Positions 1 to 64,000 of a DNA stretch of 64,000 nt are shown one piece after another. The stretch lies in NCBI GenBank assembly GCA_026005055.1, contig BPKI01000001.1, positions 682,001-746,000 on the forward strand, in the 5' to 3' direction. The notes beneath the pieces are model-generated. The model was not told the DNA's origin. It did no database searches and saw only the letters and a list, made by a program, of their open reading frames with translations. This DNA is from Lysobacterales bacterium (lineage in GTDB: Bacteria > Pseudomonadota > Gammaproteobacteria > Xanthomonadales > BPKI01). The position numbers and the translations under genes were made by a program. How positions within the stretch are numbered: the first letter of the stretch is position 1; each line of letters begins with the position of its first letter.

Positions 1-339
1 GGCATCGTCGCGCGGGGTACTGCGATGGTCGAGGTGCGGGCGCTCGATCCCGAGGAAGCCGAGCCGGGTCCGGTGGGCAGCAGTCGCTCGCTCCAGGGAT
101 CGGCCTTGTTCGTCCAGGTCGGGGCCTTCCTGGAGCGCGAGAACGCCCGGCGCGCCCGCAACCGTCTTCAGGAGGCTGGTCTGAGCGGCGTGCGTCTGAC
201 CCGCGTGCGAGCGAACGGGCGCACCTTCTGGCGGGTGCGCCTGGGCCCCTTCCGTGAGGCGGCGGAGGCCGCGCGGGTGCTCGCCGAAGTCCGACGCCTC
301 GGTTTTCCCGCCGCCCAAATGCTTCGATCCTCGACCTGA
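1..339 (+). CDS. rlpA: RlpA-type septal lytic transglycosylase, C-terminal part with SPOR domain (5' truncated)
   Basis: The reading frame is open from base 1 and ends with TGA at 337-339, so only the C-terminal 112 codons are in the window. The first residues (GIVARGTAMVEVRALDP) match the end of the double-psi beta-barrel catalytic domain of RlpA. A linker follows, then a SPOR domain (about codons 33-110) with the usual 'FVQVGAF' strand and 'WRVRLGPF' strand. The family cleaves denuded peptidoglycan glycan strands and is targeted to the septum by SPOR; these are family facts. dacC starts 5 bp downstream, the classic rlpA-dacC order, which supports the call. The N-terminus and any lipobox lie outside the window. 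Confidence 0.85.
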   Translation, partial: GIVARGTAMVEVRALDPEEAEPGPVGSSRSLQGSALFVQVGAFLERENARRARNRLQEAGLSGVRLTRVRANGRTFWRVRLGPFREAAEAARVLAEVRRLGFPAAQMLRSST

Positions 340-344
340 AGCCG

Positions 345-1457
345 ATGAGTCTCCTGCCGATCTCGTTCCTGCTCGCCTTGGCGCTCGCGCCGCCGCCTCC
401 CGAGCTGCCGGTGCGCAGCTACGTGCTCATCGAGGCGGAATCCGGAGAAGTGCTGGCCGAGCGCGATGCCGATCAGCCGCTTCCGCCGGCGAGCCTCACC
501 AAGATCATGGCCGCCTACGTGATCTTCGGGGAGCTCGCCGCAGGACGGCTCGGGCTCGAAGATCCCGTCACGATCAGCGAGAAGGCGTGGCGGCGGCCGG
601 GTTCGCGCATGTTCGTCGAGGTCGGCCGTCAGGTTCCGGTCGAGCAGTTGCTCAAGGGGATGATCATCCAGTCGGGCAACGACGCGACCATCGCCCTCGC
701 CGAGCACGTGGCCGGCAGCGAGGAGGCCTTCGTTGCGAGGATGAACGAGGAGGCGGCACGGCTCGGGATGAGGAATACCCGCTTCGTGACTGCAGACGGC
801 CTGCCCGCGGAGGGCCATGTCTCCTCCGCGCGCGATCTCGCGCGTTTGGCTCGCGCCGTCATCCTCACTCATCCCGATTACTACCGCTGGTATTCGGAGC
901 GGGAATTCGAGTATGCAGGCATCCGCCAGAACAACCGCAATCTGCTGCTCTGGCGGGATGCGAGCGTGGACGGGATGAAAACGGGCCATACCCAGGAGGC
1001 CGGTTACTGCCTGATCGCCTCGGCCAAGCGCGAGGGAATGCGCCTGATCAGCGTCGTCCTCGGTTCGCAGAGCGAGAGGGCGCGTGCCGATCAGAGCCAT
1101 GCGCTGCTTCAGTACGGCTTTCGTCATTTCGAGGCGGTGGAGCTCTACCCGCCCGGAGCCGAGCTCGCGCGTGTCCCGCTGTGGAAAGGAGAGGCCGATG
1201 AGGCCGTGGTCGGCGTCGGCGAGAGGGTCTACCTGGTGCTGCCGCGCGGCTCGGCGGCGCGCCTGAGCGCCGAGCTCGAGCTCGCCGGACCGCTCGTCGC
1301 CCCGATCGCGGCGCGCGAGCCGATCGGCCGTGTGTTCGTGCGACTCGATGGACGACTGGTCGCCGAACGCCCGGCCGTGCTCCTCGAGGAGGCGCGAGCC
1401 GGCGGATTCTTTCGCCGCATGCGGCATGGTCTCGTCCTGTGGTGGTCCGGTGGTTGA
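345..1457 (+). CDS. dacC: D-alanyl-D-alanine carboxypeptidase (PBP5/6 type, peptidase S11)
   Basis: A 370-residue penicillin-binding protein that trims the terminal D-Ala from peptidoglycan pentapeptides in the periplasm. The N-terminus is a short hydrophobic leader. The three active-site motifs are in order: S50-L-T-K53 (SxxK), S110-G-N112, and K-T-G in 'DGMKTGHT' near residue 211. A C-terminal beta domain (about 270-345) precedes a basic/aromatic tail ([13 protein letters not shown]), which in PBP5/6 is the amphipathic membrane anchor. Length is slightly under the usual 390-400. It lies between rlpA and lipB; the ybeD gene often found between dacC and lipB is absent. Whether it corresponds to dacA or dacC of E. 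coli cannot be settled from sequence alone. Confidence 0.93.
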
Positions 1458-2145
1458 ACCCGAGCCGGTGATCGCCGCGCGGTTCCCTGCGGCCGTGCCG
1501 CGGCCCTGCCTGGTGCGGGCCCTGGGGCGCCAGCCTTACGAGCCCGTGTGGCGGGCGATGCAGGCGATGACGGCGGCGCGCGACGCAGAGACCCCCGATG
1601 AGATCTGGTGGCTCGAGCACGATCCGGTGTTCACCCTCGGGCAGGCGGGGCGCTGGGAGCACGTGCTCCTGCCCGGCTCGATCCCGGTCGTTCCGGTGGA
1701 CCGAGGCGGACAAGTGACCTACCACGGCCCCGGGCAGTTGGTCCTCTACCCGCTCATCGATTTGCGCCGTCTCGGGATCGGCCCTCGCGAGCTGGTCTTC
1801 AGGCTCGAGGAGGCCGTGATCGCGCTGCTTCGAGATTTCGGCATCACCGGCGAGCGCAAGGAAGGTGCACCGGGCGTTTACGTCCAGGGCGCGAAGATCA
1901 TGGCGCTGGGACTGCGCATCCGACGCGGGGCCAGCTATCACGGCATCGCGCTCAACGTGAACATGGACCTCGAGCCGTTTTCGCGCATCAATCCCTGCGG
2001 ATTCCGCGGCCTCAGGGTCACGCAGGTGCTAGACTGGGGCGGACCGGGCGATGTTGCCGACGTGGCCCGAATCCTGCTTCCGAAACTCGCCGACCTCTTC
2101 GGGTTCCAACTCGAGGAGGCGCCGCCCCCTCGATTCCCCCGATGA
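1450..2145 (+). CDS. lipB: Octanoyl-[ACP]:protein N-octanoyltransferase LipB
   Basis: Transfers octanoate from acyl carrier protein to the lipoyl domains of 2-oxoacid dehydrogenases and GcvH, the first step of lipoate assembly in the cytoplasm. Family motifs are clear: '[14 protein letters not shown]', 'GAPGVYV', then '[14 protein letters not shown]' and 'NPCGFRGL'. With the start used here the catalytic pair is K149 and C183, the same 34-residue separation as in E. coli LipB. The frame stays open upstream inside dacC, so the start is uncertain. I used GTG 1450, which overlaps the dacC stop; GTG 1468 is an alternative and neither has a strong ribosome site. The stop overlaps the lipA ATG (ATGA). 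Confidence 0.93.
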
Positions 2146-3140
2146 GTATCAAGCCCTCCGATTCTCGCCACATTCCCCTCCTCGTCGAAGGCGAGCGGCA
2201 GACCGGCGCGGACAAGATGTCCCGCAATCCCGTTCGTTTCGATCCTTCCGCTCAGGCTCGGCTGCGCAAGCCCGATTGGATTCGCATCCGGATCCCGGCC
2301 TCCGGAGCGGTGGCGGCGCTCAAGGCAAAGCTGCGCCAGAACCGGCTGGTGACGGTGTGCGAGGAAGCCTCTTGCCCGAACATCCACGAGTGCTTCAGCC
2401 ACGGCACCGCCACCTTCATGATCCTCGGCGACCTCTGCACGCGACGCTGCGCCTTCTGCGACGTCGCGCATGGGCGGCCCATGCCGCCGGATCCCGACGA
2501 GCCCCGGCGCCTGGCCGAGACCGTGCGCGAGATGGGGCTTCGTTACGTCGTGATCACCTCGGTCGATCGCGATGATCTGCGCGATGGAGGGGCGAGCCAT
2601 TTCGTGGCCTGTATTCGGGCGGTACGCGAGGCGGTGCCGGGGATCAAGGTCGAGATCCTGACGCCGGACTTCCGCGGCAAGGGCCGCCTCGAGCGGGCGC
2701 TCGATCTGCTCGGTCAGGCGCCGCCTGATGTCTTCAATCACAACGTGGAGACCGTGCCTCGGCTCTATCCCGCGGTTCGTCCCGGCGCCGATTACCGCGC
2801 TTCTCTCGCCCTCCTCGCGCGCTTCGGCGAGCGTCATCCCGAGGTCCCGACCAAGTCCGGGATCATGCTCGGGCTGGGCGAGGGTCGGGAGGAGGTGCTC
2901 GAAGTCCTCGCCGACCTCCGTGCGCACGGTGTCTCGCTGGTGACCATCGGTCAGTACCTGCAACCGAGCGCTCATCATCATCCGGTTCTTCGCTACTGGA
3001 CTCCCGAGGAGTTCGCCGAGCTCGGTCGAGAGGCGCGGAGCATGGGCTTCCGCGACGTCGCCGCCGGGCCGTTCGTTCGCTCGTCCTATCACGCGGACCG
3101 GATGGCGGTTCGCTCCGGTGTGGTCGAGGAGGCGACATGA
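2142..3140 (+). CDS. lipA: Lipoyl synthase LipA (radical SAM)
   Basis: Inserts two sulfur atoms into protein-bound octanoate to make lipoate. Both iron-sulfur cluster motifs are visible: the auxiliary cluster C73-x4-C78-x5-C84 in '[12 protein letters not shown]', and the radical SAM C99-x3-C103-x2-C106 in 'CTRRCAFC'. The conserved C-terminal 'RSSYHA' motif supplies the third-ligand serine of the auxiliary cluster. The 332-residue length is normal. I chose ATG 2142 because it forms an ATGA overlap with the lipB stop; ATG 2217 would also preserve the domain. Product targets occur in this window, namely the lipoyl domain of the E2 gene at 40.7 kb. The next gene, prc, again starts in an ATGA overlap. 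Confidence 0.96.
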
Positions 3141-5326
3141 TCGCGCGCGTCCTGGGATCGCTTCTCGCGCTGTTCCTCGCCCCATGCGCCGCTGCCTCCG
3201 CCGCAGCGGAGAACGGGCCGCGCCTCGCGCCGGCCGCGGAACACGCCCAAGCGGCGCTGTGGGCGAGTCGCTTCTTCTCCCGTTTCCACTATGCGGCGCG
3301 GCCGCTCGACGATGCGATGTCCGAGCGCATCCTCGAGCGCTACCTGCAAAGCCTCGATGGCGAGCGGCTCTTTTTCACCCAGGAGGATCTCGCGAGCTTC
3401 GAGCGTTGGCGGCACGCCCTCGACGACGCCATCCGCGGGCAGGATCTGTCGCCGGCCTTCGAGATCTACGAACGCTATCTCGCGCGGGTACGCGAGCGCA
3501 CCGCCTTCGCTCGCGCCTTTCTCGGCGGTGAGATTCCGCTCGACCGTGACGAGAGCTATCGAGTGGCTCGCGCCAAGGCACCATGGGCGAAGGACGAGGA
3601 GGCGCTCGATGAGCTGTGGCGACGCCGCGTCACCAACGACGTGATCAGGCTTCTGCTCGCCGGGCGCGAACTGTCCGATGCGAAGAAGACCCTGGACCGC
3701 CGTTACCTGAGCTTCGAGAAGCGCATCCTCGAGCTCAAGGCGGACGACGTGTTCCAGGTCTTCCTTAATGCCTACGCGGCGGCGATGGATCCGCACACTG
3801 GCTACATGGGTCCGCGGGCCTCAGAGAATTTCCAGATTTCGATGCGTCTGTCGCTCGAGGGCATCGGCGCGGTACTCCAGCGGCAGGAGGAGTACACCGT
3901 GGTGCGTTCGGTGGTGGCCGGCGGTCCCGCTGCAGTCTCGGGGCAGATCAGGCCCGGTGATCGCATCGTCGGCGTGGCGCAGGGCGACGATGGCCCGATG
4001 CAGGACGTGGTGGGCTGGCGGCTCGACGACGTGGTCGACCTGATCCGTGGTCCGAAGGGCACGGTGGTCCGCCTCGACATCTTGCCCGCCGACGCCGGCC
4101 CCGACGGCCCGCACCGGATCGTGAGGCTGGTGCGCGATCGGGTGAAGCTCGAAGATCAGGCCGCCAAGCGCGCGATCATCGAGCTGCCCGGTGAGCAGAG
4201 CCCGCGGCGCGTGGGCGTCATCGCCCTACCCGCCTTCTATCAGGACTTCGAGGCGCGCCGCAACGGCGATCCCGATTATCGCAGCACGACCAGGGACGTG
4301 GCCCGGCTCCTGCGCGAGCTCTCCGCCGAGGGCGTGGATGGCATCGTGCTCGACCTTCGCGACAACGGCGGCGGCTCCCTCAATGAGGCCACCGAGCTCA
4401 CGGGCTTGTTCGTCGAGAAGGGGCCGGTGGTACAGGTGCGCAATGCCCACGGCCGCATCGACATCGAGCAAATCCCCGAGAACCAGTCGGTCTATCGCGG
4501 GCCGCTGGCGATTCTGGTCAACCGTGCCTCCGCCTCGGCCTCCGAGATCGTCGCCGCCGCCTTGCAGGACTATGGTCGGGCGCTGATCATCGGCGAACCC
4601 ACCTACGGCAAGGGCACGGTGCAGAACCTCATCGACCTCGATCGCATCGTCAACAACGAGCGGCCGAAGCTCGGACAGCTCAGGCTTACCGTGGCCCAGT
4701 TCTACCGGATCAGCGGCGGCTCCACCCAAAATCGCGGCGTCGAGCCGGATATCGGCTTTCCGATCACGCTGGATCCCACCGAGTTTGGCGAGTCGGCGCT
4801 GGACAACGCCCTGCCCTACAACACGATCGACCCCGTGGCCTATCAGCGCTTCGGGGAGCCGGAGCGCATCGAGGATCGTCTTCGCCGGCAGCACGAGCGG
4901 CGTGTGGCCGAGGACTTGGAATTTCGTCTGCTGCGCGAGGAGCAGGAGGAGTATCGCGCGCTGAGGCGGCAGGAGGAGGTCTCGCTCAATCTCGAGAAGC
5001 GAAGAGCAGAGCGCGATGCCCAGCAGGCCCGGCGCGAGGCTCGGCGGCAGGCGCGGATCGCTGCAGGTCTGATCCAGGCCAGCGAGGACGAGTCCCCCGT
5101 GGACGATGGGCTGCTCGCCGATGAACGGCCGGTGCCCACCACCGATGAAGAGGAGTCGCCGGAGCAGCTCCTCACTCGCGACCCCCTGCTCCACGAAGCG
5201 GCGCGCATCCTGCTCGATGCCGTGGATCTCCTGCGCCAGGATCCTGCGCTCGCCGAAGCCTTGCCCTTCGAGCTGCCCGGCAAGGCCGAGAAGGGAGAAC
5301 TCGCCGTCGCCAAGGAGCAGCCCTGA
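3137..5326 (+). CDS. prc: Carboxy-terminal (tail-specific) processing protease, S41 family
   Basis: A 729-residue periplasmic protease that degrades proteins by their nonpolar C-termini and, in known systems, controls peptidoglycan hydrolases. A signal peptide (about residues 1-24) is followed by an alpha-helical N-terminal domain and a PDZ domain (about 235-330, 'LEGIGAVLQ ... [18 protein letters not shown]'). The peptidase core then carries the catalytic serine within 'NRASASASE' (S467 by spacing) and lysine K492 in 'GKGTVQ', 25 residues apart as in E. coli Prc. An Arg/Glu-rich coiled-coil region (about 575-660) lies in the C-terminal DUF3340-like part. It starts in an ATGA overlap with lipA, so it is probably co-transcribed with lipBA. 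Confidence 0.93.
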
Positions 5327-5374
5327 CCACTAAATCTAGGGTTGACAGAGCCTTTCTGACCAAATATCTTGGGT
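5327..5374 (+). promoter_or_regulatory. Pair of NrdR-like boxes upstream of nrdAB
   Basis: Two 16-bp imperfect palindromes resemble the NrdR box (acaCwAtATaTwGtgt). Box 1 is at 5327-5342 (core CTAAATCTAG, 5330-5339, 8/10 to the core consensus). Box 2 is at 5359-5374 (core AAATATCTTG, 5362-5371, 9/10). Their centres are 32 bp apart, about three helical turns, which is the usual NrdR pairing. Box 1 abuts the -35 hexamer and box 2 covers the -10 hexamer, so binding would block RNA polymerase. Repression of reductase operons by NrdR with bound (d)ATP is known; its use here is inferred. The nrdR gene is not in this window. Confidence 0.7.
5342..5370 (+). promoter_or_regulatory. Sigma-70 promoter of the nrdAB operon
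   Basis: A perfect -35 TTGACA (5342-5347), a 17-bp spacer and a -10 TATCTT (5365-5370) lie just after the prc stop codon. Predicted transcription starts near 5377, at the 5' edge of the cobalamin aptamer. Consensus -35 and ideal spacing in a high-G+C genome make this one of the clearest promoters in the window. Confidence 0.75.
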
Positions 5375-5554
5375 TCGCTGGTTCCCGGTGGCCATGGGTC
5401 CCGGGATGAAAAGGGAATCCGGTGCGAATCCGGAGCTGCCCCGCAGCGGTATGGGGAAACGAAAGCCAAGACGAGGCACTGGGGTGTCCTGCCCTGGGAA
5501 GCCTGGCGAGTAGGTGGGGTTTCGCCCCGCGTCCCTGAGCCCGAAGACCTGCCA
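5371..5554 (+). promoter_or_regulatory. Cobalamin (B12) riboswitch controlling nrdAB
   Basis: The conserved core 'GGGAATCCGGTGCGAATCC' is followed by 'GGAGCTGCCCCGCAGCGGTA' (about 5413-5451). A variable region leads to the B12 box AGCCCGAAGACCTGCC (5538-5553). These are the diagnostic adenosylcobalamin aptamer elements in the correct order and spacing. The gene downstream encodes a B12-independent ribonucleotide reductase, and a B12-dependent enzyme (nrdJ) is present 4 kb away. Known examples of this arrangement switch the B12-independent isozyme off when cobalamin is available. A hairpin directly after the aptamer is the likely expression platform. The exact 5' boundary is estimated. Confidence 0.93.
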
Positions 5555-5557
5555 GCC

Positions 5558-5590
5558 CCCGCACCGAGTGATGGGTGCGGGTCGCTTTCC
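5558..5590 (+). terminator. Candidate riboswitch terminator hairpin
   Basis: An 8-bp perfect stem, CCCGCACC (5558-5565) with GGTGCGGG (5574-5581), has an 8-nt loop and starts 4 nt after the B12 box. The following sequence (TCGCTTTCC) is only a weak U-tract, so intrinsic termination is plausible but not proven. No competing antiterminator helix was identified. Bases 5591-5735, between here and nrdA, hold no gene that I can support. Confidence 0.5.
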
Positions 5591-5735
5591 GGGGACTCTC
5601 GCGGGTGGGGTCCAGGGTCGTTCGGAGCGCGGCTTCGCGCCGCCATCGCTCGTGCCCTTTCCCCGAGCGGACCCGGGTTGAACGAGACCCTCGCCGGGGG
5701 CCGGAGGGTGCGCGATCAGGCAAGAGGCAAAGACG

Positions 5736-8102
5736 ATGGCGGAAGGGGAAGGGCTTTTCGATTCGGCTTTGGTGCTGCGCTCGCAAGAGCTGCCGAGCGT
5801 GTCGTGGCTGGTCGGGCGCGAGGGTCGGCGGGAGCCGGTGGACCTCGAAAAGATCCACCAGCGGATTGCCTCTCTTGCGCGCGATCTCGTCGCTGTCGAT
5901 CCCTTGCGGGTGGCGTTGCCCACGATTGCGGGCCTGCGCCCTGGGATGCACTTGCGCGAGCTCGATGAGCTTGCGATCCACAACGCGGCCATGCTGATCG
6001 TCGAAGACCCCGAGTACGCGGCGCTCGCGGCGCGGATGCTCGCCCGACTCATCACCGAGGATTTGGCGGCGCTCGGGGTGCGATGCTTTTCCGAGGCGGT
6101 GGCCCTCGGCCATCGGCTGGGCTTGATCAATGAGAGGCTTCACGACTTCGTCGCTGGCCACGCCGAAGTGCTCGATGCGCTGGCCGATCCTGCCGCCGAT
6201 GGGTTCTTCAGTTACTTCGGACTCAAGACAGTCTACGACCGCTACCTGCTCAGGCACCCCGAGCAGCGCGTCCCGATCGAGGGTCCGCAGCACTTTTTCC
6301 TGCGCATCGCCTGCGCCCTGGCCGAGGACCTCGAGGAAGCGGCGCGCCTTTATCGCGCGTTTTCGCGGCTTGAGTACCTGCCGAGCTCGCCGACGCTTTT
6401 CAACGCGGGAACCCGGCACGAGCAAATGTCCTCCTGCTTTCTGCTCGATTCGCCAGAGGATTCGCTTGCAGGGATTTACCAGCGCTACACGGAAATCGCC
6501 AAGCTCTCCAAATTTTCCGGCGGCATCGGCATCCCCTTCACCCGCGTGCGTGCTCGCGGCAGCCTGATCCGCGGCACGAATGGGCGTTCGAGCGGCATCG
6601 TGCCCTGGCTGAAGACGCTCGATTGCTCGGTGGCCGCGGTCAATCAGGGCGGTCGGCGCAAGGGGGCCTGCTGCGTGTACCTCGAGACCTGGCATGCCGA
6701 CATCGAGGAGTTTCTCGAGCTTCGCGACAACGTCGGCGATGAGATGCGGCGGACCCATCACCTCAACATCGCCCACTGGATCCCCGATCTGTTCATGCGC
6801 CGAGTCGAGGCCGATGAGCCTTGGTCGCTGTTCGATCCCAACGATGTGCCGGAGCTGCCCGATCTTTACGGCGAGGCCTTCGAGCAGGCTTACCGGCAAG
6901 CCGAAGCCCGAGGGCTTGCCCGCAAGGTGTTGCCGGCGCGCGAGCTCTATGGACGGATGATGCGCACCCTCGCCGAGACCGGCAACGGCTGGATCTGCTT
7001 CAAGGACCGGGCCAATGCGCTTTGCAACCAGACCGCGCTGCCCGGTCGGGTGGTCCACAGCTCCAATCTTTGCACCGAGATCCTCGAGATCACGTCGGAG
7101 GAGGAGACGGCGGTCTGCAACCTCGGCTCGATCAACCTCGCCCGCCACTGCGACGAGCAGGGTCGTTTCGACTTCGCCAAGCTCGCTCGGACGGTGCGGC
7201 TTGCGGTTCGGCAGCTCGATCGGGTGATCGATCTCAACGATTACCCGATCGAGAGCGCGCGCCGCGCGAATCTGCGCTGGCGGCCGATCGGCCTCGGGGT
7301 GATGGGCCTGCAAGACGTTTTCTTCCGCCTGCGCCTGCCCTTCGACAGCGAAGAGGCCTTGCGCCTCGCTCGCCGGATCGCCGAGGAGGTTTATTACCAT
7401 GCCCTCGATACCTCCTGCGACCTCGCCATCGAGAAAGGTCCGCATCCGGCTTTCCCCGAGACCCGTACCGCGCGCGGCGCTCTCCACCATGAGCTGTGGG
7501 GCGCTCGGCCCGAGTGCCCGGAGCGCTTCGACCACCTCAAGGCGCGCATCGCCGCCCATGGTCTTCGCAACAGCTTGCTGATCGCCATCGCGCCCACCGC
7601 CACGATCGCCTCGATCGCCGGCTGCTACGAGTCGGTCGAGCCACAGCTGAGCAATCTGTTCAAGCGCGAGACGCTCTCCGGCGAGTTCTTGCAGATCAAT
7701 GCTGAGCTGGTGGCCGAGCTCAAGCGGCTTGGGCTGTGGACGCCGGCGATGCGGGAACGGATCATCCTCGCCGATGGCTCCGTGCAAGGGATCGAGCAGA
7801 TCCCGGAGATTCTCCGGCGGGTGTACCGCACCGCCTGGGAGCTGCCGATGCGGGCCTTGATCGATCTCGCCGCCGCGCGTGCCCCCTTCGTCGATCAAGG
7901 GCAGTCGCTCAATCTCTTCCTGGCCAGGCCCACCATCGGGGCCTTGTCCTCGATGTACATGTACGCCTGGAAGCAGGGGCTCAAGACCACCTATTACCTG
8001 CGCTCGCGGCCGGCGAGCTCGATCGCCAAAGCGACCGTTTCCGCGCAGGCGGCGGTGAGCTGCTCGCTGGCCCAGCCCGAGACCTGCGAGGCTTGCCAAT
8101 GA
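5736..8102 (+). CDS. nrdA: Class I ribonucleoside-diphosphate reductase, large (alpha) subunit
   Basis: Reduces ribonucleotides to deoxyribonucleotides together with the NrdB radical subunit. At 788 residues it has an N-terminal ATP-cone-like region (about 20-95). The ten-stranded barrel carries the finger-loop triad N444-x-C446-x-E448 in 'SSNLCTEILE', and the 'APTATIASIAGC' loop. The C-terminal swinging-arm cysteine pair is C-E-A-C in the last five residues. The leader of roughly 360 nt contains the cobalamin riboswitch and NrdR-like boxes. The stop overlaps the nrdB ATG (ATGA). The start at 5736 is the first ATG after the riboswitch in this frame, preceded by a modest purine-rich stretch (AAGAGGCAAAG). 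Confidence 0.95.
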   Translation: MAEGEGLFDSALVLRSQELPSVSWLVGREGRREPVDLEKIHQRIASLARDLVAVDPLRVALPTIAGLRPGMHLRELDELAIHNAAMLIVEDPEYAALAARMLARLITEDLAALGVRCFSEAVALGHRLGLINERLHDFVAGHAEVLDALADPAADGFFSYFGLKTVYDRYLLRHPEQRVPIEGPQHFFLRIACALAEDLEEAARLYRAFSRLEYLPSSPTLFNAGTRHEQMSSCFLLDSPEDSLAGIYQRYTEIAKLSKFSGGIGIPFTRVRARGSLIRGTNGRSSGIVPWLKTLDCSVAAVNQGGRRKGACCVYLETWHADIEEFLELRDNVGDEMRRTHHLNIAHWIPDLFMRRVEADEPWSLFDPNDVPELPDLYGEAFEQAYRQAEARGLARKVLPARELYGRMMRTLAETGNGWICFKDRANALCNQTALPGRVVHSSNLCTEILEITSEEETAVCNLGSINLARHCDEQGRFDFAKLARTVRLAVRQLDRVIDLNDYPIESARRANLRWRPIGLGVMGLQDVFFRLRLPFDSEEALRLARRIAEEVYYHALDTSCDLAIEKGPHPAFPETRTARGALHHELWGARPECPERFDHLKARIAAHGLRNSLLIAIAPTATIASIAGCYESVEPQLSNLFKRETLSGEFLQINAELVAELKRLGLWTPAMRERIILADGSVQGIEQIPEILRRVYRTAWELPMRALIDLAAARAPFVDQGQSLNLFLARPTIGALSSMYMYAWKQGLKTTYYLRSRPASSIAKATVSAQAAVSCSLAQPETCEACQ

Positions 8103-9133
8103 GTGCCGTGGAATCCTCTCTTCGCGGTTCGAGCCGCTTGCTCGATCCGGGTTTTTTCCTCAGCTTGCGGCCGATGCGCTATCCGCGCTTTTACGAGATG
8201 TATCGCCAGGCGGTGCGCAACACCTGGACGGTGGAAGAGGTGGATTTCTCCACGGATCTCGATGACCTCAGGCTTCGCATCGGCCCTGGCGAACGCCATC
8301 TGATCGAGCGCTTGGTCGCGTTTTTCGCGACCGGCGATTCGATCGTCGCCAACAACCTGGTGCTCAATCTCTACCGTCACATCAACGCGCCCGAAGCGCG
8401 CTTGTTCCTGTCGCGGCAACTGTTCGAGGAGGCGCTGCACGTCCAGTTCTACCTCACCCTGCTCGACGCCTATCTGCCCGATCCCAAGGCGCGACAGCGG
8501 GCCTTCGCGGCGGTGGAGCATATCCCCTCCATCCGCCGCAAAGCGGAGTTCTGCTTCCGCTGGATCGATTCGATCCATGAGCTCAAGACCTTGCGCTCGG
8601 CGGAGGATCGGCGCCGTTTCCTGCTCAACTTGATCGGCTTCGCCGCTTGCGTGGAGGGCTTGTTCTTCTTTGCCGCTTTCGCATACGTGTATTTCCTGCG
8701 CTCGCGCGGGTTGCTCCATGGGCTGGCGAGCGGCACCAACTGGGTCTTCCGCGACGAAAGCGGGCACATGGCCTTCGGCTTCGCGGTGGTGGATACGGTG
8801 CGGGAAGAGGAGCCATCGCTCTTCGATCGGGCGCTCGGCCACCAGGTCGTGGCCATGCTCGAGGAGGCGGTGGATTGCGAAACCCAGTTTGCGGCCGATG
8901 TGCTCGCCGAGGGGGTCGCCGGCCTCAGCTTGCGCGATATGCGCCGATACCTCGAGTACGTCGCCGATCAGCGCCTGCTTCAGCTCGGCCTCGAACCCCG
9001 CTTCGGGGCGCGCAATCCGTTCCCCTTCATGAGCCTGCAGGACGTGCAGGAGCTCACCAACTTCTTCGAGCGGCGGGTGAGCGCGTATCAGGTGGCCGTG
9101 GAGGGCGAGGTGCGCTTCGACGAGCCGTTTTAG
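8099..9133 (+). CDS. nrdB: Class I ribonucleoside-diphosphate reductase, small (beta) radical subunit
   Basis: A 344-residue ferritin-like diiron protein that supplies the tyrosyl radical to NrdA. Metal-ligand and radical residues are present: D80 in 'FATGDS'; E111-x2-H114 followed by Y118 in 'EEALHVQFY', aligning with E115/H118/Y122 of E. coli NrdB; a glutamate in 'CVEGLFFF'; and E-x2-H in 'DESGHMAFG'. The retained tyrosine argues for class Ia rather than a Phe-substituted class Ic enzyme. ATG 8099 overlaps the nrdA stop, so the two are translationally coupled. The 3' end overlaps the convergent M17 peptidase stop by 4 bp. Confidence 0.95.
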   Translation: MSAVESSLRGSSRLLDPGFFLSLRPMRYPRFYEMYRQAVRNTWTVEEVDFSTDLDDLRLRIGPGERHLIERLVAFFATGDSIVANNLVLNLYRHINAPEARLFLSRQLFEEALHVQFYLTLLDAYLPDPKARQRAFAAVEHIPSIRRKAEFCFRWIDSIHELKTLRSAEDRRRFLLNLIGFAACVEGLFFFAAFAYVYFLRSRGLLHGLASGTNWVFRDESGHMAFGFAVVDTVREEEPSLFDRALGHQVVAMLEEAVDCETQFAADVLAEGVAGLSLRDMRRYLEYVADQRLLQLGLEPRFGARNPFPFMSLQDVQELTNFFERRVSAYQVAVEGEVRFDEPF

Positions 9134-10512
9134 GACGCTTGGCGGTAGCGGCGGCGCAGCACCTCGATCATGGCGCGCAGGCACTGCGCCTCGCCGCCGC
9201 GCGGCCGTCCGGGCCGGTCCTTGTCGTTCCAGGCGTAGAGGTCGAAGTGCGCGAAGGGCCGGTCGGGCCTGAGGAAGCGGGCGAGGAACAACGCCGCCAC
9301 GATGCTTCCGGCCATCTTGCCGCCGCCAGCGTTGGCGAGATCCGCGATCGGGCTCTCGAGGTACTCAAGATACGGGCGCCACAGCGGCATCCGCCAGCAG
9401 GGATCCTCGCAGCTTCGCGCCGCCTCTTCGATCGCCGCGGCGAGCGCGTCATCGTCGGTGTAGAAAGCGGGAAGCTCCGGCCCGAGCGCGATGCGCGCGG
9501 CGCCGGTGAGGGTGGCGAAGATCAGGCAGAGATCGTAGGCGCGCTCGCCGGCGTAGCTGATCGCATCGCAGAGGATCAGCCGGCCCTCGGCGTCGGTGTT
9601 GTCGATCTCGACCGTCAATCCTGAGCGCGTGCGGATGACATCCCCAGGCTTGAAGGCGCGGCCGTCGATCATGTTGTCCACGGCGGGAATGAGCACCCGC
9701 AGATGGACGGGCAGGCCCTCCTCCATCACCACGCGCGCCAAGGCCAGGGCATGGGCGGCCCCACCCATGTCCTTCTTCATCCAGCGCATGCCCTCGGCCG
9801 GCTTGAGATCGAGCCCGCCCGAATCGAAGCAGACGCCCTTGCCGATGAGCACGAGCTCAGGCGCCTCGGGATCGCCCCAGAGGAGCTCGATCAAGCGGGG
9901 GGCGCGGGCGCTGGCGCGGCCCACGGCGTGGATGGTGGGGAAACCCGCAGAAAGCAGCTCCTCGCCCACCCAGGTGCGCAAGGTCGCACCCGCGTGACGG
10001 GCGAGTTCGCCCGCGACCTCGGCGAGTTCCGCGGGGCCGAGCTCTTCCGCCGGCGTGTTGATGAGATCGCGCAGCCACCAGATCGCGCGAAGCGCCCTCG
10101 CCTGTTCGGGAAAGTCCTGTTCGCTTGCCGCCAAGCGCGCGGGCATCCTCGGCGGCTTGCGGTAGCGGGCGTAGCGATAAGCCCCGAGGCCCCAGGCGAG
10201 GACAGCGCGTTCGGGATCGGCTCCGCCCGCGAGCCGATAGTCGCCTGGCGGCAGCAGCCACGGCAAAGCGCCGAGCGCTTGGCAGCTCCGATACGACTCG
10301 ACGCCTGCGAGCACGGTCCTGGGTGCCCCATCCGGACCTGGCAGGATCAGGAAACTCCCCGGCTCGGCGCGGAAGCCGGCCCCCTCCGCGAAGCGCGCTT
10401 CGAGCGGGGAAAGGCTGGCCGCCACCTTCGGCCATTCGGCTAGGGAGACGGCGAGCAGCGGCAGGGCGTTCGCATCGGGGGCTGCGAAACAGTTCGAAAA
10501 GGCTTTGGACAT
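9130..10512 (-). CDS. Leucyl aminopeptidase family protein (peptidase M17)
   Basis: A 460-residue dimetal aminopeptidase that should release N-terminal residues from peptides in the cytoplasm. The M17 signatures are intact: 'IGKGVCFDSGGLDLKP', with the catalytic lysine and a metal-binding aspartate, and 'NTDAEGRL', with the metal ligands and catalytic arginine. The start MSKAF at 10512 was chosen because the open frame upstream codes an unlikely Ser/Pro-rich peptide inside the protease gene. No strong ribosome site is visible. It lies 16 bp downstream of the degQ-like gene on the same strand, so they probably form an operon for protein quality control. The length fits the shorter PepB-like branch rather than the 500-residue PepA. 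Confidence 0.9.
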   Translation of the reverse strand: MSKAFSNCFAAPDANALPLLAVSLAEWPKVAASLSPLEARFAEGAGFRAEPGSFLILPGPDGAPRTVLAGVESYRSCQALGALPWLLPPGDYRLAGGADPERAVLAWGLGAYRYARYRKPPRMPARLAASEQDFPEQARALRAIWWLRDLINTPAEELGPAELAEVAGELARHAGATLRTWVGEELLSAGFPTIHAVGRASARAPRLIELLWGDPEAPELVLIGKGVCFDSGGLDLKPAEGMRWMKKDMGGAAHALALARVVMEEGLPVHLRVLIPAVDNMIDGRAFKPGDVIRTRSGLTVEIDNTDAEGRLILCDAISYAGERAYDLCLIFATLTGAARIALGPELPAFYTDDDALAAAIEEAARSCEDPCWRMPLWRPYLEYLESPIADLANAGGGKMAGSIVAALFLARFLRPDRPFAHFDLYAWNDKDRPGRPRGGEAQCLRAMIEVLRRRYRQAS

Positions 10513-10528
10513 GGGCAGGCGAGGGGAC

Positions 10529-11893
10529 TCAGAGCGGGACGCGGAGCAGGGTGCGGCCCCGGCGGATGATGAGATCGAGCGACTCGGGGCTACGCCGAAG
10601 CACGCGGGCAAGCGTGGCCAAGTCCGGAATTTCGACCTCGCCGAGCGCGAGGAGCAGGTCGCCCTCGCGCAGTCCCGCCCTGAGCGCAGCGCTTCCCGGG
10701 TCCACCCGCTCGATCCGCACGCCGCGAAGGCCGCGCCGGCGCTCTTGGGGGGTGAGCTCGGCGAACCAGGCCCCTTCGAGGCGCCGGTCGAGATGTAATC
10801 CCGCCACCCGCAGCGGACCGCTTTCGGTCAAGGTGACCTCAAGACGCCGCTCGCGGCCTTCGCGCAGTAGCTTGAGCTCGAGAGGGCTGCCCACCGGCGC
10901 GAGACCTTCGGCGACGCGCAGGTCGGCGGGTTGGCGGATGCTCCGGCCATCGAGGCTCAGGATGACATCGCCGGGGGCGAGTCCTGCCGCCTCCGCCGGA
11001 GAGCCGGGTCGGATGCGGGTCACCACCGCCCCCTGGCCGGGCTCGATGCCGAGCGCTTCGGCGAGCGCCTCATCGATCGCTTGGACCTCGACCCCGAGCG
11101 AGCCGCGCCGCACGCGGCCATGTTCGAGCAGCTGGCTCATCACCGAGCGCGCGAGATTGGAGGGAATGGCGAAACCGATGCCGACATTCCCGCCGGAGGG
11201 GGTATAGATCGCGGTGTTGATCCCGACCAGCTCGCCGCGGAGATTGACCAGGGCACCACCGGAGTTGCCGGGGTTGATGCTCGCGTCGGTCTGGATGAAG
11301 TTCTGGATGCCGATCCCGGTCAGCCCGCTTCGCCCGAGCGCCGAGACGATGCCGGAGGTCACGGTCTGGCCGAGGCCAAAGGGGTTACCGACCGCCACCA
11401 CGAAATCGCCGACCCGCAGCCGGTCGGAATCGGCCAAGGGAAGTTCCTTGAGGTTCTCTGCCGCCACTCGAATCAGCGCAAGATCGGTCTCGGGATCCGA
11501 GCCGACGAAGCGGGCCGGGAGCGTCCGGCCGTCCTGGAGGGTGACCAAGATGTCTTCAGCGCCGGCGATGACGTGATGATTGGTCAGGACCAAACCCCGT
11601 TCGCCATCCACGATCACTCCGGAGCCGAGGGATTGCTGGATGCGCTCGCGCGGAACGTCGGGCAGACCGAAGAAGTAGCGGAAGACCGGGTCCTCGAGGA
11701 AGGGATCGCGAAGGCGCACCCGGTTTCGCGTATGAACGTTGACCACGGAGGGCAGCACCCTCTCGAGCATCGGCGCCAGCGAGGGCAGGGCCTGGCCATC
11801 GACCGCTGCCGGCAAGGCGCCCGCCATGGACGGCAGCATCGCCGCCCAGAGCATAAGGGCACATCGCAGTCGCAGGCTCCTCAGGCGTCTCAT
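10529..11893 (-). CDS. degQ: Periplasmic Do/DegQ-type serine protease with two PDZ domains
   Basis: An envelope protein quality-control protease (HtrA family). From MRRLRSLRLR (start 11893) the protein has 454 residues. It has a signal peptide ending near 'MAGALPAAVDG' and a trypsin-like domain with the triad H107 ('TNHHV'), D137 ('ETDLALIR') and S211 ('GNSGGAL'). PDZ1 follows (about 270-360) and a second, more divergent PDZ2 (about 370-450). A frame-open extension of 19 codons upstream lacks signal-peptide character and was not used. Assignment among DegP, DegQ, MucD and AlgW is not possible from context; no mucA or algU genes are nearby. It is divergent from the nrdJ promoter region. Confidence 0.9.
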   Translation of the reverse strand: MRRLRSLRLRCALMLWAAMLPSMAGALPAAVDGQALPSLAPMLERVLPSVVNVHTRNRVRLRDPFLEDPVFRYFFGLPDVPRERIQQSLGSGVIVDGERGLVLTNHHVIAGAEDILVTLQDGRTLPARFVGSDPETDLALIRVAAENLKELPLADSDRLRVGDFVVAVGNPFGLGQTVTSGIVSALGRSGLTGIGIQNFIQTDASINPGNSGGALVNLRGELVGINTAIYTPSGGNVGIGFAIPSNLARSVMSQLLEHGRVRRGSLGVEVQAIDEALAEALGIEPGQGAVVTRIRPGSPAEAAGLAPGDVILSLDGRSIRQPADLRVAEGLAPVGSPLELKLLREGRERRLEVTLTESGPLRVAGLHLDRRLEGAWFAELTPQERRRGLRGVRIERVDPGSAALRAGLREGDLLLALGEVEIPDLATLARVLRRSPESLDLIIRRGRTLLRVPL

Positions 11894-12014
11894 CGAAGGC
11901 GGGTAAGGGGAATGGATCGCAAGACTGCGCCGCGGGAGGAGCCGGGTCAAGCCTCGCCCTGGCGGGCCGTGGCGTTCGGTTGACGTCGCCCGAACGGCAT
12001 CCTAAGCTCGTGCG

Positions 12015-12062
12015 ATACAAGATCTAGTTGCCAGCCTGCCAGAAAGACACAACATTTCGGTT
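12015..12062 (+). promoter_or_regulatory. NrdR-like box pair and promoter upstream of nrdJ
   Basis: Box 1 is at 12015-12030 (core CAAGATCTAG, 12018-12027; both differences from the consensus are symmetric). Box 2 is at 12047-12062 (core CAACATTTCG, 12050-12059, 7/10). Centres are 32 bp apart, identical to the pair before nrdAB. A candidate -35 TTGCCA (12028-12033) follows box 1, and a weak -10 AACATT (12051-12056) lies inside box 2. The same geometry is therefore seen at both reductase promoters. No cobalamin riboswitch is seen in the leader, roughly 90 nt long, before nrdJ. Confidence 0.6.
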
Positions 12063-12157
12063 TGATCGTGGGGGAGGGTCGATGCTGCGGCGTCTCGCGT
12101 CGGAGCGGGTCCTTCCCCGCCGGGTGAGCTCCGTATCACGCCAAGGTGTCAGCCGTC

Positions 12158-14308
12158 ATGAGCATGCCAGCAGAGTCTCTCGCCGGGCGCGGCGAGGTGC
12201 CCCTGATCCCGCTTCAGCCCGCCTCCCGGGACATCTGGGACAAGAAGTACCGCCTGCGCACCCTCAAGGGCGAGCCGGTCGATGAGGACATCGATGCCAC
12301 CTGGCAGCGGGTGGCGCGTGCGCTGGCCGAGGTCGAGGCGACCGAGGCGAAGCGCCGGTATTGGTACGAGCGCTTCCTTTGGGCGCTCCGACAGGGGGCC
12401 ATCCCTGCAGGACGGATCGTGTCCAATGCCGGTGCGCGCGAGCACAAGCCCAACACCTCCACGATCAACTGCACCGTCTCGGGGCCGATCCATGACTCGA
12501 TGGACGACATCCTGAGCAAGGTGCACGAGGCCGGGCTCACGCTCAAAGCCGGTTGCGGCATCGGCTATGAGTTCTCCACGCTCAGGCCGCGCGGGGCTTT
12601 CGTCGCCGGTGCCGGGGCTTACACCTCGGGGCCGCTGTCGTTCATGGACATCTACGACAAGATGTGCTTCACCGTCTCCTCCGCCGGTGGTCGCCGCGGG
12701 GCGCAGATGGGCACCTTCGACGTTTCGCACCCGGACGTGCGCGAGTTCATCCGCGCCAAGCGCGAGGATGGGCGGCTTCGGCAGTTCAATCTCTCGCTGC
12801 TCATCACCGATGACTTCCTGCGCGCGGTGGAGAACGACGAGGAATGGCCCCTGGTCTTCCCGGTCCATTCCAAGGAAGCAAGCGAGCTCGATCTCGACGA
12901 CCCCGCGCAGGTGCTATGGCGCGACTGGCCGATCCAGGAAGGCTACATCGTGCGCGAGGACGGCAAGGTCGCGTGCAAGGTGTACCGCCGGATCAAGGCC
13001 CGGCACCTGTGGGACCAGATCATGGCCTCCACCTATGACTATGCCGAGCCTGGGTTCATCCTCATCGACCGGATGAACGAGATGAACAACAACTGGTGGT
13101 GCGAGAACATCCGCGCCACGAATCCGTGCGGGGAGCAGGGCCTGCCGCCCTATGGTGCCTGCCTGCTCGGTTCGGTCAATCTCACCCGCTTCGTCGAGGC
13201 CCCCTTCACCGAGAAGGCGCGCTTCGATTGGGAAAGCTACCGCGAGGTGGTCAAGGTCTTTACCCGGATGCTCGACAACGTGGTCGAAATCCACGGTCTG
13301 CCGCTTGCCAAGCAGGCGGAGGAAATCCGCCGCAAGCGGCGGCATGGCATGGGCTTTCTGGGTCTGGGCTCGACCCTGACCATGCTCAGGATGCGCTACG
13401 GCAGCCCCGAGTCGCTCGCCTTCACCGAGGCGGTGACCCGGGAGATGGCGATCGCGGGTTGGGAGGTCGGTGTGGAGCTCGCCAAGGAGAAAGGTCCCGC
13501 GCCGATCATGGAGGAGCGCTTCGAGGTGACGGCAGCGATGCTCGCCAAGCGTCCGGAGATGGCCCGCGACGGGATCAAGGTGGGGGATCGGCTTCCCGGC
13601 AAGGTGCTGCACGCGCGCTACTCGCGCTACATGCAACGGATCGGTGAAGTGCGGCCCGATCTGATCGAAGCGATCGCCGAGCATGGCGCGCGCTTCACCC
13701 ACCACACCTCGATCGCGCCCACCGGCACGATCTCGCTCTCGCTTGCCAACAACGCCTCGAACGGCATCGAGCCTTCCTTCGCGCATCAGTACTTCCGCAA
13801 CGTGATCCGCGAAGGCAAGAAGACCAAGGAGCAGGTCGAGGTGCTCTCCTACGAGCTCCTCGCCTACCGCACCTTGGTCAATCCCAAGGCCAAGCCCTAC
13901 GCCGAGCGGGAAGAGGAGAAGCTACCCGAGTACTTCGTGACCGCCGAGGACATCACGCCCATCGATCACGTGAACGTCCAGGCGGCGGCGCAGAAGTGGG
14001 TGGACTCCTCGATCTCGAAGACGGTCAACGTCCCGACCGACTTCCCCTACGAGCGCTTCAAGGACGTGTATCTGCACGCCTGGAAAGCGGGGCTCAAGGG
14101 CTGCACCACTTTCCGCTTCAACCCGGAGGCGTTCCAGGGGGTGCTGGTCAAGGAGAAGGACCTCGAGAACACCACCTACCGCTTCATCCTCGAGGATGGT
14201 TCGGTGGTCGAGGTCAAGGGCAACGAAGAGATCGAGTACGACGGCGAGACGCACACCGCCGCCAACCTCTTCGATGCGCTCAAAGAGGGCTACTACGGGA
14301 AGTTCTGA
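12158..14308 (+). CDS. nrdJ: Adenosylcobalamin-dependent (class II) ribonucleotide reductase, catalytic subunit NrdJa
   Basis: Makes deoxyribonucleotides with a cobalamin-derived thiyl radical and works with or without oxygen. From ATG 12158 the protein is 716 residues. It has the first active-site cysteine C105 in 'INCTVSGP' and the 'AGCGIGYEFSTLRPRGA' and 'GGRRGAQMGTFDVSHPD' blocks of the class II/TSCPD-linked family. The finger-loop triad is N322-x-C324-x-E326 in 'TNPCGEQGL', and the 'APTGTISLS' phosphate loop is present. It ends without the C-terminal redox cysteines, which are on the next gene. GTG 12146 is an alternative start. It is the partner isozyme that explains the B12 riboswitch on nrdAB. 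Confidence 0.93.
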   Translation: MSMPAESLAGRGEVPLIPLQPASRDIWDKKYRLRTLKGEPVDEDIDATWQRVARALAEVEATEAKRRYWYERFLWALRQGAIPAGRIVSNAGAREHKPNTSTINCTVSGPIHDSMDDILSKVHEAGLTLKAGCGIGYEFSTLRPRGAFVAGAGAYTSGPLSFMDIYDKMCFTVSSAGGRRGAQMGTFDVSHPDVREFIRAKREDGRLRQFNLSLLITDDFLRAVENDEEWPLVFPVHSKEASELDLDDPAQVLWRDWPIQEGYIVREDGKVACKVYRRIKARHLWDQIMASTYDYAEPGFILIDRMNEMNNNWWCENIRATNPCGEQGLPPYGACLLGSVNLTRFVEAPFTEKARFDWESYREVVKVFTRMLDNVVEIHGLPLAKQAEEIRRKRRHGMGFLGLGSTLTMLRMRYGSPESLAFTEAVTREMAIAGWEVGVELAKEKGPAPIMEERFEVTAAMLAKRPEMARDGIKVGDRLPGKVLHARYSRYMQRIGEVRPDLIEAIAEHGARFTHHTSIAPTGTISLSLANNASNGIEPSFAHQYFRNVIREGKKTKEQVEVLSYELLAYRTLVNPKAKPYAEREEEKLPEYFVTAEDITPIDHVNVQAAAQKWVDSSISKTVNVPTDFPYERFKDVYLHAWKAGLKGCTTFRFNPEAFQGVLVKEKDLENTTYRFILEDGSVVEVKGNEEIEYDGETHTAANLFDALKEGYYGKF

Positions 14309-14310
14309 AC

Positions 14311-15033
14311 ATGGCGATCCGCATCGACAAGAAGATCGTGGGTTATGAAGTCGTCAAACCGACCAGCGATGAGCCTGGGGCAAGCAACGCTCCGCCGACC
14401 TCCGGGGGCGAAGTCATCCAGATGCACGAGCGCCTGGAGCGGCCAGAAGTGCTGCTGGGCGCGACCTACAAGATCAAGAGCCCGCTGTTCGAGCATGCGC
14501 TTTACGTGACCATCAACGACATCGTGCTCAACGCCGGCACCCCGCACGAGCAGCGCCGCCCCTTCGAGATCTTCATCAACTCGAAGAACATGGATCATTT
14601 CCAGTGGATCGTGGCGCTGACGAGGATCATCAGCGCGGTGTTCCGCAAGGGCGGCGACGTCACCTTCCTGGTCGAGGAGATGAAGGCGGTCTTCGATCCG
14701 CGCGGCGGCTACTTCAAGCCGGGCGGCAAGTACATGCCCTCGATCGTGGCCGAGATCGGGGCGGTGATCGAGGATCACCTCAAGGCCATCGGCCTGATCC
14801 ATGATCCTGGTCTCAGCCCGGAACGACGGCGGCTGATCGAGGAAAAACGCCGCGAGCTCCGGCAACGGTCGAAGCGCCAGGATCTGGCCACCGCTGGTGA
14901 AGAGCAGGACATCGGCACGGAGGTCTCCTATCCGCCCCATGCCACGCTCTGCGAGCGCTGTCACACCAAGGCCGTGGTCGTGCTCGAGGGTTGCGCGGTT
15001 TGCCTGCATTGCGGACATTCGAAGTGCGGCTAG
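14311..15033 (+). CDS. nrdJb: Class II ribonucleotide reductase second subunit NrdJb (TSCPD domain, C-terminal cysteines)
   Basis: A 240-residue protein that starts 2 bp after the nrdJ stop. Residues about 45-165 form a TSCPD-type domain ('TYKIKSPLFEHALYVTIND ... GDVTFLVEEMKAVFDP'). A charged linker leads to a C-terminal cysteine cluster, C-x2-C near residue 213 and 'CAVCLHCGHSKCG' at the end. In single-chain class II enzymes these parts are the C-terminus of NrdJ. In Pseudomonas the enzyme is likewise split into NrdJa and NrdJb, and this pair matches that layout. The inferred role is re-reduction of the active-site disulfide of NrdJa. Co-transcription with nrdJ is near certain. Confidence 0.88.
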   Translation: MAIRIDKKIVGYEVVKPTSDEPGASNAPPTSGGEVIQMHERLERPEVLLGATYKIKSPLFEHALYVTINDIVLNAGTPHEQRRPFEIFINSKNMDHFQWIVALTRIISAVFRKGGDVTFLVEEMKAVFDPRGGYFKPGGKYMPSIVAEIGAVIEDHLKAIGLIHDPGLSPERRRLIEEKRRELRQRSKRQDLATAGEEQDIGTEVSYPPHATLCERCHTKAVVVLEGCAVCLHCGHSKCG

Positions 15034-15167
15034 GCCGCATTGCGTCGCGTTGAACCGCACCCGCGCGGGGGAACGCTGGGGCGCTTGCGCTACAATTCCC
15101 GCTCCACGACTCATCGACCGGCGGCCGCGGCATCGTTCCCGAAGGTCCGCTCAGGGGTTGCGCTCTC

Positions 15168-15914
15168 ATGAAGATCCTGGTCGCCTACAAACGCGTCGTC
15201 GATTACAACGTCCGGATCCAGGTCAAGCCCGACGGCTCCGGGGTGGTCACCGAGGGCGTCAAGCTCTCGGCGAATCCCTTCGACGAGATTGCCCTGGAGG
15301 AGGCGCTGCGCCTGCGCGAGCGGGGGCTCGCCTCCGAGGTGGTGGTGGCCACGATCGCCCCGGCCGATGCCGCCGCCCATCTACGCAACGGGCTCGCGAT
15401 GGGTGCCAATCGCGCGATCCATGTGGTTGCCGACCGCTCGCTCGAACCGCTCGCCGCCGCGCGCGTCCTCCTCGAGCTGGTGCGCCGCGAGCAGCCGGGA
15501 ATCGTGCTCCTCGGCAAGCAGGCGATCGACGATGATTGCAACCAGACCGGTCAGATGCTGGCCGCCCTCTGGGGTCGCCCGCAAGCGACCTTCGCGAGCA
15601 AAGTCGAGGTCGAGGGAGGGTGGGCGCGCGTGACGCGCGAGGTCGATGCCGGGCTCGAGGTGCTCGAGGTCGAGCTGCCTTGCGTGATCACCACCGACCT
15701 CCGCCTCAATGAGCCGCGTTTCATCAAGCTCCCCGAGATCATGAAGGCCAAGACCAAGCCCCTTCAGACCCTTGCCCTCGCCGATCTCGGTCTCGAGCTC
15801 GGTCCGGAGCTGAAGGTCCTGCACTACGAGCCGCCGTCCAAGCGGCAGAAGGGGATCATGGTCAAGGATGCTGCCGAACTCGTCGCCGCGCTTCGCGCGC
15901 GCGGCCTGCTGTGA
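15168..15914 (+). CDS. etfB: Electron transfer flavoprotein, beta subunit
   Basis: A 248-residue ETF small subunit, which binds AMP and, with EtfA, carries electrons from acyl-CoA and related dehydrogenases to ETF-ubiquinone oxidoreductase. Recognised by the N-terminal 'KILVAYKRVVDYNVRIQV', the 'NPFDEIALEEALRLRE' signature, 'QAIDDDCNQTGQMLAA', and 'LPCVITTDLRLNEPR'. It precedes etfA, whose ATG lies 11 bp after the etfB stop. The promoter is probably in 15034-15167; a -10-like TACAAT (15091-15096) is visible but no good -35. No ETF:quinone oxidoreductase is in the window. Confidence 0.96.
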   Translation: MKILVAYKRVVDYNVRIQVKPDGSGVVTEGVKLSANPFDEIALEEALRLRERGLASEVVVATIAPADAAAHLRNGLAMGANRAIHVVADRSLEPLAAARVLLELVRREQPGIVLLGKQAIDDDCNQTGQMLAALWGRPQATFASKVEVEGGWARVTREVDAGLEVLEVELPCVITTDLRLNEPRFIKLPEIMKAKTKPLQTLALADLGLELGPELKVLHYEPPSKRQKGIMVKDAAELVAALRARGLL

Positions 15915-15925
15915 GGGCTGGTGCC

Positions 15926-16873
15926 ATGAGCAGAGTGCTGATCGTTGCCGAACATCTCTCGGGGCGCTTGAATCGCAACGCCACCGCCAAGTGCGTGAGC
16001 GCGGCGCGGGCGCTGTCGCCGGAGGAGGTGGCGGTCGCGGTTCTTGCCGCCGAGCCGGGGCCGATCGCCGAGGAGGCAGCGCGGATCGAAGGGGTGGATC
16101 GCGTCCTCACGGTGTCGCGCCCCGAAAATGCCCACCCCCTGGGGCAGGTGCTCGCTCCGCAGATCGTCGAACTGGCGGCGGGTTACCACTACGTGTTCGG
16201 CCCCGCAACGACCTTCGGCAAGGACCTGATGCCCTGTGTCGCGGCATTGCTCGGCGTTCCTCAGGTGAGCGATCTCATGGCCGTACTCGGCCCGCGCCGC
16301 TTCAAGCGGCCGATCTACGCGGGGAATGCGATCCTCACCGTGGAGGTGCCTGAGGGTATTCCGGTGGTGGCGACGGTGCGCATCGCATCATGGCCGGCGG
16401 CGGGAACCCGCGTCGAGTCGGCGCCAATCGAGGCGAGGGAAGTCGCGGTCGAACTGCCGGCGCACACCCGTTTCGTCGAGCTGCGCCAGGGCAAGAGCGA
16501 CCGCCCCGATCTCCAGAGCGCGACCCGTGTCGTCTCCGGAGGGCGTGCCCTCGGCTCGGCCGAGAACTTCCAGATCATCTACCGGCTCGCCGACAAACTG
16601 GGGGCGGCGGTGGGCGCCTCGCGAGCGGCGGTGGATGCCGGCTATGCGCCCAACGATCTGCAAGTGGGACAGACGGGCAAGATCATTGCCCCGGAGCTCT
16701 ATATCGCCGTGGGCATTTCGGGCGCGATCCAGCACCTGACCGGCATCAAGGATGCGGGCACGATCGTGGCGATCAACAAGGACCCGGAAGCGCCGATCTT
16801 CGAGATCGCCGACATCGGCCTGGTCGGTGATCTGTTCAAGGTGCTGCCCGAACTGGAAGCCGCCCTCGGCTGA
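15926..16873 (+). CDS. etfA: Electron transfer flavoprotein, alpha subunit
   Basis: The FAD-binding partner of EtfB, 315 residues from ATG 15926. The C-terminal FAD domain is diagnostic: '[14 protein letters not shown]', '[27 protein letters not shown]', '[16 protein letters not shown]', and '[22 protein letters not shown]'. ATG 15926 was preferred over GTG 15911 because GAGGG lies 8 nt before it and the encoded N-terminus ([10 protein letters not shown]) matches the family. The gene is coupled to etfB. The next gene encodes an acetoacetyl-CoA synthetase, which suggests a ketone/fatty-acid oxidation theme. Confidence 0.96.
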
Positions 16874-16946
16874 CGAATCACGGGCGTCCGCCGCGGCGTC
16901 GGTCGGCCTGAAAGCGCTGCTTGGAAATGGAACAGGGGGAAGCGAG

Positions 16947-18899
16947 ATGACCGAAGCCTTGTGGCGACCCAGTCCGGAGCGGATCGAGCGTGCCAATCTC
17001 AGCCGCTTCATCCGCTTCGTCCAGCAGGAATACGAGCCCGACGTGCTCGACTGGTACGGGCTCTATGAGTTCTCGATCCGCCAACCACAGCGTTTCTGGG
17101 TGGCGGTATGGGAGTTTTGCGGCATCCGCGCGAGCGGATCCTTCGGTGAGGTCCTGCTGGACGGGGATCGGATGCCCGGGGCCCGCTGGTTCCCCGGCGT
17201 CCGACTCAACTTCGCGCAGAACCTCCTACGCCATCACGACGATCGTCCGGCACTAATCGCGCGCGGCGAGACCGTCGCGCCGCGCGAAATCAGCTATGCC
17301 GAGCTCCATCGCGAGGTTGCGAGCCTCGCTGCGGCACTCAGGGCCGCCGGGGTGGGAGCGGGGGATCGGGTGGCCGGCTACATGCCGAACATTCCCGAGA
17401 CCGTGATCGCGATGCTGGCGGCCACGAGTCTCGGGGCGATCTGGTCCTCCACCTCGCCCGATTTCGGGGTGAGCGGCGTGGTCGACCGATTCGGGCAAAT
17501 CGAGCCCAAGATCCTCTTCTCGGCCAACGCCTACCGTTATGGCGGCAAGCGTTTCGAGCTGCTTTCGAAGATCGGCGAGGTGCTGAGTCGCATTCCCTCG
17601 ATCGAGCGGGTGGTGATGGTCTCCACCGACGGCGAACGACCTTCGCTTTCGGCTTTGGGCAAGGCCGTGTGGTGGGACGCTTTTCGGATCCCCGATCCGC
17701 CGCCGCTCGAGTTCGAGCATTTCCCCTTCGACCATCCGCTCTACGTCCTCTATAGCTCGGGGACGACCGGCGTGCCCAAGTGCATCGTGCACGGTGCCGG
17801 CGGCACCCTCATCCAGCACTTGAAGGAGCTCGTGCTCCATACCGATCTTCGCCGCGAGGATCGGATCGTCTACTACACCACCTGCGGGTGGATGATGTGG
17901 AACTGGCTGGTCTCCTCCCTCGCCGTCGGGGCGACAGTCGTGCTTTACGACGGCTCGCCCTTCTACCCCGATGGCAAGGTCCTATGGGATCTCGTAGATG
18001 CCGATGGCATCACGGTCTTCGGAACCAGCGCCAAGTACCTCGCGGCGCTCGAAAAGGCTGGGGTCAAACCGCGCGAGAGCCATCGCCTGAGCACGCTCAA
18101 GACGATCCTCTCCACCGGCTCGCCGCTCTTGCCCGAGAGCTTCGATTACGTCTACCGCGACATCAAGGAGCGGGTGCTGCTCTCCTCGATTTCGGGAGGC
18201 ACGGACATCATCTCGTGTTTCGCCCTCGGCAATCCGCTGCTTCCGGTGTGGCGGGGCGAACTCCAGTGCCGTGGGCTTGGCATGAAAGTCGAAATCTTCG
18301 ACGAAGAAGGCCGCTCCATCCGCGGCGCGCCGGGCGAACTCGTCTGCACCGCACCCTTCCCCTCGATGCCGATCGGCTTCTGGAACGACCCGGAGGGCCG
18401 CAAGTACCGCGCCGCCTACTTCGAGCGCTTTCCCGGCGTATGGCATCACGGGGATTACGCCATCCTCACCGAGCACGACGGACTGATCATCCTCGGCCGC
18501 TCGGACGCCACCTTGAACCCTGGCGGCGTGCGGATCGGTACTGCCGAGATCTATCGGCAGGTCGAGCAAATCCCCGAGGTGCTCGAGGCGGTGGCGGTCG
18601 GGCAGGAACGGGAGGGCGACGTCCGGGTGGTCCTCTTCGTCCGGCTGCGCGAGGGGGTGGTGTTGGACGAGGCCTTGCGCGAACGCATTCGCCGGCAGAT
18701 CCGCGAAAACACCACGCCGCGCCATGTCCCGGCCAAGATCCTCGCCGTTCCCGACGTACCCCGCACCAAGTCCGGCAAAGTGAGCGAGATCGCCGTCCGC
18801 GAGGTGATCCACGCTCGTCCGGTCAGGAACACCGAGGCCCTGGCCAATCCCGAGGCGCTCGACTTCTTCCGCGATCTCCCCGAGCTCGCCCAGCCTTAG
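16947..18899 (+). CDS. aacS: Acetoacetate-CoA ligase (acetoacetyl-CoA synthetase)
   Basis: An ANL-superfamily adenylating enzyme of 650 residues that activates acetoacetate to acetoacetyl-CoA with ATP. Motifs: the P-loop-like '[16 protein letters not shown]', '[13 protein letters not shown]', '[12 protein letters not shown]' and '[12 protein letters not shown]' characteristic of the acetoacetate branch rather than acetyl-CoA synthetases, the core '[20 protein letters not shown]', and the C-terminal catalytic lysine in '[12 protein letters not shown]'. GGGGAAG lies about 5 nt before ATG 16947. It would channel acetoacetate, for example that released by fumarylacetoacetase from tyrosine, encoded at 25.5 kb, into central metabolism. 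That link is inference from gene content. Confidence 0.92.
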
Positions 18900-19023
18900 C
18901 CGCCTGGATGATTCCGCCTCGAACACGGGCAGGGGCAGGCTGCGCGCCGTTGTGCGCGGACGATCGCGAGCGAAGCTCGTCGCAGGCGCGCGTCCCTCGT
19001 TCGCTTCGAGCTGGGAGAGGCGG

Positions 19024-20187
19024 TTAGATGGCCGCGAGGGCCTGCGCGAGGTCTTCGATCAGGTCTTCCACCGCCTCGATGCCGACGCTCAGGCGGATGA
19101 GGTCTTCGCCGATGCCGAGTCTCGCTCGGACTTCAGGCGGAATCGAAGCGTGGGTCATGCGCGCGGGCAAATTGGCCAGGCTTTCGACCCCGCCGAGGCT
19201 TTCGGCGAGCGTGAACAGGCGCAGGCGCTCGAGCAGTCGAACCGCGGCCTCGGCGCCGCCCCGCGGCACGAAGGAGACGATGCCGCCGAAAGCCCGCATC
19301 TGCACCGTGGCCAGCGCATGCTGCGGATGGCTGGCAAGGCCAGGGTAGAGCACGCGCTCGACCTTGGGGTGTTTTGTCAGCCATTCGGCGATGGCGAGAG
19401 CATTCTCGCAATGGGCGCGCATGCGCAACGCGAGGGTTTTCAGCCCTCGCAGCGCCAGAAAGCTGTCGAAAGGCCCTTGGATCGCGCCCACCGCGTTTTG
19501 CAGGAAAGCAAGGCGCTCGGCGAGCTCGGCATCCTCCCCGACCACCACGGCACCTCCCACCAGGTCGGAATGGCCGCCGAGATACTTGGTCGCGGAGTGG
19601 ACGACGATGTGCGCACCGAGGGCGAGCGGGCGCTGAAGCATCGGCGAGGCGAAGGTGTTGTCCACGACGAGCAGCAGGCCGCGGCGGCGTGCGAGTTCGG
19701 CGAGCGCTGCCAGCGGCGCGAGCTTGAGCAGCGGATTGCTCGGCGTCTCGATCCAGATCAGCCGCGTCTCTGGGCGGATCGCCGCCTCCACCTCGCGCGG
19801 ATCGCTCGCATCCACGAAGCTGAAGGAAAGCCCTGCACTCTGCCGCCTGACTCGCTCGAAGAGCCGGTAGGTGCCGCCATAGACATCGTCCATGCACACC
19901 ACGTGGCTGCCGCTTGGCAAAAGCTCGAGGACGGTCGCGATCGCTGCCATTCCCGAGGCGAAGGCGAAGCCGCGGGTGCCGCCCTCGAGCGCCGCGAGGC
20001 AGCGCTCGTAGGCGAAGCGGGTGGGATTCTGGGTGCGCGAATACTCGAAGCCTTTGTGGACGCCGGGGCTTTCTTGGGCGTAGGTGCTGGTGAGGAAAAC
20101 AGGCGGCATCACCGCGCCGGTCATCGGCTCGGGGCTCTGGCCACCATGGATGCAAAGCGAAGCGAGGGCGAGCGAGTCGTGGCTCAT
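19024..20187 (-). CDS. Cystathionine gamma-lyase/synthase family PLP enzyme
   Basis: A 387-residue fold-type I PLP enzyme of the Cys/Met metabolism family. The PLP lysine lies in 'VHSATKYLGGHSDLVGG'. Phosphate and substrate motifs are 'FASGMAAIATVLEL', 'DDVYGGTYRLF' and 'IETPSNPLLK', and the N-terminal 'STYAQESPGVHKGFEYSRTQNPTR' region is typical. The neighbouring upstream gene encodes a cystathionine beta-synthase 10 bp away on the same strand. A gamma-lyase role, releasing cysteine from cystathionine in reverse transsulfuration, is therefore the best reading. A cystathionine gamma-synthase activity cannot be excluded by sequence alone. Confidence 0.9.
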   Translation of the reverse strand: MSHDSLALASLCIHGGQSPEPMTGAVMPPVFLTSTYAQESPGVHKGFEYSRTQNPTRFAYERCLAALEGGTRGFAFASGMAAIATVLELLPSGSHVVCMDDVYGGTYRLFERVRRQSAGLSFSFVDASDPREVEAAIRPETRLIWIETPSNPLLKLAPLAALAELARRRGLLLVVDNTFASPMLQRPLALGAHIVVHSATKYLGGHSDLVGGAVVVGEDAELAERLAFLQNAVGAIQGPFDSFLALRGLKTLALRMRAHCENALAIAEWLTKHPKVERVLYPGLASHPQHALATVQMRAFGGIVSFVPRGGAEAAVRLLERLRLFTLAESLGGVESLANLPARMTHASIPPEVRARLGIGEDLIRLSVGIEAVEDLIEDLAQALAAI

Positions 20188-20197
20188 GAGCGGATTC

Positions 20198-21565
20198 TCA
20201 CTGCACCCGTCGGCGCAGGTAGTTGAGGAGGTCGATGCGCGTGATGAGACCGAGGAAGCGCTCTTGATCCATCACGATCGCCACGTGGCCGCGATCGAAG
20301 ATCGGGAGCAACGCTTCGATCGGCGCCTTGACGTCGATCAGATCAAGCTTGGAGACCATCGCCGTGGCGACCGGATCCAAGAATCGGCGTTCGTCGCCGT
20401 AGACGTGCATGAGCACGTCGGACTCGTCGATGATGCCGACGATGCGCTCACCGGCCATCACCGGCAGCTGGCTGACGTCGTAGAGCTTCATGCGCTGGTA
20501 GGCCACGGTGAGTCGGTCGTCGGGCGCCACCACCACCGTGTCGCGCGCGGCGTAGGGGCGCATGATCAGATCGCGCAGATCGCCGTATCGCGGACGCTCG
20601 AGGAAGCCGTTGTCGAGCATCCAGTAGTCGTTGTACATCTTCGAGAGGTACTTGTTGCCGGTGTCGCACACGAAGGCGAGCACCCGCTTCGGCTCGGTCT
20701 GCTCGCGGCAGTAACGCAGGGCGGCGGCGACCAAGGTGCCGGTGGAGGAGCCGCCGAGGATGCCTTCCTCGCGGAGCAACATGCGCGCGGTGTGGAAGCT
20801 CTCCGAATCCGGGATCGAATAGGCCTTCTTCACCCGGCTGAGATCCGCGATCGAGGGGATGAAATCCTCCCCGATGCCCTCCACCAGCCAGGAGCCGGCT
20901 TTCTCCGGCATCCGGCCTTCGTTGATCCATTGGGCGAGGATCGACCCCACCGGATCGGCGAGGATGATCTCGAGCTCCGGAGCTACCCGCGCGAAGAAGC
21001 GCGAAAGCCCGGTGACCGTGCCCGCGGAGCCGCAGCCGACGACGATCGCATCGAGCCGCTCTCCCACCTGGCGCCAGATCTCGGGTCCAGTGCTCTCCTC
21101 GTGCGCGCGCGGATTGTCGGGGTTGCCGAACTGATTGACGAAGAAGCCGCCGGGCGTCTCCCGGGCGATGCGCGCGGCCAAGTCCTGATAGTACTCGGGA
21201 TGCCCTTTTTGCACGTCCGAGCGGGTGAGCACCACCTCGGCACCCATCGCCTTGAGGTTGAAGATCTTCTCCCGGCTCATCTTGTCCGGCACGACGAGGA
21301 TGAGGCGGTAGCCTTTCTGGCGTGCGACCAGGGCCAGTGCCAGTCCCGTATTGCCGGCGGTGCCTTCGACCAGCGTCGCGCCTGGCTTCAGCCGCCCATC
21401 ACGCTCGGCGGCCTCGATCATCGCAAGACCGATGCGGTCCTTAATCGAGCCGCCGGGATTCTGCGATTCGAGCTTGAGGAGAAGCTCGCAAGGGCCGCAA
21501 TCGAGGCGTCGTACCCTGATGATCGGCGTCTCGCCGATCAGTTGGAGGATCGATTCGTGAATCAT
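20198..21565 (-). CDS. cbs: Cystathionine beta-synthase with C-terminal CBS domain pair
   Basis: Condenses serine and homocysteine to cystathionine using PLP. From ATG 21565 (preceded by GGGGAG) the protein is 455 residues. The N-terminal fold-type II catalytic domain shows the PLP lysine in 'QNPGGSIKDRIGLAMI', the substrate loop 'EGTAGNTGLALALVA', 'GCGSAGTVTG' and 'GGSSTGTLVAAAL'. A tandem CBS (Bateman) domain occupies about 335-455 ('VVVAPDDRLTVAYQRM', 'QLPVMAGERIVGIIDESDVL'). The Bateman pair is the usual regulatory module of CBS and separates this from plain cysteine synthases. It forms an operon with the gamma-lyase. Confidence 0.93.
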   Translation of the reverse strand: MIHESILQLIGETPIIRVRRLDCGPCELLLKLESQNPGGSIKDRIGLAMIEAAERDGRLKPGATLVEGTAGNTGLALALVARQKGYRLILVVPDKMSREKIFNLKAMGAEVVLTRSDVQKGHPEYYQDLAARIARETPGGFFVNQFGNPDNPRAHEESTGPEIWRQVGERLDAIVVGCGSAGTVTGLSRFFARVAPELEIILADPVGSILAQWINEGRMPEKAGSWLVEGIGEDFIPSIADLSRVKKAYSIPDSESFHTARMLLREEGILGGSSTGTLVAAALRYCREQTEPKRVLAFVCDTGNKYLSKMYNDYWMLDNGFLERPRYGDLRDLIMRPYAARDTVVVAPDDRLTVAYQRMKLYDVSQLPVMAGERIVGIIDESDVLMHVYGDERRFLDPVATAMVSKLDLIDVKAPIEALLPIFDRGHVAIVMDQERFLGLITRIDLLNYLRRRVQ

Positions 21566-21591
21566 CCGCTCCCCGGAGAACGATGGGCAAA

Positions 21592-21628
21592 ACACCATAA
21601 TAAAACGCCCTCGCTGTCGGCGAGGGCG
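21592..21628 (-). terminator. Intrinsic terminator of the DUF465 gene
   Basis: A perfect 9-bp stem, CGCCCTCGC (21606-21614) with GCGAGGGCG (21620-21628), has a 5-nt loop. On the minus strand it is followed by TTTTATTATGG, a good U-tract. It lies 28 bp after the stop of the minus-strand DUF465 gene and separates it from the CBS gene. Confidence 0.82.
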
Positions 21629-21655
21629 CGGGGGCGGAAGCGGGGATCAGAGGCC

Positions 21656-21883
21656 TCAGCCTCTGGCCGATGGGAAATGGCTCGAAAAGATCTGCAGCAA
21701 GCGGTCCTTCGCGCGTAGCTTCTCGCGCTTCATTCGGCTGAGCGTCGCATCATCGATCGGCAGGCAACCGATCTCGGCATCGTGCACCTGCTTGTCCAGT
21801 TCGCGGTGGCGCTGATACAGGCTCCGGAACTCGGGGTCGCGCTGCATCAGCGCCTCGACTTCGTGTGGATGATTCTCGAACAT
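21656..21883 (-). CDS. DUF465 (YdcH-like) small protein
   Basis: A 75-residue, highly charged, helical protein matching the DUF465/YdcH family: 'HPHEVEALMQRDPEFRSLYQRHRELDKQV' region, then 'KREKLRAKDRLLQIF'. The family is widespread in proteobacteria and forms short coiled coils; no function is established. It is monocistronic here, with a clear terminator. It starts at ATG 21883; GGAGTTC lies just upstream. Confidence 0.88.
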   Translation of the reverse strand: MFENHPHEVEALMQRDPEFRSLYQRHRELDKQVHDAEIGCLPIDDATLSRMKREKLRAKDRLLQIFSSHFPSARG

Positions 21884-22198
21884 GGGTGAACTCCTTCGCG
21901 ATCGTGTCGTGGAACGCCCACGCGGTCACGCCGGCGGGCGAACTTGAGTGGAAAAAGGGTGGGGAGGGCCGCAGCGGCTCAGAGGCCGCGCTCACACGGG
22001 CGCGCCCGCAAAGGCGGACGGGCGAGGTCACACCATGTGCCACAACGATCGACCCTTCGAGCTCAAGACCGCAGACCTGGCCGGACGAACCGCTCGACCG
22101 ACACTACTCCCGCGGCGAGCTCTTGGCAAGCCGATTGCCGCTCGACCGCGCTCGAGCCGGCCACAGCTTCCGGGAACCAATCGGAAAAACGCGACTTT
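21884..22198. other. Intergenic stretch with no supported gene
   Basis: This 315-bp region lies between the DUF465 start and the stop of the OmpA-like lipoprotein gene, both on the minus strand. Short open frames exist on both strands but encode Arg/Pro/Ser-rich shadow peptides with no recognisable domain. It should hold the DUF465 promoter. No strong terminator for the OmpA-like gene was found. Confidence 0.5.
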
Positions 22199-23164
22199 TC
22201 AACGAGATTCGATGACGATCTCGACTCTTCGGTTCTTTGCCCGACCCTCTGCGGTGTCGTTCGGGGCGACCGGATGCTCCTGACCGAGTCCCACGGCCTC
22301 GAGCCGTTCGGGTTCGATGCCTTCCTCCACGAGCGCCCGGCGCACGGATTCGGCTCGACGGCGGCTGAGCACGAGGTTGGCGTTGCGGTTGCCGGTCGCA
22401 TCGGTATGGCCCTCGATGCGCACGAGCTTGCCTGGGTGCTGGCGGATGAACTCGACGACCTTGTGCAAGTTGGCGCGGGCCTCCGGTTTCAGCTCCGCCG
22501 CGCCGGGGGCGAAGACGTTCTCTCCCAGCGTCATGACCAGACCGCGCGCCTCTTCCCGCGCCACGAGGCTTTGCAACTGCTGGCGGAGCGCTTCGGCGGC
22601 GGCCTGCGCCAGCTCGGCCTCCCGCCGTGCCGCCTGCGCCTCGCGCTGCCTGAGTTCGGCAAGTCGCTGGGCGCGCTCGGCTTCCTCGCGGGCGCGGGCG
22701 GCCGCCGCGCTGAGTTCCTCTTGCCGTCGGCGCTCGGCTTCGGCGAGCTCGCGCAGGCGCTCGGCCTCTTCGGCGCGAGCGAGGCTCTGAAGCCTCAGCT
22801 TCTCGGCCTCGAGCCGCGCAAGCTCGGCATCGCGGCGGCTGGCCTCGAGCAGGATGCGATCGCGTTCCCGCGCGAGCTCGGCGAGCTCCCGCTCGAGACG
22901 TTCCGCTTCCAGAGTTGCCTGAGCGATTTCGATACGGCGTTGCGCGAGGCGAAGCAGGTGGGCTCGTTCTCGCCCCGTGGCCTCACGGGCCCGCCTGATG
23001 GCGAGCTCGGCGAGGGCGCGCTCACGCCCGGCCAGCTCCGGCGCCTCGGCTTCGAGCGCACGCAGGGCCATCGCGAGACGCTCGATCTCGGGATCACGTT
23101 TCGGCGCGGCGGCACAGCCGGCGAGCGTCAATCCCACGCCGAGCAGCAAGAAGAACCTGTTCAT
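22199..23164 (-). CDS. OmpA-family lipoprotein with long Ala/Glu/Arg coiled coil
   Basis: A 321-residue envelope protein. It has a lipoprotein signal peptide with lipobox L-A-G-C (about 14-17). A long alanine/glutamate/arginine-rich coiled coil follows (about 30-200). The C-terminal OmpA-like peptidoglycan-binding domain (about 215-320) has 'IEGHTDATGNRNANLVLSRRRAESVRRAL' (the TD-x10-LSxxRA peptidoglycan site) and 'KNRRVEIVI'. It should tether the outer membrane to the cell wall. The ATG overlaps the stop of the DUF4398-like lipoprotein gene (ATGA), so the two are coupled and probably act together. The partner and precise role are unknown. Confidence 0.88.
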   Translation of the reverse strand: MNRFFLLLGVGLTLAGCAAAPKRDPEIERLAMALRALEAEAPELAGRERALAELAIRRAREATGRERAHLLRLAQRRIEIAQATLEAERLERELAELARERDRILLEASRRDAELARLEAEKLRLQSLARAEEAERLRELAEAERRRQEELSAAAARAREEAERAQRLAELRQREAQAARREAELAQAAAEALRQQLQSLVAREEARGLVMTLGENVFAPGAAELKPEARANLHKVVEFIRQHPGKLVRIEGHTDATGNRNANLVLSRRRAESVRRALVEEGIEPERLEAVGLGQEHPVAPNDTAEGRAKNRRVEIVIESR

Positions 23165-23559
23165 CGGCGCTCACCCTCGCCGAGGAGCTCGCGGCGGAGA
23201 AGCTGATTCTCCCGCTGCTTCGATTGCAGGGCGGCACGGGCCAGTGCTGCCCGCGTCCTGGCTTTGGCGAGTTCCGCGGCGAGCATGGCTTCGGCCAGCG
23301 CTTCCTCGCTCGCGCGCCGCTCGCCGGCGGCGAGCGCTCGCCGCGCCATTTCCAAACGCTCTTCGGCGGCCCGCAGATCGATCGGGGCCTGTTCCTCGGC
23401 GCCGGCCGCACGCGCATCGGCGATCGCCCGCTCCGCCTCGAGAAAGGCCTCGCGCTCGGGCAGACGCGCCGCGGCGCAGGAGGAGAGCAGGAGCGCGAGG
23501 AGGATGAGCGCCCTCGGTTGGCAAAAGCACTGGCGAGCTGTCATAAGATGAAGGGCCAT
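23161..23559 (-). CDS. DUF4398-like small lipoprotein
   Basis: A 132-residue lipoprotein with a hydrophobic leader and lipobox L-L-S-S-C near residue 28, followed by an almost entirely helical alanine-rich body ('EAERAIADARAAGAEEQAPIDLRAAEERLEMARRA' type repeats). This is the DUF4398 pattern, often encoded beside or fused to OmpA-like domains. Start 23559 has GGA about 5 nt upstream; ATG 23544 is an alternative. Overlap with the OmpA-like gene implies a shared envelope function, for example an outer-membrane/peptidoglycan complex, but nothing more precise can be said. Confidence 0.72.
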   Translation of the reverse strand: MALHLMTARQCFCQPRALILLALLLSSCAAARLPEREAFLEAERAIADARAAGAEEQAPIDLRAAEERLEMARRALAAGERRASEEALAEAMLAAELAKARTRAALARAALQSKQRENQLLRRELLGEGERR

Positions 23560-23655
23560 CGTTCCAGCCGGCGGATCCTATCCGTCGTGACCACGAAGCT
23601 CGGAACATTCTAGCCCGCCCGCACTCCTCTCTTTCCTGCACGCGAAGCGCATGCC

Positions 23656-24756
23656 ATGGACATCGGATATTTCCTCAAGTTGATGACCGAGAAGAACGCC
23701 TCGGACATGTTCCTGACCACGGGCGCGCCGGTGAACATCAAGGTCGAGGGGAAGTTGTATCCGATGGGTAACACCGGCCTTCCGCCGGGCCTGGTGAAGA
23801 AGATCGCTTACTCCCTGATGGACGAAGGCCAAGTCCCGGTCTTCGAACGCGATCTCGAGCTCAATCTTTCCATCTCGGTCAAGGATGCCGGCCGTTTCCG
23901 GGTGAACGTGTTCAAGCAGCGGGGCGAGGTGGGGATGGTGATCCGTGCGATCAAGAGCGAGATTCCCACCATCGACGATCTCAAGCTCCCTCCGCTGCTC
24001 AAGGACATCATCAACGAACCGCGCGGACTGGTGCTGGTGGTGGGCTCGACCGGCTCGGGCAAGTCCACCACGCTCGCGGCGATGATCGATCATCGCAACT
24101 CGACCAAGACCGGCCACATCCTCACGGTCGAGGACCCGATCGAGTTTCTCCACCGGCACAAGAAGTCGATTATCAATCAGCGTGAGGTGGGGATCGACAC
24201 CAAGAGCTACCACAGCGCGCTCAAGAACGCGATGCGCGAGGCGCCGGACGTGATCATGATCGGCGAGATCCTCGATGCCGAGACCATGGAGGCGGCCATC
24301 TCCTTCGCCGAGACCGGGCATCTGTGCCTATCGACCCTGCACTCCAACAACGCCGACCAGACCCTGGAACGGATCCTCAACTTCTTCCCGGAGTCGGCGC
24401 ATCGCAACGTCTTGATGAATCTCAGCCTCAACTTGAAGGCGGTGATCTCGCTGCGTCTGGTGGTCGGCAAGGATGGTCGCCGCCTTCCCGCCGTGGAGGT
24501 GCTCATCAACACCCCGCTCATCCGGGACATGATCCGCCGCGGGCAGATCCACGAGATCAAGGAGGCGATGGAGCGTTCGCTCCAGGAAGGCATGCAGACC
24601 TTCGATCAGGCTTTGTTCCAGCTCTACAAGGAGGGCAAGATCGAGCTCGACGAAGCCTTGCGCCACGCCGACAGCCGCGACGCGCTAGCGCTCAAGATCC
24701 GCCTGTCGGAAGGCGCGGGGGCCGATCACGACCCCTACGACGTCTCGCAATACTGA
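23656..24756 (+). CDS. pilU: Type IV pilus retraction ATPase PilU
   Basis: A 366-residue hexameric ATPase of the PilT/PilU family that assists pilus retraction at the inner-membrane base. It has the Walker A GSTGSGKST (G130-T138), an Asp box region 'ILTVEDPIEFLH', Walker B in 'APDVIMIGEILD' and the His box 'HLCLSTLHSNNADQTLERI'. The N-terminal 'FLKLMTEKNASDMFLTTGAP' and the C-terminal 'FDQALFQLYKEGKIELDEALRHADS' follow PilU rather than PilT. Unlike the common PilT 'GEMRD' or 'GEIRD', residue 206 is Leu (GEILD). No pilT or other pilus genes are adjacent. Confidence 0.92.
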   Translation: MDIGYFLKLMTEKNASDMFLTTGAPVNIKVEGKLYPMGNTGLPPGLVKKIAYSLMDEGQVPVFERDLELNLSISVKDAGRFRVNVFKQRGEVGMVIRAIKSEIPTIDDLKLPPLLKDIINEPRGLVLVVGSTGSGKSTTLAAMIDHRNSTKTGHILTVEDPIEFLHRHKKSIINQREVGIDTKSYHSALKNAMREAPDVIMIGEILDAETMEAAISFAETGHLCLSTLHSNNADQTLERILNFFPESAHRNVLMNLSLNLKAVISLRLVVGKDGRRLPAVEVLINTPLIRDMIRRGQIHEIKEAMERSLQEGMQTFDQALFQLYKEGKIELDEALRHADSRDALALKIRLSEGAGADHDPYDVSQY

Positions 24757-24774
24757 CAATACTGAGCGCGCGTT

Positions 24775-25443
24775 TCAGGCTGCCGGAGCGTCGGGCTGTC
24801 GCTCGGGCGCGGCCTCGCGGAAAGCCTCGAGCTCCAGACAGGCTTGCTCGATCCGGGTGAGGGTGGGGAAGCGCGCCAGATCGACCCCGTAGCGGCGGGC
24901 GTTGTAAAGCTGCGGCACGAGGCAGCAGTCGGCGATCGTGGGTTCGTCGCCTTCGCAGAAGCTACCGGTGGAGGGGTTGTCCTCGAGCAGGGTCTCGAGG
25001 GCCGAGAGTCCCTCGGCGATCCAGTGCCGGCACCACTTCGCTTTTTGCTCCTCGTCCGCGCCGAACTCCCTCTCCAGGTACTTCAATACCCTGAGGTTGG
25101 CGATCGGATGGATGTCGCAGGCGATGAGCTGAGCCAGGGCCTGAGCCCGCGCGCGCTCGCGAGGTGACTGGGGAAGCAATGGCGGCTCGAACCGGATGCT
25201 CTCCAGATACTCGATGATCGCAAGCGACTGGCGAAAGACGCGCTCGCCGTGGACGAGCACCGGCACCAGCCGCTGGGGATTGAGCTCGCGGAAGGCCGCG
25301 CGGTGCTGCTCGCCGCCGTCGGCGAGCAGGTTCACGGGCACGATCCGATAGGGAAGGCCCTTGAGATTGAGCGCGATGCGCACGCGGTAGGCGGCGCTCG
25401 AGCGCCAATAGCTATAGAGGACGAGATCGTGGGCATCGCCCAT
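24775..25443 (-). CDS. maiA: Maleylacetoacetate isomerase (zeta-class GST)
   Basis: Isomerises maleylacetoacetate to fumarylacetoacetate with glutathione, the penultimate step of tyrosine breakdown. The 222-residue GST fold has the zeta-class active site 'SYWRSSAAYRVRIALNLK' near the N-terminus and 'NPQRLVPVL' and 'QSLAIIEYLE' for glutathione binding. The C-terminal domain includes 'ACDIHPIANLRVLKYL' and 'PTIADCCLVPQLYNARRYGVDL'. The usual SSCS motif is SSAA here: the conserved serine is kept but the cysteine is alanine. It is the last gene after hmgA and fahA on the minus strand. Confidence 0.92.
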   Translation of the reverse strand: MGDAHDLVLYSYWRSSAAYRVRIALNLKGLPYRIVPVNLLADGGEQHRAAFRELNPQRLVPVLVHGERVFRQSLAIIEYLESIRFEPPLLPQSPRERARAQALAQLIACDIHPIANLRVLKYLEREFGADEEQKAKWCRHWIAEGLSALETLLEDNPSTGSFCEGDEPTIADCCLVPQLYNARRYGVDLARFPTLTRIEQACLELEAFREAAPERQPDAPAA

Positions 25444-25530
25444 GATGACACCCCTCCCGCATGGAACGGTTGGGTCGCAGACTACGCCATAGGCCGACGC
25501 GCTGCCAAGGGCGATTCACCTCCGGTCGAA

Positions 25531-26517
25531 TCAGCCGCCGGACGGCGCGACCCGCTGTTCGATGGCGCCAAACAAATCGCCTCCCTGGCGATCGCGCATT
25601 TCGATCCGGACCACGTCGCCGAACTTGAGGAATGGAGTCCGCGGCGCGCCTTCGCGAATCGTCTCGAGCATTCGGAGCTCGGCGAGGCAGGAGGCGCCCC
25701 GGCTCTCATCGTGGTTGGCCACCGTCCCCGAACCGATGATCGTGCCTGCCACCAAGGGCCTGGTCTTGGCCGCGTGGGCGATCAGCTCAGGGAAGGAAAA
25801 CTGCATGTCCTCGCCGGCTTCCGGGTGACCGAGCGGTCGGCCGTTGACAAAGCTGAGCAGGGGGAGGTGCACCTTGCCGTCGCGCCATGCCTCCCCGAGC
25901 TCGTCGGGCGTGAGGAATACCGGCGAGAGGGCAGAGCGGGGCTTGGAGACCAGGAAGCCGAAACCCTTCGCCAGCTCGGCCGGGATCAGGTTGCGCAGAG
26001 AGACGTCGTTGACCAGCCCGATGAGCTGGATGTGCTGCTCGGCCTGATCGGGCGAGACGCCCATGGGCACGTCGTCGGTGATCACCACCACCTCGGCCTC
26101 GAGGTCGATGCCGAAGTCCTCGCTCGGCACGACGATCGGATCGCGCGGCCCGTAGAAGCCCGCGCTCGTGGCCTGATACATGAGCGGATCGGTGTAGAAG
26201 CTCTCCGGCACCGTCGCCCCGCGGGCGCGTCGTACCCGTTCGACATGCGGCAGGTAGGCACTGCCATCGAGGAACTCATAGGCACGCGGCAGCGGGGCCG
26301 CAAGCCTCTCCATCTCGAGTGGAAACATCCCCTCGGCCTGGCCTTGCTCGAGCGCTTCGGCGAGGGCGGCAAGCCGCGGCGCGGCGTTCTGCCAATCCTC
26401 GAGCGCGGCTTGCAGGGTCGAAGCGATACCGGATGCGCGCACGGCGCGGCTGAGATCCCGGCTGACCACGATCAGCGTGCCGTCGCGGCCGCCTTCTTTG
26501 AGACTTGCGAGTTTCAT
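25531..26517 (-). CDS. fahA: Fumarylacetoacetase (FAA hydrolase family)
   Basis: Splits fumarylacetoacetate into fumarate and acetoacetate, completing tyrosine catabolism. The 328-residue protein has the FAH fold with metal ligands in 'DFGIDLEAEVVVITDDVPMG', 'LIGLVNDVSLRNLIPAEL', 'VSKPRSALSPVFLTPDELG' and the catalytic 'GTIIGSGTVANHDESRGASCL'. It is the short proteobacterial FAH form rather than the 420-residue animal type. It lies 36 bp after hmgA and 87 bp before maiA. The acetoacetate could be activated by the acetoacetyl-CoA synthetase gene at 17 kb. Confidence 0.93.
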   Translation of the reverse strand: MKLASLKEGGRDGTLIVVSRDLSRAVRASGIASTLQAALEDWQNAAPRLAALAEALEQGQAEGMFPLEMERLAAPLPRAYEFLDGSAYLPHVERVRRARGATVPESFYTDPLMYQATSAGFYGPRDPIVVPSEDFGIDLEAEVVVITDDVPMGVSPDQAEQHIQLIGLVNDVSLRNLIPAELAKGFGFLVSKPRSALSPVFLTPDELGEAWRDGKVHLPLLSFVNGRPLGHPEAGEDMQFSFPELIAHAAKTRPLVAGTIIGSGTVANHDESRGASCLAELRMLETIREGAPRTPFLKFGDVVRIEMRDRQGGDLFGAIEQRVAPSGG

Positions 26518-26553
26518 CGGGTTCGCACTCGGAAGGCGCCGATTTGAGCGGCC

Positions 26554-27942
26554 TCAGCCCGGAAGCCGGAAATGCTTGCGAAGCCCTCGCCAGCAGTGGA
26601 GATAATCCGGCTGGCGGAAGGGGCTTTCGAGCGCCTGCCGGGTGGGGCGGATGACGAAGCGCGATTCGAACATGAAGGCCATGGTGTCTCGGATGATATC
26701 GGGCTTGGAGAGATCGGCCTCGCTTGCGCGGCGGAAGGTTTCGGCATCGGGCCCATGCCCGCTCATGCCGTTGTGCAGCGAGGCGCCGCCAGGGACAAAT
26801 CCCTCGGCCTTCGCATCGTAGACGCCCCGGATCAGGCCCATGAACTCGCTCGCCACGTTGCGATGAAACCAGGGAGGTCGGAAAGTGTCCTGCATGTAGA
26901 GGATGCGCGGGCCGAAGATCACGAAATCGAGATTGCTCACCCCGGGCGTGTCCGAGGGTGAATGCAATACGAGGAAAATCGAAGGATCGGGGTGGTCGAA
27001 GCTGATCGAGCCGATGGTATTGAAACGCCGAAGATCGTAGCGATAGGGCGCGTAGTTGCCGTGCCAGGCGACCACATCGAGCGGCGAGTGATCGATCGGT
27101 GCCCGCCACAGCGCCCCCTGGAACTTGGCGATCAGCTCGAACTCCCCTTCGCGGTCCTCGTAGCTTGCTTGCGGGGTTTCGAAGTCGCGAGGATTGGCGA
27201 GGCCATTGGCGCCGATCGGCCCGAGATCAGGTAGCTTCAGGAGCTGGCCAAAGTTCTCGCACACGTACCCGCGGGCATGGCCATCGGGGAGCAAGACCCG
27301 AAAGCGCACACCGCGAGGAATGACCGCAATCTGTTCCGGTTCGACCTCGAGGACGCCGAACTCGGTGTCGAGCTTGAGGCGCCCTTCCTGGGGCACGATC
27401 AGCAGCTCGCCATCGGCATCGTAGAAAAAGCGAGCTTGCATGTCGGCCGTGGCGGCATAGACGTGGATCGCCAAGCCGAATCCCGCCTCCGGGCCCCCGT
27501 TGCCACCCATGGTGAACAAGCCATCGACGAAGTCGGTGGGCAAGGCGGGATAGGGCATCGGATCCCAGCGCAGCTGTTCGGGGGTGGGGTGGCGCTCGAA
27601 ATCGTGGTGAAGCGCCGCTTGTCGGTAGGAGACGAAGGAGCCGTGCACCACCGAAGGCCGGATGCGATAGAGCCAGCTGCGCCGGTTGGCGTGGCGCGGC
27701 GCGGTGAATGCGGTTCCCGAAAGCTGCTCCGCGTAGAGACCGTAAGGGGGCTTTTGTGGCGAATTGCGCCCGACCGGCAATGCCCCCGGGACCGCCTCGC
27801 TCTGAAATTCGTTGCCAAAGCCCGTTTGATAGCCCCGGGCGGGCAAGCCGTTGTCAGTGCAGGCGAGGGTGGTTAGATTACTGCTGCTGCCCGTCTGCGG
27901 GAGGCGGGTGGCGGAATCAGTCGTCTTGGGGAGGTTTTCCAT
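26554..27942 (-). CDS. hmgA: Homogentisate 1,2-dioxygenase
   Basis: Opens the aromatic ring of homogentisate using non-heme iron. Strong family match from '[27 protein letters not shown]' onward. Iron-ligand region: '[17 protein letters not shown]' (His, then Glu) and '[14 protein letters not shown]' (His). The start is uncertain: ATG 27942 gives 462 residues, but the first about 35 residues look atypical. They also overlap the ribosome site and a good promoter of the divergent plus-strand gene, whose ATG is at 27944. The true start could lie nearer to TTG 27846, which would give a more family-like N-terminus. It is followed by fahA and maiA. Confidence 0.92.
27851..27879 (+). promoter_or_regulatory. 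Candidate promoter of the small membrane protein pair
   Basis: TTGTCA (27851-27856, 5/6 to consensus), a 17-bp spacer and TAGATT (27874-27879, 4/6). It lies inside the 5' end of hmgA as called and reads toward the plus-strand genes at 27.9 kb. Ribosome site GAGG follows at 27931-27934. Confidence 0.5.
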
Positions 27943-27943
27943 C

Positions 27944-28261
27944 ATGGCAACTCGCAATACGGAACTCGTGGCGTCCGGTGTCAACGTGCTGCTTGGCGCC
28001 GGCATCGTACTCGTCGCTCTGATCAATCTCGGCAAGTTCTTCGAGGGATTTAGTACCGCTGGCGAGATGAAGGGCATGATCCTGACCGCTTACCTCGGCG
28101 TCTGGGCGCTCGCCGTCGGCGCGATCTGGTCGGGTGTGCGCGGGGCCATGGCGGCGATGGCGGATCGGCCGACGGCAGAGACGGCCCAGATTGGGCTTCT
28201 CCAGCTGATCGCGGCGATCGCGCTCGCGGTTGCTTTCCTCGCCGGTTACGCGGCGTTCTGA
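27944..28261 (+). CDS. Small integral membrane protein, unknown function
   Basis: A 105-residue protein with three predicted transmembrane helices: about 12-32 ('[21 protein letters not shown]'-type), about 42-64 and about 80-102. GAGG lies 9 nt before ATG 27944. I do not recognise a family. It is followed 22 bp later by a second small membrane gene on the same strand, and both sit between hmgA and hpd but on the opposite strand. Membership of the tyrosine pathway is therefore not implied by strand. Its start is 1 bp away from the hmgA start as called. Confidence 0.72.
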
Positions 28262-28283
28262 TCTTCGCGGGAGGTTTGCATCC

Positions 28284-28622
28284 ATGATCACCGCCACGAT
28301 TTTCCTCCAGCTTTTGAGCGCCGCGCTGCTCGGCTTCTGCTGGATCATGTACCTCGATAACTTCTGGGGCATGATCAAAGACTCGCTCGCCTTCGCCTTG
28401 ACCTATCTCGCCACCGGGGTCTTCGCGGTGTGCTGGTTCCTGATCGGGCTGAAGCGCTTCCAGCGCTGGCGGGCGGGCGAGTCGGTGGCCGCCGGCCGCG
28501 AACCCATCGCCGAACTGATCATGGCCATCGGTATTGCGCTGGCGATCATCGGCGCCGTCCAGATCGCAGGGCCTTTTTCCTTCGTTTTCGGCGGCGGTTT
28601 TGGCCGCATGCGCTTCTTCTGA
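28284..28622 (+). CDS. Small integral membrane protein, unknown function
   Basis: A 112-residue protein with three predicted transmembrane helices (about 5-27, 33-55, 77-101) and a Gly/Phe-rich C-terminus ending 'GGGFGRMRFF'. GGGAGG lies about 9 nt before ATG 28284. The frame is open upstream, but the ribosome site and the start of hydrophobicity support this ATG. No family recognised. Probably co-transcribed with the preceding small membrane gene. It is convergent with hpd, whose stop lies 21 bp downstream. Confidence 0.72.
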   Translation: MITATIFLQLLSAALLGFCWIMYLDNFWGMIKDSLAFALTYLATGVFAVCWFLIGLKRFQRWRAGESVAAGREPIAELIMAIGIALAIIGAVQIAGPFSFVFGGGFGRMRFF

Positions 28623-28643
28623 GCTTCGCGGTGGGCCGGGGGG

Positions 28644-29726
28644 TCAGAGCACCCCCCGGCGCATTTGATCGCGCTCGATCGATTCGAAGAGGGCCTGGAA
28701 GTTGCCCTCGCCGAATCCCTCGTTGCCCTTGCGCTGGATGATCTCGAAGAAGATCGGCCCGATCACGTTCTGAGTGAAGATCTGCAAGAGGAGCTTTTTC
28801 TTGGTCTCCGGATCGGCGTCGATGAGAATCCGGTTGCGATGGAGCCGCTCGAGGTCTTCGCCGTGGCCAGGGATGCGCTCGTCGATCATTTCGTAATAGG
28901 TGTCGGGGGTGTCGAGGAACGCGATACCCGCCGCGCGCATCTGCTCGACGGTGGCGTAGATGTCCTCGGTGAAGCAGGCGATGTGCTGGATGCCTTCGCC
29001 TTTGTACTGCTCCAGGTACTCGTTGATCTGGCTCTTGGGATCGGAGGACTGGTTGAGAGGGATGCGCACGATCCCGTCCGGCGCGGTCATCGCCTTGGAG
29101 ACCAGCCCGGTCTTGACCCCCTTGATGTCGAAGTAGCGGATTTCGCGGAAGTTGAAGAGCTTTTCGTAGTACTCCGCCCACTTCTCCATGTTGCCGAAGT
29201 AGAGATTGTGGGTGAGGTGGTCGATGAAGGTCAGGCCGAAACCTTTGGGGTGGAGCTCGGAGCCGGGGACTCGCTCGAAGCCGCGGTAGATCGAGGCATC
29301 CTCGAGGTAGTCATCCACCAGGTAGAGCATCGCCCCGCCGATCGCCTCGATCACCGGCCGGTCCACGGCCCGCGTCGCTTCCCCGGGGTGTGCCTTGCCG
29401 CCCTTGCTCAACACCTGCTCGCGCACCCAGGCGGCCGGTTTCTGGAAGCGAATGGCGAAACCGCAGGCGCAAGGACCATGCTCGCGCGCGAACTCGGCGG
29501 CGAAGCTCTCAGGATCCTCGTTGATGAGGAAATCCACCCGGCCTTGACGATAGACCGTGATCGGACGCTCGCGGTGGCGATAGACGGCCTCAAAGCCCAT
29601 CTGCCGGAACAGCCGGTGCAGCGATTCCGGCTCGGGGGAGGCGAACTCGACGAACTGAAAGCCGTCGATGCCCATCGGGTTCTCGAAGGTGGTCGGCTGC
29701 ATGCCGAGCTGCGGCTGTGCGCTCAT
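28644..29726 (-). CDS. hpd: 4-hydroxyphenylpyruvate dioxygenase
   Basis: Converts 4-hydroxyphenylpyruvate to homogentisate, the entry to the pathway whose later enzymes are encoded by hmgA, fahA and maiA nearby. From ATG 29726 (AGGAG upstream) the protein is 360 residues with two vicinal-oxygen-chelate halves. The iron site is the usual 2-His-1-Glu: His in 'FIDHLTHNLYFGNM', His in 'GEGIQHIACFTEDIY', Glu in 'IGPIFFEIIQRKGNEGFGEGNFQALFESIE'. That last stretch is also the HPPD C-terminal signature. The frame-open extension to 29801 crosses the palindromic operator and was rejected. Confidence 0.95.
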   Translation of the reverse strand: MSAQPQLGMQPTTFENPMGIDGFQFVEFASPEPESLHRLFRQMGFEAVYRHRERPITVYRQGRVDFLINEDPESFAAEFAREHGPCACGFAIRFQKPAAWVREQVLSKGGKAHPGEATRAVDRPVIEAIGGAMLYLVDDYLEDASIYRGFERVPGSELHPKGFGLTFIDHLTHNLYFGNMEKWAEYYEKLFNFREIRYFDIKGVKTGLVSKAMTAPDGIVRIPLNQSSDPKSQINEYLEQYKGEGIQHIACFTEDIYATVEQMRAAGIAFLDTPDTYYEMIDERIPGHGEDLERLHRNRILIDADPETKKKLLLQIFTQNVIGPIFFEIIQRKGNEGFGEGNFQALFESIERDQMRRGVL

Positions 29727-29757
29727 CGCTCGCTCCTGGGAGAAGAGGATTGCCGGT

Positions 29758-29777
29758 AGTATAGTTTCAAATGAAAC
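29758..29777. promoter_or_regulatory. Palindromic operator in the hpd-marR intergenic region
   Basis: GTTTCA-AA-TGAAAC (29764-29777) is a 14-bp inverted repeat with perfect 6-bp arms, the size expected for a MarR-family dimer. It directly abuts a minus-strand -10 hexamer TATACT (reading 29763-29758), so it occupies the spacer of the hpd promoter. It lies 23 bp before the marR-like ATG. Repression of hpd by the adjacent regulator is the natural inference. Confidence 0.75.
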
Positions 29778-29799
29778 CATTTGCACTGCGCGCCGCAAC

Positions 29800-30303
29800 A
29801 TGAGCGATTCCGGCGAGCTTGTGCTCGAGCGCTTCCTGCCCTACCGCCTGTCGGTGCTTTCCAACCGGATGTCCCAGGCGCTTGCTCGCTTCTACGCCGA
29901 GCGTTTCGACCTTTCCATCACCGAGTGGCGAGTGCTCGCGGTGCTCGCTCGGCATCCCGGTATCTCGGCCAACGAGGTCGCTGAGCGCACCGCGATGGAC
30001 AAGGTGGCGGTCAGCCGAGCGGTGCGCAGGCTGCTGACCTCAGGGCGGCTGCTTCGCGATGTCGACGATGGCGACCGGCGCCGCTCGCGCCTGCGGCTGA
30101 GCGAGAAAGGCGCCGCGATCTACCGCCTGATCGCACCGCTCGCACTCGACTTCGAGCGGCGACTGCTCGCGCTGCTCTCGCCGGAAGACCAGCGGCGGCT
30201 CGATCGCGCGCTCGAGCGACTCGCTGCCCAGGACCTCGAAGCCCTGGTGGCCTCCTGTGCCGAGGACGCCAAGCTCAGCGAACGCCGTGCATCAGGCGGT
30301 TGA
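29800..30303 (+). CDS. MarR-family transcriptional regulator
   Basis: A 167-residue winged-helix regulator. The MarR core is clear: 'LSITEWRVLAVLARHPGISANEVAER' (helices 2-3), the recognition helix 'MDKVAVSRAVRRLLTSGRL', and the wing 'RDVDDGDRRRSRLRLSEKGAAIY'. It is divergent from hpd with a palindrome in between, which makes it the probable repressor of tyrosine degradation and of itself. The likely ligand is a pathway intermediate such as homogentisate or hydroxyphenylpyruvate (inference). The start at ATG 29800 lacks a strong ribosome site. The 3' end overlaps the convergent transporter gene by 29 bp. Confidence 0.9.
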   Translation: MSDSGELVLERFLPYRLSVLSNRMSQALARFYAERFDLSITEWRVLAVLARHPGISANEVAERTAMDKVAVSRAVRRLLTSGRLLRDVDDGDRRRSRLRLSEKGAAIYRLIAPLALDFERRLLALLSPEDQRRLDRALERLAAQDLEALVASCAEDAKLSERRASGG

Positions 30304-31837
30304 TCAGCGGCGCGGCGAGGAAAAAGAGCGCGGCAAAAGCGATCCCCACCAGGAACAGGCTATGGAAAGCCTCGTTGTACTGGGCGAGGGTTCCGGCCTG
30401 CTCGCCGACGCCGCCGACGGTGTAGGCGGCGATGCGCCCGGCGAGGAAATTGGCCATGGCGATCGAGAGGAACCAGCCGCCCATGGCCAGGCCCGTCTCT
30501 TCGGGCTTGGCGAGCTTCGTCACCATCGCAAGTCCGATCGGCGAGAGGCAGAGCTCGCCCATGGTGTGGAGCAGATAGGCGAGGGTCAGCCACTCCCAGC
30601 CGACCCGGCCATCCTCACCCACGAAATGGGTCCCCGCCAGGACCAGCGCGTAGAAGCCCAGGGCCGCCCCGGCCAGTCCGAGCGCGAACTTGCGCGGGAT
30701 CGAAGGATTCCAGCCGCTGCGGTCAAGCCGCACCCACAGGCTCGCGAAGATCGGCGCGAGCAGAATGATGAAGATCGGGTTGACCGCCTGGAAGGTCTCG
30801 AAGGTCGGCTGCCAGCCGAAGATCGCCACATCGGGCATGCGCACGTGGTCGCGGGCGAGGAAGTTGAGGGAGCTTCCCGCCTGCTCGAACAGCGACCAGA
30901 ACAGCACGTTGGCGAGGAAGAGGATCAGCATCGCGAGGTAGCGATCGCGCTGCTCGGGCGAGGTGCGGATCCCGCTCCAGAGGAAATAGCCGATGAGCGC
31001 GAGCATGAGCGCGATGAGGAGCGCTCCGAGCAAATCGGAGTTGCCAAGGAGCACATAGACCGGCACCGTGAGCGCGGCCATGCCGAGCGTCACCAAGAGG
31101 AGGTCGCTCAGCGGCTTCTGGCGACTTCCCGGCACCGCGCCGACCCGACCGAGCCAGGCCTTGAAGACCTGGAACATCATCAGGCCGAAGAGCATCCCGA
31201 TCGCCGCGGTGAAGAAGCCCCAACGGTAGCCGAACATCTGCCCGACGATCGAGGCGCAGACGATGGGCGCGAGGAAGGCGCCGGCGTTGATGCCCATGTA
31301 GAAGATGGTGAAGCCGGCATCGCGCCGCGGATCTCCGGGGGCGTAGAGCTGGCCGACCATCGTCGAGATGTTGGGTTTGAACAGCCCGTTGCCGACGACG
31401 ATGAAGGCCAGGCCGAAAAGGAAGGTGGTGAGGTCGGGCGCCATCAGCATGAACAGCCCGATGGCCATCAGCACCCCGCCGAGCAGGATGGCGCGCTGGT
31501 AGCCGAGGATGCGATCGGCGATGAAGCCGCCGAGGATGCCGGTCATGTACACCATCGCGGTGTAGCCGCCGTAGGTGAGCGAGGCCTGCTCATAGGCTTT
31601 GTCCGGCGCGAGCTGAGCGAAGAAGGCGCTCGCCACGTGCACCGCGAGCATCGCCCGCATGCCGTAGTAGCTGAAGCGCTCCCAGAACTCGGTGCCGAAC
31701 AGGTTCCACAACGCACGCGGGTGGCCGAGGAACTCACCCGGCGGCGGTGGGACGAAGCCATTGCGCTCGGCGATCGAGATTTCCGGCGGCTCCGGTTCGG
31801 CGAGAGCAGGCGATTGCGGCGGACGGCTGGAAGACAT
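30275..31837 (-). CDS. POT/PTR2-family proton-dependent oligopeptide transporter
   Basis: A 520-residue inner-membrane MFS transporter of the peptide:H+ symporter family, importing di- and tripeptides. Family signatures: 'FGTEFWERFSYYGMRAML' (the ExxERFxYYG motif) at the N-terminus, 'GGFIADRILGYQRAILLGG', the PTR2 motif 'FYMGINAGAFLAPIVC', and 'GELCLSPIGLAMVTKLA'. About 14 hydrophobic segments are evident. It lies downstream of tryptophan 2,3-dioxygenase on the same strand (about 100 bp gap), which fits growth on peptides and amino acids. It overlaps marR at the 3' end by 29 bp. Confidence 0.93.
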   Translation of the reverse strand: MSSSRPPQSPALAEPEPPEISIAERNGFVPPPPGEFLGHPRALWNLFGTEFWERFSYYGMRAMLAVHVASAFFAQLAPDKAYEQASLTYGGYTAMVYMTGILGGFIADRILGYQRAILLGGVLMAIGLFMLMAPDLTTFLFGLAFIVVGNGLFKPNISTMVGQLYAPGDPRRDAGFTIFYMGINAGAFLAPIVCASIVGQMFGYRWGFFTAAIGMLFGLMMFQVFKAWLGRVGAVPGSRQKPLSDLLLVTLGMAALTVPVYVLLGNSDLLGALLIALMLALIGYFLWSGIRTSPEQRDRYLAMLILFLANVLFWSLFEQAGSSLNFLARDHVRMPDVAIFGWQPTFETFQAVNPIFIILLAPIFASLWVRLDRSGWNPSIPRKFALGLAGAALGFYALVLAGTHFVGEDGRVGWEWLTLAYLLHTMGELCLSPIGLAMVTKLAKPEETGLAMGGWFLSIAMANFLAGRIAAYTVGGVGEQAGTLAQYNEAFHSLFLVGIAFAALFFLAAPLINRLMHGVR

Positions 31838-31938
31838 GTCACCCCCTCGATGTCATGGCGTTCGTGGATGGACCGCCCCGGCCCCCGAAGCCGCAGGCGG
31901 GCCAAAGGCTCGCAGGGTCGGGATGGTTTCGCAAGTCC

Positions 31939-32787
31939 TCATAGCTCGGTCCGGACCGCGATGAGCTCGGGAAAGAAGCGAAGCTCGAGGGCCTGCTTGA
32001 GGAAGGCATAACCCGAAGACCCGCCCGTGCCCTTCTTGTGCCCGATGATGCGCTCGACGATCTTGAGGTGCCGGAAACGCCAAAGCTGAAAGTTCTCCTC
32101 GAGATCGACCAGCGATTCGCTGACGTGGTACGCATCCCAGTGCCGTTCGCGTTCGCGATAGATGCGAACGAGCACGGGGACGAGCTCGGGGCAGAAGGTA
32201 TGCGGCTCGCGCAGATCGCGTTCGAGCAGAGCGCTTGGCACGGGATGCCCGAGGCGGTGGAGCCAGCGCAGGAAGGCATCGTAGAGGGTCGGCGCCTCGA
32301 GGGCCTCGCGCAGCCGCGCCTGAGCGCGCGGATCGTAAGCGAAGACCTCGAGCATCGCCTCGTCCTTGTTGCCGAGGAGGAACTCGAAGAGCCGGTACTG
32401 CAGGGACTGAAAGCCGGAAGCGGGGCCGAGCACGTGGCGAAACTCCATGTACTCCGCAGGCGTGAGCGTTTCGAGCACCGCCCACATCTCGAAAAGCTGC
32501 CGCTGCACCTGCTTGATCCGCGCCAGCGCCTTGGTGGCGGGGCCAGGCAGATCGCGGTCCAGCCACGCGATCGCCGCCTCGAGTTCATGCAGGATCAGCT
32601 TGAACCATAGTTCCGCCACCTGGTGTTGGATGATGAACAACAGCTCGTCGTGGTGCGGCGGCTGCGAACGCGGATGCTGGGCCGAGAGCAGAGTGGCGAG
32701 ATCGAGATAGCGATCGTAGGTCAGACGCTCGGCGAGATCGCGGGCGATGCCGCCTTCGAGGGGGCGGCGGCCAGAGAGGTCCTGCAT
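31939..32787 (-). CDS. kynA: Tryptophan 2,3-dioxygenase
   Basis: A heme enzyme that opens the indole ring of tryptophan to N-formylkynurenine, the first step of the kynurenine route. The 282-residue protein shows the TDO signatures '[13 protein letters not shown]', '[25 protein letters not shown]', '[25 protein letters not shown]', '[16 protein letters not shown]' and the C-terminal '[12 protein letters not shown]'. The heme-ligand histidine is in the '[19 protein letters not shown]' region. ATG 32787 has AGGGG upstream. No other kynurenine-pathway genes are in the window. Confidence 0.95.
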
Positions 32788-32909
32788 GGGTCCCCTTCGA
32801 CGGAAGTGAACGGAGGATACTACCAGCGCCGCCGAGGCTGTCACGGCACCGCCAAGCGCCTGGGCTAAACTCTTTCGACCTTCCGAATAGACCTCGCCCA
32901 GGGGATCTC

Positions 32910-35900
32910 ATGCCCTTCGCCTTGCGACTACTTCTCCTCCTCGGTTCCCTCGTCTTCGCCTCCGGCCTCGCCGCCCAGACTTCGCTCTCTGCGGTCGGCT
33001 CGTCGGTGCACCAAAACTTCGACGGCCTGGCGAGCAGCGGCACCGGCATCCCATGGACGGACAATGCGACCGTACCCGGCTGGTACAGCAACCTCGCCAC
33101 CTACAGCACCAGCAACGGCAGTTCCACGGCTGGGGCGCTTTATAGCTTCGGTTCCACCGGCAACGGCGAACGCGCGCTCGGCTCGCTCGCCTCTGGCAGC
33201 ACCGGCACGATCATCTATGCCTGGCGGCTGGTCAACAACACCGGCCAGCCCCTCGATGCCTTGCGCATCGCCTATGTCGGCGAACAGTGGCGCGCGGCCA
33301 ACACCAGTTCCCAGACGCTGTTCTTCGAGTATCAAGTGGCCGCCCCTGGGGTGATCACCGATGCGGATTCGCCTTCGACCGGCTGGCTGCCGCTGGCGGC
33401 ACTCGATTTTCCGAGCGTGCTGAACGCCACGTCGGGCACGCTGAACGGCAATCTCGATGCCAACCGGCGGATGCTGGTCGCGCTGCTTTCGGTGAACGTC
33501 CCGGCGGGACATGAGATCTGGCTGCGCTGGCGCGATGCGGATGATTCCGGCAGCGATCATGGCTTCGCCATCGATCACGTGACGGTCACCCCGCTCATCG
33601 CGCCGGCCAGCGCCCTCGATTCGCTTTGCGAGGTACAGTCCTCGGGATTCCTGCCCTCGCCCCGCCTTGGCCACACCGTTCAGGTGGAGGGCATCGTCAC
33701 CGCGATCATCGGTAACGGCTTCTTCGTCCAATACGCCGATGCGGAGCGCGCCGGGGATCCGGCCTGCACCGCGAGCGCTTCGAGCGGCGTTTTTTCGTTC
33801 CGGGGTAGCGGCTATTCGAATGCCCCCACGGTCACCGTCGGCGATCGCGTTCGGTTGCGCGGGGTGGTCACCGAGTTCCTGCCGGCCTCGGCACAGGATC
33901 AGTTCGTGCTCCGCCAGCTCACGGCGACCGGAGCCTCCGGCGGCCAGCAGGTCTTGGCCTCGTCGCAGCCGTTGCCGACGCCGGTGGCGCTTTCTGCGAC
34001 GAGCGATCTTGCGCCTGGCATCGCCCCCGATCACCTCTATCGCTACCTCGGCATGCGGGTGGCCTTGCCTTCGATGCGGGTGGGCGGTCCGGGACTTGGC
34101 AGCATCGATCAGGCCAATGCGACGGCGACCGCGACGGGTGTGTTCTTTGCCTATCCGAGCGTGCATCCGCGGCCCTTCCGCGAACTCGGTCACGATGCGG
34201 TCGATGCCCTGATCAACGTGGTGCCCTTCCCGCCTGCGGTGAATCCGCCGCTGTTCGACGGCAATGCGGAGGTGCTCCGCATCGAAAGCGCCGCCCAGGT
34301 CGGTGCGCAGCTGCTCGATCCGGAGGTCGGTACGACCATCGACGGGCTGGCCGGGGTCCTGCACTACGGTTTCAAGCGCTTCACCCTCGCGCCCGATCCG
34401 GGGCTCAGTCTCACCATCGGTACCTCCGGGACGGTACAGCCTCAGGGGGTACCGCCGCGCGCGTACGAACAGTTCACCATCGCGAGCTTCAACGTCCTGA
34501 ACCTCGAGGATGCCCCGCCCCTGACCGCGACCGCCCTCGGCCGTCGCCTCGACACGCTCTCGCGTGCGATCTGCGAGCGTTTGGGCACGCCCGACCTCGT
34601 CGGTTTGATCGAGGTCGGCAATCTGGCGGTGCTCGAGAAGCTGCGCGATGCGATCAACAACAATCAGTTCGGGCATTGCCCGAACAACCCCCAGTACAGC
34701 GCCCACTTCACACCGCCGACTTTCGCCGGCATGGGAACGGGCTATCTCATCGCGCGCTACGACGTCGATCCCGGACCGGGCACCCAGCCGCGGGTCAGCG
34801 GCACCCCCACCCCGATCGGTGAAACCGTGCCCTTCGCCACCCCGGTGACGCCGCCGACCGTGGCCGCCCTGTTCGACCGCCCGCCGTTCCTCCTCGAGGC
34901 CACGGTTCATCAGGACAACGGTGCGAGCTTCCCCCTCACCGTGCTGCTCAATCACCTGCGCTCGCTCTCGGGCATCGCCGATCCGACTCCGCCAAGCCCC
35001 ACCAGCCAGACCGGTCAGGAGGGCTGGCCGACCAACGGCCACCGGGTGCGCGAGAAGCGGGTGCAGGCCGCGGCCTGGCTCTCCGGCTGGATTCAGAACC
35101 GCCAGCAGAGCTTCCCGACGGTGCCGATCGTGGTGATGGGCGACCTCAATGCCTACGAGTTCTCCGACGGTTACGTGGACGTGGTGGGGATCATCAGCGG
35201 CAACCCAGCGCCCGCCAATCAGGTGCTGCTGCCGGCCTCGCAGATCGCGAGTGCCCCGCCGGTGGTGCCGGTGGTCCCCCCGCTTTCCAACCTGGTGGAT
35301 GCCTTGCCCGCGAGCCAGCGCTATAGCTTCAACTTCGCGGGCAACGCGCAAACCCTGGACCACATCCTGGTGAGCGCCGCCACCTTCTCGGCGGTGGATA
35401 CGCTCGGCGTGGCCTTCGCACGGATCAACTCAGATTTCGCCGTATCCAACTTCGCTACGCCGGCCGCCGGGCGGCGTGTCGCCGACCATGATCCGATCAT
35501 CGCCTACTTCGGCCCGCCCGGTTTCCGCTCGGCGGATCTGGCGGTGAGCGTGAGTGCCTTGGCCTCGCCGGTGCCGCCCTCGGCGGGCGCCCAGTACCAG
35601 GTGACGGTGAACAATCCGGGCCCGAACGCGGCCGAGAACGCGCAACTGACCCTCACCCTCTCGGGGCTGTGCGGCGGCTGCACCGCGAGCGTCACACCGC
35701 CTTCGGGCTGGAGCTGCTCCGCTTTCGCGCCGCAGGCGGGAAATCTGGTCGCGACCTGTACGCGCGCGGCGCTCCCCCTGGGTAGCGGCAACTTCACGGT
35801 GAGTGCCCAGCCGGCGTTCTCGCAGCACGGCGACACGATCACCCTGACCGGTCAAATCGCGAGTGCGACCGCGGACCGCACCTCGGGTGACAACCAAGCC

Positions 35901-35954
35901 AGCGCAGGGGTGCAGCTGCTGGGGGAAGCCGTCTTCGCCGATGGCTTCGAGTGA
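32910..35954 (+). CDS. Secreted ExeM/NucH-type extracellular endonuclease
   Basis: A 1014-residue exported nuclease. It has a signal peptide (about 1-23, ending 'SGLAAQ'), a lamin-tail/jelly-roll-like N-terminal region (about 30-230), an OB-fold region (about 240-430) and an endonuclease/exonuclease/phosphatase domain (about 520-870). The EEP residues are visible: Asn in 'IASFNVLNLEDA', Glu in 'DLVGLIEVGN', 'VVMGDLNAYEFSDGY', and the C-terminal 'ADHDPIIAYF' histidine. A DUF11-like beta domain follows (about 880-990), and the protein ends in EAVFADGFE. It probably degrades extracellular DNA for nutrients. The DGFE end resembles C-terminal tails that I recall from other secreted Xanthomonadales proteins. 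Confidence 0.9.
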   Translation: MPFALRLLLLLGSLVFASGLAAQTSLSAVGSSVHQNFDGLASSGTGIPWTDNATVPGWYSNLATYSTSNGSSTAGALYSFGSTGNGERALGSLASGSTGTIIYAWRLVNNTGQPLDALRIAYVGEQWRAANTSSQTLFFEYQVAAPGVITDADSPSTGWLPLAALDFPSVLNATSGTLNGNLDANRRMLVALLSVNVPAGHEIWLRWRDADDSGSDHGFAIDHVTVTPLIAPASALDSLCEVQSSGFLPSPRLGHTVQVEGIVTAIIGNGFFVQYADAERAGDPACTASASSGVFSFRGSGYSNAPTVTVGDRVRLRGVVTEFLPASAQDQFVLRQLTATGASGGQQVLASSQPLPTPVALSATSDLAPGIAPDHLYRYLGMRVALPSMRVGGPGLGSIDQANATATATGVFFAYPSVHPRPFRELGHDAVDALINVVPFPPAVNPPLFDGNAEVLRIESAAQVGAQLLDPEVGTTIDGLAGVLHYGFKRFTLAPDPGLSLTIGTSGTVQPQGVPPRAYEQFTIASFNVLNLEDAPPLTATALGRRLDTLSRAICERLGTPDLVGLIEVGNLAVLEKLRDAINNNQFGHCPNNPQYSAHFTPPTFAGMGTGYLIARYDVDPGPGTQPRVSGTPTPIGETVPFATPVTPPTVAALFDRPPFLLEATVHQDNGASFPLTVLLNHLRSLSGIADPTPPSPTSQTGQEGWPTNGHRVREKRVQAAAWLSGWIQNRQQSFPTVPIVVMGDLNAYEFSDGYVDVVGIISGNPAPANQVLLPASQIASAPPVVPVVPPLSNLVDALPASQRYSFNFAGNAQTLDHILVSAATFSAVDTLGVAFARINSDFAVSNFATPAAGRRVADHDPIIAYFGPPGFRSADLAVSVSALASPVPPSAGAQYQVTVNNPGPNAAENAQLTLTLSGLCGGCTASVTPPSGWSCSAFAPQAGNLVATCTRAALPLGSGNFTVSAQPAFSQHGDTITLTGQIASATADRTSGDNQASAGVQLLGEAVFADGFE

Positions 35955-35971
35955 TCCTCGAGGCCATCGGC
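35937..35971 (+). terminator. Long hairpin over the stop codon of the nuclease gene
   Basis: GCCGATGGC (35937-35945) pairs perfectly with GCCATCGGC (35963-35971). An inner CGAG/CTCG (35948-35951/35957-35960) extends the helix. The 5' arm encodes the last residues (ADGF) and the stop codon is in the loop. There is no U-tract, so it may be a factor-dependent terminator or an RNA 3'-end stabiliser rather than an intrinsic terminator. Confidence 0.5.
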
Positions 35972-36526
35972 GGGCGACGCGGCTAGAGCTTCCTCGGCCA
36001 TCGGCCCGGTCCGGCTCATCCAGGCATGTGCGCCTCGGGCGGTGACTCCAGACGCCTTTGGGCATGGGTAGATCAGGCTCACAGGCTCGAGGCGCGCCCT
36101 GGAACTTGGCTTGGCGATGGCTGGCGGGTCAGGCTTGCGCGCACGACGCCACGTGGAGCCGAATCACGGGCCGATGCCGGCGCCAATCGCCTTTCCGAAG
36201 AGGCTGAATGCCAGGCCCCGGGGGCTTTGGACCCACTCGCAGAAGCAGCTTCCATCCACCCGTAGGACGCTTCGGCTCATGCAGCGCGGGGCATGGGGGG
36301 CCTAGCGCGCGTGCACTCGGAGGTACTGGAAGAAGGCGCACGCGGCGGGGCCTCGGGGGGCGATGCACCGAAGCTTCGCCTTGACGCCCGCGAGCGATTC
36401 CTGGCGGGCGCGGCGCGGATGACGAGGATTTGATCCGACGGAGCTGAAGGCGTCCTCGGCGAGGGGGTGCGGCTGACACCGCAAGAAGAATCGGCCATGG
36501 ATGCTGCGGTGCATCACAAGATCTGC
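35972..36526. other. Intergenic stretch with no supported gene
   Basis: About 555 bp separate the nuclease hairpin from the promoter of the subtilisin gene. Open frames on both strands give Arg/Pro-rich peptides without domains or good ribosome sites, and none is supported. Base composition is close to that of the neighbours. No repeat or RNA gene was recognised. Confidence 0.5.
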
Positions 36527-36554
36527 TTGACAGCGTCGTTTGCCGTCGTAAAAG
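36527..36554 (+). promoter_or_regulatory. Promoter of the subtilisin-like protease gene
   Basis: Consensus -35 TTGACA (36527-36532), a 16-bp spacer and -10 TAAAAG (36549-36554, 4/6). The predicted leader before the protease start is about 115 nt. Confidence 0.55.
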
Positions 36555-36674
36555 AGTGAGCTTCATCACGGAGGGGTCGGCTTGAGTCCGATCGAACCGC
36601 CGCGGGCGAAGGGAGGTCCGCGGCAAGCCATCGCATCGAGTGTCCATATTCGTTTCTTCCGGGGGTCAACGATC

Positions 36675-38552
<1,878 letters not shown>

Positions 38553-38576
38553 GCCCTTCGCCGGCGCTTCACTCGC

Positions 38577-38606
38577 GATCCCCGGCCTTGGCCGGGGATC
38601 TTTTTT
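38577..38606 (+). terminator. Intrinsic terminator after the subtilisin gene
   Basis: A perfect 10-bp stem, GATCCCCGGC (38577-38586) with GCCGGGGATC (38591-38600), a CTTG tetraloop and TTTTTT (38601-38606). It starts 25 bp after the protease stop and is a textbook Rho-independent terminator. Confidence 0.95.
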
Positions 38607-38681
38607 GCGGAGCGACTCGAGGTGGCGGGAGATCCGGCTCGGGCTATCATGGCGCGGTTGGCTGCGGGGAGGAGGGCAAAT

Positions 38682-39752
38682 GTGAGCGTGGTCGCGCGCT
38701 TTGAAATCGCGATGCTCCGCCGGCTCGATGAGGAGGGGCGGCCGCTTGGGGAGTTGCCCTCCTTTTGCGCCGATTCGGAGCATCTCCGCGCGCTCTACCG
38801 GGCGATGGCCTTCGTCCGAGTCTTCGATCAGAAAGCCGTGGCCTTGCAGCGCACCGGCAAACTCGGCACCTATGCCTCCTGCCTCGGGCACGAGGCCGCG
38901 CATGTCGCCATTGGCGCGGCCATGAAACCGGAGGATTGCCTCGCGCCGATGTATCGCGAATACGGCGCGCAGTTCTGGCGCGGGGTGAAGCCGCGCGAGG
39001 TGCTGCTCTACTGGGGCGGGGATGAGCGCGGGAACGATTTCTCCGGTCCGAAACACGATTTTCCCTGGTGCGTGCCGATCGCCACCCAATGCCTGCATGC
39101 GGCCGGTGCGGCTTTGGCTTTCAAACTGCGCGGCGAGCCGAGGGTGGCGGTGGCGGTGGTCGGCGATGGCGGCACCAGCAAAGGCGATTTCTACGGCGCG
39201 GTGAATGCCGCGGGCGCCTTCCGCCTGCCGCTGGTGATCGTCGTGGTCAACAATCAGTGGGCGATCTCGGTGCCGCGCCGCGCCCAGACCGGCGCCGAGA
39301 CCCTCGCGCAGAAAGCGATCGCCGGCGGTATCCGCGGGCTTCAGGTCGATGGCAACGACGTGATCGCCATGCGGGAGGCGATGGAAGAGGCGCTTGAACG
39401 CGCCCGCGCCGGCGAGGGCGCGAGCCTGATCGAGGCGATCACCTACCGGCTCTCGGATCACACCACCGCCGATGACGCGCGCCGTTACCGCAGCGAAGAG
39501 GAGGTGAAAGCCGCCTGGGCGCGGGAGCCGATCCGCCGCTTCCGCGCCTTTCTCGAGCAGCGGGCGCTGTGGAACGAAACGGAAGAAGCGGCTTGGCTCG
39601 CCGAATGCGCCAAGAAGGTCGATGAGGAGATCGAAGCTTACCTCGCCACGCGCACGCAGCCGGTGAGCGCGATGTTCGATCACCTCTACGCCGAGCTCCC
39701 GGAGGATCTCCGTGAGCAGAGGCGCGAAGCGATGAGCTGGGAGCGGCGCTGA
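38682..39752 (+). CDS. 2-oxoacid dehydrogenase E1 component, alpha subunit
   Basis: Thiamine-diphosphate decarboxylase subunit of a heterotetrameric E1 (branched-chain 2-oxoacid or pyruvate type). From GTG 38682, which follows GGGGAGGAGGG by 5 nt, the protein is 356 residues. The ThDP motif is 'VVGDGGTSKGDFYGAVNAAGAFRLP...VNNQW'. The phosphorylation-loop-like region 'TYRLSDHTTADDARRYR' is typical of the BCKDH/PDH alpha branch. It forms one operon with E1beta (ATGA-type overlap) and E2. Substrate (branched-chain oxoacids against pyruvate) cannot be fixed from sequence alone. The amino-acid-catabolism setting favours branched-chain oxoacids, but Xanthomonas-type pyruvate dehydrogenases look similar. 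Confidence 0.92.
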   Translation: MSVVARFEIAMLRRLDEEGRPLGELPSFCADSEHLRALYRAMAFVRVFDQKAVALQRTGKLGTYASCLGHEAAHVAIGAAMKPEDCLAPMYREYGAQFWRGVKPREVLLYWGGDERGNDFSGPKHDFPWCVPIATQCLHAAGAALAFKLRGEPRVAVAVVGDGGTSKGDFYGAVNAAGAFRLPLVIVVVNNQWAISVPRRAQTGAETLAQKAIAGGIRGLQVDGNDVIAMREAMEEALERARAGEGASLIEAITYRLSDHTTADDARRYRSEEEVKAAWAREPIRRFRAFLEQRALWNETEEAAWLAECAKKVDEEIEAYLATRTQPVSAMFDHLYAELPEDLREQRREAMSWERR

Positions 39753-40732
39753 TGCCGGCGGTGACTTTGGTGGAAGCGGTGACCATGGCCCTCGCCCACG
39801 AGATGGCGCGAGACCCCTCGGTCATCGTGCTCGGGGAAGACGTCGGCGTGAATGGCGGGGTGTTCCGCGCCACGCTCGGGCTCTACGAGCGCTTTGGAGC
39901 GAAGCGGGTGATCGATACACCGCTCGATGAGACCACCATCGCCGGCCTCGCGGTGGGGCTCGCGGCGATGGGGATGCGGCCGGTGGCCGAAGCCCAGTTC
40001 GAGGGTTTCATCTTTCCGATGATCGATCACGTGGTGAACCACGCGGCGCGGCTTCGCACGCGCACCCGCGGCCGGATGAGCTGCCCTTTGGTCATCCGCG
40101 CGCCGTGGGGCGGCGGCATCCGCGCGCCTGAGCATCATTCCGATGCGCCCGAGGCGATGTTCGCCCACATCCCGGGGCTTCGCGTGGTCATTCCCTCCTC
40201 GCCTTCGCGCGCCTATGGGCTTTTGCTCGCGGCCATCCGCGACCCCGATCCGGTGATCTTCTTCGAGCCCAAGCGCATCTACCGCCAGTACAAAGAAGAG
40301 GTGCCGGACGATGGCGAGGCGCTGCCCCTCGATACGTGCTTCGTGCTGCGCGATGGCAGCGATCTCACCCTGTTGACTTGGGGGGCGCACGTCAAGGAAT
40401 GCTTGGAGGCGGCGGAACGGCTCGAAGAGGAGGGGATTAGCGCCGAGGTGATCGACGTGGCGACGCTCAAGCCGCTCGATTTCGCCACCATCCACGAATC
40501 GGTGCGCAAGACCGGACGCTGCGTGATCGTGCACGAAGCCCCGCGCCATTGCGGGGTGGGCGCGGAGATCGCGGCGCGGCTGGCCGAGGAAGCGATTTAC
40601 GACCTTCAGGCCCCGGTCGCCCGCGTCACTGGCTACGACGTGCCGATTCCCCTGTTTCGCCTGGAAATGAAGTATCTCCCGAGCGTGGAACGCATCGTGG
40701 CCGCGGCCAAGCGGGTTCTCGCAGTGAGCTGA
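39752..40732 (+). CDS. 2-oxoacid dehydrogenase E1 component, beta subunit
   Basis: A 326-residue transketolase-like beta subunit that completes the E1 active site. Family blocks: 'TMALAHEMARDPSVIVLGEDVGVNGGVFRAT', 'DTPLDETTIAGLAVGLAAMGMRPVAE', 'RAPWGGGIRAPEHHSDAPEAMFAHIPGL', and the C-terminal 'ALPLDTCFVLRDGSDLTLLTWG' transketolase_C domain. The ATG shares its A with the stop of E1alpha, and E2 follows 1 bp later, so translation of all three is coupled. Confidence 0.93.
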   Translation: MPAVTLVEAVTMALAHEMARDPSVIVLGEDVGVNGGVFRATLGLYERFGAKRVIDTPLDETTIAGLAVGLAAMGMRPVAEAQFEGFIFPMIDHVVNHAARLRTRTRGRMSCPLVIRAPWGGGIRAPEHHSDAPEAMFAHIPGLRVVIPSSPSRAYGLLLAAIRDPDPVIFFEPKRIYRQYKEEVPDDGEALPLDTCFVLRDGSDLTLLTWGAHVKECLEAAERLEEEGISAEVIDVATLKPLDFATIHESVRKTGRCVIVHEAPRHCGVGAEIAARLAEEAIYDLQAPVARVTGYDVPIPLFRLEMKYLPSVERIVAAAKRVLAVS

Positions 40733-40733
40733 G

Positions 40734-42095
40734 ATGAGCGAGCGTCCGATCAAGACCTTCTTTTTGCCCGATCTGGGCGAAGGGCTTCCTGATGCCGAAA
40801 TCGTCGAGTGGCTGGTCGAGCTTGGGGCGGAAGTGCTGCTCGATCAGCCCTTGGTGGCGATGGAGACGGCCAAGGCGGTGGTCGAGGTGCCCTCTCCCTT
40901 CAGCGGCAGGCTGATTCGCCGCTACGGCGAGAAAGGCGATGTGATCGCCACCGGCGCGCCGCTTGCCGACTTCGAGCTCGACTTGAGCAAGCCGCAGCGC
41001 GCCGAGGCCGAGGCCACCGGGCACCATGCCCACCCAACCGCGCCCCCTCCCAAGGCTTCCGCCGCCGGTGCGGATGCCGGCAGCGTGGTCGGGAGCGTCA
41101 CCGCAAGCGACGAGCTTCGCCGCGAGCGGCCGGTGGAAGTGGGCGGGGTGAAGGCGGTCCCCGCCGTGCGCGCCTTGGCACGCAAGCTGGGGGTGGATCT
41201 TAGCGAGGTCAAAGGCAGCGGCGAGGGCGGGGTGATCACCCTGCGCGATGTGCGCGAACACGCCGAACGCATGCGCCAGCGTCAGGCCGTGGCCGTGCCC
41301 GATAGGCCGGCTGCGCCGGAGGCCGCCCAATCCCTGGCGGCAAGCGATCGCGAGGCCGCCGCGCGGGTTCATCTGACGCCCGCGCAGCGCCGGGGCATCG
41401 CGCATACGACGGCGCCCGTCGCGGCTGTGCCACTGCCCGAGCCTTGGCCTTATGCCGAAGATCGGATCGAGCCGCTGCGCGGGGTGCGGCGGCAGATGGC
41501 CCGCAGCATGGCCGAAGCCCATGCGCAGGTGGTGCCCACCACGATCTTCGATGATGCCGATCTCGGCGATTGGGGTCCTGATCAGGACCTCACCGCGCGT
41601 CTGCTTCGCGCGATCGTGGCCGGCTGTCGCGCCGAGCCCGGGCTCAATGCCTGGTTCGACGGCGAGCGTGGCGAGCGGCGCTTGCATGCGCGGGTGGACG
41701 TGGGCGTGGCGGTGGACACGCCCGAGGGGCTGTTCGTGGTCGCGCTTCGCCATTGCGAAAGGCGAAACCTCATCGAGCTTCGCGCCGAGCTCGATCGGCT
41801 GCGCCATGCGGTGGCCGCCCGCCAGCTTCCGCCTGCCGATCTCAGCGGCTACACGATCATGCTCTCCAACTTCGGCAAGTTCGCGGGCCGCTATGCAACG
41901 CCGGTGATCGTGCCGCCTTGCGTGGCCATCCTCGCCGCCGGGAGGCTCCGCCACGAGGCGGTGCCGGTGCTCGGCGGTTTCGCGGCGCGGAAGCGACTGC
42001 CACTCTCCCTCACCTTCGATCATCGCGCCGTCACCGGCGGCGAGGCCGCCCGCTTCCTCGCCGCGGTCCTCGAGGATCTCGCCCGCCCGCGGTGA
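40734..42095 (+). CDS. Dihydrolipoamide acyltransferase (E2) of the 2-oxoacid dehydrogenase complex
   Basis: A 453-residue core enzyme. One lipoyl domain (about 5-80) has the lipoylated lysine K47 in 'METAKAVVEV'. An Ala/Pro linker leads to the peripheral-subunit-binding domain (about 140-180, 'KAVPAVRALARKLGVDLSEVKGSG'). The catalytic acyltransferase domain (about 235-453) ends in 'TFDHRAVTGGEAARFLAAVLEDL'. The active-site His is H430, but the usual Asp of HxxxDG is Thr434. Lipoylation depends on LipB and LipA, encoded at 1.5-3.1 kb. No E3 (lipoamide dehydrogenase) gene follows, so a shared E3 elsewhere is presumed. Confidence 0.93.
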   Translation: MSERPIKTFFLPDLGEGLPDAEIVEWLVELGAEVLLDQPLVAMETAKAVVEVPSPFSGRLIRRYGEKGDVIATGAPLADFELDLSKPQRAEAEATGHHAHPTAPPPKASAAGADAGSVVGSVTASDELRRERPVEVGGVKAVPAVRALARKLGVDLSEVKGSGEGGVITLRDVREHAERMRQRQAVAVPDRPAAPEAAQSLAASDREAAARVHLTPAQRRGIAHTTAPVAAVPLPEPWPYAEDRIEPLRGVRRQMARSMAEAHAQVVPTTIFDDADLGDWGPDQDLTARLLRAIVAGCRAEPGLNAWFDGERGERRLHARVDVGVAVDTPEGLFVVALRHCERRNLIELRAELDRLRHAVAARQLPPADLSGYTIMLSNFGKFAGRYATPVIVPPCVAILAAGRLRHEAVPVLGGFAARKRLPLSLTFDHRAVTGGEAARFLAAVLEDLARPR

Positions 42096-42381
42096 GCTCT
42101 TGGGCTGCAGGGCGCGATGTTCGTGGCTCGGCGCGGGCGTGTGGGGCGGTCGCTCTCCCCGCCGATCGCGCGCTCGCCTCGGCCTTGCTCCTGCGCATCC
42201 CCTTTCGCCGACGAGCGTTCCCGGCGAGGTGGGCGACCGCGAACCCGCGCGAGCGGGTCCGAGTGGCAGGGTGCGATCTCGCGCCGCTCGACCAATCGAC
42301 CTCAGGCGTCTCAAGCATTGCCCATACCTGATCGCGAGCGACTCGCCGCAGTGACCTCCCATATCGCAAGCAGGAGATCTC

Positions 42382-43104
42382 ATGAAGGTCAAGTTCATTC
42401 GGATGATTCTTGGCGTCGATGCCAGCGAAGCCTCTACCCCCGAGCGGATCGAGCGCGCGGCTCGAGCCGCAGCGGCGGAGCTCGGCACGAGCCTGTTCTT
42501 CGTCGAGACCGGGGCATCGGAAAGTCCGAGCGGCTCGCCAAGCGGAGGAGGAAGTGCATCGTATGGCGTCCAATTAATCGTGGCTCCGCATGGCGTCCGC
42601 TCAGGCAGGGAGCCCACAAGTTCGATCCTCGACGAGCCGCGGCGCGAGGAAGGCATCGCTTCGGTTTTCGAGGCGAAGACGCTGTGGGTGCTCGATCGCG
42701 ATCTCTTGCGTCCGGGCTACGACCCGGAGGCTTATGCGCGCGAGCTCGCCGCGTGGCTTCATCTCTCTCCAGGAAAGACGGTCAACATCGTGGCCGAGGT
42801 CGACGATCGCCACGAAAGCGGGCGGCTGCTCAAGCGTTTGCAGCAAGAGGGAAGGGCGAAGGGCGCGCGGATTCGGATCGCCGACGCAAGGGATCTCAAG
42901 TGGCTTCATGACCGATTTTGGCTCGACGAGGATCAACGCCGTGCGTTTTGCGTGGGCACCTCGCTCAATGGACTGTGGAAGCACCTCTCGGTGGTGATGC
43001 CCTTGACCCCAGCGGATTCCGAGCGCCTCTTCGATTTTCTCTTCCGGATCCAGGACATCGGCCAGCGCCTTCGCGAGCTCGACGACTTTCTGAAGGATCA
43101 CTGA
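42382..43104 (+). CDS. Hypothetical protein with possible PLD-like C-terminal module
   Basis: A 240-residue soluble protein with AGGAG 6-7 nt before ATG 42382. I do not recognise the full-length family. The C-terminal third has a nucleic-acid/phosphotransfer-like signature: 'WLHDRFWLDEDQRRAFCVGTSLNG', i.e. an H-D-R followed about 16 residues later by G-T-S-L-N-G. This resembles the second half of non-canonical PLD-like domains (HDR in place of HxK). A Ser/Gly-rich segment lies at about 48-60. It stands alone, with 286 bp before it and 283 bp after, neither holding a supported gene. Function is unknown; a defence or RNA/DNA-processing role is only a guess. Confidence 0.7.
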   Translation: MKVKFIRMILGVDASEASTPERIERAARAAAAELGTSLFFVETGASESPSGSPSGGGSASYGVQLIVAPHGVRSGREPTSSILDEPRREEGIASVFEAKTLWVLDRDLLRPGYDPEAYARELAAWLHLSPGKTVNIVAEVDDRHESGRLLKRLQQEGRAKGARIRIADARDLKWLHDRFWLDEDQRRAFCVGTSLNGLWKHLSVVMPLTPADSERLFDFLFRIQDIGQRLRELDDFLKDH

Positions 43105-43387
43105 CGGGGGTCTTTCGCTTCTGCGCGCGGACCGACCGACATTCGGAGCGAGGCGGGTGCTCGCGGTTCCTCCCCTCGCCCCGAAGAATGCCGGACCCCG
43201 AGACCGCTGTCGCCAACGAACTTCCGCGGCGGAAGCGGCGAGAGCGGCGCGCCGACGCGGAGGGGAGGTCTCACAAGCCCCGGGCCACCGAGCCTGCGCA
43301 GGCTTCGTCCCGATGCGCCGCGCGCGAGAGAAGGGTCAACCTGTCCTCGCCCCGCCGCTTTGAGCGGATCGCCAAAGCGCCTCGCGT

Positions 43388-44581
43388 TTAGAGCCTGAAC
43401 TCGAGGGCGATCCAGAACTTGCGGGTATCGGTGGCGAAGCTGCGGGCGCGATAATCCGCGTATTTGACGAGCGCGTTCAGCTTCTTGCCGAAGGGCACGG
43501 CGAGTTGGGCGTTCCACTCATCGCCATAGCGCCCGCCGCCCTGATCGGGGCGGAAATCGTGATAGCCGAGCGTCCAGCGGCTGCCTTCGGGGAGGAAACC
43601 GACCGGCCCTTCGAGCCAGAGGTAGGGGCTGATCAGGCCGCGCGGGGGCACGGTGACGAAGCGGTCGGCCCAGCCGAAGAAGGGATGACCCGCCCCGAGC
43701 GGGAACTGGAAGGCATAGGTGCCGTTGCCGCCGGCGACTTCGTAGCCGAGGCGGGCGCGGTAGCCGGCGCGGGCGAAGACCACTTCGAGCAGGCTGTAAT
43801 CGGCATCGATGGTGGCGGCCCCATCGGCGTAGTCGTCCTGTTTGGCGTATTCCGCGCTCCATTGCAGCGTATCGAGCGCGGCATCGGTGAACTTCACTTC
43901 GCCGGTGTAGCGCAGCCCCAGATTGCGGTGCGAAGAGAGGGGCAGGGTGTCGTTCTCGATGAAGTGCGCGTAGAGCGCGAGCCGACCCGGGCCGAGGGCG
44001 AAGGAGCCGTGCAGCAAATGGGTGTTCAAATCCCAGCGCGCGAAGTTGCGGTTGGGATGACGCTGGCCGAAGATGCGCTGCACCCGGTCGGCGTAGCTAT
44101 AGCGCAGGCGGAAGGCGCCGATCTCGTGCTCGATGTCGAGCGCGTCGAAGGTCTGCTCGTTCTGCCGCCAGCCGTTCGCGGAAACGAAGCGGTTGTTGTC
44201 ATAGACCAGGCGCTGGCGGCCGACGATCACCCGCGTCTTTTCGCCTGGCTTCCATTCGAGCTGGGCGCGGTTGATCTCGAAGTTCTCCGGATCGGCGACG
44301 GTGGGCCGGTCGGTACGACCATTGCGGGTGCTGTTGTAGTCATCGAGCAGCGAGGCGGTGCCCTCGCCTTCGATCAAAAGCCGCAGGCTCTCATTCAACT
44401 CGGCGAGATAGCCGGCGCGCAGGCGAAGCGTGATGGCATCGGCATCCTTGCGGAAGGCGTCGTCCTCCACCATCTCGTGGCGCAGCCGGCCTTCGAGGAA
44501 CCAGCCGGGTGGCTAAGGAGGCGTTTGAGCGAGCGAGCCGGCGCTTGCGACGCAGAGCATGCATGAGTAGAGAAAGCGCAT
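43388..44581 (-). pseudogene. Outer-membrane beta-barrel porin-like gene interrupted by an in-frame amber codon
   Basis: ATG 44581 (GGAG upstream) starts a signal peptide, MRFLYSCMLCVASAGSLAQ, then TPP. A TAG stop follows at 44515-44513. The same frame then continues without interruption (PPGWFLEGRLRHEMVEDD...) to the natural stop at 43388, ending in KFWIALEFRL, a typical barrel C-terminus. Read through, it would be about 397 codons and an alginate-export-like barrel paralogous to the gene at 45411-46616 ('GWADRF', 'KFW', 'YLWLEGP'). A single C-to-T change of CAG would create the stop. An internal start at ATG 44473 would lack a signal peptide. It is therefore called a pseudogene, unless an amber suppressor or sequencing error is shown. 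Confidence 0.8.
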
Positions 44582-44689
44582 CGTGGAGGACTCCTACCAA
44601 GAGGGCTGATGAGAAGAACCGCTCCCCGCGGCTTCGCGAGGATCGCGAGGCCGAATCGCATGAGCGATGCCTAATATAACGCAAACGCG

Positions 44690-44717
44690 CCGGCGGAGGG
44701 AAAGCCCCCTCCGCCGG
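44690..44717 (-). terminator. Strong hairpin between the CZB gene and the porin-like pseudogene
   Basis: A perfect 11-bp stem, CCGGCGGAGGG (44690-44700) with CCCTCCGCCGG (44707-44717), has a 6-nt loop and lies 11 bp beyond the CZB stop on the minus strand. The downstream sequence (CGCGTTTGCGTTATATTA) is only moderately U-rich. It is a probable terminator for the CZB transcript. Confidence 0.72.
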
Positions 44718-44728
44718 GCTCCTCGGGA

Positions 44729-45217
44729 TCAGCGCTTGCTCTGCGCGCGGTGCTCGACGAATAGGCGCACGAGCTCGATCTGCACCTTGCTCGAGAGATC
44801 GTTTGCACGACGCTCGGCGGCCTCCGCCGCCTTGTGGTCTCCACACTGGTGGGCGCTCAGGGTCTCGGCCGCGGCCAAGTGGAACTGGGCGTGGACGTCA
44901 CGCAACTTGTGATACTGTTCAGTCGTCGGCCCGCCGTGGTTGAACATGCGGTTGGCCTCACCGTGCAGCCATTGCCCGAGGGCACAGAGGTCGTCGCGGG
45001 CGACCTTGCTTACCTCCGGAATCTCCTTGGTCTTGCCCTCGATGACGTCGCGCAACCGCTTCTTCCACGCAGCGTGCGCATCCAGCGCCGCCTTCATGTC
45101 GAGCGAGCCGAAGAAGTTGGAGACTTCGCCGAAGGTGAGCTTCTCCTTCGGCATCGAGCGAGCGAGTTGCTCGGCTTCTTCGACGCCGAGCCAGCGTCGG
45201 AACCATTCGCGCAACAT
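44729..45217 (-). CDS. Stand-alone CZB (chemoreceptor zinc-binding) domain protein
   Basis: A 162-residue helical protein. Residues about 40-125 match the CZB domain: His in 'ALDAHAAWKKRLRDVIEG', Cys in 'DDLCALGQWLHGEANRMF', and His residues in 'KLRDVHAQFHLAAAE', the 3His/1Cys zinc site. A charged C-terminal helix follows. No methyl-accepting, GGDEF or other output domain is attached. In known proteins CZB senses zinc or hypochlorous acid and controls a partner. Here the neighbours are two outer-membrane barrels, one on each side on the same strand, which suggests but does not show a link to metal or substrate uptake. Confidence 0.85.
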   Translation of the reverse strand: MLREWFRRWLGVEEAEQLARSMPKEKLTFGEVSNFFGSLDMKAALDAHAAWKKRLRDVIEGKTKEIPEVSKVARDDLCALGQWLHGEANRMFNHGGPTTEQYHKLRDVHAQFHLAAAETLSAHQCGDHKAAEAAERRANDLSSKVQIELVRLFVEHRAQSKR

Positions 45218-45410
45218 GACACGTCTCCCGGTGATTTAGAAGGGTGCGAAAAACTAAGTGATCGACGACGCATCAGCAAGACTGGACTTTTCGCCGATTC
45301 GCAACGCCTCGTAAATTTGCCGCAGGCAGCGACACGGGCTTTGCAAGTGCCTGTATCAGATGGAAAACCCTGAGAATGATCCCGGGGTGTGGGGCTTGGG
45401 TGCCGCCGCC

Positions 45411-46616
45411 TCAGGGCCCGGGTAGGGCCCATTCGAGGCTCATCCAGAACTTGGCGAGGTCTTCGCTCGGCGGCTCGGCTCGGTGATCGGCGAGCTTGAA
45501 TCGAAGCCGCGCCTCCGCGAATGGCACCACCAGTTCGGCGTTCCACTCCCGTCCCAGGGAACGTCCGTCGCGGGTCGTGCGGAACCAGTGCCGGCGCAGG
45601 ATCCATTGCGCCTCGCCCAGCGCCCGTCCGCTCAAGCCGAGGTAGCGGTCGAGCAAACCATCTGGCGGGGTCGTACCGAAGCGATCGGCCCAGCCATTGA
45701 AGGAATGGCCCGAACCGAAAGGCGTCTGAAAAGCCCGCTGTCCATCACCGCCCTCGTACTCGAGGCCAAGCCTCAGCTCGATGCCGCGCGCGGTGAGGCC
45801 AAGCTCCGCGGCGCGATAGGCGAGCCAGGTCGGCCTCTCTTCCTGCCGTTGGCGCGCCGCCTCGAGGAGCAGATCGACCTGACCGGTGTTGGACAGGGGG
45901 TATTCCCAGCGCCAGCGCAGACCTTGGTTGCGATGCCTTAGGACTCGCGGCTCCTCCCCTTCGATCGCATGCAGGAAGGCTTCAAGGCGGCCCCCAAGCA
46001 GGTCGAGGGTGCCGTTGGCAAGCCAGGCATCGAGGCGCTGACTACGCTCGGCCGGGTCGGGGTGGAAGCGCCCAGTGGAGCGCCAGACCCGATCGAGGTA
46101 GGCGAGCTCGAGGCGAAAATCCGGACCGATCTCGCCCCGAATCGCGAGCGCATCGAAGCTTTGCCGGCTCTGGCGCCAGCCGCTGCGCCCGAAGTAGCGC
46201 TGGCGCGAGTCGGTGAGATACTGGCGTCCGAGGACGAAAGACCATCCGGGCCACGCATCGCCGCTCAGCAAAAGCCGGTTGAGCTCGGCATTCGGCGGAT
46301 CGGGGATGCGCGGCCGGTCGCGGCCCTGCCCCCGCCCGTCATCGAAGGCGCCGGCGAGCGTGGCCGCGCCTTCGAGCTCGGCGAGCAGACGAAGCCTCGG
46401 CGCGAGGTCGAACTCTGCGCCGCCGCGAGCCGAGAAGGTGAGCGCCTCTGCGGCCTTCGGCTGGCGCCGATCCTTCACGAGCTCGAGGCGCAAATTCGTA
46501 TCGGCGAAGAATTGTACGCGCGGCGTCTCGGCATCGCCGAACAGAGGGAAGACAAGCAGGCCGAGCGCCACGAACGGCGCCCGGAGCGTGCATCGGCGCG
46601 AGCGCACCGGATTCAT
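45411..46616 (-). CDS. Outer-membrane beta-barrel protein (alginate-export/porin-like)
   Basis: A 401-residue exported barrel. It has a signal peptide (about 1-30, 'APFVALGLLVFPLFGDAE'), then alternating-hydrophobicity beta strands throughout, with 'GRQYLTDSRQRYFG', 'GWADRFGTTPPDGLLDRYLGLSGRA' and a C-terminal strand 'LAKFWMSLEWALPGP'. It is clearly paralogous to the interrupted barrel at 43388-44581. The expected role is a diffusion channel in the outer membrane with unknown substrate. The start lies 3 bp before the trpS stop on the same strand, so it may be co-transcribed with the trpS operon. 193 bp without a gene separate it from the CZB gene. Confidence 0.82.
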   Translation of the reverse strand: MNPVRSRRCTLRAPFVALGLLVFPLFGDAETPRVQFFADTNLRLELVKDRRQPKAAEALTFSARGGAEFDLAPRLRLLAELEGAATLAGAFDDGRGQGRDRPRIPDPPNAELNRLLLSGDAWPGWSFVLGRQYLTDSRQRYFGRSGWRQSRQSFDALAIRGEIGPDFRLELAYLDRVWRSTGRFHPDPAERSQRLDAWLANGTLDLLGGRLEAFLHAIEGEEPRVLRHRNQGLRWRWEYPLSNTGQVDLLLEAARQRQEERPTWLAYRAAELGLTARGIELRLGLEYEGGDGQRAFQTPFGSGHSFNGWADRFGTTPPDGLLDRYLGLSGRALGEAQWILRRHWFRTTRDGRSLGREWNAELVVPFAEARLRFKLADHRAEPPSEDLAKFWMSLEWALPGP

Positions 46617-47896
46617 CCGTCATGCAGCGAGGCGAGCGCCTGCTCGGCTTCGGCCGCGCTCACCCCCTCGGCGAGCAGACGGAGGCTCTCGGCGTCCAAG
46701 TGCCGAGTGGCCTTGAGCCTTGCAAGCACGCTCGCTGCCTGCCGAGGATCCGCGAAAGGACCGCCGCGCAACAGGACCCGGCCGGCGCCATCCTCGAGCT
46801 TGAAGAAAAAGCCATCGGCCTCGCGGTACTGCTTGAGACGAGGTCCGGTCTGCGCCTGCTTCTTCGCAAGCGGCGCCGGGGCGAGCCGGGGTGCGCGAAG
46901 CCCCGCCGCCGCCTCCGCCGCCGCCACCTGTGGGGCGGCGATGGAGCGCGCCTTGCGCGCGCCTTCGGCGAGGACTTCCTCGATGCGCTCAGGCCTCGAC
47001 ATCCACTCGGCGTAGCGGGCGCGAAGCGGCGCGAGCTCGGCTTCGATCTTCGCGATCAGGTGCACCTTGGCCGCGCCCCAGGAAAGCCCTTCGCGCAGCG
47101 CCTCGGCAAACTCATCGGCTTCCTCTTCGCTCGCGAAGGCGCGGAAGATCGGATACAGGGCGTTGCTCTCGGGGTCCTTGGGCTCGCCGGGCGAGCGGCT
47201 GTCGGTGACGATGCGCAAGACGGCCTCCCGCAGGGCCCGTTCGCCGCCGGCGAAGAGCGGGATGATGTTGTCGTAGCTCTTCGACATCTTGCGCCCATCG
47301 AGCCCCGGCAGCGTCGCCACCCGCTCGTCGATCACCGCCTCGGGTAAGCTGAGCAGCGTCTCGCCGCCGCCGTAGAGGTGATTGAAGCGCTGGGCGAGAT
47401 CGCGAGCGATCTCGATGTGCTGAACCTGATCGCGCCCCACCGGCACTTTCTCCGCGGCGAAGGCGAGGATGTCGGCGGCCATCAGCACGGGATAGGAGAA
47501 GAGCCCCATGCTGATCCCGGCATCGGGATCGAGCCCGCGCTCGCGGTTGGCATCGACCGCCGCCTTGTAGGCGTGGGCACGGTCGAGCAGGCCCTTGGCG
47601 GCGACGCAGGCGAGCAGCCACATCAGGCGCAGGATCTCAGGCACGTCGGATTGGCGGTAGAACACCACCCGCTCAGGGTCGAGTCCACAGGCGAGCCAGG
47701 TCGCCGCGATCTCGAGCCGCGAGCGGGCCAGCCGCTCCGGATCCTCGCATTTGATCAGGGCGTGCAGATCGGCGAGGAAGTAGAAGCACTCGTTGCCCGC
47801 CTCGCGCGAGAGGGCGATGGCCGGACGAATCGCCCCGACGTAGTTGCCGAGGTGCGGGGTACCGGTGGTGGTGATGCCGGTGAGGACGCGGCTCAT
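46613..47896 (-). CDS. trpS: Tryptophanyl-tRNA synthetase with C-terminal extension
   Basis: Charges tRNA-Trp. A 427-residue class Ic synthetase with the HIGH-equivalent 'GTPHLGNYVGAIRP' near the N-terminus, 'VLMAADILAF', 'PVGRDQVQHIEIARDLAQRFN' and the KMSKS loop in 'LDGRKMSKSYDN'. The enzyme core ends near residue 340. The last about 65 residues (from 'YREADGFFFKLEDGAGRVLL') form an extra domain resembling DUF1508/YegP-like beta repeats, absent from the 334-residue E. coli enzyme. The ATG overlaps the arginase stop (ATGA), so the gene is coupled to rocF. Confidence 0.94.
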   Translation of the reverse strand: MSRVLTGITTTGTPHLGNYVGAIRPAIALSREAGNECFYFLADLHALIKCEDPERLARSRLEIAATWLACGLDPERVVFYRQSDVPEILRLMWLLACVAAKGLLDRAHAYKAAVDANRERGLDPDAGISMGLFSYPVLMAADILAFAAEKVPVGRDQVQHIEIARDLAQRFNHLYGGGETLLSLPEAVIDERVATLPGLDGRKMSKSYDNIIPLFAGGERALREAVLRIVTDSRSPGEPKDPESNALYPIFRAFASEEEADEFAEALREGLSWGAAKVHLIAKIEAELAPLRARYAEWMSRPERIEEVLAEGARKARSIAAPQVAAAEAAAGLRAPRLAPAPLAKKQAQTGPRLKQYREADGFFFKLEDGAGRVLLRGGPFADPRQAASVLARLKATRHLDAESLRLLAEGVSAAEAEQALASLHDG

Positions 47897-48852
47897 CGCG
47901 GGCGGGCGCGGTGATCGCGCATCAGCGTGGACTTGCCGAACAAGCTCTCGACCAGGTCCACCGCCAGGCGCGCGGTCTTGTTGTGCTCATCGAAAGCGGG
48001 GTTGAGCTCGACGATCTCGAGCGAGCCCAAACGGCCGGTGTCGGCGATCATCTCCATGCACAGCTGCGCCTCGCGGTAGTTGGGTCCACCGGGGACGGTG
48101 GTGCCCACGCCGGGAGCGATTTCGGGATCGAGGAAATCGACGTCGAAGGAGACGTGGAGGTGCGTGTTCTCATCGAGCCCCGAGAGCGCCTCCTCCATCA
48201 CGCGCCGCATCCCGATCTCGTCCACGTAGCGCATGTCGTAGATCTCAAGCCCGACCTCGTGCACCAGCCGCCGTTCCCCCTCGTCCACCGAGCGCACGCC
48301 GATCTGGCGGATGTCATCGGGGTAAAGCACCGGCGCGAAGCCCGCCAAGTGGGTGAGCTCGCGCGGGCCGATGCCGCAAAGACAGGCGACCGGCATCCCG
48401 TGCAGGTTCCCCGAGGGCGTGATCTCGTGGGTGTTGAAATCGGCATGGGCATCGAGCCAAAGCACCCGCAGCCGCTTTCCGCGCTCGCGGCAGAAACGCG
48501 CCACCGCCGAGATGCTGCCCACGGCGAGGCTATGGTCGCCGCCGAGCAGGATCGGCAGACGTCCGTCGGCAAGCGCCCGGTAGTAGGCATCGTGCACCAC
48601 CGCATTCCAGGTGGCCACTTCGCTCAGGTGCCGGTAACCGTTGACCGGCGGCTGCCAGGGATTGAGGGGCCCTGTGAGATTGCCGCGGTCCTCGACCTTG
48701 AGGCCACGGGCGGCCAGCGCACTCACGATCCCGGCCACACGCAGCGCCTCCGGCCCCATCGAGGCGCCGCGGTGCCCGGCACCGATGTCGGTGGGCGCGC
48801 CGATCAGGGCGACCGGCGGAAAGCGATCGGTGCCGCTCGAAGGGGCGCTCAT
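47893..48852 (-). CDS. rocF: Arginase
   Basis: Hydrolyses arginine to ornithine and urea with a dimanganese centre. From ATG 48852 the protein is 319 residues. Ligand motifs are intact: 'GGDHSLAVG', 'WLDAHADFNTH', 'SFDVDFLDPEIAPG', and the C-terminal 'SLEIVELNPAFDEHNKTARLAVDLVESLFG'. The hexamer/substrate pattern is arginase rather than agmatinase ('ASMGPEALR', 'NLHGMPVACL'). ATG 48852 was chosen because it overlaps the stop of the upstream thioredoxin-like gene (ATGA); GAGG-like sequence is not obvious. The stop overlaps trpS, giving three tightly coupled genes. Confidence 0.94.
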   Translation of the reverse strand: MSAPSSGTDRFPPVALIGAPTDIGAGHRGASMGPEALRVAGIVSALAARGLKVEDRGNLTGPLNPWQPPVNGYRHLSEVATWNAVVHDAYYRALADGRLPILLGGDHSLAVGSISAVARFCRERGKRLRVLWLDAHADFNTHEITPSGNLHGMPVACLCGIGPRELTHLAGFAPVLYPDDIRQIGVRSVDEGERRLVHEVGLEIYDMRYVDEIGMRRVMEEALSGLDENTHLHVSFDVDFLDPEIAPGVGTTVPGGPNYREAQLCMEMIADTGRLGSLEIVELNPAFDEHNKTARLAVDLVESLFGKSTLMRDHRARPR

Positions 48853-49406
48853 GCCCGTTTCCACTTGATCGAACAGCCCATCGAAGGCACTTGGGCGAGG
48901 GTCGTGCGGCCGCTCTGAGCGATCTCGAGCATGGCCTCGACCAGCTCGCGGCGCATCCCCGGCTTGCGCGGGCCGCGGTGGGCCTCATCGAGCCGGCCGC
49001 GGTAAGCGAGGCGAAGCTCGCGGTCGTAGCCGAAGAAATCGGGCGTACACACCGCGCCGAAAGCGCGCGCCACCTCCTGCGTTTCATCGATCAGATAAGG
49101 GAAGTCGAAGCCGGCGCGTGCCGCCTGCCTGCGCAGGCCCTCTGGCGCATCCTCCGGATACTGCTCGGGGTCGTTGCTGCAGATCGCGACGACGCCGATG
49201 CCGGCCGCGCGCAGCTCGCGCAGGTCGCCGGCAAGGCGATCCTCGATCGCCTGCACATAGGGGCAATGCGCGCAGATGAAGGCGACGAGCAGACCATGCG
49301 GCCCCTTGAGCTCATCGCGGCTGAACAGGCGACCCTCGAGGTCGGGAAGGCGAAAATCCGGACAGGGGGTGCCGATTTCCGCCTCAGGCGTATGGAGCAA
49401 CACCAT
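48849..49406 (-). CDS. Thioredoxin-like (AhpC/TSA-type) protein
   Basis: A 185-residue cytoplasmic thioredoxin-fold protein of the PRX-like/TlpA-related group. Markers: 'TPCPDFRLPDLEGRLFSRDEL', active-site-like C-A-H-C in 'FICAHCPYVQAIEDRL', 'GVVAICSNDPEQYPEDAPEGL', 'VCTPDFFGYDRELRLAYRGRLD' and 'MGCSIKWK' at the C-terminus. Substrate unknown; redoxin or peroxidase activity is plausible. It is the first gene of the coupled minus-strand operon with rocF and trpS. It is divergent from the CDF transporter, sharing an 83-bp intergenic region. Confidence 0.88.
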   Translation of the reverse strand: MVLLHTPEAEIGTPCPDFRLPDLEGRLFSRDELKGPHGLLVAFICAHCPYVQAIEDRLAGDLRELRAAGIGVVAICSNDPEQYPEDAPEGLRRQAARAGFDFPYLIDETQEVARAFGAVCTPDFFGYDRELRLAYRGRLDEAHRGPRKPGMRRELVEAMLEIAQSGRTTLAQVPSMGCSIKWKRA

Positions 49407-49489
49407 CGCGCTTTCTCCGCAGCAGAGAACGAAGATTCTAACTGCGCCTCTGCAGCGCGTTCGCCTGGACGGGGATAAGCTGGAAGGCC

Positions 49490-50419
49490 ATGGGCCACGC
49501 GCATCCCCATCAAGCCGACCGCGCGCGCGAGCGCGGTCTTCGCCTCGCTCTGGCCATCACCCTCGGTTTCGCCGCGGTGGAGGCGGTCGGCGGCTGGCTG
49601 GCCGGCTCGCTGGCGCTCCTCGCCGATGCGGCGCACATGCTGAGCGATGGCTTCGCTCTGGGACTCGCGTGGACGGCCGCGCGGCTCTCCTTGCGTCCGC
49701 CTTCGCCGCGGATGAGCTACGGCTGGCGGCGCGCGGAGGCGCTCGCGGCGCTCATCAACGTCTCGCTGATGCTGGCGCTCGTCGTCGGGATCGTCTGGGC
49801 CGCCGTCGTGCGCTTGGCTTCCCCGCGGGCGGTGCTGGGCGAGGCGGTGATGGCCGTCGCGCTGGTCGGGCTGTTCGTCAATCTCGCCGTGTTGCGCATC
49901 CTGCACGGCGCCGATCGCGGGGCCCTCAATACCCGCGCCGCCAGGCTGCACGTGCTCGGGGATCTGATGGGCTCGCTCGCGGCGCTTGCCGCCGGCGCCA
50001 TCGTCTGGCTCACCGGCTGGCTGCTCGCCGACCCGCTGCTGAGCCTTCTGATCGCCGGGCTGATCGGGGTCTCGGCCCTGAGGCTTCTTCGCGAAGTCGT
50101 GGCCGTCCTGCTCGACGCGGTACCCTCCGGAGTGGATCTGAAAGCCGTCGCCCAGGCCCTGTGCGAAGTGCCGGGGGTCAAGGCGGTGCACGATCTCCAC
50201 GTCTGGTCGCTGGCCGGCGACCGTCGGCTGCTCTCGGCGCATGTGGAGCTCGAGCGCGAGGAGGGCTGGTCGGCGATTCTTGCCGAGCTTCAGAGCCGCT
50301 TGGCGGAACGCTTCGGGATCCGCCATGCCACCCTTCAGGCCGAGCCGCCCCGGTATCGCGAGGCGGCGCTCAGCGCCTGCCGGCGCGCCGGCTGCGAGCT
50401 CGATGATCATGCCCACTGA
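49490..50419 (+). CDS. Cation diffusion facilitator (Zn2+/Co2+/Cd2+ efflux)
   Basis: A 309-residue inner-membrane antiporter with six transmembrane segments and a cytoplasmic C-terminal domain. The N-terminus is His-rich (MGHAHPHQ). Transport-site motifs are 'DAAHMLSD' (D46, H49, D53; TM2) and 'HVLGDLMGS' (TM5). The C-terminal dimer domain includes 'GVKAVHDLHVWSLAGDRRLLSAHVELE'. The HxxxD pair in both helices indicates zinc/cobalt/cadmium rather than manganese or iron preference. It overlaps the start of arsC, so a small metal/metalloid resistance unit is likely. Confidence 0.93.
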   Translation: MGHAHPHQADRARERGLRLALAITLGFAAVEAVGGWLAGSLALLADAAHMLSDGFALGLAWTAARLSLRPPSPRMSYGWRRAEALAALINVSLMLALVVGIVWAAVVRLASPRAVLGEAVMAVALVGLFVNLAVLRILHGADRGALNTRAARLHVLGDLMGSLAALAAGAIVWLTGWLLADPLLSLLIAGLIGVSALRLLREVVAVLLDAVPSGVDLKAVAQALCEVPGVKAVHDLHVWSLAGDRRLLSAHVELEREEGWSAILAELQSRLAERFGIRHATLQAEPPRYREAALSACRRAGCELDDHAH

Positions 50420-50906
50420 GCAGCGAAAGCCCCGCGAACCCCGGCGGGTGCTCTTCCTGTGCACCCACAACTCGGCGCGAAGCATCATCGCCGAGGCGTT
50501 GTTCAACCACTTGGCGGCCGCGCGCGGGGTTTCGGCGCGGGCGGAAAGCGCGGGCAGCGCACCGAGCGGGCGCGTGCAACCCTTGGCCATGGCGGTGCTC
50601 GAGGAGGCCGGAATCGCCTTCGAGGGGCTTCACAGCAAGACGTGGGATCCCTTCCTTTCTCAGCCGGAGAAGCATCCTGATCTGCTGATCACGGTGTGCG
50701 ATTCGGCGGCTGCCGAGGTCTGCCCGGTGTTTCTGGCGGCTGCGTCGCCTCCTGAGCATCGGCACTGGCCGCTGCCCGATCCCTCGCGCATCGGCACACC
50801 CGAGGCCTATCGCGCGACCCTCGCGGGCTTGCGCGAGCGCATCGAGTCGCTGCTCGATGAGCTTTCGCGCCGCGATCGCGCTCGGTCCTCTTCCGAGTCC
50901 ATCTGA
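50409..50906 (+). CDS. arsC: Arsenate reductase ArsC, low-molecular-weight phosphatase type
   Basis: Reduces arsenate to arsenite; LMW-PTPase fold. From ATG 50409 the protein is 165 residues with the catalytic loop C18-T-H-N-S-A-R ('FLCTHNSARS'), then 'AESAGSAPSGRVQPLAMAVLEEAGI', 'SKTWDPF' and the Asp/Cys region 'DLLITVCDSAAAEVCPVF' with 'HWPLPDPS'. This is the thioredoxin- or mycothiol-linked class, distinct from the glutaredoxin-type ArsC. ATG 50403 is an equal alternative. It overlaps the CDF gene by 11 bp. Its last 100 bp are antisense to the 3' end of the lipoprotein gene. Confidence 0.9.
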   Translation: MPTEQRKPREPRRVLFLCTHNSARSIIAEALFNHLAAARGVSARAESAGSAPSGRVQPLAMAVLEEAGIAFEGLHSKTWDPFLSQPEKHPDLLITVCDSAAAEVCPVFLAAASPPEHRHWPLPDPSRIGTPEAYRATLAGLRERIESLLDELSRRDRARSSSESI

Positions 50907-51676
50907 GCTTCGGGCGCCTCGGGCTCGCTCGCAGGCGCATCCTCCGCGGGTGTGGCGTCTTCCGACCACTCCGGCGGGAGCGGCAGAAGGCGACCGGCGC
51001 CGCGAAGAACGGGGTCGCTCTTGCCGAAGCGGGCCTCGCAGCGCGCGCGATCGGCTTGCCGCTCCGGTGCGGGTCTTTTCAGAAGGTTGCGAAGGCCGGT
51101 GTCGCGCAGGAAGTCCGCCGGAAACCGGGAAGCGAGCTGCCAGGCGTCGGCGATCGGCGAGAGGCGGGCGTTCTCGCGCAGGGAGTTGGCTCCGCGCGAC
51201 CAGGCATAGAGCACGAGGGGTCTGCCCTCCTCGAGCAGGCGAAGCCGCACGGAAAGACCGCCCAGACCCACCGGTAAGCGAGCCGGGCCGGGGACGGCGA
51301 GATCGACCAGCGCCGAGACCGCATTGCCCTCGCTCTTGCGCAGGGCCACGACCTCGACGGCCAGTACAGCGCCCGAATTTTCCCCGAGCGGCAGGCGTTC
51401 GCTCAGCGCGAAACAAAAACTGCGGCCAAGCTCGCGGAGCACCGGGGCCACGGTCTTCGGATCGAGCCCATCGAGCATTGCCCCCTCGGCCAGACCCACT
51501 TGCGGCAACGGCGACGACTTCCACGCGAAATCTGTCGCGGTCCACAAAGCGGCCGAGCGCTCGCGATTCTCGATCCGGATCACGCCCTCGAGGCTCTCTT
51601 CGAGTGCGGCGGGCATCGGTGGCCGGCTGGCGCAGGCGGCGAGGAGCAGACAGCCGAGGATCAGGGTGTGACGCAT
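50807..51676 (-). CDS. Putative lipoprotein, possibly DUF3313-like
   Basis: A 289-residue exported protein with a signal peptide and lipobox L-A-A-C (about 12-15). The body (about 20-215) shows alternating strands and a DUF3313-like flow: 'FCFALSERLPLGENSGAVLAVEVVAL', a repeat of 'RLRLLEEGRPLVLYAWSRGAN', then 'SPIADAWQLASRFPADFL'. The match is tentative. The last about 60 residues are an acidic, Ser/Arg-rich disordered tail whose end is encoded antisense to arsC (100 bp overlap, 50807-50906). Start ATG 51676 places the signal peptide correctly. Function unknown. Confidence 0.7.
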   Translation of the reverse strand: MRHTLILGCLLLAACASRPPMPAALEESLEGVIRIENRERSAALWTATDFAWKSSPLPQVGLAEGAMLDGLDPKTVAPVLRELGRSFCFALSERLPLGENSGAVLAVEVVALRKSEGNAVSALVDLAVPGPARLPVGLGGLSVRLRLLEEGRPLVLYAWSRGANSLRENARLSPIADAWQLASRFPADFLRDTGLRNLLKRPAPERQADRARCEARFGKSDPVLRGAGRLLPLPPEWSEDATPAEDAPASEPEAPEAQMDSEEDRARSRRESSSSSDSMRSRKPARVAR

Positions 51677-51918
51677 GCGATCACGATAGGACCTCGGCGG
51701 TGATGGCGCCGTGGGCAAAATCCCCGCGCCAACGATCCTTGCACTGAAGGATTGGCCCGTGGCGATGGCTTGCGCTCGATGAAAGAGCGGCCGGTGCCTG
51801 GGAGACCGGTGGTCGAGGGACAGGCCTCCGCCGGGCGGTGGAGGGGCTCGCCTGCTCCCAAGTCAGGCGGGCGATGGGCTGCGTGTCCCGATCGCTCCTG
51901 GCCGATGCCTGCGGATAG

Positions 51919-51951
51919 AAAAAAAAGACGGCCCGCCAGGGGCGGGCCGTC
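51919..51951 (-). terminator. Intrinsic terminator of the 171-residue secreted protein gene
   Basis: A perfect 11-bp stem, GACGGCCCGCC (51927-51937) with GGCGGGCCGTC (51941-51951), and a 3-nt loop. On the minus strand it is followed by eight T residues (complement of 51919-51926). It lies 35 bp downstream of the stop at 51987. Textbook terminator. The remainder of 51677-51918 holds no gene that I can support. Confidence 0.93.
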
Positions 51952-51986
51952 CTAGTGGAGGAAGGGAAGTGACTGGTGAAGCCTAC

Positions 51987-52502
51987 TCACCGCTTCATGC
52001 GGTACAGGCAGTCCAAGAACCTATTGTAGGCGTACTGAAGGGCTTGGAGCGCCGAACTGCAGTCCGGGCTGAGTCGGTCGATTCGGCACGCGCGGACGGC
52101 GGTCTGAGCCGTGCTGATCAGCAATTCGAGCTCAGCTTCGCAGGCCCCGAAAAGCACCTCCCCTCCCACCTTCACCACATCGCCGAAAGCCCACCAGGGG
52201 GTGTCGAATGCGACCTTAGACGGCTTGGGGTCGAAGCTTGCGAGCTCGACCGACTTACCGCCGCTTGAAGAGGAGGCTTGCAGCAAGCGGCCAGCGCGCA
52301 GATCGAGGGTGATCACCTCACCCTCCGCGATCAGGCGGAGCACGCCATTTTCGTAATGGACAAGCGCTTTGGCTTCGCTGGGATTGGCCTGCTCGCATAG
52401 CTCTTGCAGCGCCTTCGGACTGGCCTTGCCCTCGCTGCTCCCGCCGAAGGCGAGGACGAGGCCCAACAGAAAAGAAACGGTCGCACCCGAATGCACGTTC
52501 AT
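51987..52502 (-). CDS. Secreted hypothetical protein
   Basis: A 171-residue exported protein with a signal peptide (about 1-27, 'VSFLLGLVLAFGGSSEGKA'). The mature part has five cysteines (in 'ELCEQAN', 'GACEAEL', 'RACRID', 'DCSSAL', 'DCLYRM') and ends basic. AAGGAG lies 6 nt before ATG 52502. I do not recognise a family. It is monocistronic, with a consensus -35 promoter and a strong terminator, which suggests real and possibly high expression. The residues 'GEVITLDLRAGRLLQASS' and 'FDTPWWAFGDVVKVGGEVLF' suggest a small beta-rich domain followed by a helical C-terminal part. Confidence 0.82.
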   Translation of the reverse strand: MNVHSGATVSFLLGLVLAFGGSSEGKASPKALQELCEQANPSEAKALVHYENGVLRLIAEGEVITLDLRAGRLLQASSSSGGKSVELASFDPKPSKVAFDTPWWAFGDVVKVGGEVLFGACEAELELLISTAQTAVRACRIDRLSPDCSSALQALQYAYNRFLDCLYRMKR

Positions 52503-52557
52503 GTTTCTCTCCTTACCAGTGGACGGTTTCCGATCGCGCCCTTCAGGCGCGGGGCGC

Positions 52558-52585
52558 AGACTAAGCCGGTTTGTTTTTTTGTCAA
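52558..52585 (-). promoter_or_regulatory. Promoter of the 171-residue secreted protein gene
   Basis: On the minus strand TTGACA (complement of 52580-52585), a 16-bp A-rich spacer and TAGTCT (complement of 52558-52563). The A-tract just downstream of the -35 stands out in this G+C-rich sequence. It lies 55 bp before ATG 52502. Confidence 0.6.
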
Positions 52586-53526
52586 GCATGCGGCTTGCGG
52601 GCGCGCCCGGCCTAGGGCGAGGGGCTGGCGCGAGGGGTCCTGGGCGAGAGGGCTTGCTCGATCTCCCGTGCGGTGCGGGTGATTCGCAGAACGGGGGAAA
52701 GCTTCCGAAAGCCTTTGGGGCCGCTACGTCTCCGGCATCCCCATAAAGACATCTCGCCGTTGGGCGAAGGGTCGTGAGCGAACCCTCCTGCCCGAGGACC
52801 GATCGGGGTGCTCGGCGGCACGAGCGCTCGCCATCGAGCATCCGGAACACACCATTCATCGCCCTGTGGAGCGCCGCTTGACATGGGTCGGATCCGGGCA
52901 TCCGATCGCAGACCGAAGCCGCGCGCCGACCTCGGCGGAGGTCTTCGAGAGCTCGTTTTCGCAGACGCCGACATTCCCCTTGAGTTCCACGGCCCGCCGG
53001 TGGCGAGGGAGCTCGCGGGTAGCGGCGCCAACGCGACCGACGCGGCCTGCGGCCAGAGCACAAGCAGCTGGCCCTGTTCAGGCATCGCCCACCCGCGGAC
53101 TTGCACTCCCCGGCTGGGCGATCGCTCGAAGGAGCGCGATCGAAAGCGCGCTTCGGGCCACATCCTTGCAAGCGAGCACAACTCTCGCCGCGAGCGGCAA
53201 CCGCGGGCGCGCGCGAGGAGCGCATGGTCGAGGCGGCCTCGCGCACCGACCGAGCGTGTCGCCTTCGGCCGATCGTCGGGAAATCGTCGGGAAGAAGGAT
53301 GCTTCGCCCTGCGCCATGGCGAGGCTGAACGACACGGCAATGGTCGAATGCGCTCCGATGCGCATCGCCCCCCCTTTTCGTCGAGGAATGGCGGCGAACG
53401 CGCCGTGCGGGCGCGTGGCCTAGGCGAGCGCCGGCTCTTCGGGCCACGAGCCCGGCGCCGGCGAGGCCGCCAAAGCTGCGAGGCCAGGCCTTTGACAAAG
53501 CCTCGACGGCTCGGTCATCATCATCG
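52586..53526. other. About 0.94 kb without a supported gene
   Basis: Between the promoter of the secreted protein and the tetR operator I find no credible coding sequence. Several open frames (for example plus 52808-53530 and minus 52612-53340) exist, but their products are Arg/Ser/Pro-rich with no domain, no good ribosome site and no codon bias like the neighbours. Composition remains G+C-rich. It could be decayed coding sequence or contain an untranslated RNA. A TTGACA at 53492-53497 may be the -35 of tetR. Confidence 0.55.
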
Positions 53527-53542
53527 CTGACCGTCCGGTCAG
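53527..53542. promoter_or_regulatory. Palindromic TetR-type operator
   Basis: CTGACCG-TC-CGGTCAG is a perfect 7-bp inverted repeat with a 2-bp centre, 13 bp before the tetR ATG. Its size and form suit a TetR-family homodimer. Autoregulation of the tetR-RND operon is inferred. Confidence 0.78.
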
Positions 53543-53555
53543 TCAGTTTTCCCTC

Positions 53556-54212
53556 ATGTCCCTCGCCGAGCCCACCCCGCCCGGCGCGCGTTCGGCGCCG
53601 GATTCCGGCGCCGAACGCATCCTTCAAGCGGCAGCCCGCTTGTTCGCCGAACGCGGCTATGCCGGCACTTCCATGCAGGCGATCGCGGAAGAGGCCGGTG
53701 TCTGCAAGTCCAATGTCTTCCATCACTTCGCGAGCAAGCAGGCGCTGTTCGAGGCGGTGCTCGATCAGGCGAGCCGCGATTTCCGCGCCGAGCTCTCGGC
53801 GCTCGCCTCGGCCGGCGGCACGCTCGAGGAGCGCCTGCTCGCTTTCCTCGCCGGCCACCTCAGGGTGCTCAACCGCCATGCGGCGGCGGCGCGGCTTCTG
53901 CTGCGCGAGATCCGCTCCGCCGATGAGGCGAGGGGGCGCGAGCTTGCCGAGCGAATCATCGCCCCGAGCTTCGTGCAAGTCGTGGAGCTCTTGCGCCGGG
54001 CGCGGGAGGAGGGCCTCATTCGGCCCGATGCCGAGCTCGCGCTCGCGGCTTTGCTGCTGCTCAAGATCAATCTCTTCCGCTTCGAATCGGCGATGGTGCT
54101 CAAGCACCTGCCGGAGGTGGGGCTCGGCGAGGATCCGCTGCCGTTCCAGCGCCGCATGGTGGCGCTTCTGGTGCGCGGCTTGTGCGCTGCGGGCGAGGAG
54201 GGTGGACGATGA
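53556..54212 (+). CDS. TetR/AcrR-family transcriptional regulator
   Basis: A 218-residue repressor. The N-terminal helix-turn-helix is clear: 'ILQAAARLFAERGYAGTSMQAIAEEAGVCKSNVFHHFASKQALFEAVL' (about 21-68), followed by an all-helical ligand/dimer domain. The next two genes, in ATGA overlaps, encode an RND adaptor and pump, so it probably represses this efflux system from the palindrome upstream. The inducer is unknown. Confidence 0.92.
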   Translation: MSLAEPTPPGARSAPDSGAERILQAAARLFAERGYAGTSMQAIAEEAGVCKSNVFHHFASKQALFEAVLDQASRDFRAELSALASAGGTLEERLLAFLAGHLRVLNRHAAAARLLLREIRSADEARGRELAERIIAPSFVQVVELLRRAREEGLIRPDAELALAALLLLKINLFRFESAMVLKHLPEVGLGEDPLPFQRRMVALLVRGLCAAGEEGGR

Positions 54213-55270
54213 AGCGGGTCTTGATTCTGCTGCTGCTCCCTCTCGTGGGCTGCGGCCGCGGCGGCGAGCGCGCGGAGGGCGAGGGTCCGGCGCTGCCGGT
54301 GACGGTGACCGTGGCCACCCGCCAGCCGGTGGAGGAGCGCCTGCGCCTGCTCGCGCGCATCGAAGCGAGCGAGGAACCGTTGATCGTCGCCGAAACCTCG
54401 GGGCGGGTCGTGGCCGTGCACGTCGAGCCCGGGCAGCCGGTAGAAGTCGGCACGGTGCTCGTGGAATTGGACGATCGCGACCAGCGGCTTGCGCTCGAAC
54501 GCGCCGAGGCGCAGCTTGAGCGGGTCGAGGCCCTGATCCGCGCCGGGCAGCGGCAGGTGGAGCGCTTGAAGAATCTCGCCCGCCGCGATGCCGCGAGCGT
54601 CCAGGCGCTCGAGGGCGCCGAGGCCGAGCTCGCCGCGCTTCAGGCCCAGCGCCGTGAACTACAAGCGCTGATCGAAAGCAGCAAGCTTCAACTCGAGCGC
54701 ACGCGGATCACGAGCCCGATCGCAGGCACCATCGACCGGCGCTTGGTGAGCGTGGGCGATTTCCTGAGCCCCGGTAAGCCCGTCGCGGCGATCATCGGGC
54801 GCGAGACGCGGCGGGTGGTGGTGGCTTTGCCGGAGAACGAGGCGCCGCGCCTGCGGCCGGGTCTTCTGCTGCGCCTCTTCCCGAGCGAGGGGCCGCCGAT
54901 CGCGCTCAAGCTCGCCAGCCTGCGCCCGGCGGTCACACCCGCCGGGCGGGCGCTCGAGGCCATCGCCTTCGTGGCGGGTGAGGAAGGCGCGCGGCTGCTT
55001 CCGGGGGCGCGCGTGCCTGCGGAGTTGGTGCTCGAGGAGCGCGAGAGCTTCTGGTTGCCGGCGCTCGCGGTGGTCGAGCGGCAGCAGGGCCGTGCCGTCT
55101 ATGTCCTCGATGGCGAGCGCGCCCGCGCGGTGCTGGTGGAAACCGGCGTGCGCCGCGAAGGCTTCATCGAGGTGCGCTCGGGGCTTTCCGAGGGTGAGAA
55201 GGTGATCGTCGAGGGCGCGGGCTTTTTGAGCGACGGTCTGCGCGTACTCGTGCGCGAAGGCGCTTCATGA
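54209..55270 (+). CDS. RND efflux periplasmic adaptor (membrane fusion protein), lipoprotein
   Basis: A 353-residue adaptor linking an RND pump to an outer-membrane channel. A lipoprotein signal has lipobox L-V-G-C (about 12-15). The biotinyl-lipoyl-like domain halves ('VAETSGRVVAVHVEPGQPVEVGTVLVELD' and 'ITSPIAGTIDRRLVSVGDFLSPGKPV') flank a coiled-coil hairpin (about 90-165). The beta-barrel and membrane-proximal domains follow. It is coupled to tetR upstream and the pump downstream through ATGA overlaps. No TolC-like gene is present in the window. Confidence 0.92.
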   Translation: MKRVLILLLLPLVGCGRGGERAEGEGPALPVTVTVATRQPVEERLRLLARIEASEEPLIVAETSGRVVAVHVEPGQPVEVGTVLVELDDRDQRLALERAEAQLERVEALIRAGQRQVERLKNLARRDAASVQALEGAEAELAALQAQRRELQALIESSKLQLERTRITSPIAGTIDRRLVSVGDFLSPGKPVAAIIGRETRRVVVALPENEAPRLRPGLLLRLFPSEGPPIALKLASLRPAVTPAGRALEAIAFVAGEEGARLLPGARVPAELVLEERESFWLPALAVVERQQGRAVYVLDGERARAVLVETGVRREGFIEVRSGLSEGEKVIVEGAGFLSDGLRVLVREGAS

Positions 55271-58200
55271 GCATCGCCGAGCTCTCGGTGCGCCGCCATG
55301 TGCTGGCGCTCATGGCGAGCGTGAGCATCGTGCTCTTCGGCTGGATCGCGCTCGGCCGGATCGGGGTGGATCGCTACCCGCCGATCGAGTTTCCGATCAT
55401 CTCGGTGACCACGGTGCTGCCCGGGGCCAATCCCGACATCGTCGATGCCAGCATCACCGGGATCATCGAGTCGGCGGTCAATGCCATCCCCGGCATCGAC
55501 TTCGTGCAATCGACCTCCTCGCCCGGGGTCTCGACGGTGATCATCACCTTCGAGCTCGATCGCGACATCGACGCCGCCTTCACCGAGGTGCAGGCGCGGG
55601 TCAACCAGGTGCTGCGGCTCTTGCCGCGCGATGCCGAGACGCCGGTGGTGCAGAAAGTCGAGTTCGGGGTGGCGCCGGTGGTGTGGCTTTCGCTCTCGGG
55701 CGATCGTTCGCTAAAGGAGCTCAATCGCTACGCCCGCAACATCATCAAGAAGCGTCTCGAGACCATCGACGGGGTGGGGCAGGTGATCATCGGCGGCGAG
55801 CGCCGCCGCACCATTCGCGTCGAGCTCGATCCCGCGGCGATGTTCGCTCTGGGCGTCTCGGTGAGCGATCTGCGCGAGGCTTTCGCTCGCGAACATGTGT
55901 CGTTCCCCGGCGGCTTTCTGGTCGATGGCGATCGCGAGCGGCTGATCAAGCTCGATCTCGAGTTCCATAGTGCCGAGGCGCTCGCCGAAATGCCGATCCG
56001 CCACCGCGAGGGGGCGACGATCCGGCTCAAGGATTTCGCCACGGTGATCGACGGCCTGGCCGATCTTCGCCAGATCGCGCGCTTCAACGGCCGCCCGACG
56101 GTGGGCATCGGCGTCGTCAAGATCGCCAACGCCAATACCGTCGCCGTGGTCGAGGCGGTGCGCGAGCGCATCGAGCGCGAGATCCGGCCGCAGCTTCCTG
56201 CGGGCATGCAGATCGAATACGCGGTGGACGAGGCGGGGCCGATTCGCGAGATCGTGCGCGCGCTCTATGAGCACCTCATCGAAGGCACCTTGCTCGCCGC
56301 TTTGGTCGTGTTCCTCTTCCTGCGCGATCTGCGCTCCACCCTGATCATCGACATCTCCATCCCGGTCTCGCTGCTCGGGGCGATCGCCGCGCTTTACTTC
56401 GGCGGCTACACCTTCAACACCATGACCTTGCTCGCCCTGCTCCTGCTCATCGGGGTGGTGGTGGACGATTCGATCGTGGTGCTCGAGAACGTCTTTCACA
56501 AGCTCGAAGGGGGCGAGCGCGATCGCGAGCACGCCGCGATCCGCGGCACCGAGGAAGTGTTTTTCGCGGTTTCCGCGGCTTCCCTGACCCTGGTCTCGAT
56601 CTTCGCCGCGGTGCTCTTCCTCGGCGGGATCATCGGCCGCTTCTTCGAGTCCTTCGCGGTGGTGGTGACCGTGGGCGTGCTGGTGAGCTGGTTCGTCTCG
56701 CTCACCCTGACCCCGATGCTCGCCTCGCGCGTGCTCCGCCTGCCCGAGCGGCACGGTCGGCTCTATCTCGCGCTCGAGCGCGGTTTCGCCGCCACCGAAG
56801 CGCTCTATCGCCGACTACTCGACTGGGGGCTTGGCCATCGCGGCAAAGTCGTGCTCCTGACTCTGCTTGCGCTGGGAAGCGCGGTGCCGATGTTTGCGAT
56901 CATCCCGAAGGAATTCGCCTCGCCGCCGGATGATGGCCGCTTCGTGATCAATTTCCGCACCCCGCTTGGCACCTCGATCGAGGCGAGCAGCCGCGCGCTC
57001 GACCGGATCGAGGCGGAGCTCCGCCGGATTCCCGAGGTGCAGGGCTATTTCTCGGCGATCGGGCTGGGCTCGGTGGGACAGGTCAGCCGCGGCATCGTCT
57101 TCGTCACCTTAAGCCCGCGCGAGGCGCGACACCGAAGCCAAAATGAGGTCATCGAGGAGGTGCGCGAGCGCTTGTCGGGCTTGCCTGGTGTGCTCGGCTT
57201 CGTCTCGCCGCCTTCGGTGGTGGCGGGTCAGCGCGGCGAGCCTTTGCAGTTCGCCTTGGTGGGACCCGAGCTCTCCGGAGTGGGCGCGCAAGCCGCGGCG
57301 CTGCGAAAGCGGCTTGCGGCCGAGCCGGGCTTCGAGCGGCTCGACCTCGACCTTCAGCTCGAGCTGCCGCAGCTCGACTTCGTCTTCGACCGGGCGCGCG
57401 CCGCTGAGCTTGGCGTCTCCGCGGCCGACCTCGCCTTCGCCGTGAATCTGCTCGCGGGCGGGGTGGACATCGCCAAGTTCAACGACGATCCCGGCGACGG
57501 CGAGCGCTACGAGATCCGCGCCAAGGCGCGCGAGGGGACGATGAGCAATCCGAGCGAGCTCGGCTTCATCTTGCTGCGCGGGCGCGACGGCGAATTCGTG
57601 CGCTTGGATGCCCTCGCGCGGCCGCGCGAAATCCTGGGGCCGGCGGTGATCCAGCGCTTCGAGCTGCGCTATGCCGCCTTGTTCTATGTGAACCCTTCGG
57701 TGCCGCTCGAGGTGGCGGTCGAGCGCCTCTTCGCGATCGCCGCCGAGACCCTGCCGCCGGGCTACGAGGTCCGCCTGATCGGCCAGGCGCGGGAGTTCCA
57801 GGCCACCGCCGCTTACGTGCAATTCGCCTTTTTGCTCGCGCTGGCGCTCGTTTACATCGTGCTCTCGAGCCAGTTCAACTCGCTCAGGCAGCCTTTGGTG
57901 GTCATGCTCGCCCAGCCGCTTGCGGTGATCGGCGGCCTCGCGCTGCTTTTGCTCACCGGCACCAGCCTCAACATCTTCTCGATGATCGGGATGGTGCTGC
58001 TCGTCGGCCTGGTCGCCAAGAACTCGATCCTGCTCATCGATCTCACGAATCAGCTGCGCGCGCAGGGTCTCTCGGTGGACGAGGCCCTGCGCAGTGCCTG
58101 TCCGCGCCGGCTGCGGCCGGTGCTGATGACCTCGGTCACCGTGATCCTGGCGCTGTTGCCAGCCGCGATCGGCGCCGGCGCGGGGGCGGATGTCAACGCT

Positions 58201-58335
58201 CCGCTCGCGATCGCCGTGATCGGCGGCATGGTGAGCTCGACCCTGCTCACCCTGGTGGTGGTGCCGGCGGTCTATTCCTTGGTCGAGGGTGCGCTCGAGC
58301 GGCGCTTCCGGCGCGCAGGCCGAGGCTCAGGCTGA
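55267..58335 (+). CDS. RND-family efflux pump, inner-membrane transporter
   Basis: A 1022-residue proton-driven pump of the HAE1/AcrB-like class. Twelve transmembrane segments flank two large periplasmic loops. Hallmarks: N-terminal 'SVRRHVLALMASVSIVLFGWIALGRIGVDRYPPIEFPIISVTT', the TM4 proton-relay aspartates in 'GVVVDDSIVVLENV', 'QSTSSPGVSTVIITFELDRDID', and in the second half 'GLVAKNSILLIDLTNQLR' and 'RLRPVLMTSVTVILALLPAAIG'. Substrate unknown; drugs or metabolites rather than heavy metals, given the aspartate-pair motif. The 3' end is antisense to the last 89 bp of the next gene. Confidence 0.93.
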   Translation: MSIAELSVRRHVLALMASVSIVLFGWIALGRIGVDRYPPIEFPIISVTTVLPGANPDIVDASITGIIESAVNAIPGIDFVQSTSSPGVSTVIITFELDRDIDAAFTEVQARVNQVLRLLPRDAETPVVQKVEFGVAPVVWLSLSGDRSLKELNRYARNIIKKRLETIDGVGQVIIGGERRRTIRVELDPAAMFALGVSVSDLREAFAREHVSFPGGFLVDGDRERLIKLDLEFHSAEALAEMPIRHREGATIRLKDFATVIDGLADLRQIARFNGRPTVGIGVVKIANANTVAVVEAVRERIEREIRPQLPAGMQIEYAVDEAGPIREIVRALYEHLIEGTLLAALVVFLFLRDLRSTLIIDISIPVSLLGAIAALYFGGYTFNTMTLLALLLLIGVVVDDSIVVLENVFHKLEGGERDREHAAIRGTEEVFFAVSAASLTLVSIFAAVLFLGGIIGRFFESFAVVVTVGVLVSWFVSLTLTPMLASRVLRLPERHGRLYLALERGFAATEALYRRLLDWGLGHRGKVVLLTLLALGSAVPMFAIIPKEFASPPDDGRFVINFRTPLGTSIEASSRALDRIEAELRRIPEVQGYFSAIGLGSVGQVSRGIVFVTLSPREARHRSQNEVIEEVRERLSGLPGVLGFVSPPSVVAGQRGEPLQFALVGPELSGVGAQAAALRKRLAAEPGFERLDLDLQLELPQLDFVFDRARAAELGVSAADLAFAVNLLAGGVDIAKFNDDPGDGERYEIRAKAREGTMSNPSELGFILLRGRDGEFVRLDALARPREILGPAVIQRFELRYAALFYVNPSVPLEVAVERLFAIAAETLPPGYEVRLIGQAREFQATAAYVQFAFLLALALVYIVLSSQFNSLRQPLVVMLAQPLAVIGGLALLLLTGTSLNIFSMIGMVLLVGLVAKNSILLIDLTNQLRAQGLSVDEALRSACPRRLRPVLMTSVTVILALLPAAIGAGAGADVNAPLAIAVIGGMVSSTLLTLVVVPAVYSLVEGALERRFRRAGRGSG

Positions 58336-58987
58336 GCCCGGCGCGGGCGTAAGCCCAGGCGGCCAGCAGGAACCAGCCGGTGAGCAGCACGCCGAGGTTC
58401 CACTCCAAGGCATTCTCGATGGCATCGCGCAGCGCGCGGTCGCTCACGGTGTAGCGGGCGATGAGATTGCCAAGGCCGAGGGCGAGCATCCCCAGGCTCA
58501 AACCGACCGCCGGAGGCGAAAGGCCCGCCGCGCCGAGGGCGGGAAGCTGGCGGATCAACAAGAGCTGCGCGATGAAGCCGAGGCCGAAGTAAAAGTTGAT
58601 GCCGTAGCGGCGCATCCATTCGTAGGCCTCTCCCTCGGTGCCGAGAAAGGTGGCATAGACCGCAAGGGCCAAGGCCGAGCCGGAACCGAGCGCGGCGATG
58701 GCCAGGGCCCCGGCGCGCTTGGCGGTCTGTCCATGCACCCAGGCGGCTGCGCTCCACCAGAAGAGCGCTTGGAGCAGGGCGCAGGGAAGCATGAACATGC
58801 GAAAGAGCTGATTGCCGAGGCCATGGCGGGCGGCGCGGCTGATCGAGGTGCAACCCTCGAGATAAGGGATGCAAAAGGGAATGTAGCCGGCCTGAAGCGA
58901 CAGCCACCAGGCGAGGTGCGTGGCGAGAAAGGGAATGGCGGCGCAAAGAAAAGGCAGCCACCAGAGCGGGAGGGAGTTCGCGCGCAT
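58247..58987 (-). CDS. Multi-pass membrane protein, unknown function (possibly Frag1/DRAM-like)
   Basis: A 246-residue protein with about six transmembrane helices (near 8-30, 65-85, 92-112, 130-147, 155-177, 197-218). The N-terminal loop between helices 1 and 2 carries 'CIPYLEGCTSISRAARHG', with two cysteines and a ser/ala motif reminiscent of Frag1/DRAM/Sfk1-type proteins; this assignment is weak. The C-terminal about 25 residues are Pro/Arg-rich and encoded antisense to the end of the RND pump gene (89 bp overlap). Conserved-looking membrane composition and a clean start at ATG 58987 support a real gene. Confidence 0.75.
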   Translation of the reverse strand: MRANSLPLWWLPFLCAAIPFLATHLAWWLSLQAGYIPFCIPYLEGCTSISRAARHGLGNQLFRMFMLPCALLQALFWWSAAAWVHGQTAKRAGALAIAALGSGSALALAVYATFLGTEGEAYEWMRRYGINFYFGLGFIAQLLLIRQLPALGAAGLSPPAVGLSLGMLALGLGNLIARYTVSDRALRDAIENALEWNLGVLLTGWFLLAAWAYARAGLSLSLGLRAGSAARAHPRPRNRPPAPPPG

Positions 58988-59070
58988 GGCCGCGATGGTA
59001 GCCGAGCGCCGCGGCCAGAAAGAAAGCGGCGCGCCCGCAAGGCGCGCCGCGCGGACCTCGAGAGGATGGC

Positions 59071-61296
<2,226 letters not shown>

Positions 61297-61423
61297 CGTG
61301 ATCCCCCTCGGTGACTGGAAACCCGCATCAGCCTAGGACTTGCTCGCCCCCCGAGCGTCGTACCTTGGTCCGATGCCCGTCAAGGCGGGCGGCGGCAGGA
61401 TGCTGGCATCAGCCCGGTGCCCC

Positions 61424-62737
61424 ATGCTCAGCCTGCTCGCGCTTCTCCTCGCCCTCGCGCTGCTCGTGTACCTCACCATGCGCGGGGCGAGCCTGTTCAT
61501 CGCAACGCCCCTCTGCGCCCTGCTGGTCGCGCTCGGCGCGGGAATGCCGCTCCTTCCGCCTTATGCCACCGAAAGCGGCACGGATCTGCTTTCGCGCTAC
61601 ATGGGTGGCTTCACCAAGTTCCTCGGCGATTGGTTCTTCGTGTTCCTGCTCGGGGCGGTGTTCGGCAAGTTGATGGAGGCCTCGGGCGCGGCGGCGAGCG
61701 TGGCGCACTTCGTGCTCGAGCGTCTCGGCCGCGAGCGCGCGGCGCTTGCGGTGGTGCTCGCCTGCGCGGTGCTCACCTACGGCGGCGTGAGCCTGTTCGT
61801 GGTCGCCTTTTCGGTCTATCCGCTGGCGCTGTCGCTGTTCCGCGAGGCCGACCTGCCCAGGCGTTTCATTCCCGCGGCGCTGGCCTTCGGCTCGGTCACC
61901 TTCACCATGACCTCGGCCGGCTCGCCGGAGATCCAGAACTGGATCCCGATGCAACACCTGGGGACCGGGCCATTCGCGGCGTGGCAGGCAAGCCTCATCA
62001 CCGCGCTGTTCATGGCCGTCCTCGGGCAACTCTGGCTGGAATGGATGATCCGGCGCGCTCGGGCTCGCGGCGAGCGTTTCGAGCCTCGCCCTGATGATCC
62101 AGCGCCGCGTCTGCACCACCTTCCCCATCCCGCGCTCGCCGCCCTGCCGCTCATCGCGGTGCTGGCGGTGGCCTTCGCTCTCCACGATTCGCACGGCACT
62201 TCAGCCCTGGTCCTGGCTTTGCTGGCTGGGTCGCTTGCCGCCGCCCTGATCAATCCCCGAGGTCTCCAGCACCCCGCGCAGGCCCTGTCGGAGGCCGGTA
62301 CGGGCGCCTTGATCGCGATCGGCAACACCGCCGCGGTGGTCGGCTTCGGAGCCGTGGCGCGCGCTTCTCCCGCCTTCGAGAATGCGGTGGCATGGCTCAC
62401 CGCGATGCCCGATGCCGGCCTGGTCTCGGCGGCGGTGGCGGTGAGTCTGATCGCGGGCATGACCGGCTCGGCCTCGGGCGGGCAGGCCATCGCCCTACCG
62501 ATCCTCGCCCCGCATTACCTCGCCCAAGGGGTTTCCCCCGAGCAGCTGCATCGCATCGTCGCGCTTTCCTCGGGCGCGCTCGACTCACTGCCGCACAACG
62601 GCTACGTGGTCACCACCATCCGCGCCATCTGCCGCGAGACCCATCGCGCCGCCTACCCGGCGGTGGGGGCGCTCACCGTGATCGTCCCCACCCTCGGGCT
62701 GCATTTGTGTCTCCTGCTCTTCGCGCTCGGGCTGTGA
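61424..62737 (+). CDS. GntP-family permease (organic acid:H+ symporter)
   Basis: A 437-residue inner-membrane transporter with about 12 hydrophobic segments. From ATG 61424 the N-terminus 'MLSLLALLLALALLVYLTMRGASLFIATPL' fits the GntP family. Further markers are 'GKLMEASGAAASVAHFVLERLGRERA', 'GGVSLFVVAFSVYPLALSLFREADLPRR', 'GMTGSASGGQAIALPILAPHY' and 'LSSGALDSLPHNGYVVTTI'. GntP proteins carry gluconate, glycerate, hydroxybutyrate and similar acids; which one here is unknown. ATG 61400 is an alternative start. A hairpin-like stretch and eight T residues near 62820-62828 may end its transcript. Confidence 0.9.
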   Translation: MLSLLALLLALALLVYLTMRGASLFIATPLCALLVALGAGMPLLPPYATESGTDLLSRYMGGFTKFLGDWFFVFLLGAVFGKLMEASGAAASVAHFVLERLGRERAALAVVLACAVLTYGGVSLFVVAFSVYPLALSLFREADLPRRFIPAALAFGSVTFTMTSAGSPEIQNWIPMQHLGTGPFAAWQASLITALFMAVLGQLWLEWMIRRARARGERFEPRPDDPAPRLHHLPHPALAALPLIAVLAVAFALHDSHGTSALVLALLAGSLAAALINPRGLQHPAQALSEAGTGALIAIGNTAAVVGFGAVARASPAFENAVAWLTAMPDAGLVSAAVAVSLIAGMTGSASGGQAIALPILAPHYLAQGVSPEQLHRIVALSSGALDSLPHNGYVVTTIRAICRETHRAAYPAVGALTVIVPTLGLHLCLLLFALGL

Positions 62738-62919
62738 GCACCTCGCGGCTTGACCGGGCCGGAGCGCAGCATGCACTCGCCTCGACCCCTGGGGATGACC
62801 GGTCGTGCGCGCAGCGAGTTGTTTTTTTTCCGGGGGCTGTAAGGTTTTTCGGCCCCCAGGGGATGCTCGCGGAAATGCGGCTGGGGCGTTGTTTGGCAGG
62901 AAAACCTCAGGAGTAGATC

Positions 62920-63768
62920 ATGAGAAGCGCAGCACCCGTTGCCGTCGTACTCGCCGCCCTCGCGGTCGCTCGGATCGAGGCCGCGGTTCTTCCCTGTCAC
63001 GGCTGCAACGCCGACCAGTATCAGCTGATGGCGATGGGTCATGGCGTGGGTCAGCATCTCGTGTTCGATTTTCCGAACCAAAGGCTCTCCGCCTTCACGG
63101 TACGGTGCGAAGACCAGCAGCCGGCGGGCGAGGGGAGCCTGAAGCCCGCCGAGGGGTGGCGGATGCCCTGTGCGCTGGGACTCGTGGTCGAGTCGCTGCC
63201 GCTCGATCCGGAAGCCGAGGAAGCCTTCCGCATGGCGCGGCAACTGTGGCTGGAAACGGGCGGGACGTTCCGCAAGCACGTGGTGGTCGCTGCCGGCGAG
63301 GTCGATGCAGGACCGAGCGCCCTCCTGCTGACCCGGGATGCCACCCGGCGCAGCCAGGTCGCGGATCGGCTGTACGACCACTGGCCTCTGGGTCGTGAGC
63401 TGAGCTCCGTGATCAGGACGTTTCTGGCGCTTTTCGCCTCGGATCCGGTGGTCGAAGTGTTCGAGGTCGTCTTCGAGGATGGCAGCCGAATGCGCGTCGA
63501 ATGTCAGCTCTCGCGGCAACGTTGCGCCTATGAGCGTGGTTCGGCGCGGGATCCTTTCGACCAGCCCATCTTCGACGGGGGTGCACCTGAACCCTCGGAA
63601 TACCGTTTGGGGGAGCGTTGGGCCGGACTGTGGGCGCTCAATGCCAAGGCGCATGGTATCGCGGTGCAGGGTGTGGACGGCGGCGGGAGGGGGGAAGTGT
63701 GCGCGCGCTGCGAGGTCGATCCGGCGACCGGACGTCTCGTTTGCGCGGGCCGCCGCTGCGGCGACTGA
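62920..63768 (+). CDS. Secreted hypothetical protein with N-terminal CxxC motif
   Basis: A 282-residue exported protein; AGGAG lies 8 nt before ATG 62920. A signal peptide (about 1-21) is followed at once by 'VLPCHGCNADQYQLMAMGHGVGQHLVFDFPNQRLSAFTVRCE', where the C-H-G-C pair looks like a redox or metal site. A further cysteine-rich C-terminus holds 'CARCEVD' and 'CAGRRCGD'. The middle includes 'EVFEVVFEDGSRMRVECQL'. I do not recognise a named family. It stands between the GntP permease and a WYL-type regulator and probably has its own promoter in 62830-62900. Confidence 0.78.
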   Translation: MRSAAPVAVVLAALAVARIEAAVLPCHGCNADQYQLMAMGHGVGQHLVFDFPNQRLSAFTVRCEDQQPAGEGSLKPAEGWRMPCALGLVVESLPLDPEAEEAFRMARQLWLETGGTFRKHVVVAAGEVDAGPSALLLTRDATRRSQVADRLYDHWPLGRELSSVIRTFLALFASDPVVEVFEVVFEDGSRMRVECQLSRQRCAYERGSARDPFDQPIFDGGAPEPSEYRLGERWAGLWALNAKAHGIAVQGVDGGGRGEVCARCEVDPATGRLVCAGRRCGD

Positions 63769-63826
63769 GCAGGCGGCGCAAACTCGGGCGCTGCGGCTGA
63801 AGCGCGCGAGCCGCTAAACTCCGGGC

Positions 63827-64000
63827 ATGGAGCGCCTCGAGCGGATCGTTCGCCTGCACAGTCTTCTCAAGAGCGCGCGCTATCCGCTTTCGCTGCGCTC
63901 GCTCATGGAAGAGCTTCGCTGCTCGCGGGCGACGCTCTATCGCGACATCGCCTTCCTGCGTGACGTGCTGCGGGCTCCGATCGAGAACCTCACGATCGAT
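63827..64000 (+). CDS. HTH/WYL-domain transcriptional regulator (3' truncated)
   Basis: Only the first 58 codons are in the window. The N-terminal winged helix 'LERIVRLHSLLKSARYPLSLRSLMEELRCSRATLYRDIAFLRDVLRAPIE' is the DeoR-like HTH that precedes WYL domains in YafY-type regulators. The WYL domain itself lies beyond base 64000. It starts 58 bp after the stop of the CxxC secreted protein; a TAAACT near 63814 could be its -10. Confidence 0.82.
   Translation, partial: MERLERIVRLHSLLKSARYPLSLRSLMEELRCSRATLYRDIAFLRDVLRAPIENLTID

Follow-up and report, generated by a model that had tools for sequence, protein, structure and literature searches.

Isozymes of B12-dependent enzymes form an established category within cobalamin regulons (PMC3766115). 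In 2004, B12 elements were described in delta-proteobacteria at B12-independent ribonucleotide reductases, in genomes that also encode NrdJ, and the same logic was put forward for them (PMC545781). A coenzyme B12 riboswitch at nrdABS of Streptomyces coelicolor was reported in 2006 (Borovok et al., as cited in PMC4991794). For nrdAB of Propionibacterium acnes, the same logic was published in 2013 with transcription data: the elements follow in the order nrd-box, riboswitch, nrdAB, and much of the transcription ends before the first gene (PMC3848588).

Here we describe a 64-kb stretch of DNA (the window) from a Xanthomonadales-type bacterium, in which a cobalamin riboswitch aptamer precedes nrdAB and nrdJ lies nearby. 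As in S. coelicolor, a coenzyme B12 riboswitch stands ahead of a class I nrdAB (class Ia in S. coelicolor) and a class II nrdJ is also present in the genome; S. coelicolor differs in belonging to another phylum, in having nrdS in the operon, and, as far as the account in PMC4991794 goes, in a control described as transcriptional; the present leader yielded no U-run terminator. The order of elements in P. acnes is the order found here, but P. acnes has an extra switch at nrdDG and cotranscribes nrdJ with nrdR (PMC3848588), whereas in the present genome no nrdD was found and the start of nrdJ lies 4 kb beyond nrdA. The delta-proteobacterial nrdDG likewise combines a B12 element with a reductase that needs no B12, in genomes that have nrdJ, but that enzyme is class III (PMC545781) and ours is class I. 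Pseudomonas aeruginosa shares the combination of a split class II NrdJab with a class Ia NrdAB, but the slight response of its nrd genes to B12 is described as riboswitch independent, and a class III enzyme is also present (PMC5962746). Further parallels are found among other Xanthomonadales and among Myxococcales, for example in Rehaibacterium, Lysobacter, Pseudoxanthomonas, Dyella, Rhodanobacter, and Archangium, where the aptamer also stands upstream of nrdA. Most of these leaders have tandem NrdR-box-like sites, and the P13 hairpin lies at a similar distance, but nrdJ lies away from nrdA wherever positions can be compared. An earlier note on this DNA had called the logic known for a few bacteria, which understates its spread, since the switch precedes nrdA in most of the relatives examined and has been published for several phyla. 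In the literature searched, we found no paper on a Xanthomonadales nrdAB switch by name; this instance may be undescribed, and its kind is not new.

A complete cobalamin aptamer precedes nrdAB

A cmscan search of the whole 64-kb window returned RF00174 (Cobalamin) as the sole Rfam match at gathering level. The match lies at positions 5362-5570 of the forward strand and scores 118.9 bits (E = 3.2e-29) against a cut-off of 31.5; it is complete and untruncated, covering model positions 1-189. The conserved core GGGAATCCGGTGCGAATCCGGAGCTGCCCCGCAG (~5413-5446) is readable in the sequence, with the L5 loop region CTGCCCCGCAG at 5436-5446, and the B12 box AAGACCTGCC (5544-5553) was located from the match and by sequence inspection. 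The 3' end of the aptamer is 165 nt from nrdA. The earlier note had pointed to a core and a B12 box ahead of nrdAB, had given the element as 5371-5590, which covers the aptamer to within about 20 nt, and had asked for a covariance search with the Rfam model. The outcome of that search confirms a cobalamin riboswitch aptamer ahead of nrdAB.

A sigma-70-type promoter (TTGACA-17-TATCTT, forward strand, 5342-5370) directly abuts the start of the aptamer. It is the lone promoter-like site in 5300-5800 (mean in shuffled sequences, 0.0) and suggests that transcription of the nrdAB leader starts near 5377. Since the promoter places the 5' end of the RNA there, ~15 nt at the start of the Rfam match would be promoter DNA, and the RNA portion of the aptamer would run from ~5377.

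Tandem NrdR-type sites at nrdAB and nrdJ

The nrdA promoter also carries tandem NrdR-box-like sites, which, like a second pair before nrdJ, are absent from the earlier note. Site 1 (CCACTAAATCTAGGGT, 5327-5342) and site 2 (ACCAAATATCTTGGGT, 5359-5374), the latter overlapping the -10 hexamer, each agree with ACACWATATWTWGTGT at 12 of 16 positions. They are separated by 16 bp, and spacers of 15-16 bp are the norm for NrdR-box pairs (PMC12051234). The pair ahead of nrdJ spans 12015-12062 (12015-12030 and 12047-12062). No site matched the strict NrdR consensus even with 3 mismatches allowed; sites were ranked instead on a tandem-pair score, by which the pair at the nrdA promoter comes first and the nrdJ pair second on the window's forward strand. 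Nearly all close relatives have identically spaced pairs ahead of nrdA, and the genome encodes nrdR (TIGR00244, 199 bits). These results suggest that NrdR binds the tandem sites of both operons. The riboswitch would then not be the sole control, because the nrdAB and nrdJ operons both have such sites.

The two reductases are close neighbors in this genome only

All four reductase genes lie on the forward strand. nrdA (5736-8102; TIGR02506, 718 bits versus 341) encodes a class I large subunit with an ATP-cone, and nrdB (8099-9133; Ribonuc_red_sm), which overlaps nrdA by 4 bp, encodes the class I small subunit. These family assignments agree with the earlier statement that the nrdAB product does not depend on B12. 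The adenosylcobalamin-dependent class II enzyme is split into nrdJa (12146-14308; TIGR02504, 593 bits versus 400) and nrdJb (~14311-15033), a TSCPD-domain second part with C-terminal cysteines. Two genes on the opposite strand, for a leucyl aminopeptidase and a DegP/HtrA protease, separate nrdB from nrdJa, and nrdJ begins 4.0 kb past the stop codon of nrdA, in agreement with the earlier note. A search of this genome for relatives of NrdA returned nrdA and nrdJ only, and the class III gene nrdD was not found in it. In G024, G057, G061, G075, G098, and G101, nrdJ gives a two-piece match within one long frame (1098-1162 amino acids), probably owing to inteins.

The tight linkage that the earlier note had singled out is not a property of the group. 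Relatives carry nrdA and nrdJ at least 26 kb apart (~26 kb in G053, 53 kb in G012, and hundreds of kilobases to megabases in the others with both genes on one contig) or on separate contigs. Since it is not retained in relatives, we rejected a functional role for the linkage, which on the present data is incidental.

The switch and nrdJ mostly occur together

A first survey covered 61 genomes, comprising this genome and members of the same order. In 14 relatives, as in this genome, a close nrdA is accompanied by a close nrdJ and is immediately preceded, in the same orientation, by a cobalamin riboswitch. Three genomes with a close nrdA (G022, G039, and G046) have neither a close nrdJ nor a riboswitch at nrdA. 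In G006, G036, and G057, from other families, a more distant class I-like enzyme is also preceded by a cobalamin riboswitch. A scan of named genomes, a few of them shared with the survey, took in 80 nrdA loci from Lysobacter, Pseudoxanthomonas, Stenotrophomonas, Luteimonas, Dyella, Rhodanobacter, Archangium, Minicystis, and others; most loci with enough upstream sequence show a cobalamin core and tandem NrdR-box-like sites upstream. nrdJ was sought in 50 genomes of this named set.

Among 57 Xanthomonadales-type genomes, 42 have both the switch and nrdJ, 13 have neither, 1 has the switch only, and 1 has nrdJ only. Counted over tips, this table gives a Fisher p of 8e-11; the NrdA tree leaves just 2 independent losses of the switch, both falling where nrdJ is absent. 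Two independent co-losses are too few for a significant test, so that the joint loss on the tree is suggestive, not significant. The common fate of switch and nrdJ fits repression of nrdAB by cobalamin, and the comparison makes the reading of the locus as an isozyme switch well supported. The earlier note had proposed a nutrient switch in which nrdAB is off with cobalamin present, when the class II enzyme serves, and on without it. The aptamer, the B12-dependent isozyme, and the retention of the switch with nrdJ and its absence without nrdJ all speak for that proposal; its repression step is one that we infer.

The genome with the switch only is L118, a metagenome-assembled genome (MAG) of the Lysobacteraceae, in which two divergent cobalamin riboswitches stand back to back upstream of nrdA (7081-7322, reverse strand; 7436-7683, forward strand). 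The genome with nrdJ only is L109 (Stenotrophomonas sp. ISL-67), whose nrdJ is a long interrupted frame and whose nrdA has no riboswitch; it sits in a clade otherwise devoid of both, and its nrdJ has possibly been regained. In G060 (L057/L093), which has no close nrdJ, the leader retains the promoter, the NrdR boxes, and the P13 segment, and 78 nt of its post-aptamer segment are 85% identical to a Pseudoxanthomonas leader, but an Rfam scan at E ≤ 1 found no aptamer in it. The gene downstream is a different class I nrdA (35% identity), and the leader looks like an eroded, fossil switch.

Cobalamin economy of the genome

The genome is a single contig of 2.44 Mb, and its gene inventory was drawn from single-family searches. 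It has one other cobalamin riboswitch, ahead of a gene for a btuB-like TonB receptor. The adenosylcobalamin ligand can be made, since a PduO-type adenosyltransferase is encoded; a CobA/CobO/BtuR adenosyltransferase was not found in the genome. For de novo corrin synthesis, the search for CobI/CbiL gave only a sub-threshold match (54 bits versus 163), probably to a related methyltransferase, which makes B12 auxotrophy likely, not established. Together, these findings suggest an organism that imports and uses cobalamin, probably without making any itself.

The genome contains metH as two reading frames that overlap by 4 bases (G000:C1:1614621-1618174; L174, L175), each matching its own portion of the MetH model, and metE was not found in it with the single marker family searched. 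Methionine synthesis appears to depend on cobalamin, a setting that the earlier note overlooked. With metH and no metE, cobalamin would be required regardless unless methionine is supplied, and nrdAB seems closer to a B12-sparing backup than to a plain on/off alternative. The earlier statement that nrdAB is on without cobalamin is limited to that extent: without an external source of methionine, expressing nrdAB would not be enough for growth.

The switch might instead serve mainly to ration scarce cobalamin by low-level tuning of its use by NrdJ and MetH, rather than to choose an enzyme by the presence or absence of the cofactor. This is a serious possibility, although we give it less than even weight. 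It accords with metH in the absence of metE, with the lack of a good CobI/CbiL, and with the second riboswitch at the btuB-like gene; against this, auxotrophy is judged from one marker family, and the metE search covered only a part of the switch-bearing relatives.

The leader downstream of the aptamer

About 45 nt past the B12 box, the leader forms the P13 hairpin (5593-5613, forward strand), whose loop contains CGCGGG, complementary to L5, and is predicted to form a kissing loop with it. In relatives, a hairpin with a G-rich loop also stands ~45 nt past the B12 box. Stem pairs 4 and 5, which are not forced by the selection of hairpins, are formed in 23 and 19 of 27 distinct versions, with several pair types, compared to 8-16 and 4 in a slid control. 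This conservation and covariation supports the usual architecture of cobalamin riboswitches, which includes an L5-L13 kissing loop (PMC9600662). The conserved kissing hairpin and its compensatory changes had been overlooked by the earlier note. In leaders L043, L047, and L048 and in those of Dyella/Rhodanobacter, a second conserved hairpin resembling CCTGCGCGCGGGAGCAGG stands ~125 nt past the B12 box, and its loop could pair with L5 too; no such hairpin was seen in the window's own leader.

Closer to the gene, nrdA has a probable Shine-Dalgarno sequence, AAGAGG (5722-5727), and the segment CCGCCATCG (5640-5648, forward strand) is complementary to 5734-5742 across the start codon. The resulting helix would cover the AUG and may sequester it; its duplex energy was reached by 3 of 1,000 shuffles. 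A scan of 5300-5800 on the forward strand found no intrinsic terminator (stem plus U-run). Because the coding strand of the leader shows no U-run terminator, a block of translation initiation is the most likely off-mechanism. The step between aptamer and gene is unproven, since the predicted accessibility of the ribosome site did not shift between P13 forced and P13 forbidden in 55 leaders (Wilcoxon p 0.92). In minimum-energy folding, the leader was no more stable than shuffles.

With the same aptamer and logic, the off-step could be premature termination of transcription, either Rho dependent or at the perfect GC-rich hairpin 5558-5581, which is followed by TCGCTTTCC. nrdAB transcripts of P. 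acnes largely end ahead of the first gene (PMC3848588), the Streptomyces switch is reported as transcriptional in the account cited (PMC4991794), and the present leader is long, untranslated, and equipped with that hairpin. We nevertheless consider termination unlikely, because the stretch that trails the hairpin is only weakly T-rich and the coding-strand scan finds no stem with a U-run. Thus, we place the translation block first and termination second, an order that is itself unproven. As for the aptamer being a functionless relic, G060 indicates that such leaders do erode and the NrdA branch of the window's sequence is long, but with a full-length, high-scoring aptamer, an intact core, B12 box, promoter, and P13, and nrdJ still in the genome, this is very improbable.

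A probable adenosylcobalamin OFF switch for nrdAB

We consider it highly probable that a canonical adenosylcobalamin riboswitch acts here as an OFF switch for nrdAB, with NrdR acting on both operons. The promoter, the aptamer, the P13 hairpin, and the reductase genes are present, and the switch is conserved with nrdJ. The RNA would begin near 5377, from a promoter overlapped by the NrdR sites. Plentiful adenosylcobalamin would bind the aptamer, and the L5-L13 kissing loop would form, with less of the B12-independent class I reductase being produced, presumably through the translational block; the B12-dependent NrdJab would then supply deoxyribonucleotides. Under scarce cobalamin, the switch would release nrdAB, whose product needs oxygen but no cobalamin, and the remaining cobalamin would be left to MetH. 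NrdR is predicted to repress both operons according to nucleotide levels. A further proposal, which we put forward tentatively and consider doubtful, is that in this bacterium, with its apparently cobalamin-dependent methionine synthesis, the switch is set to share out scarce cobalamin between NrdJ and MetH and not to register its presence or absence, with NrdR and the riboswitch together acting as a two-input gate on a single promoter and leader.

The locus is real, was correctly read in outline by the earlier note, and is ordinary; it leaves knowledge of cobalamin riboswitches unchanged. Useful points added by the analysis are the NrdR layer, the setting of metH without metE, and the joint losses. 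The locus provides a clean and conserved example, from gammaproteobacteria and myxobacteria, of B12-controlled ribonucleotide reductase choice, and the shared loss of switch and nrdJ among relatives would lend natural support to the isozyme logic.
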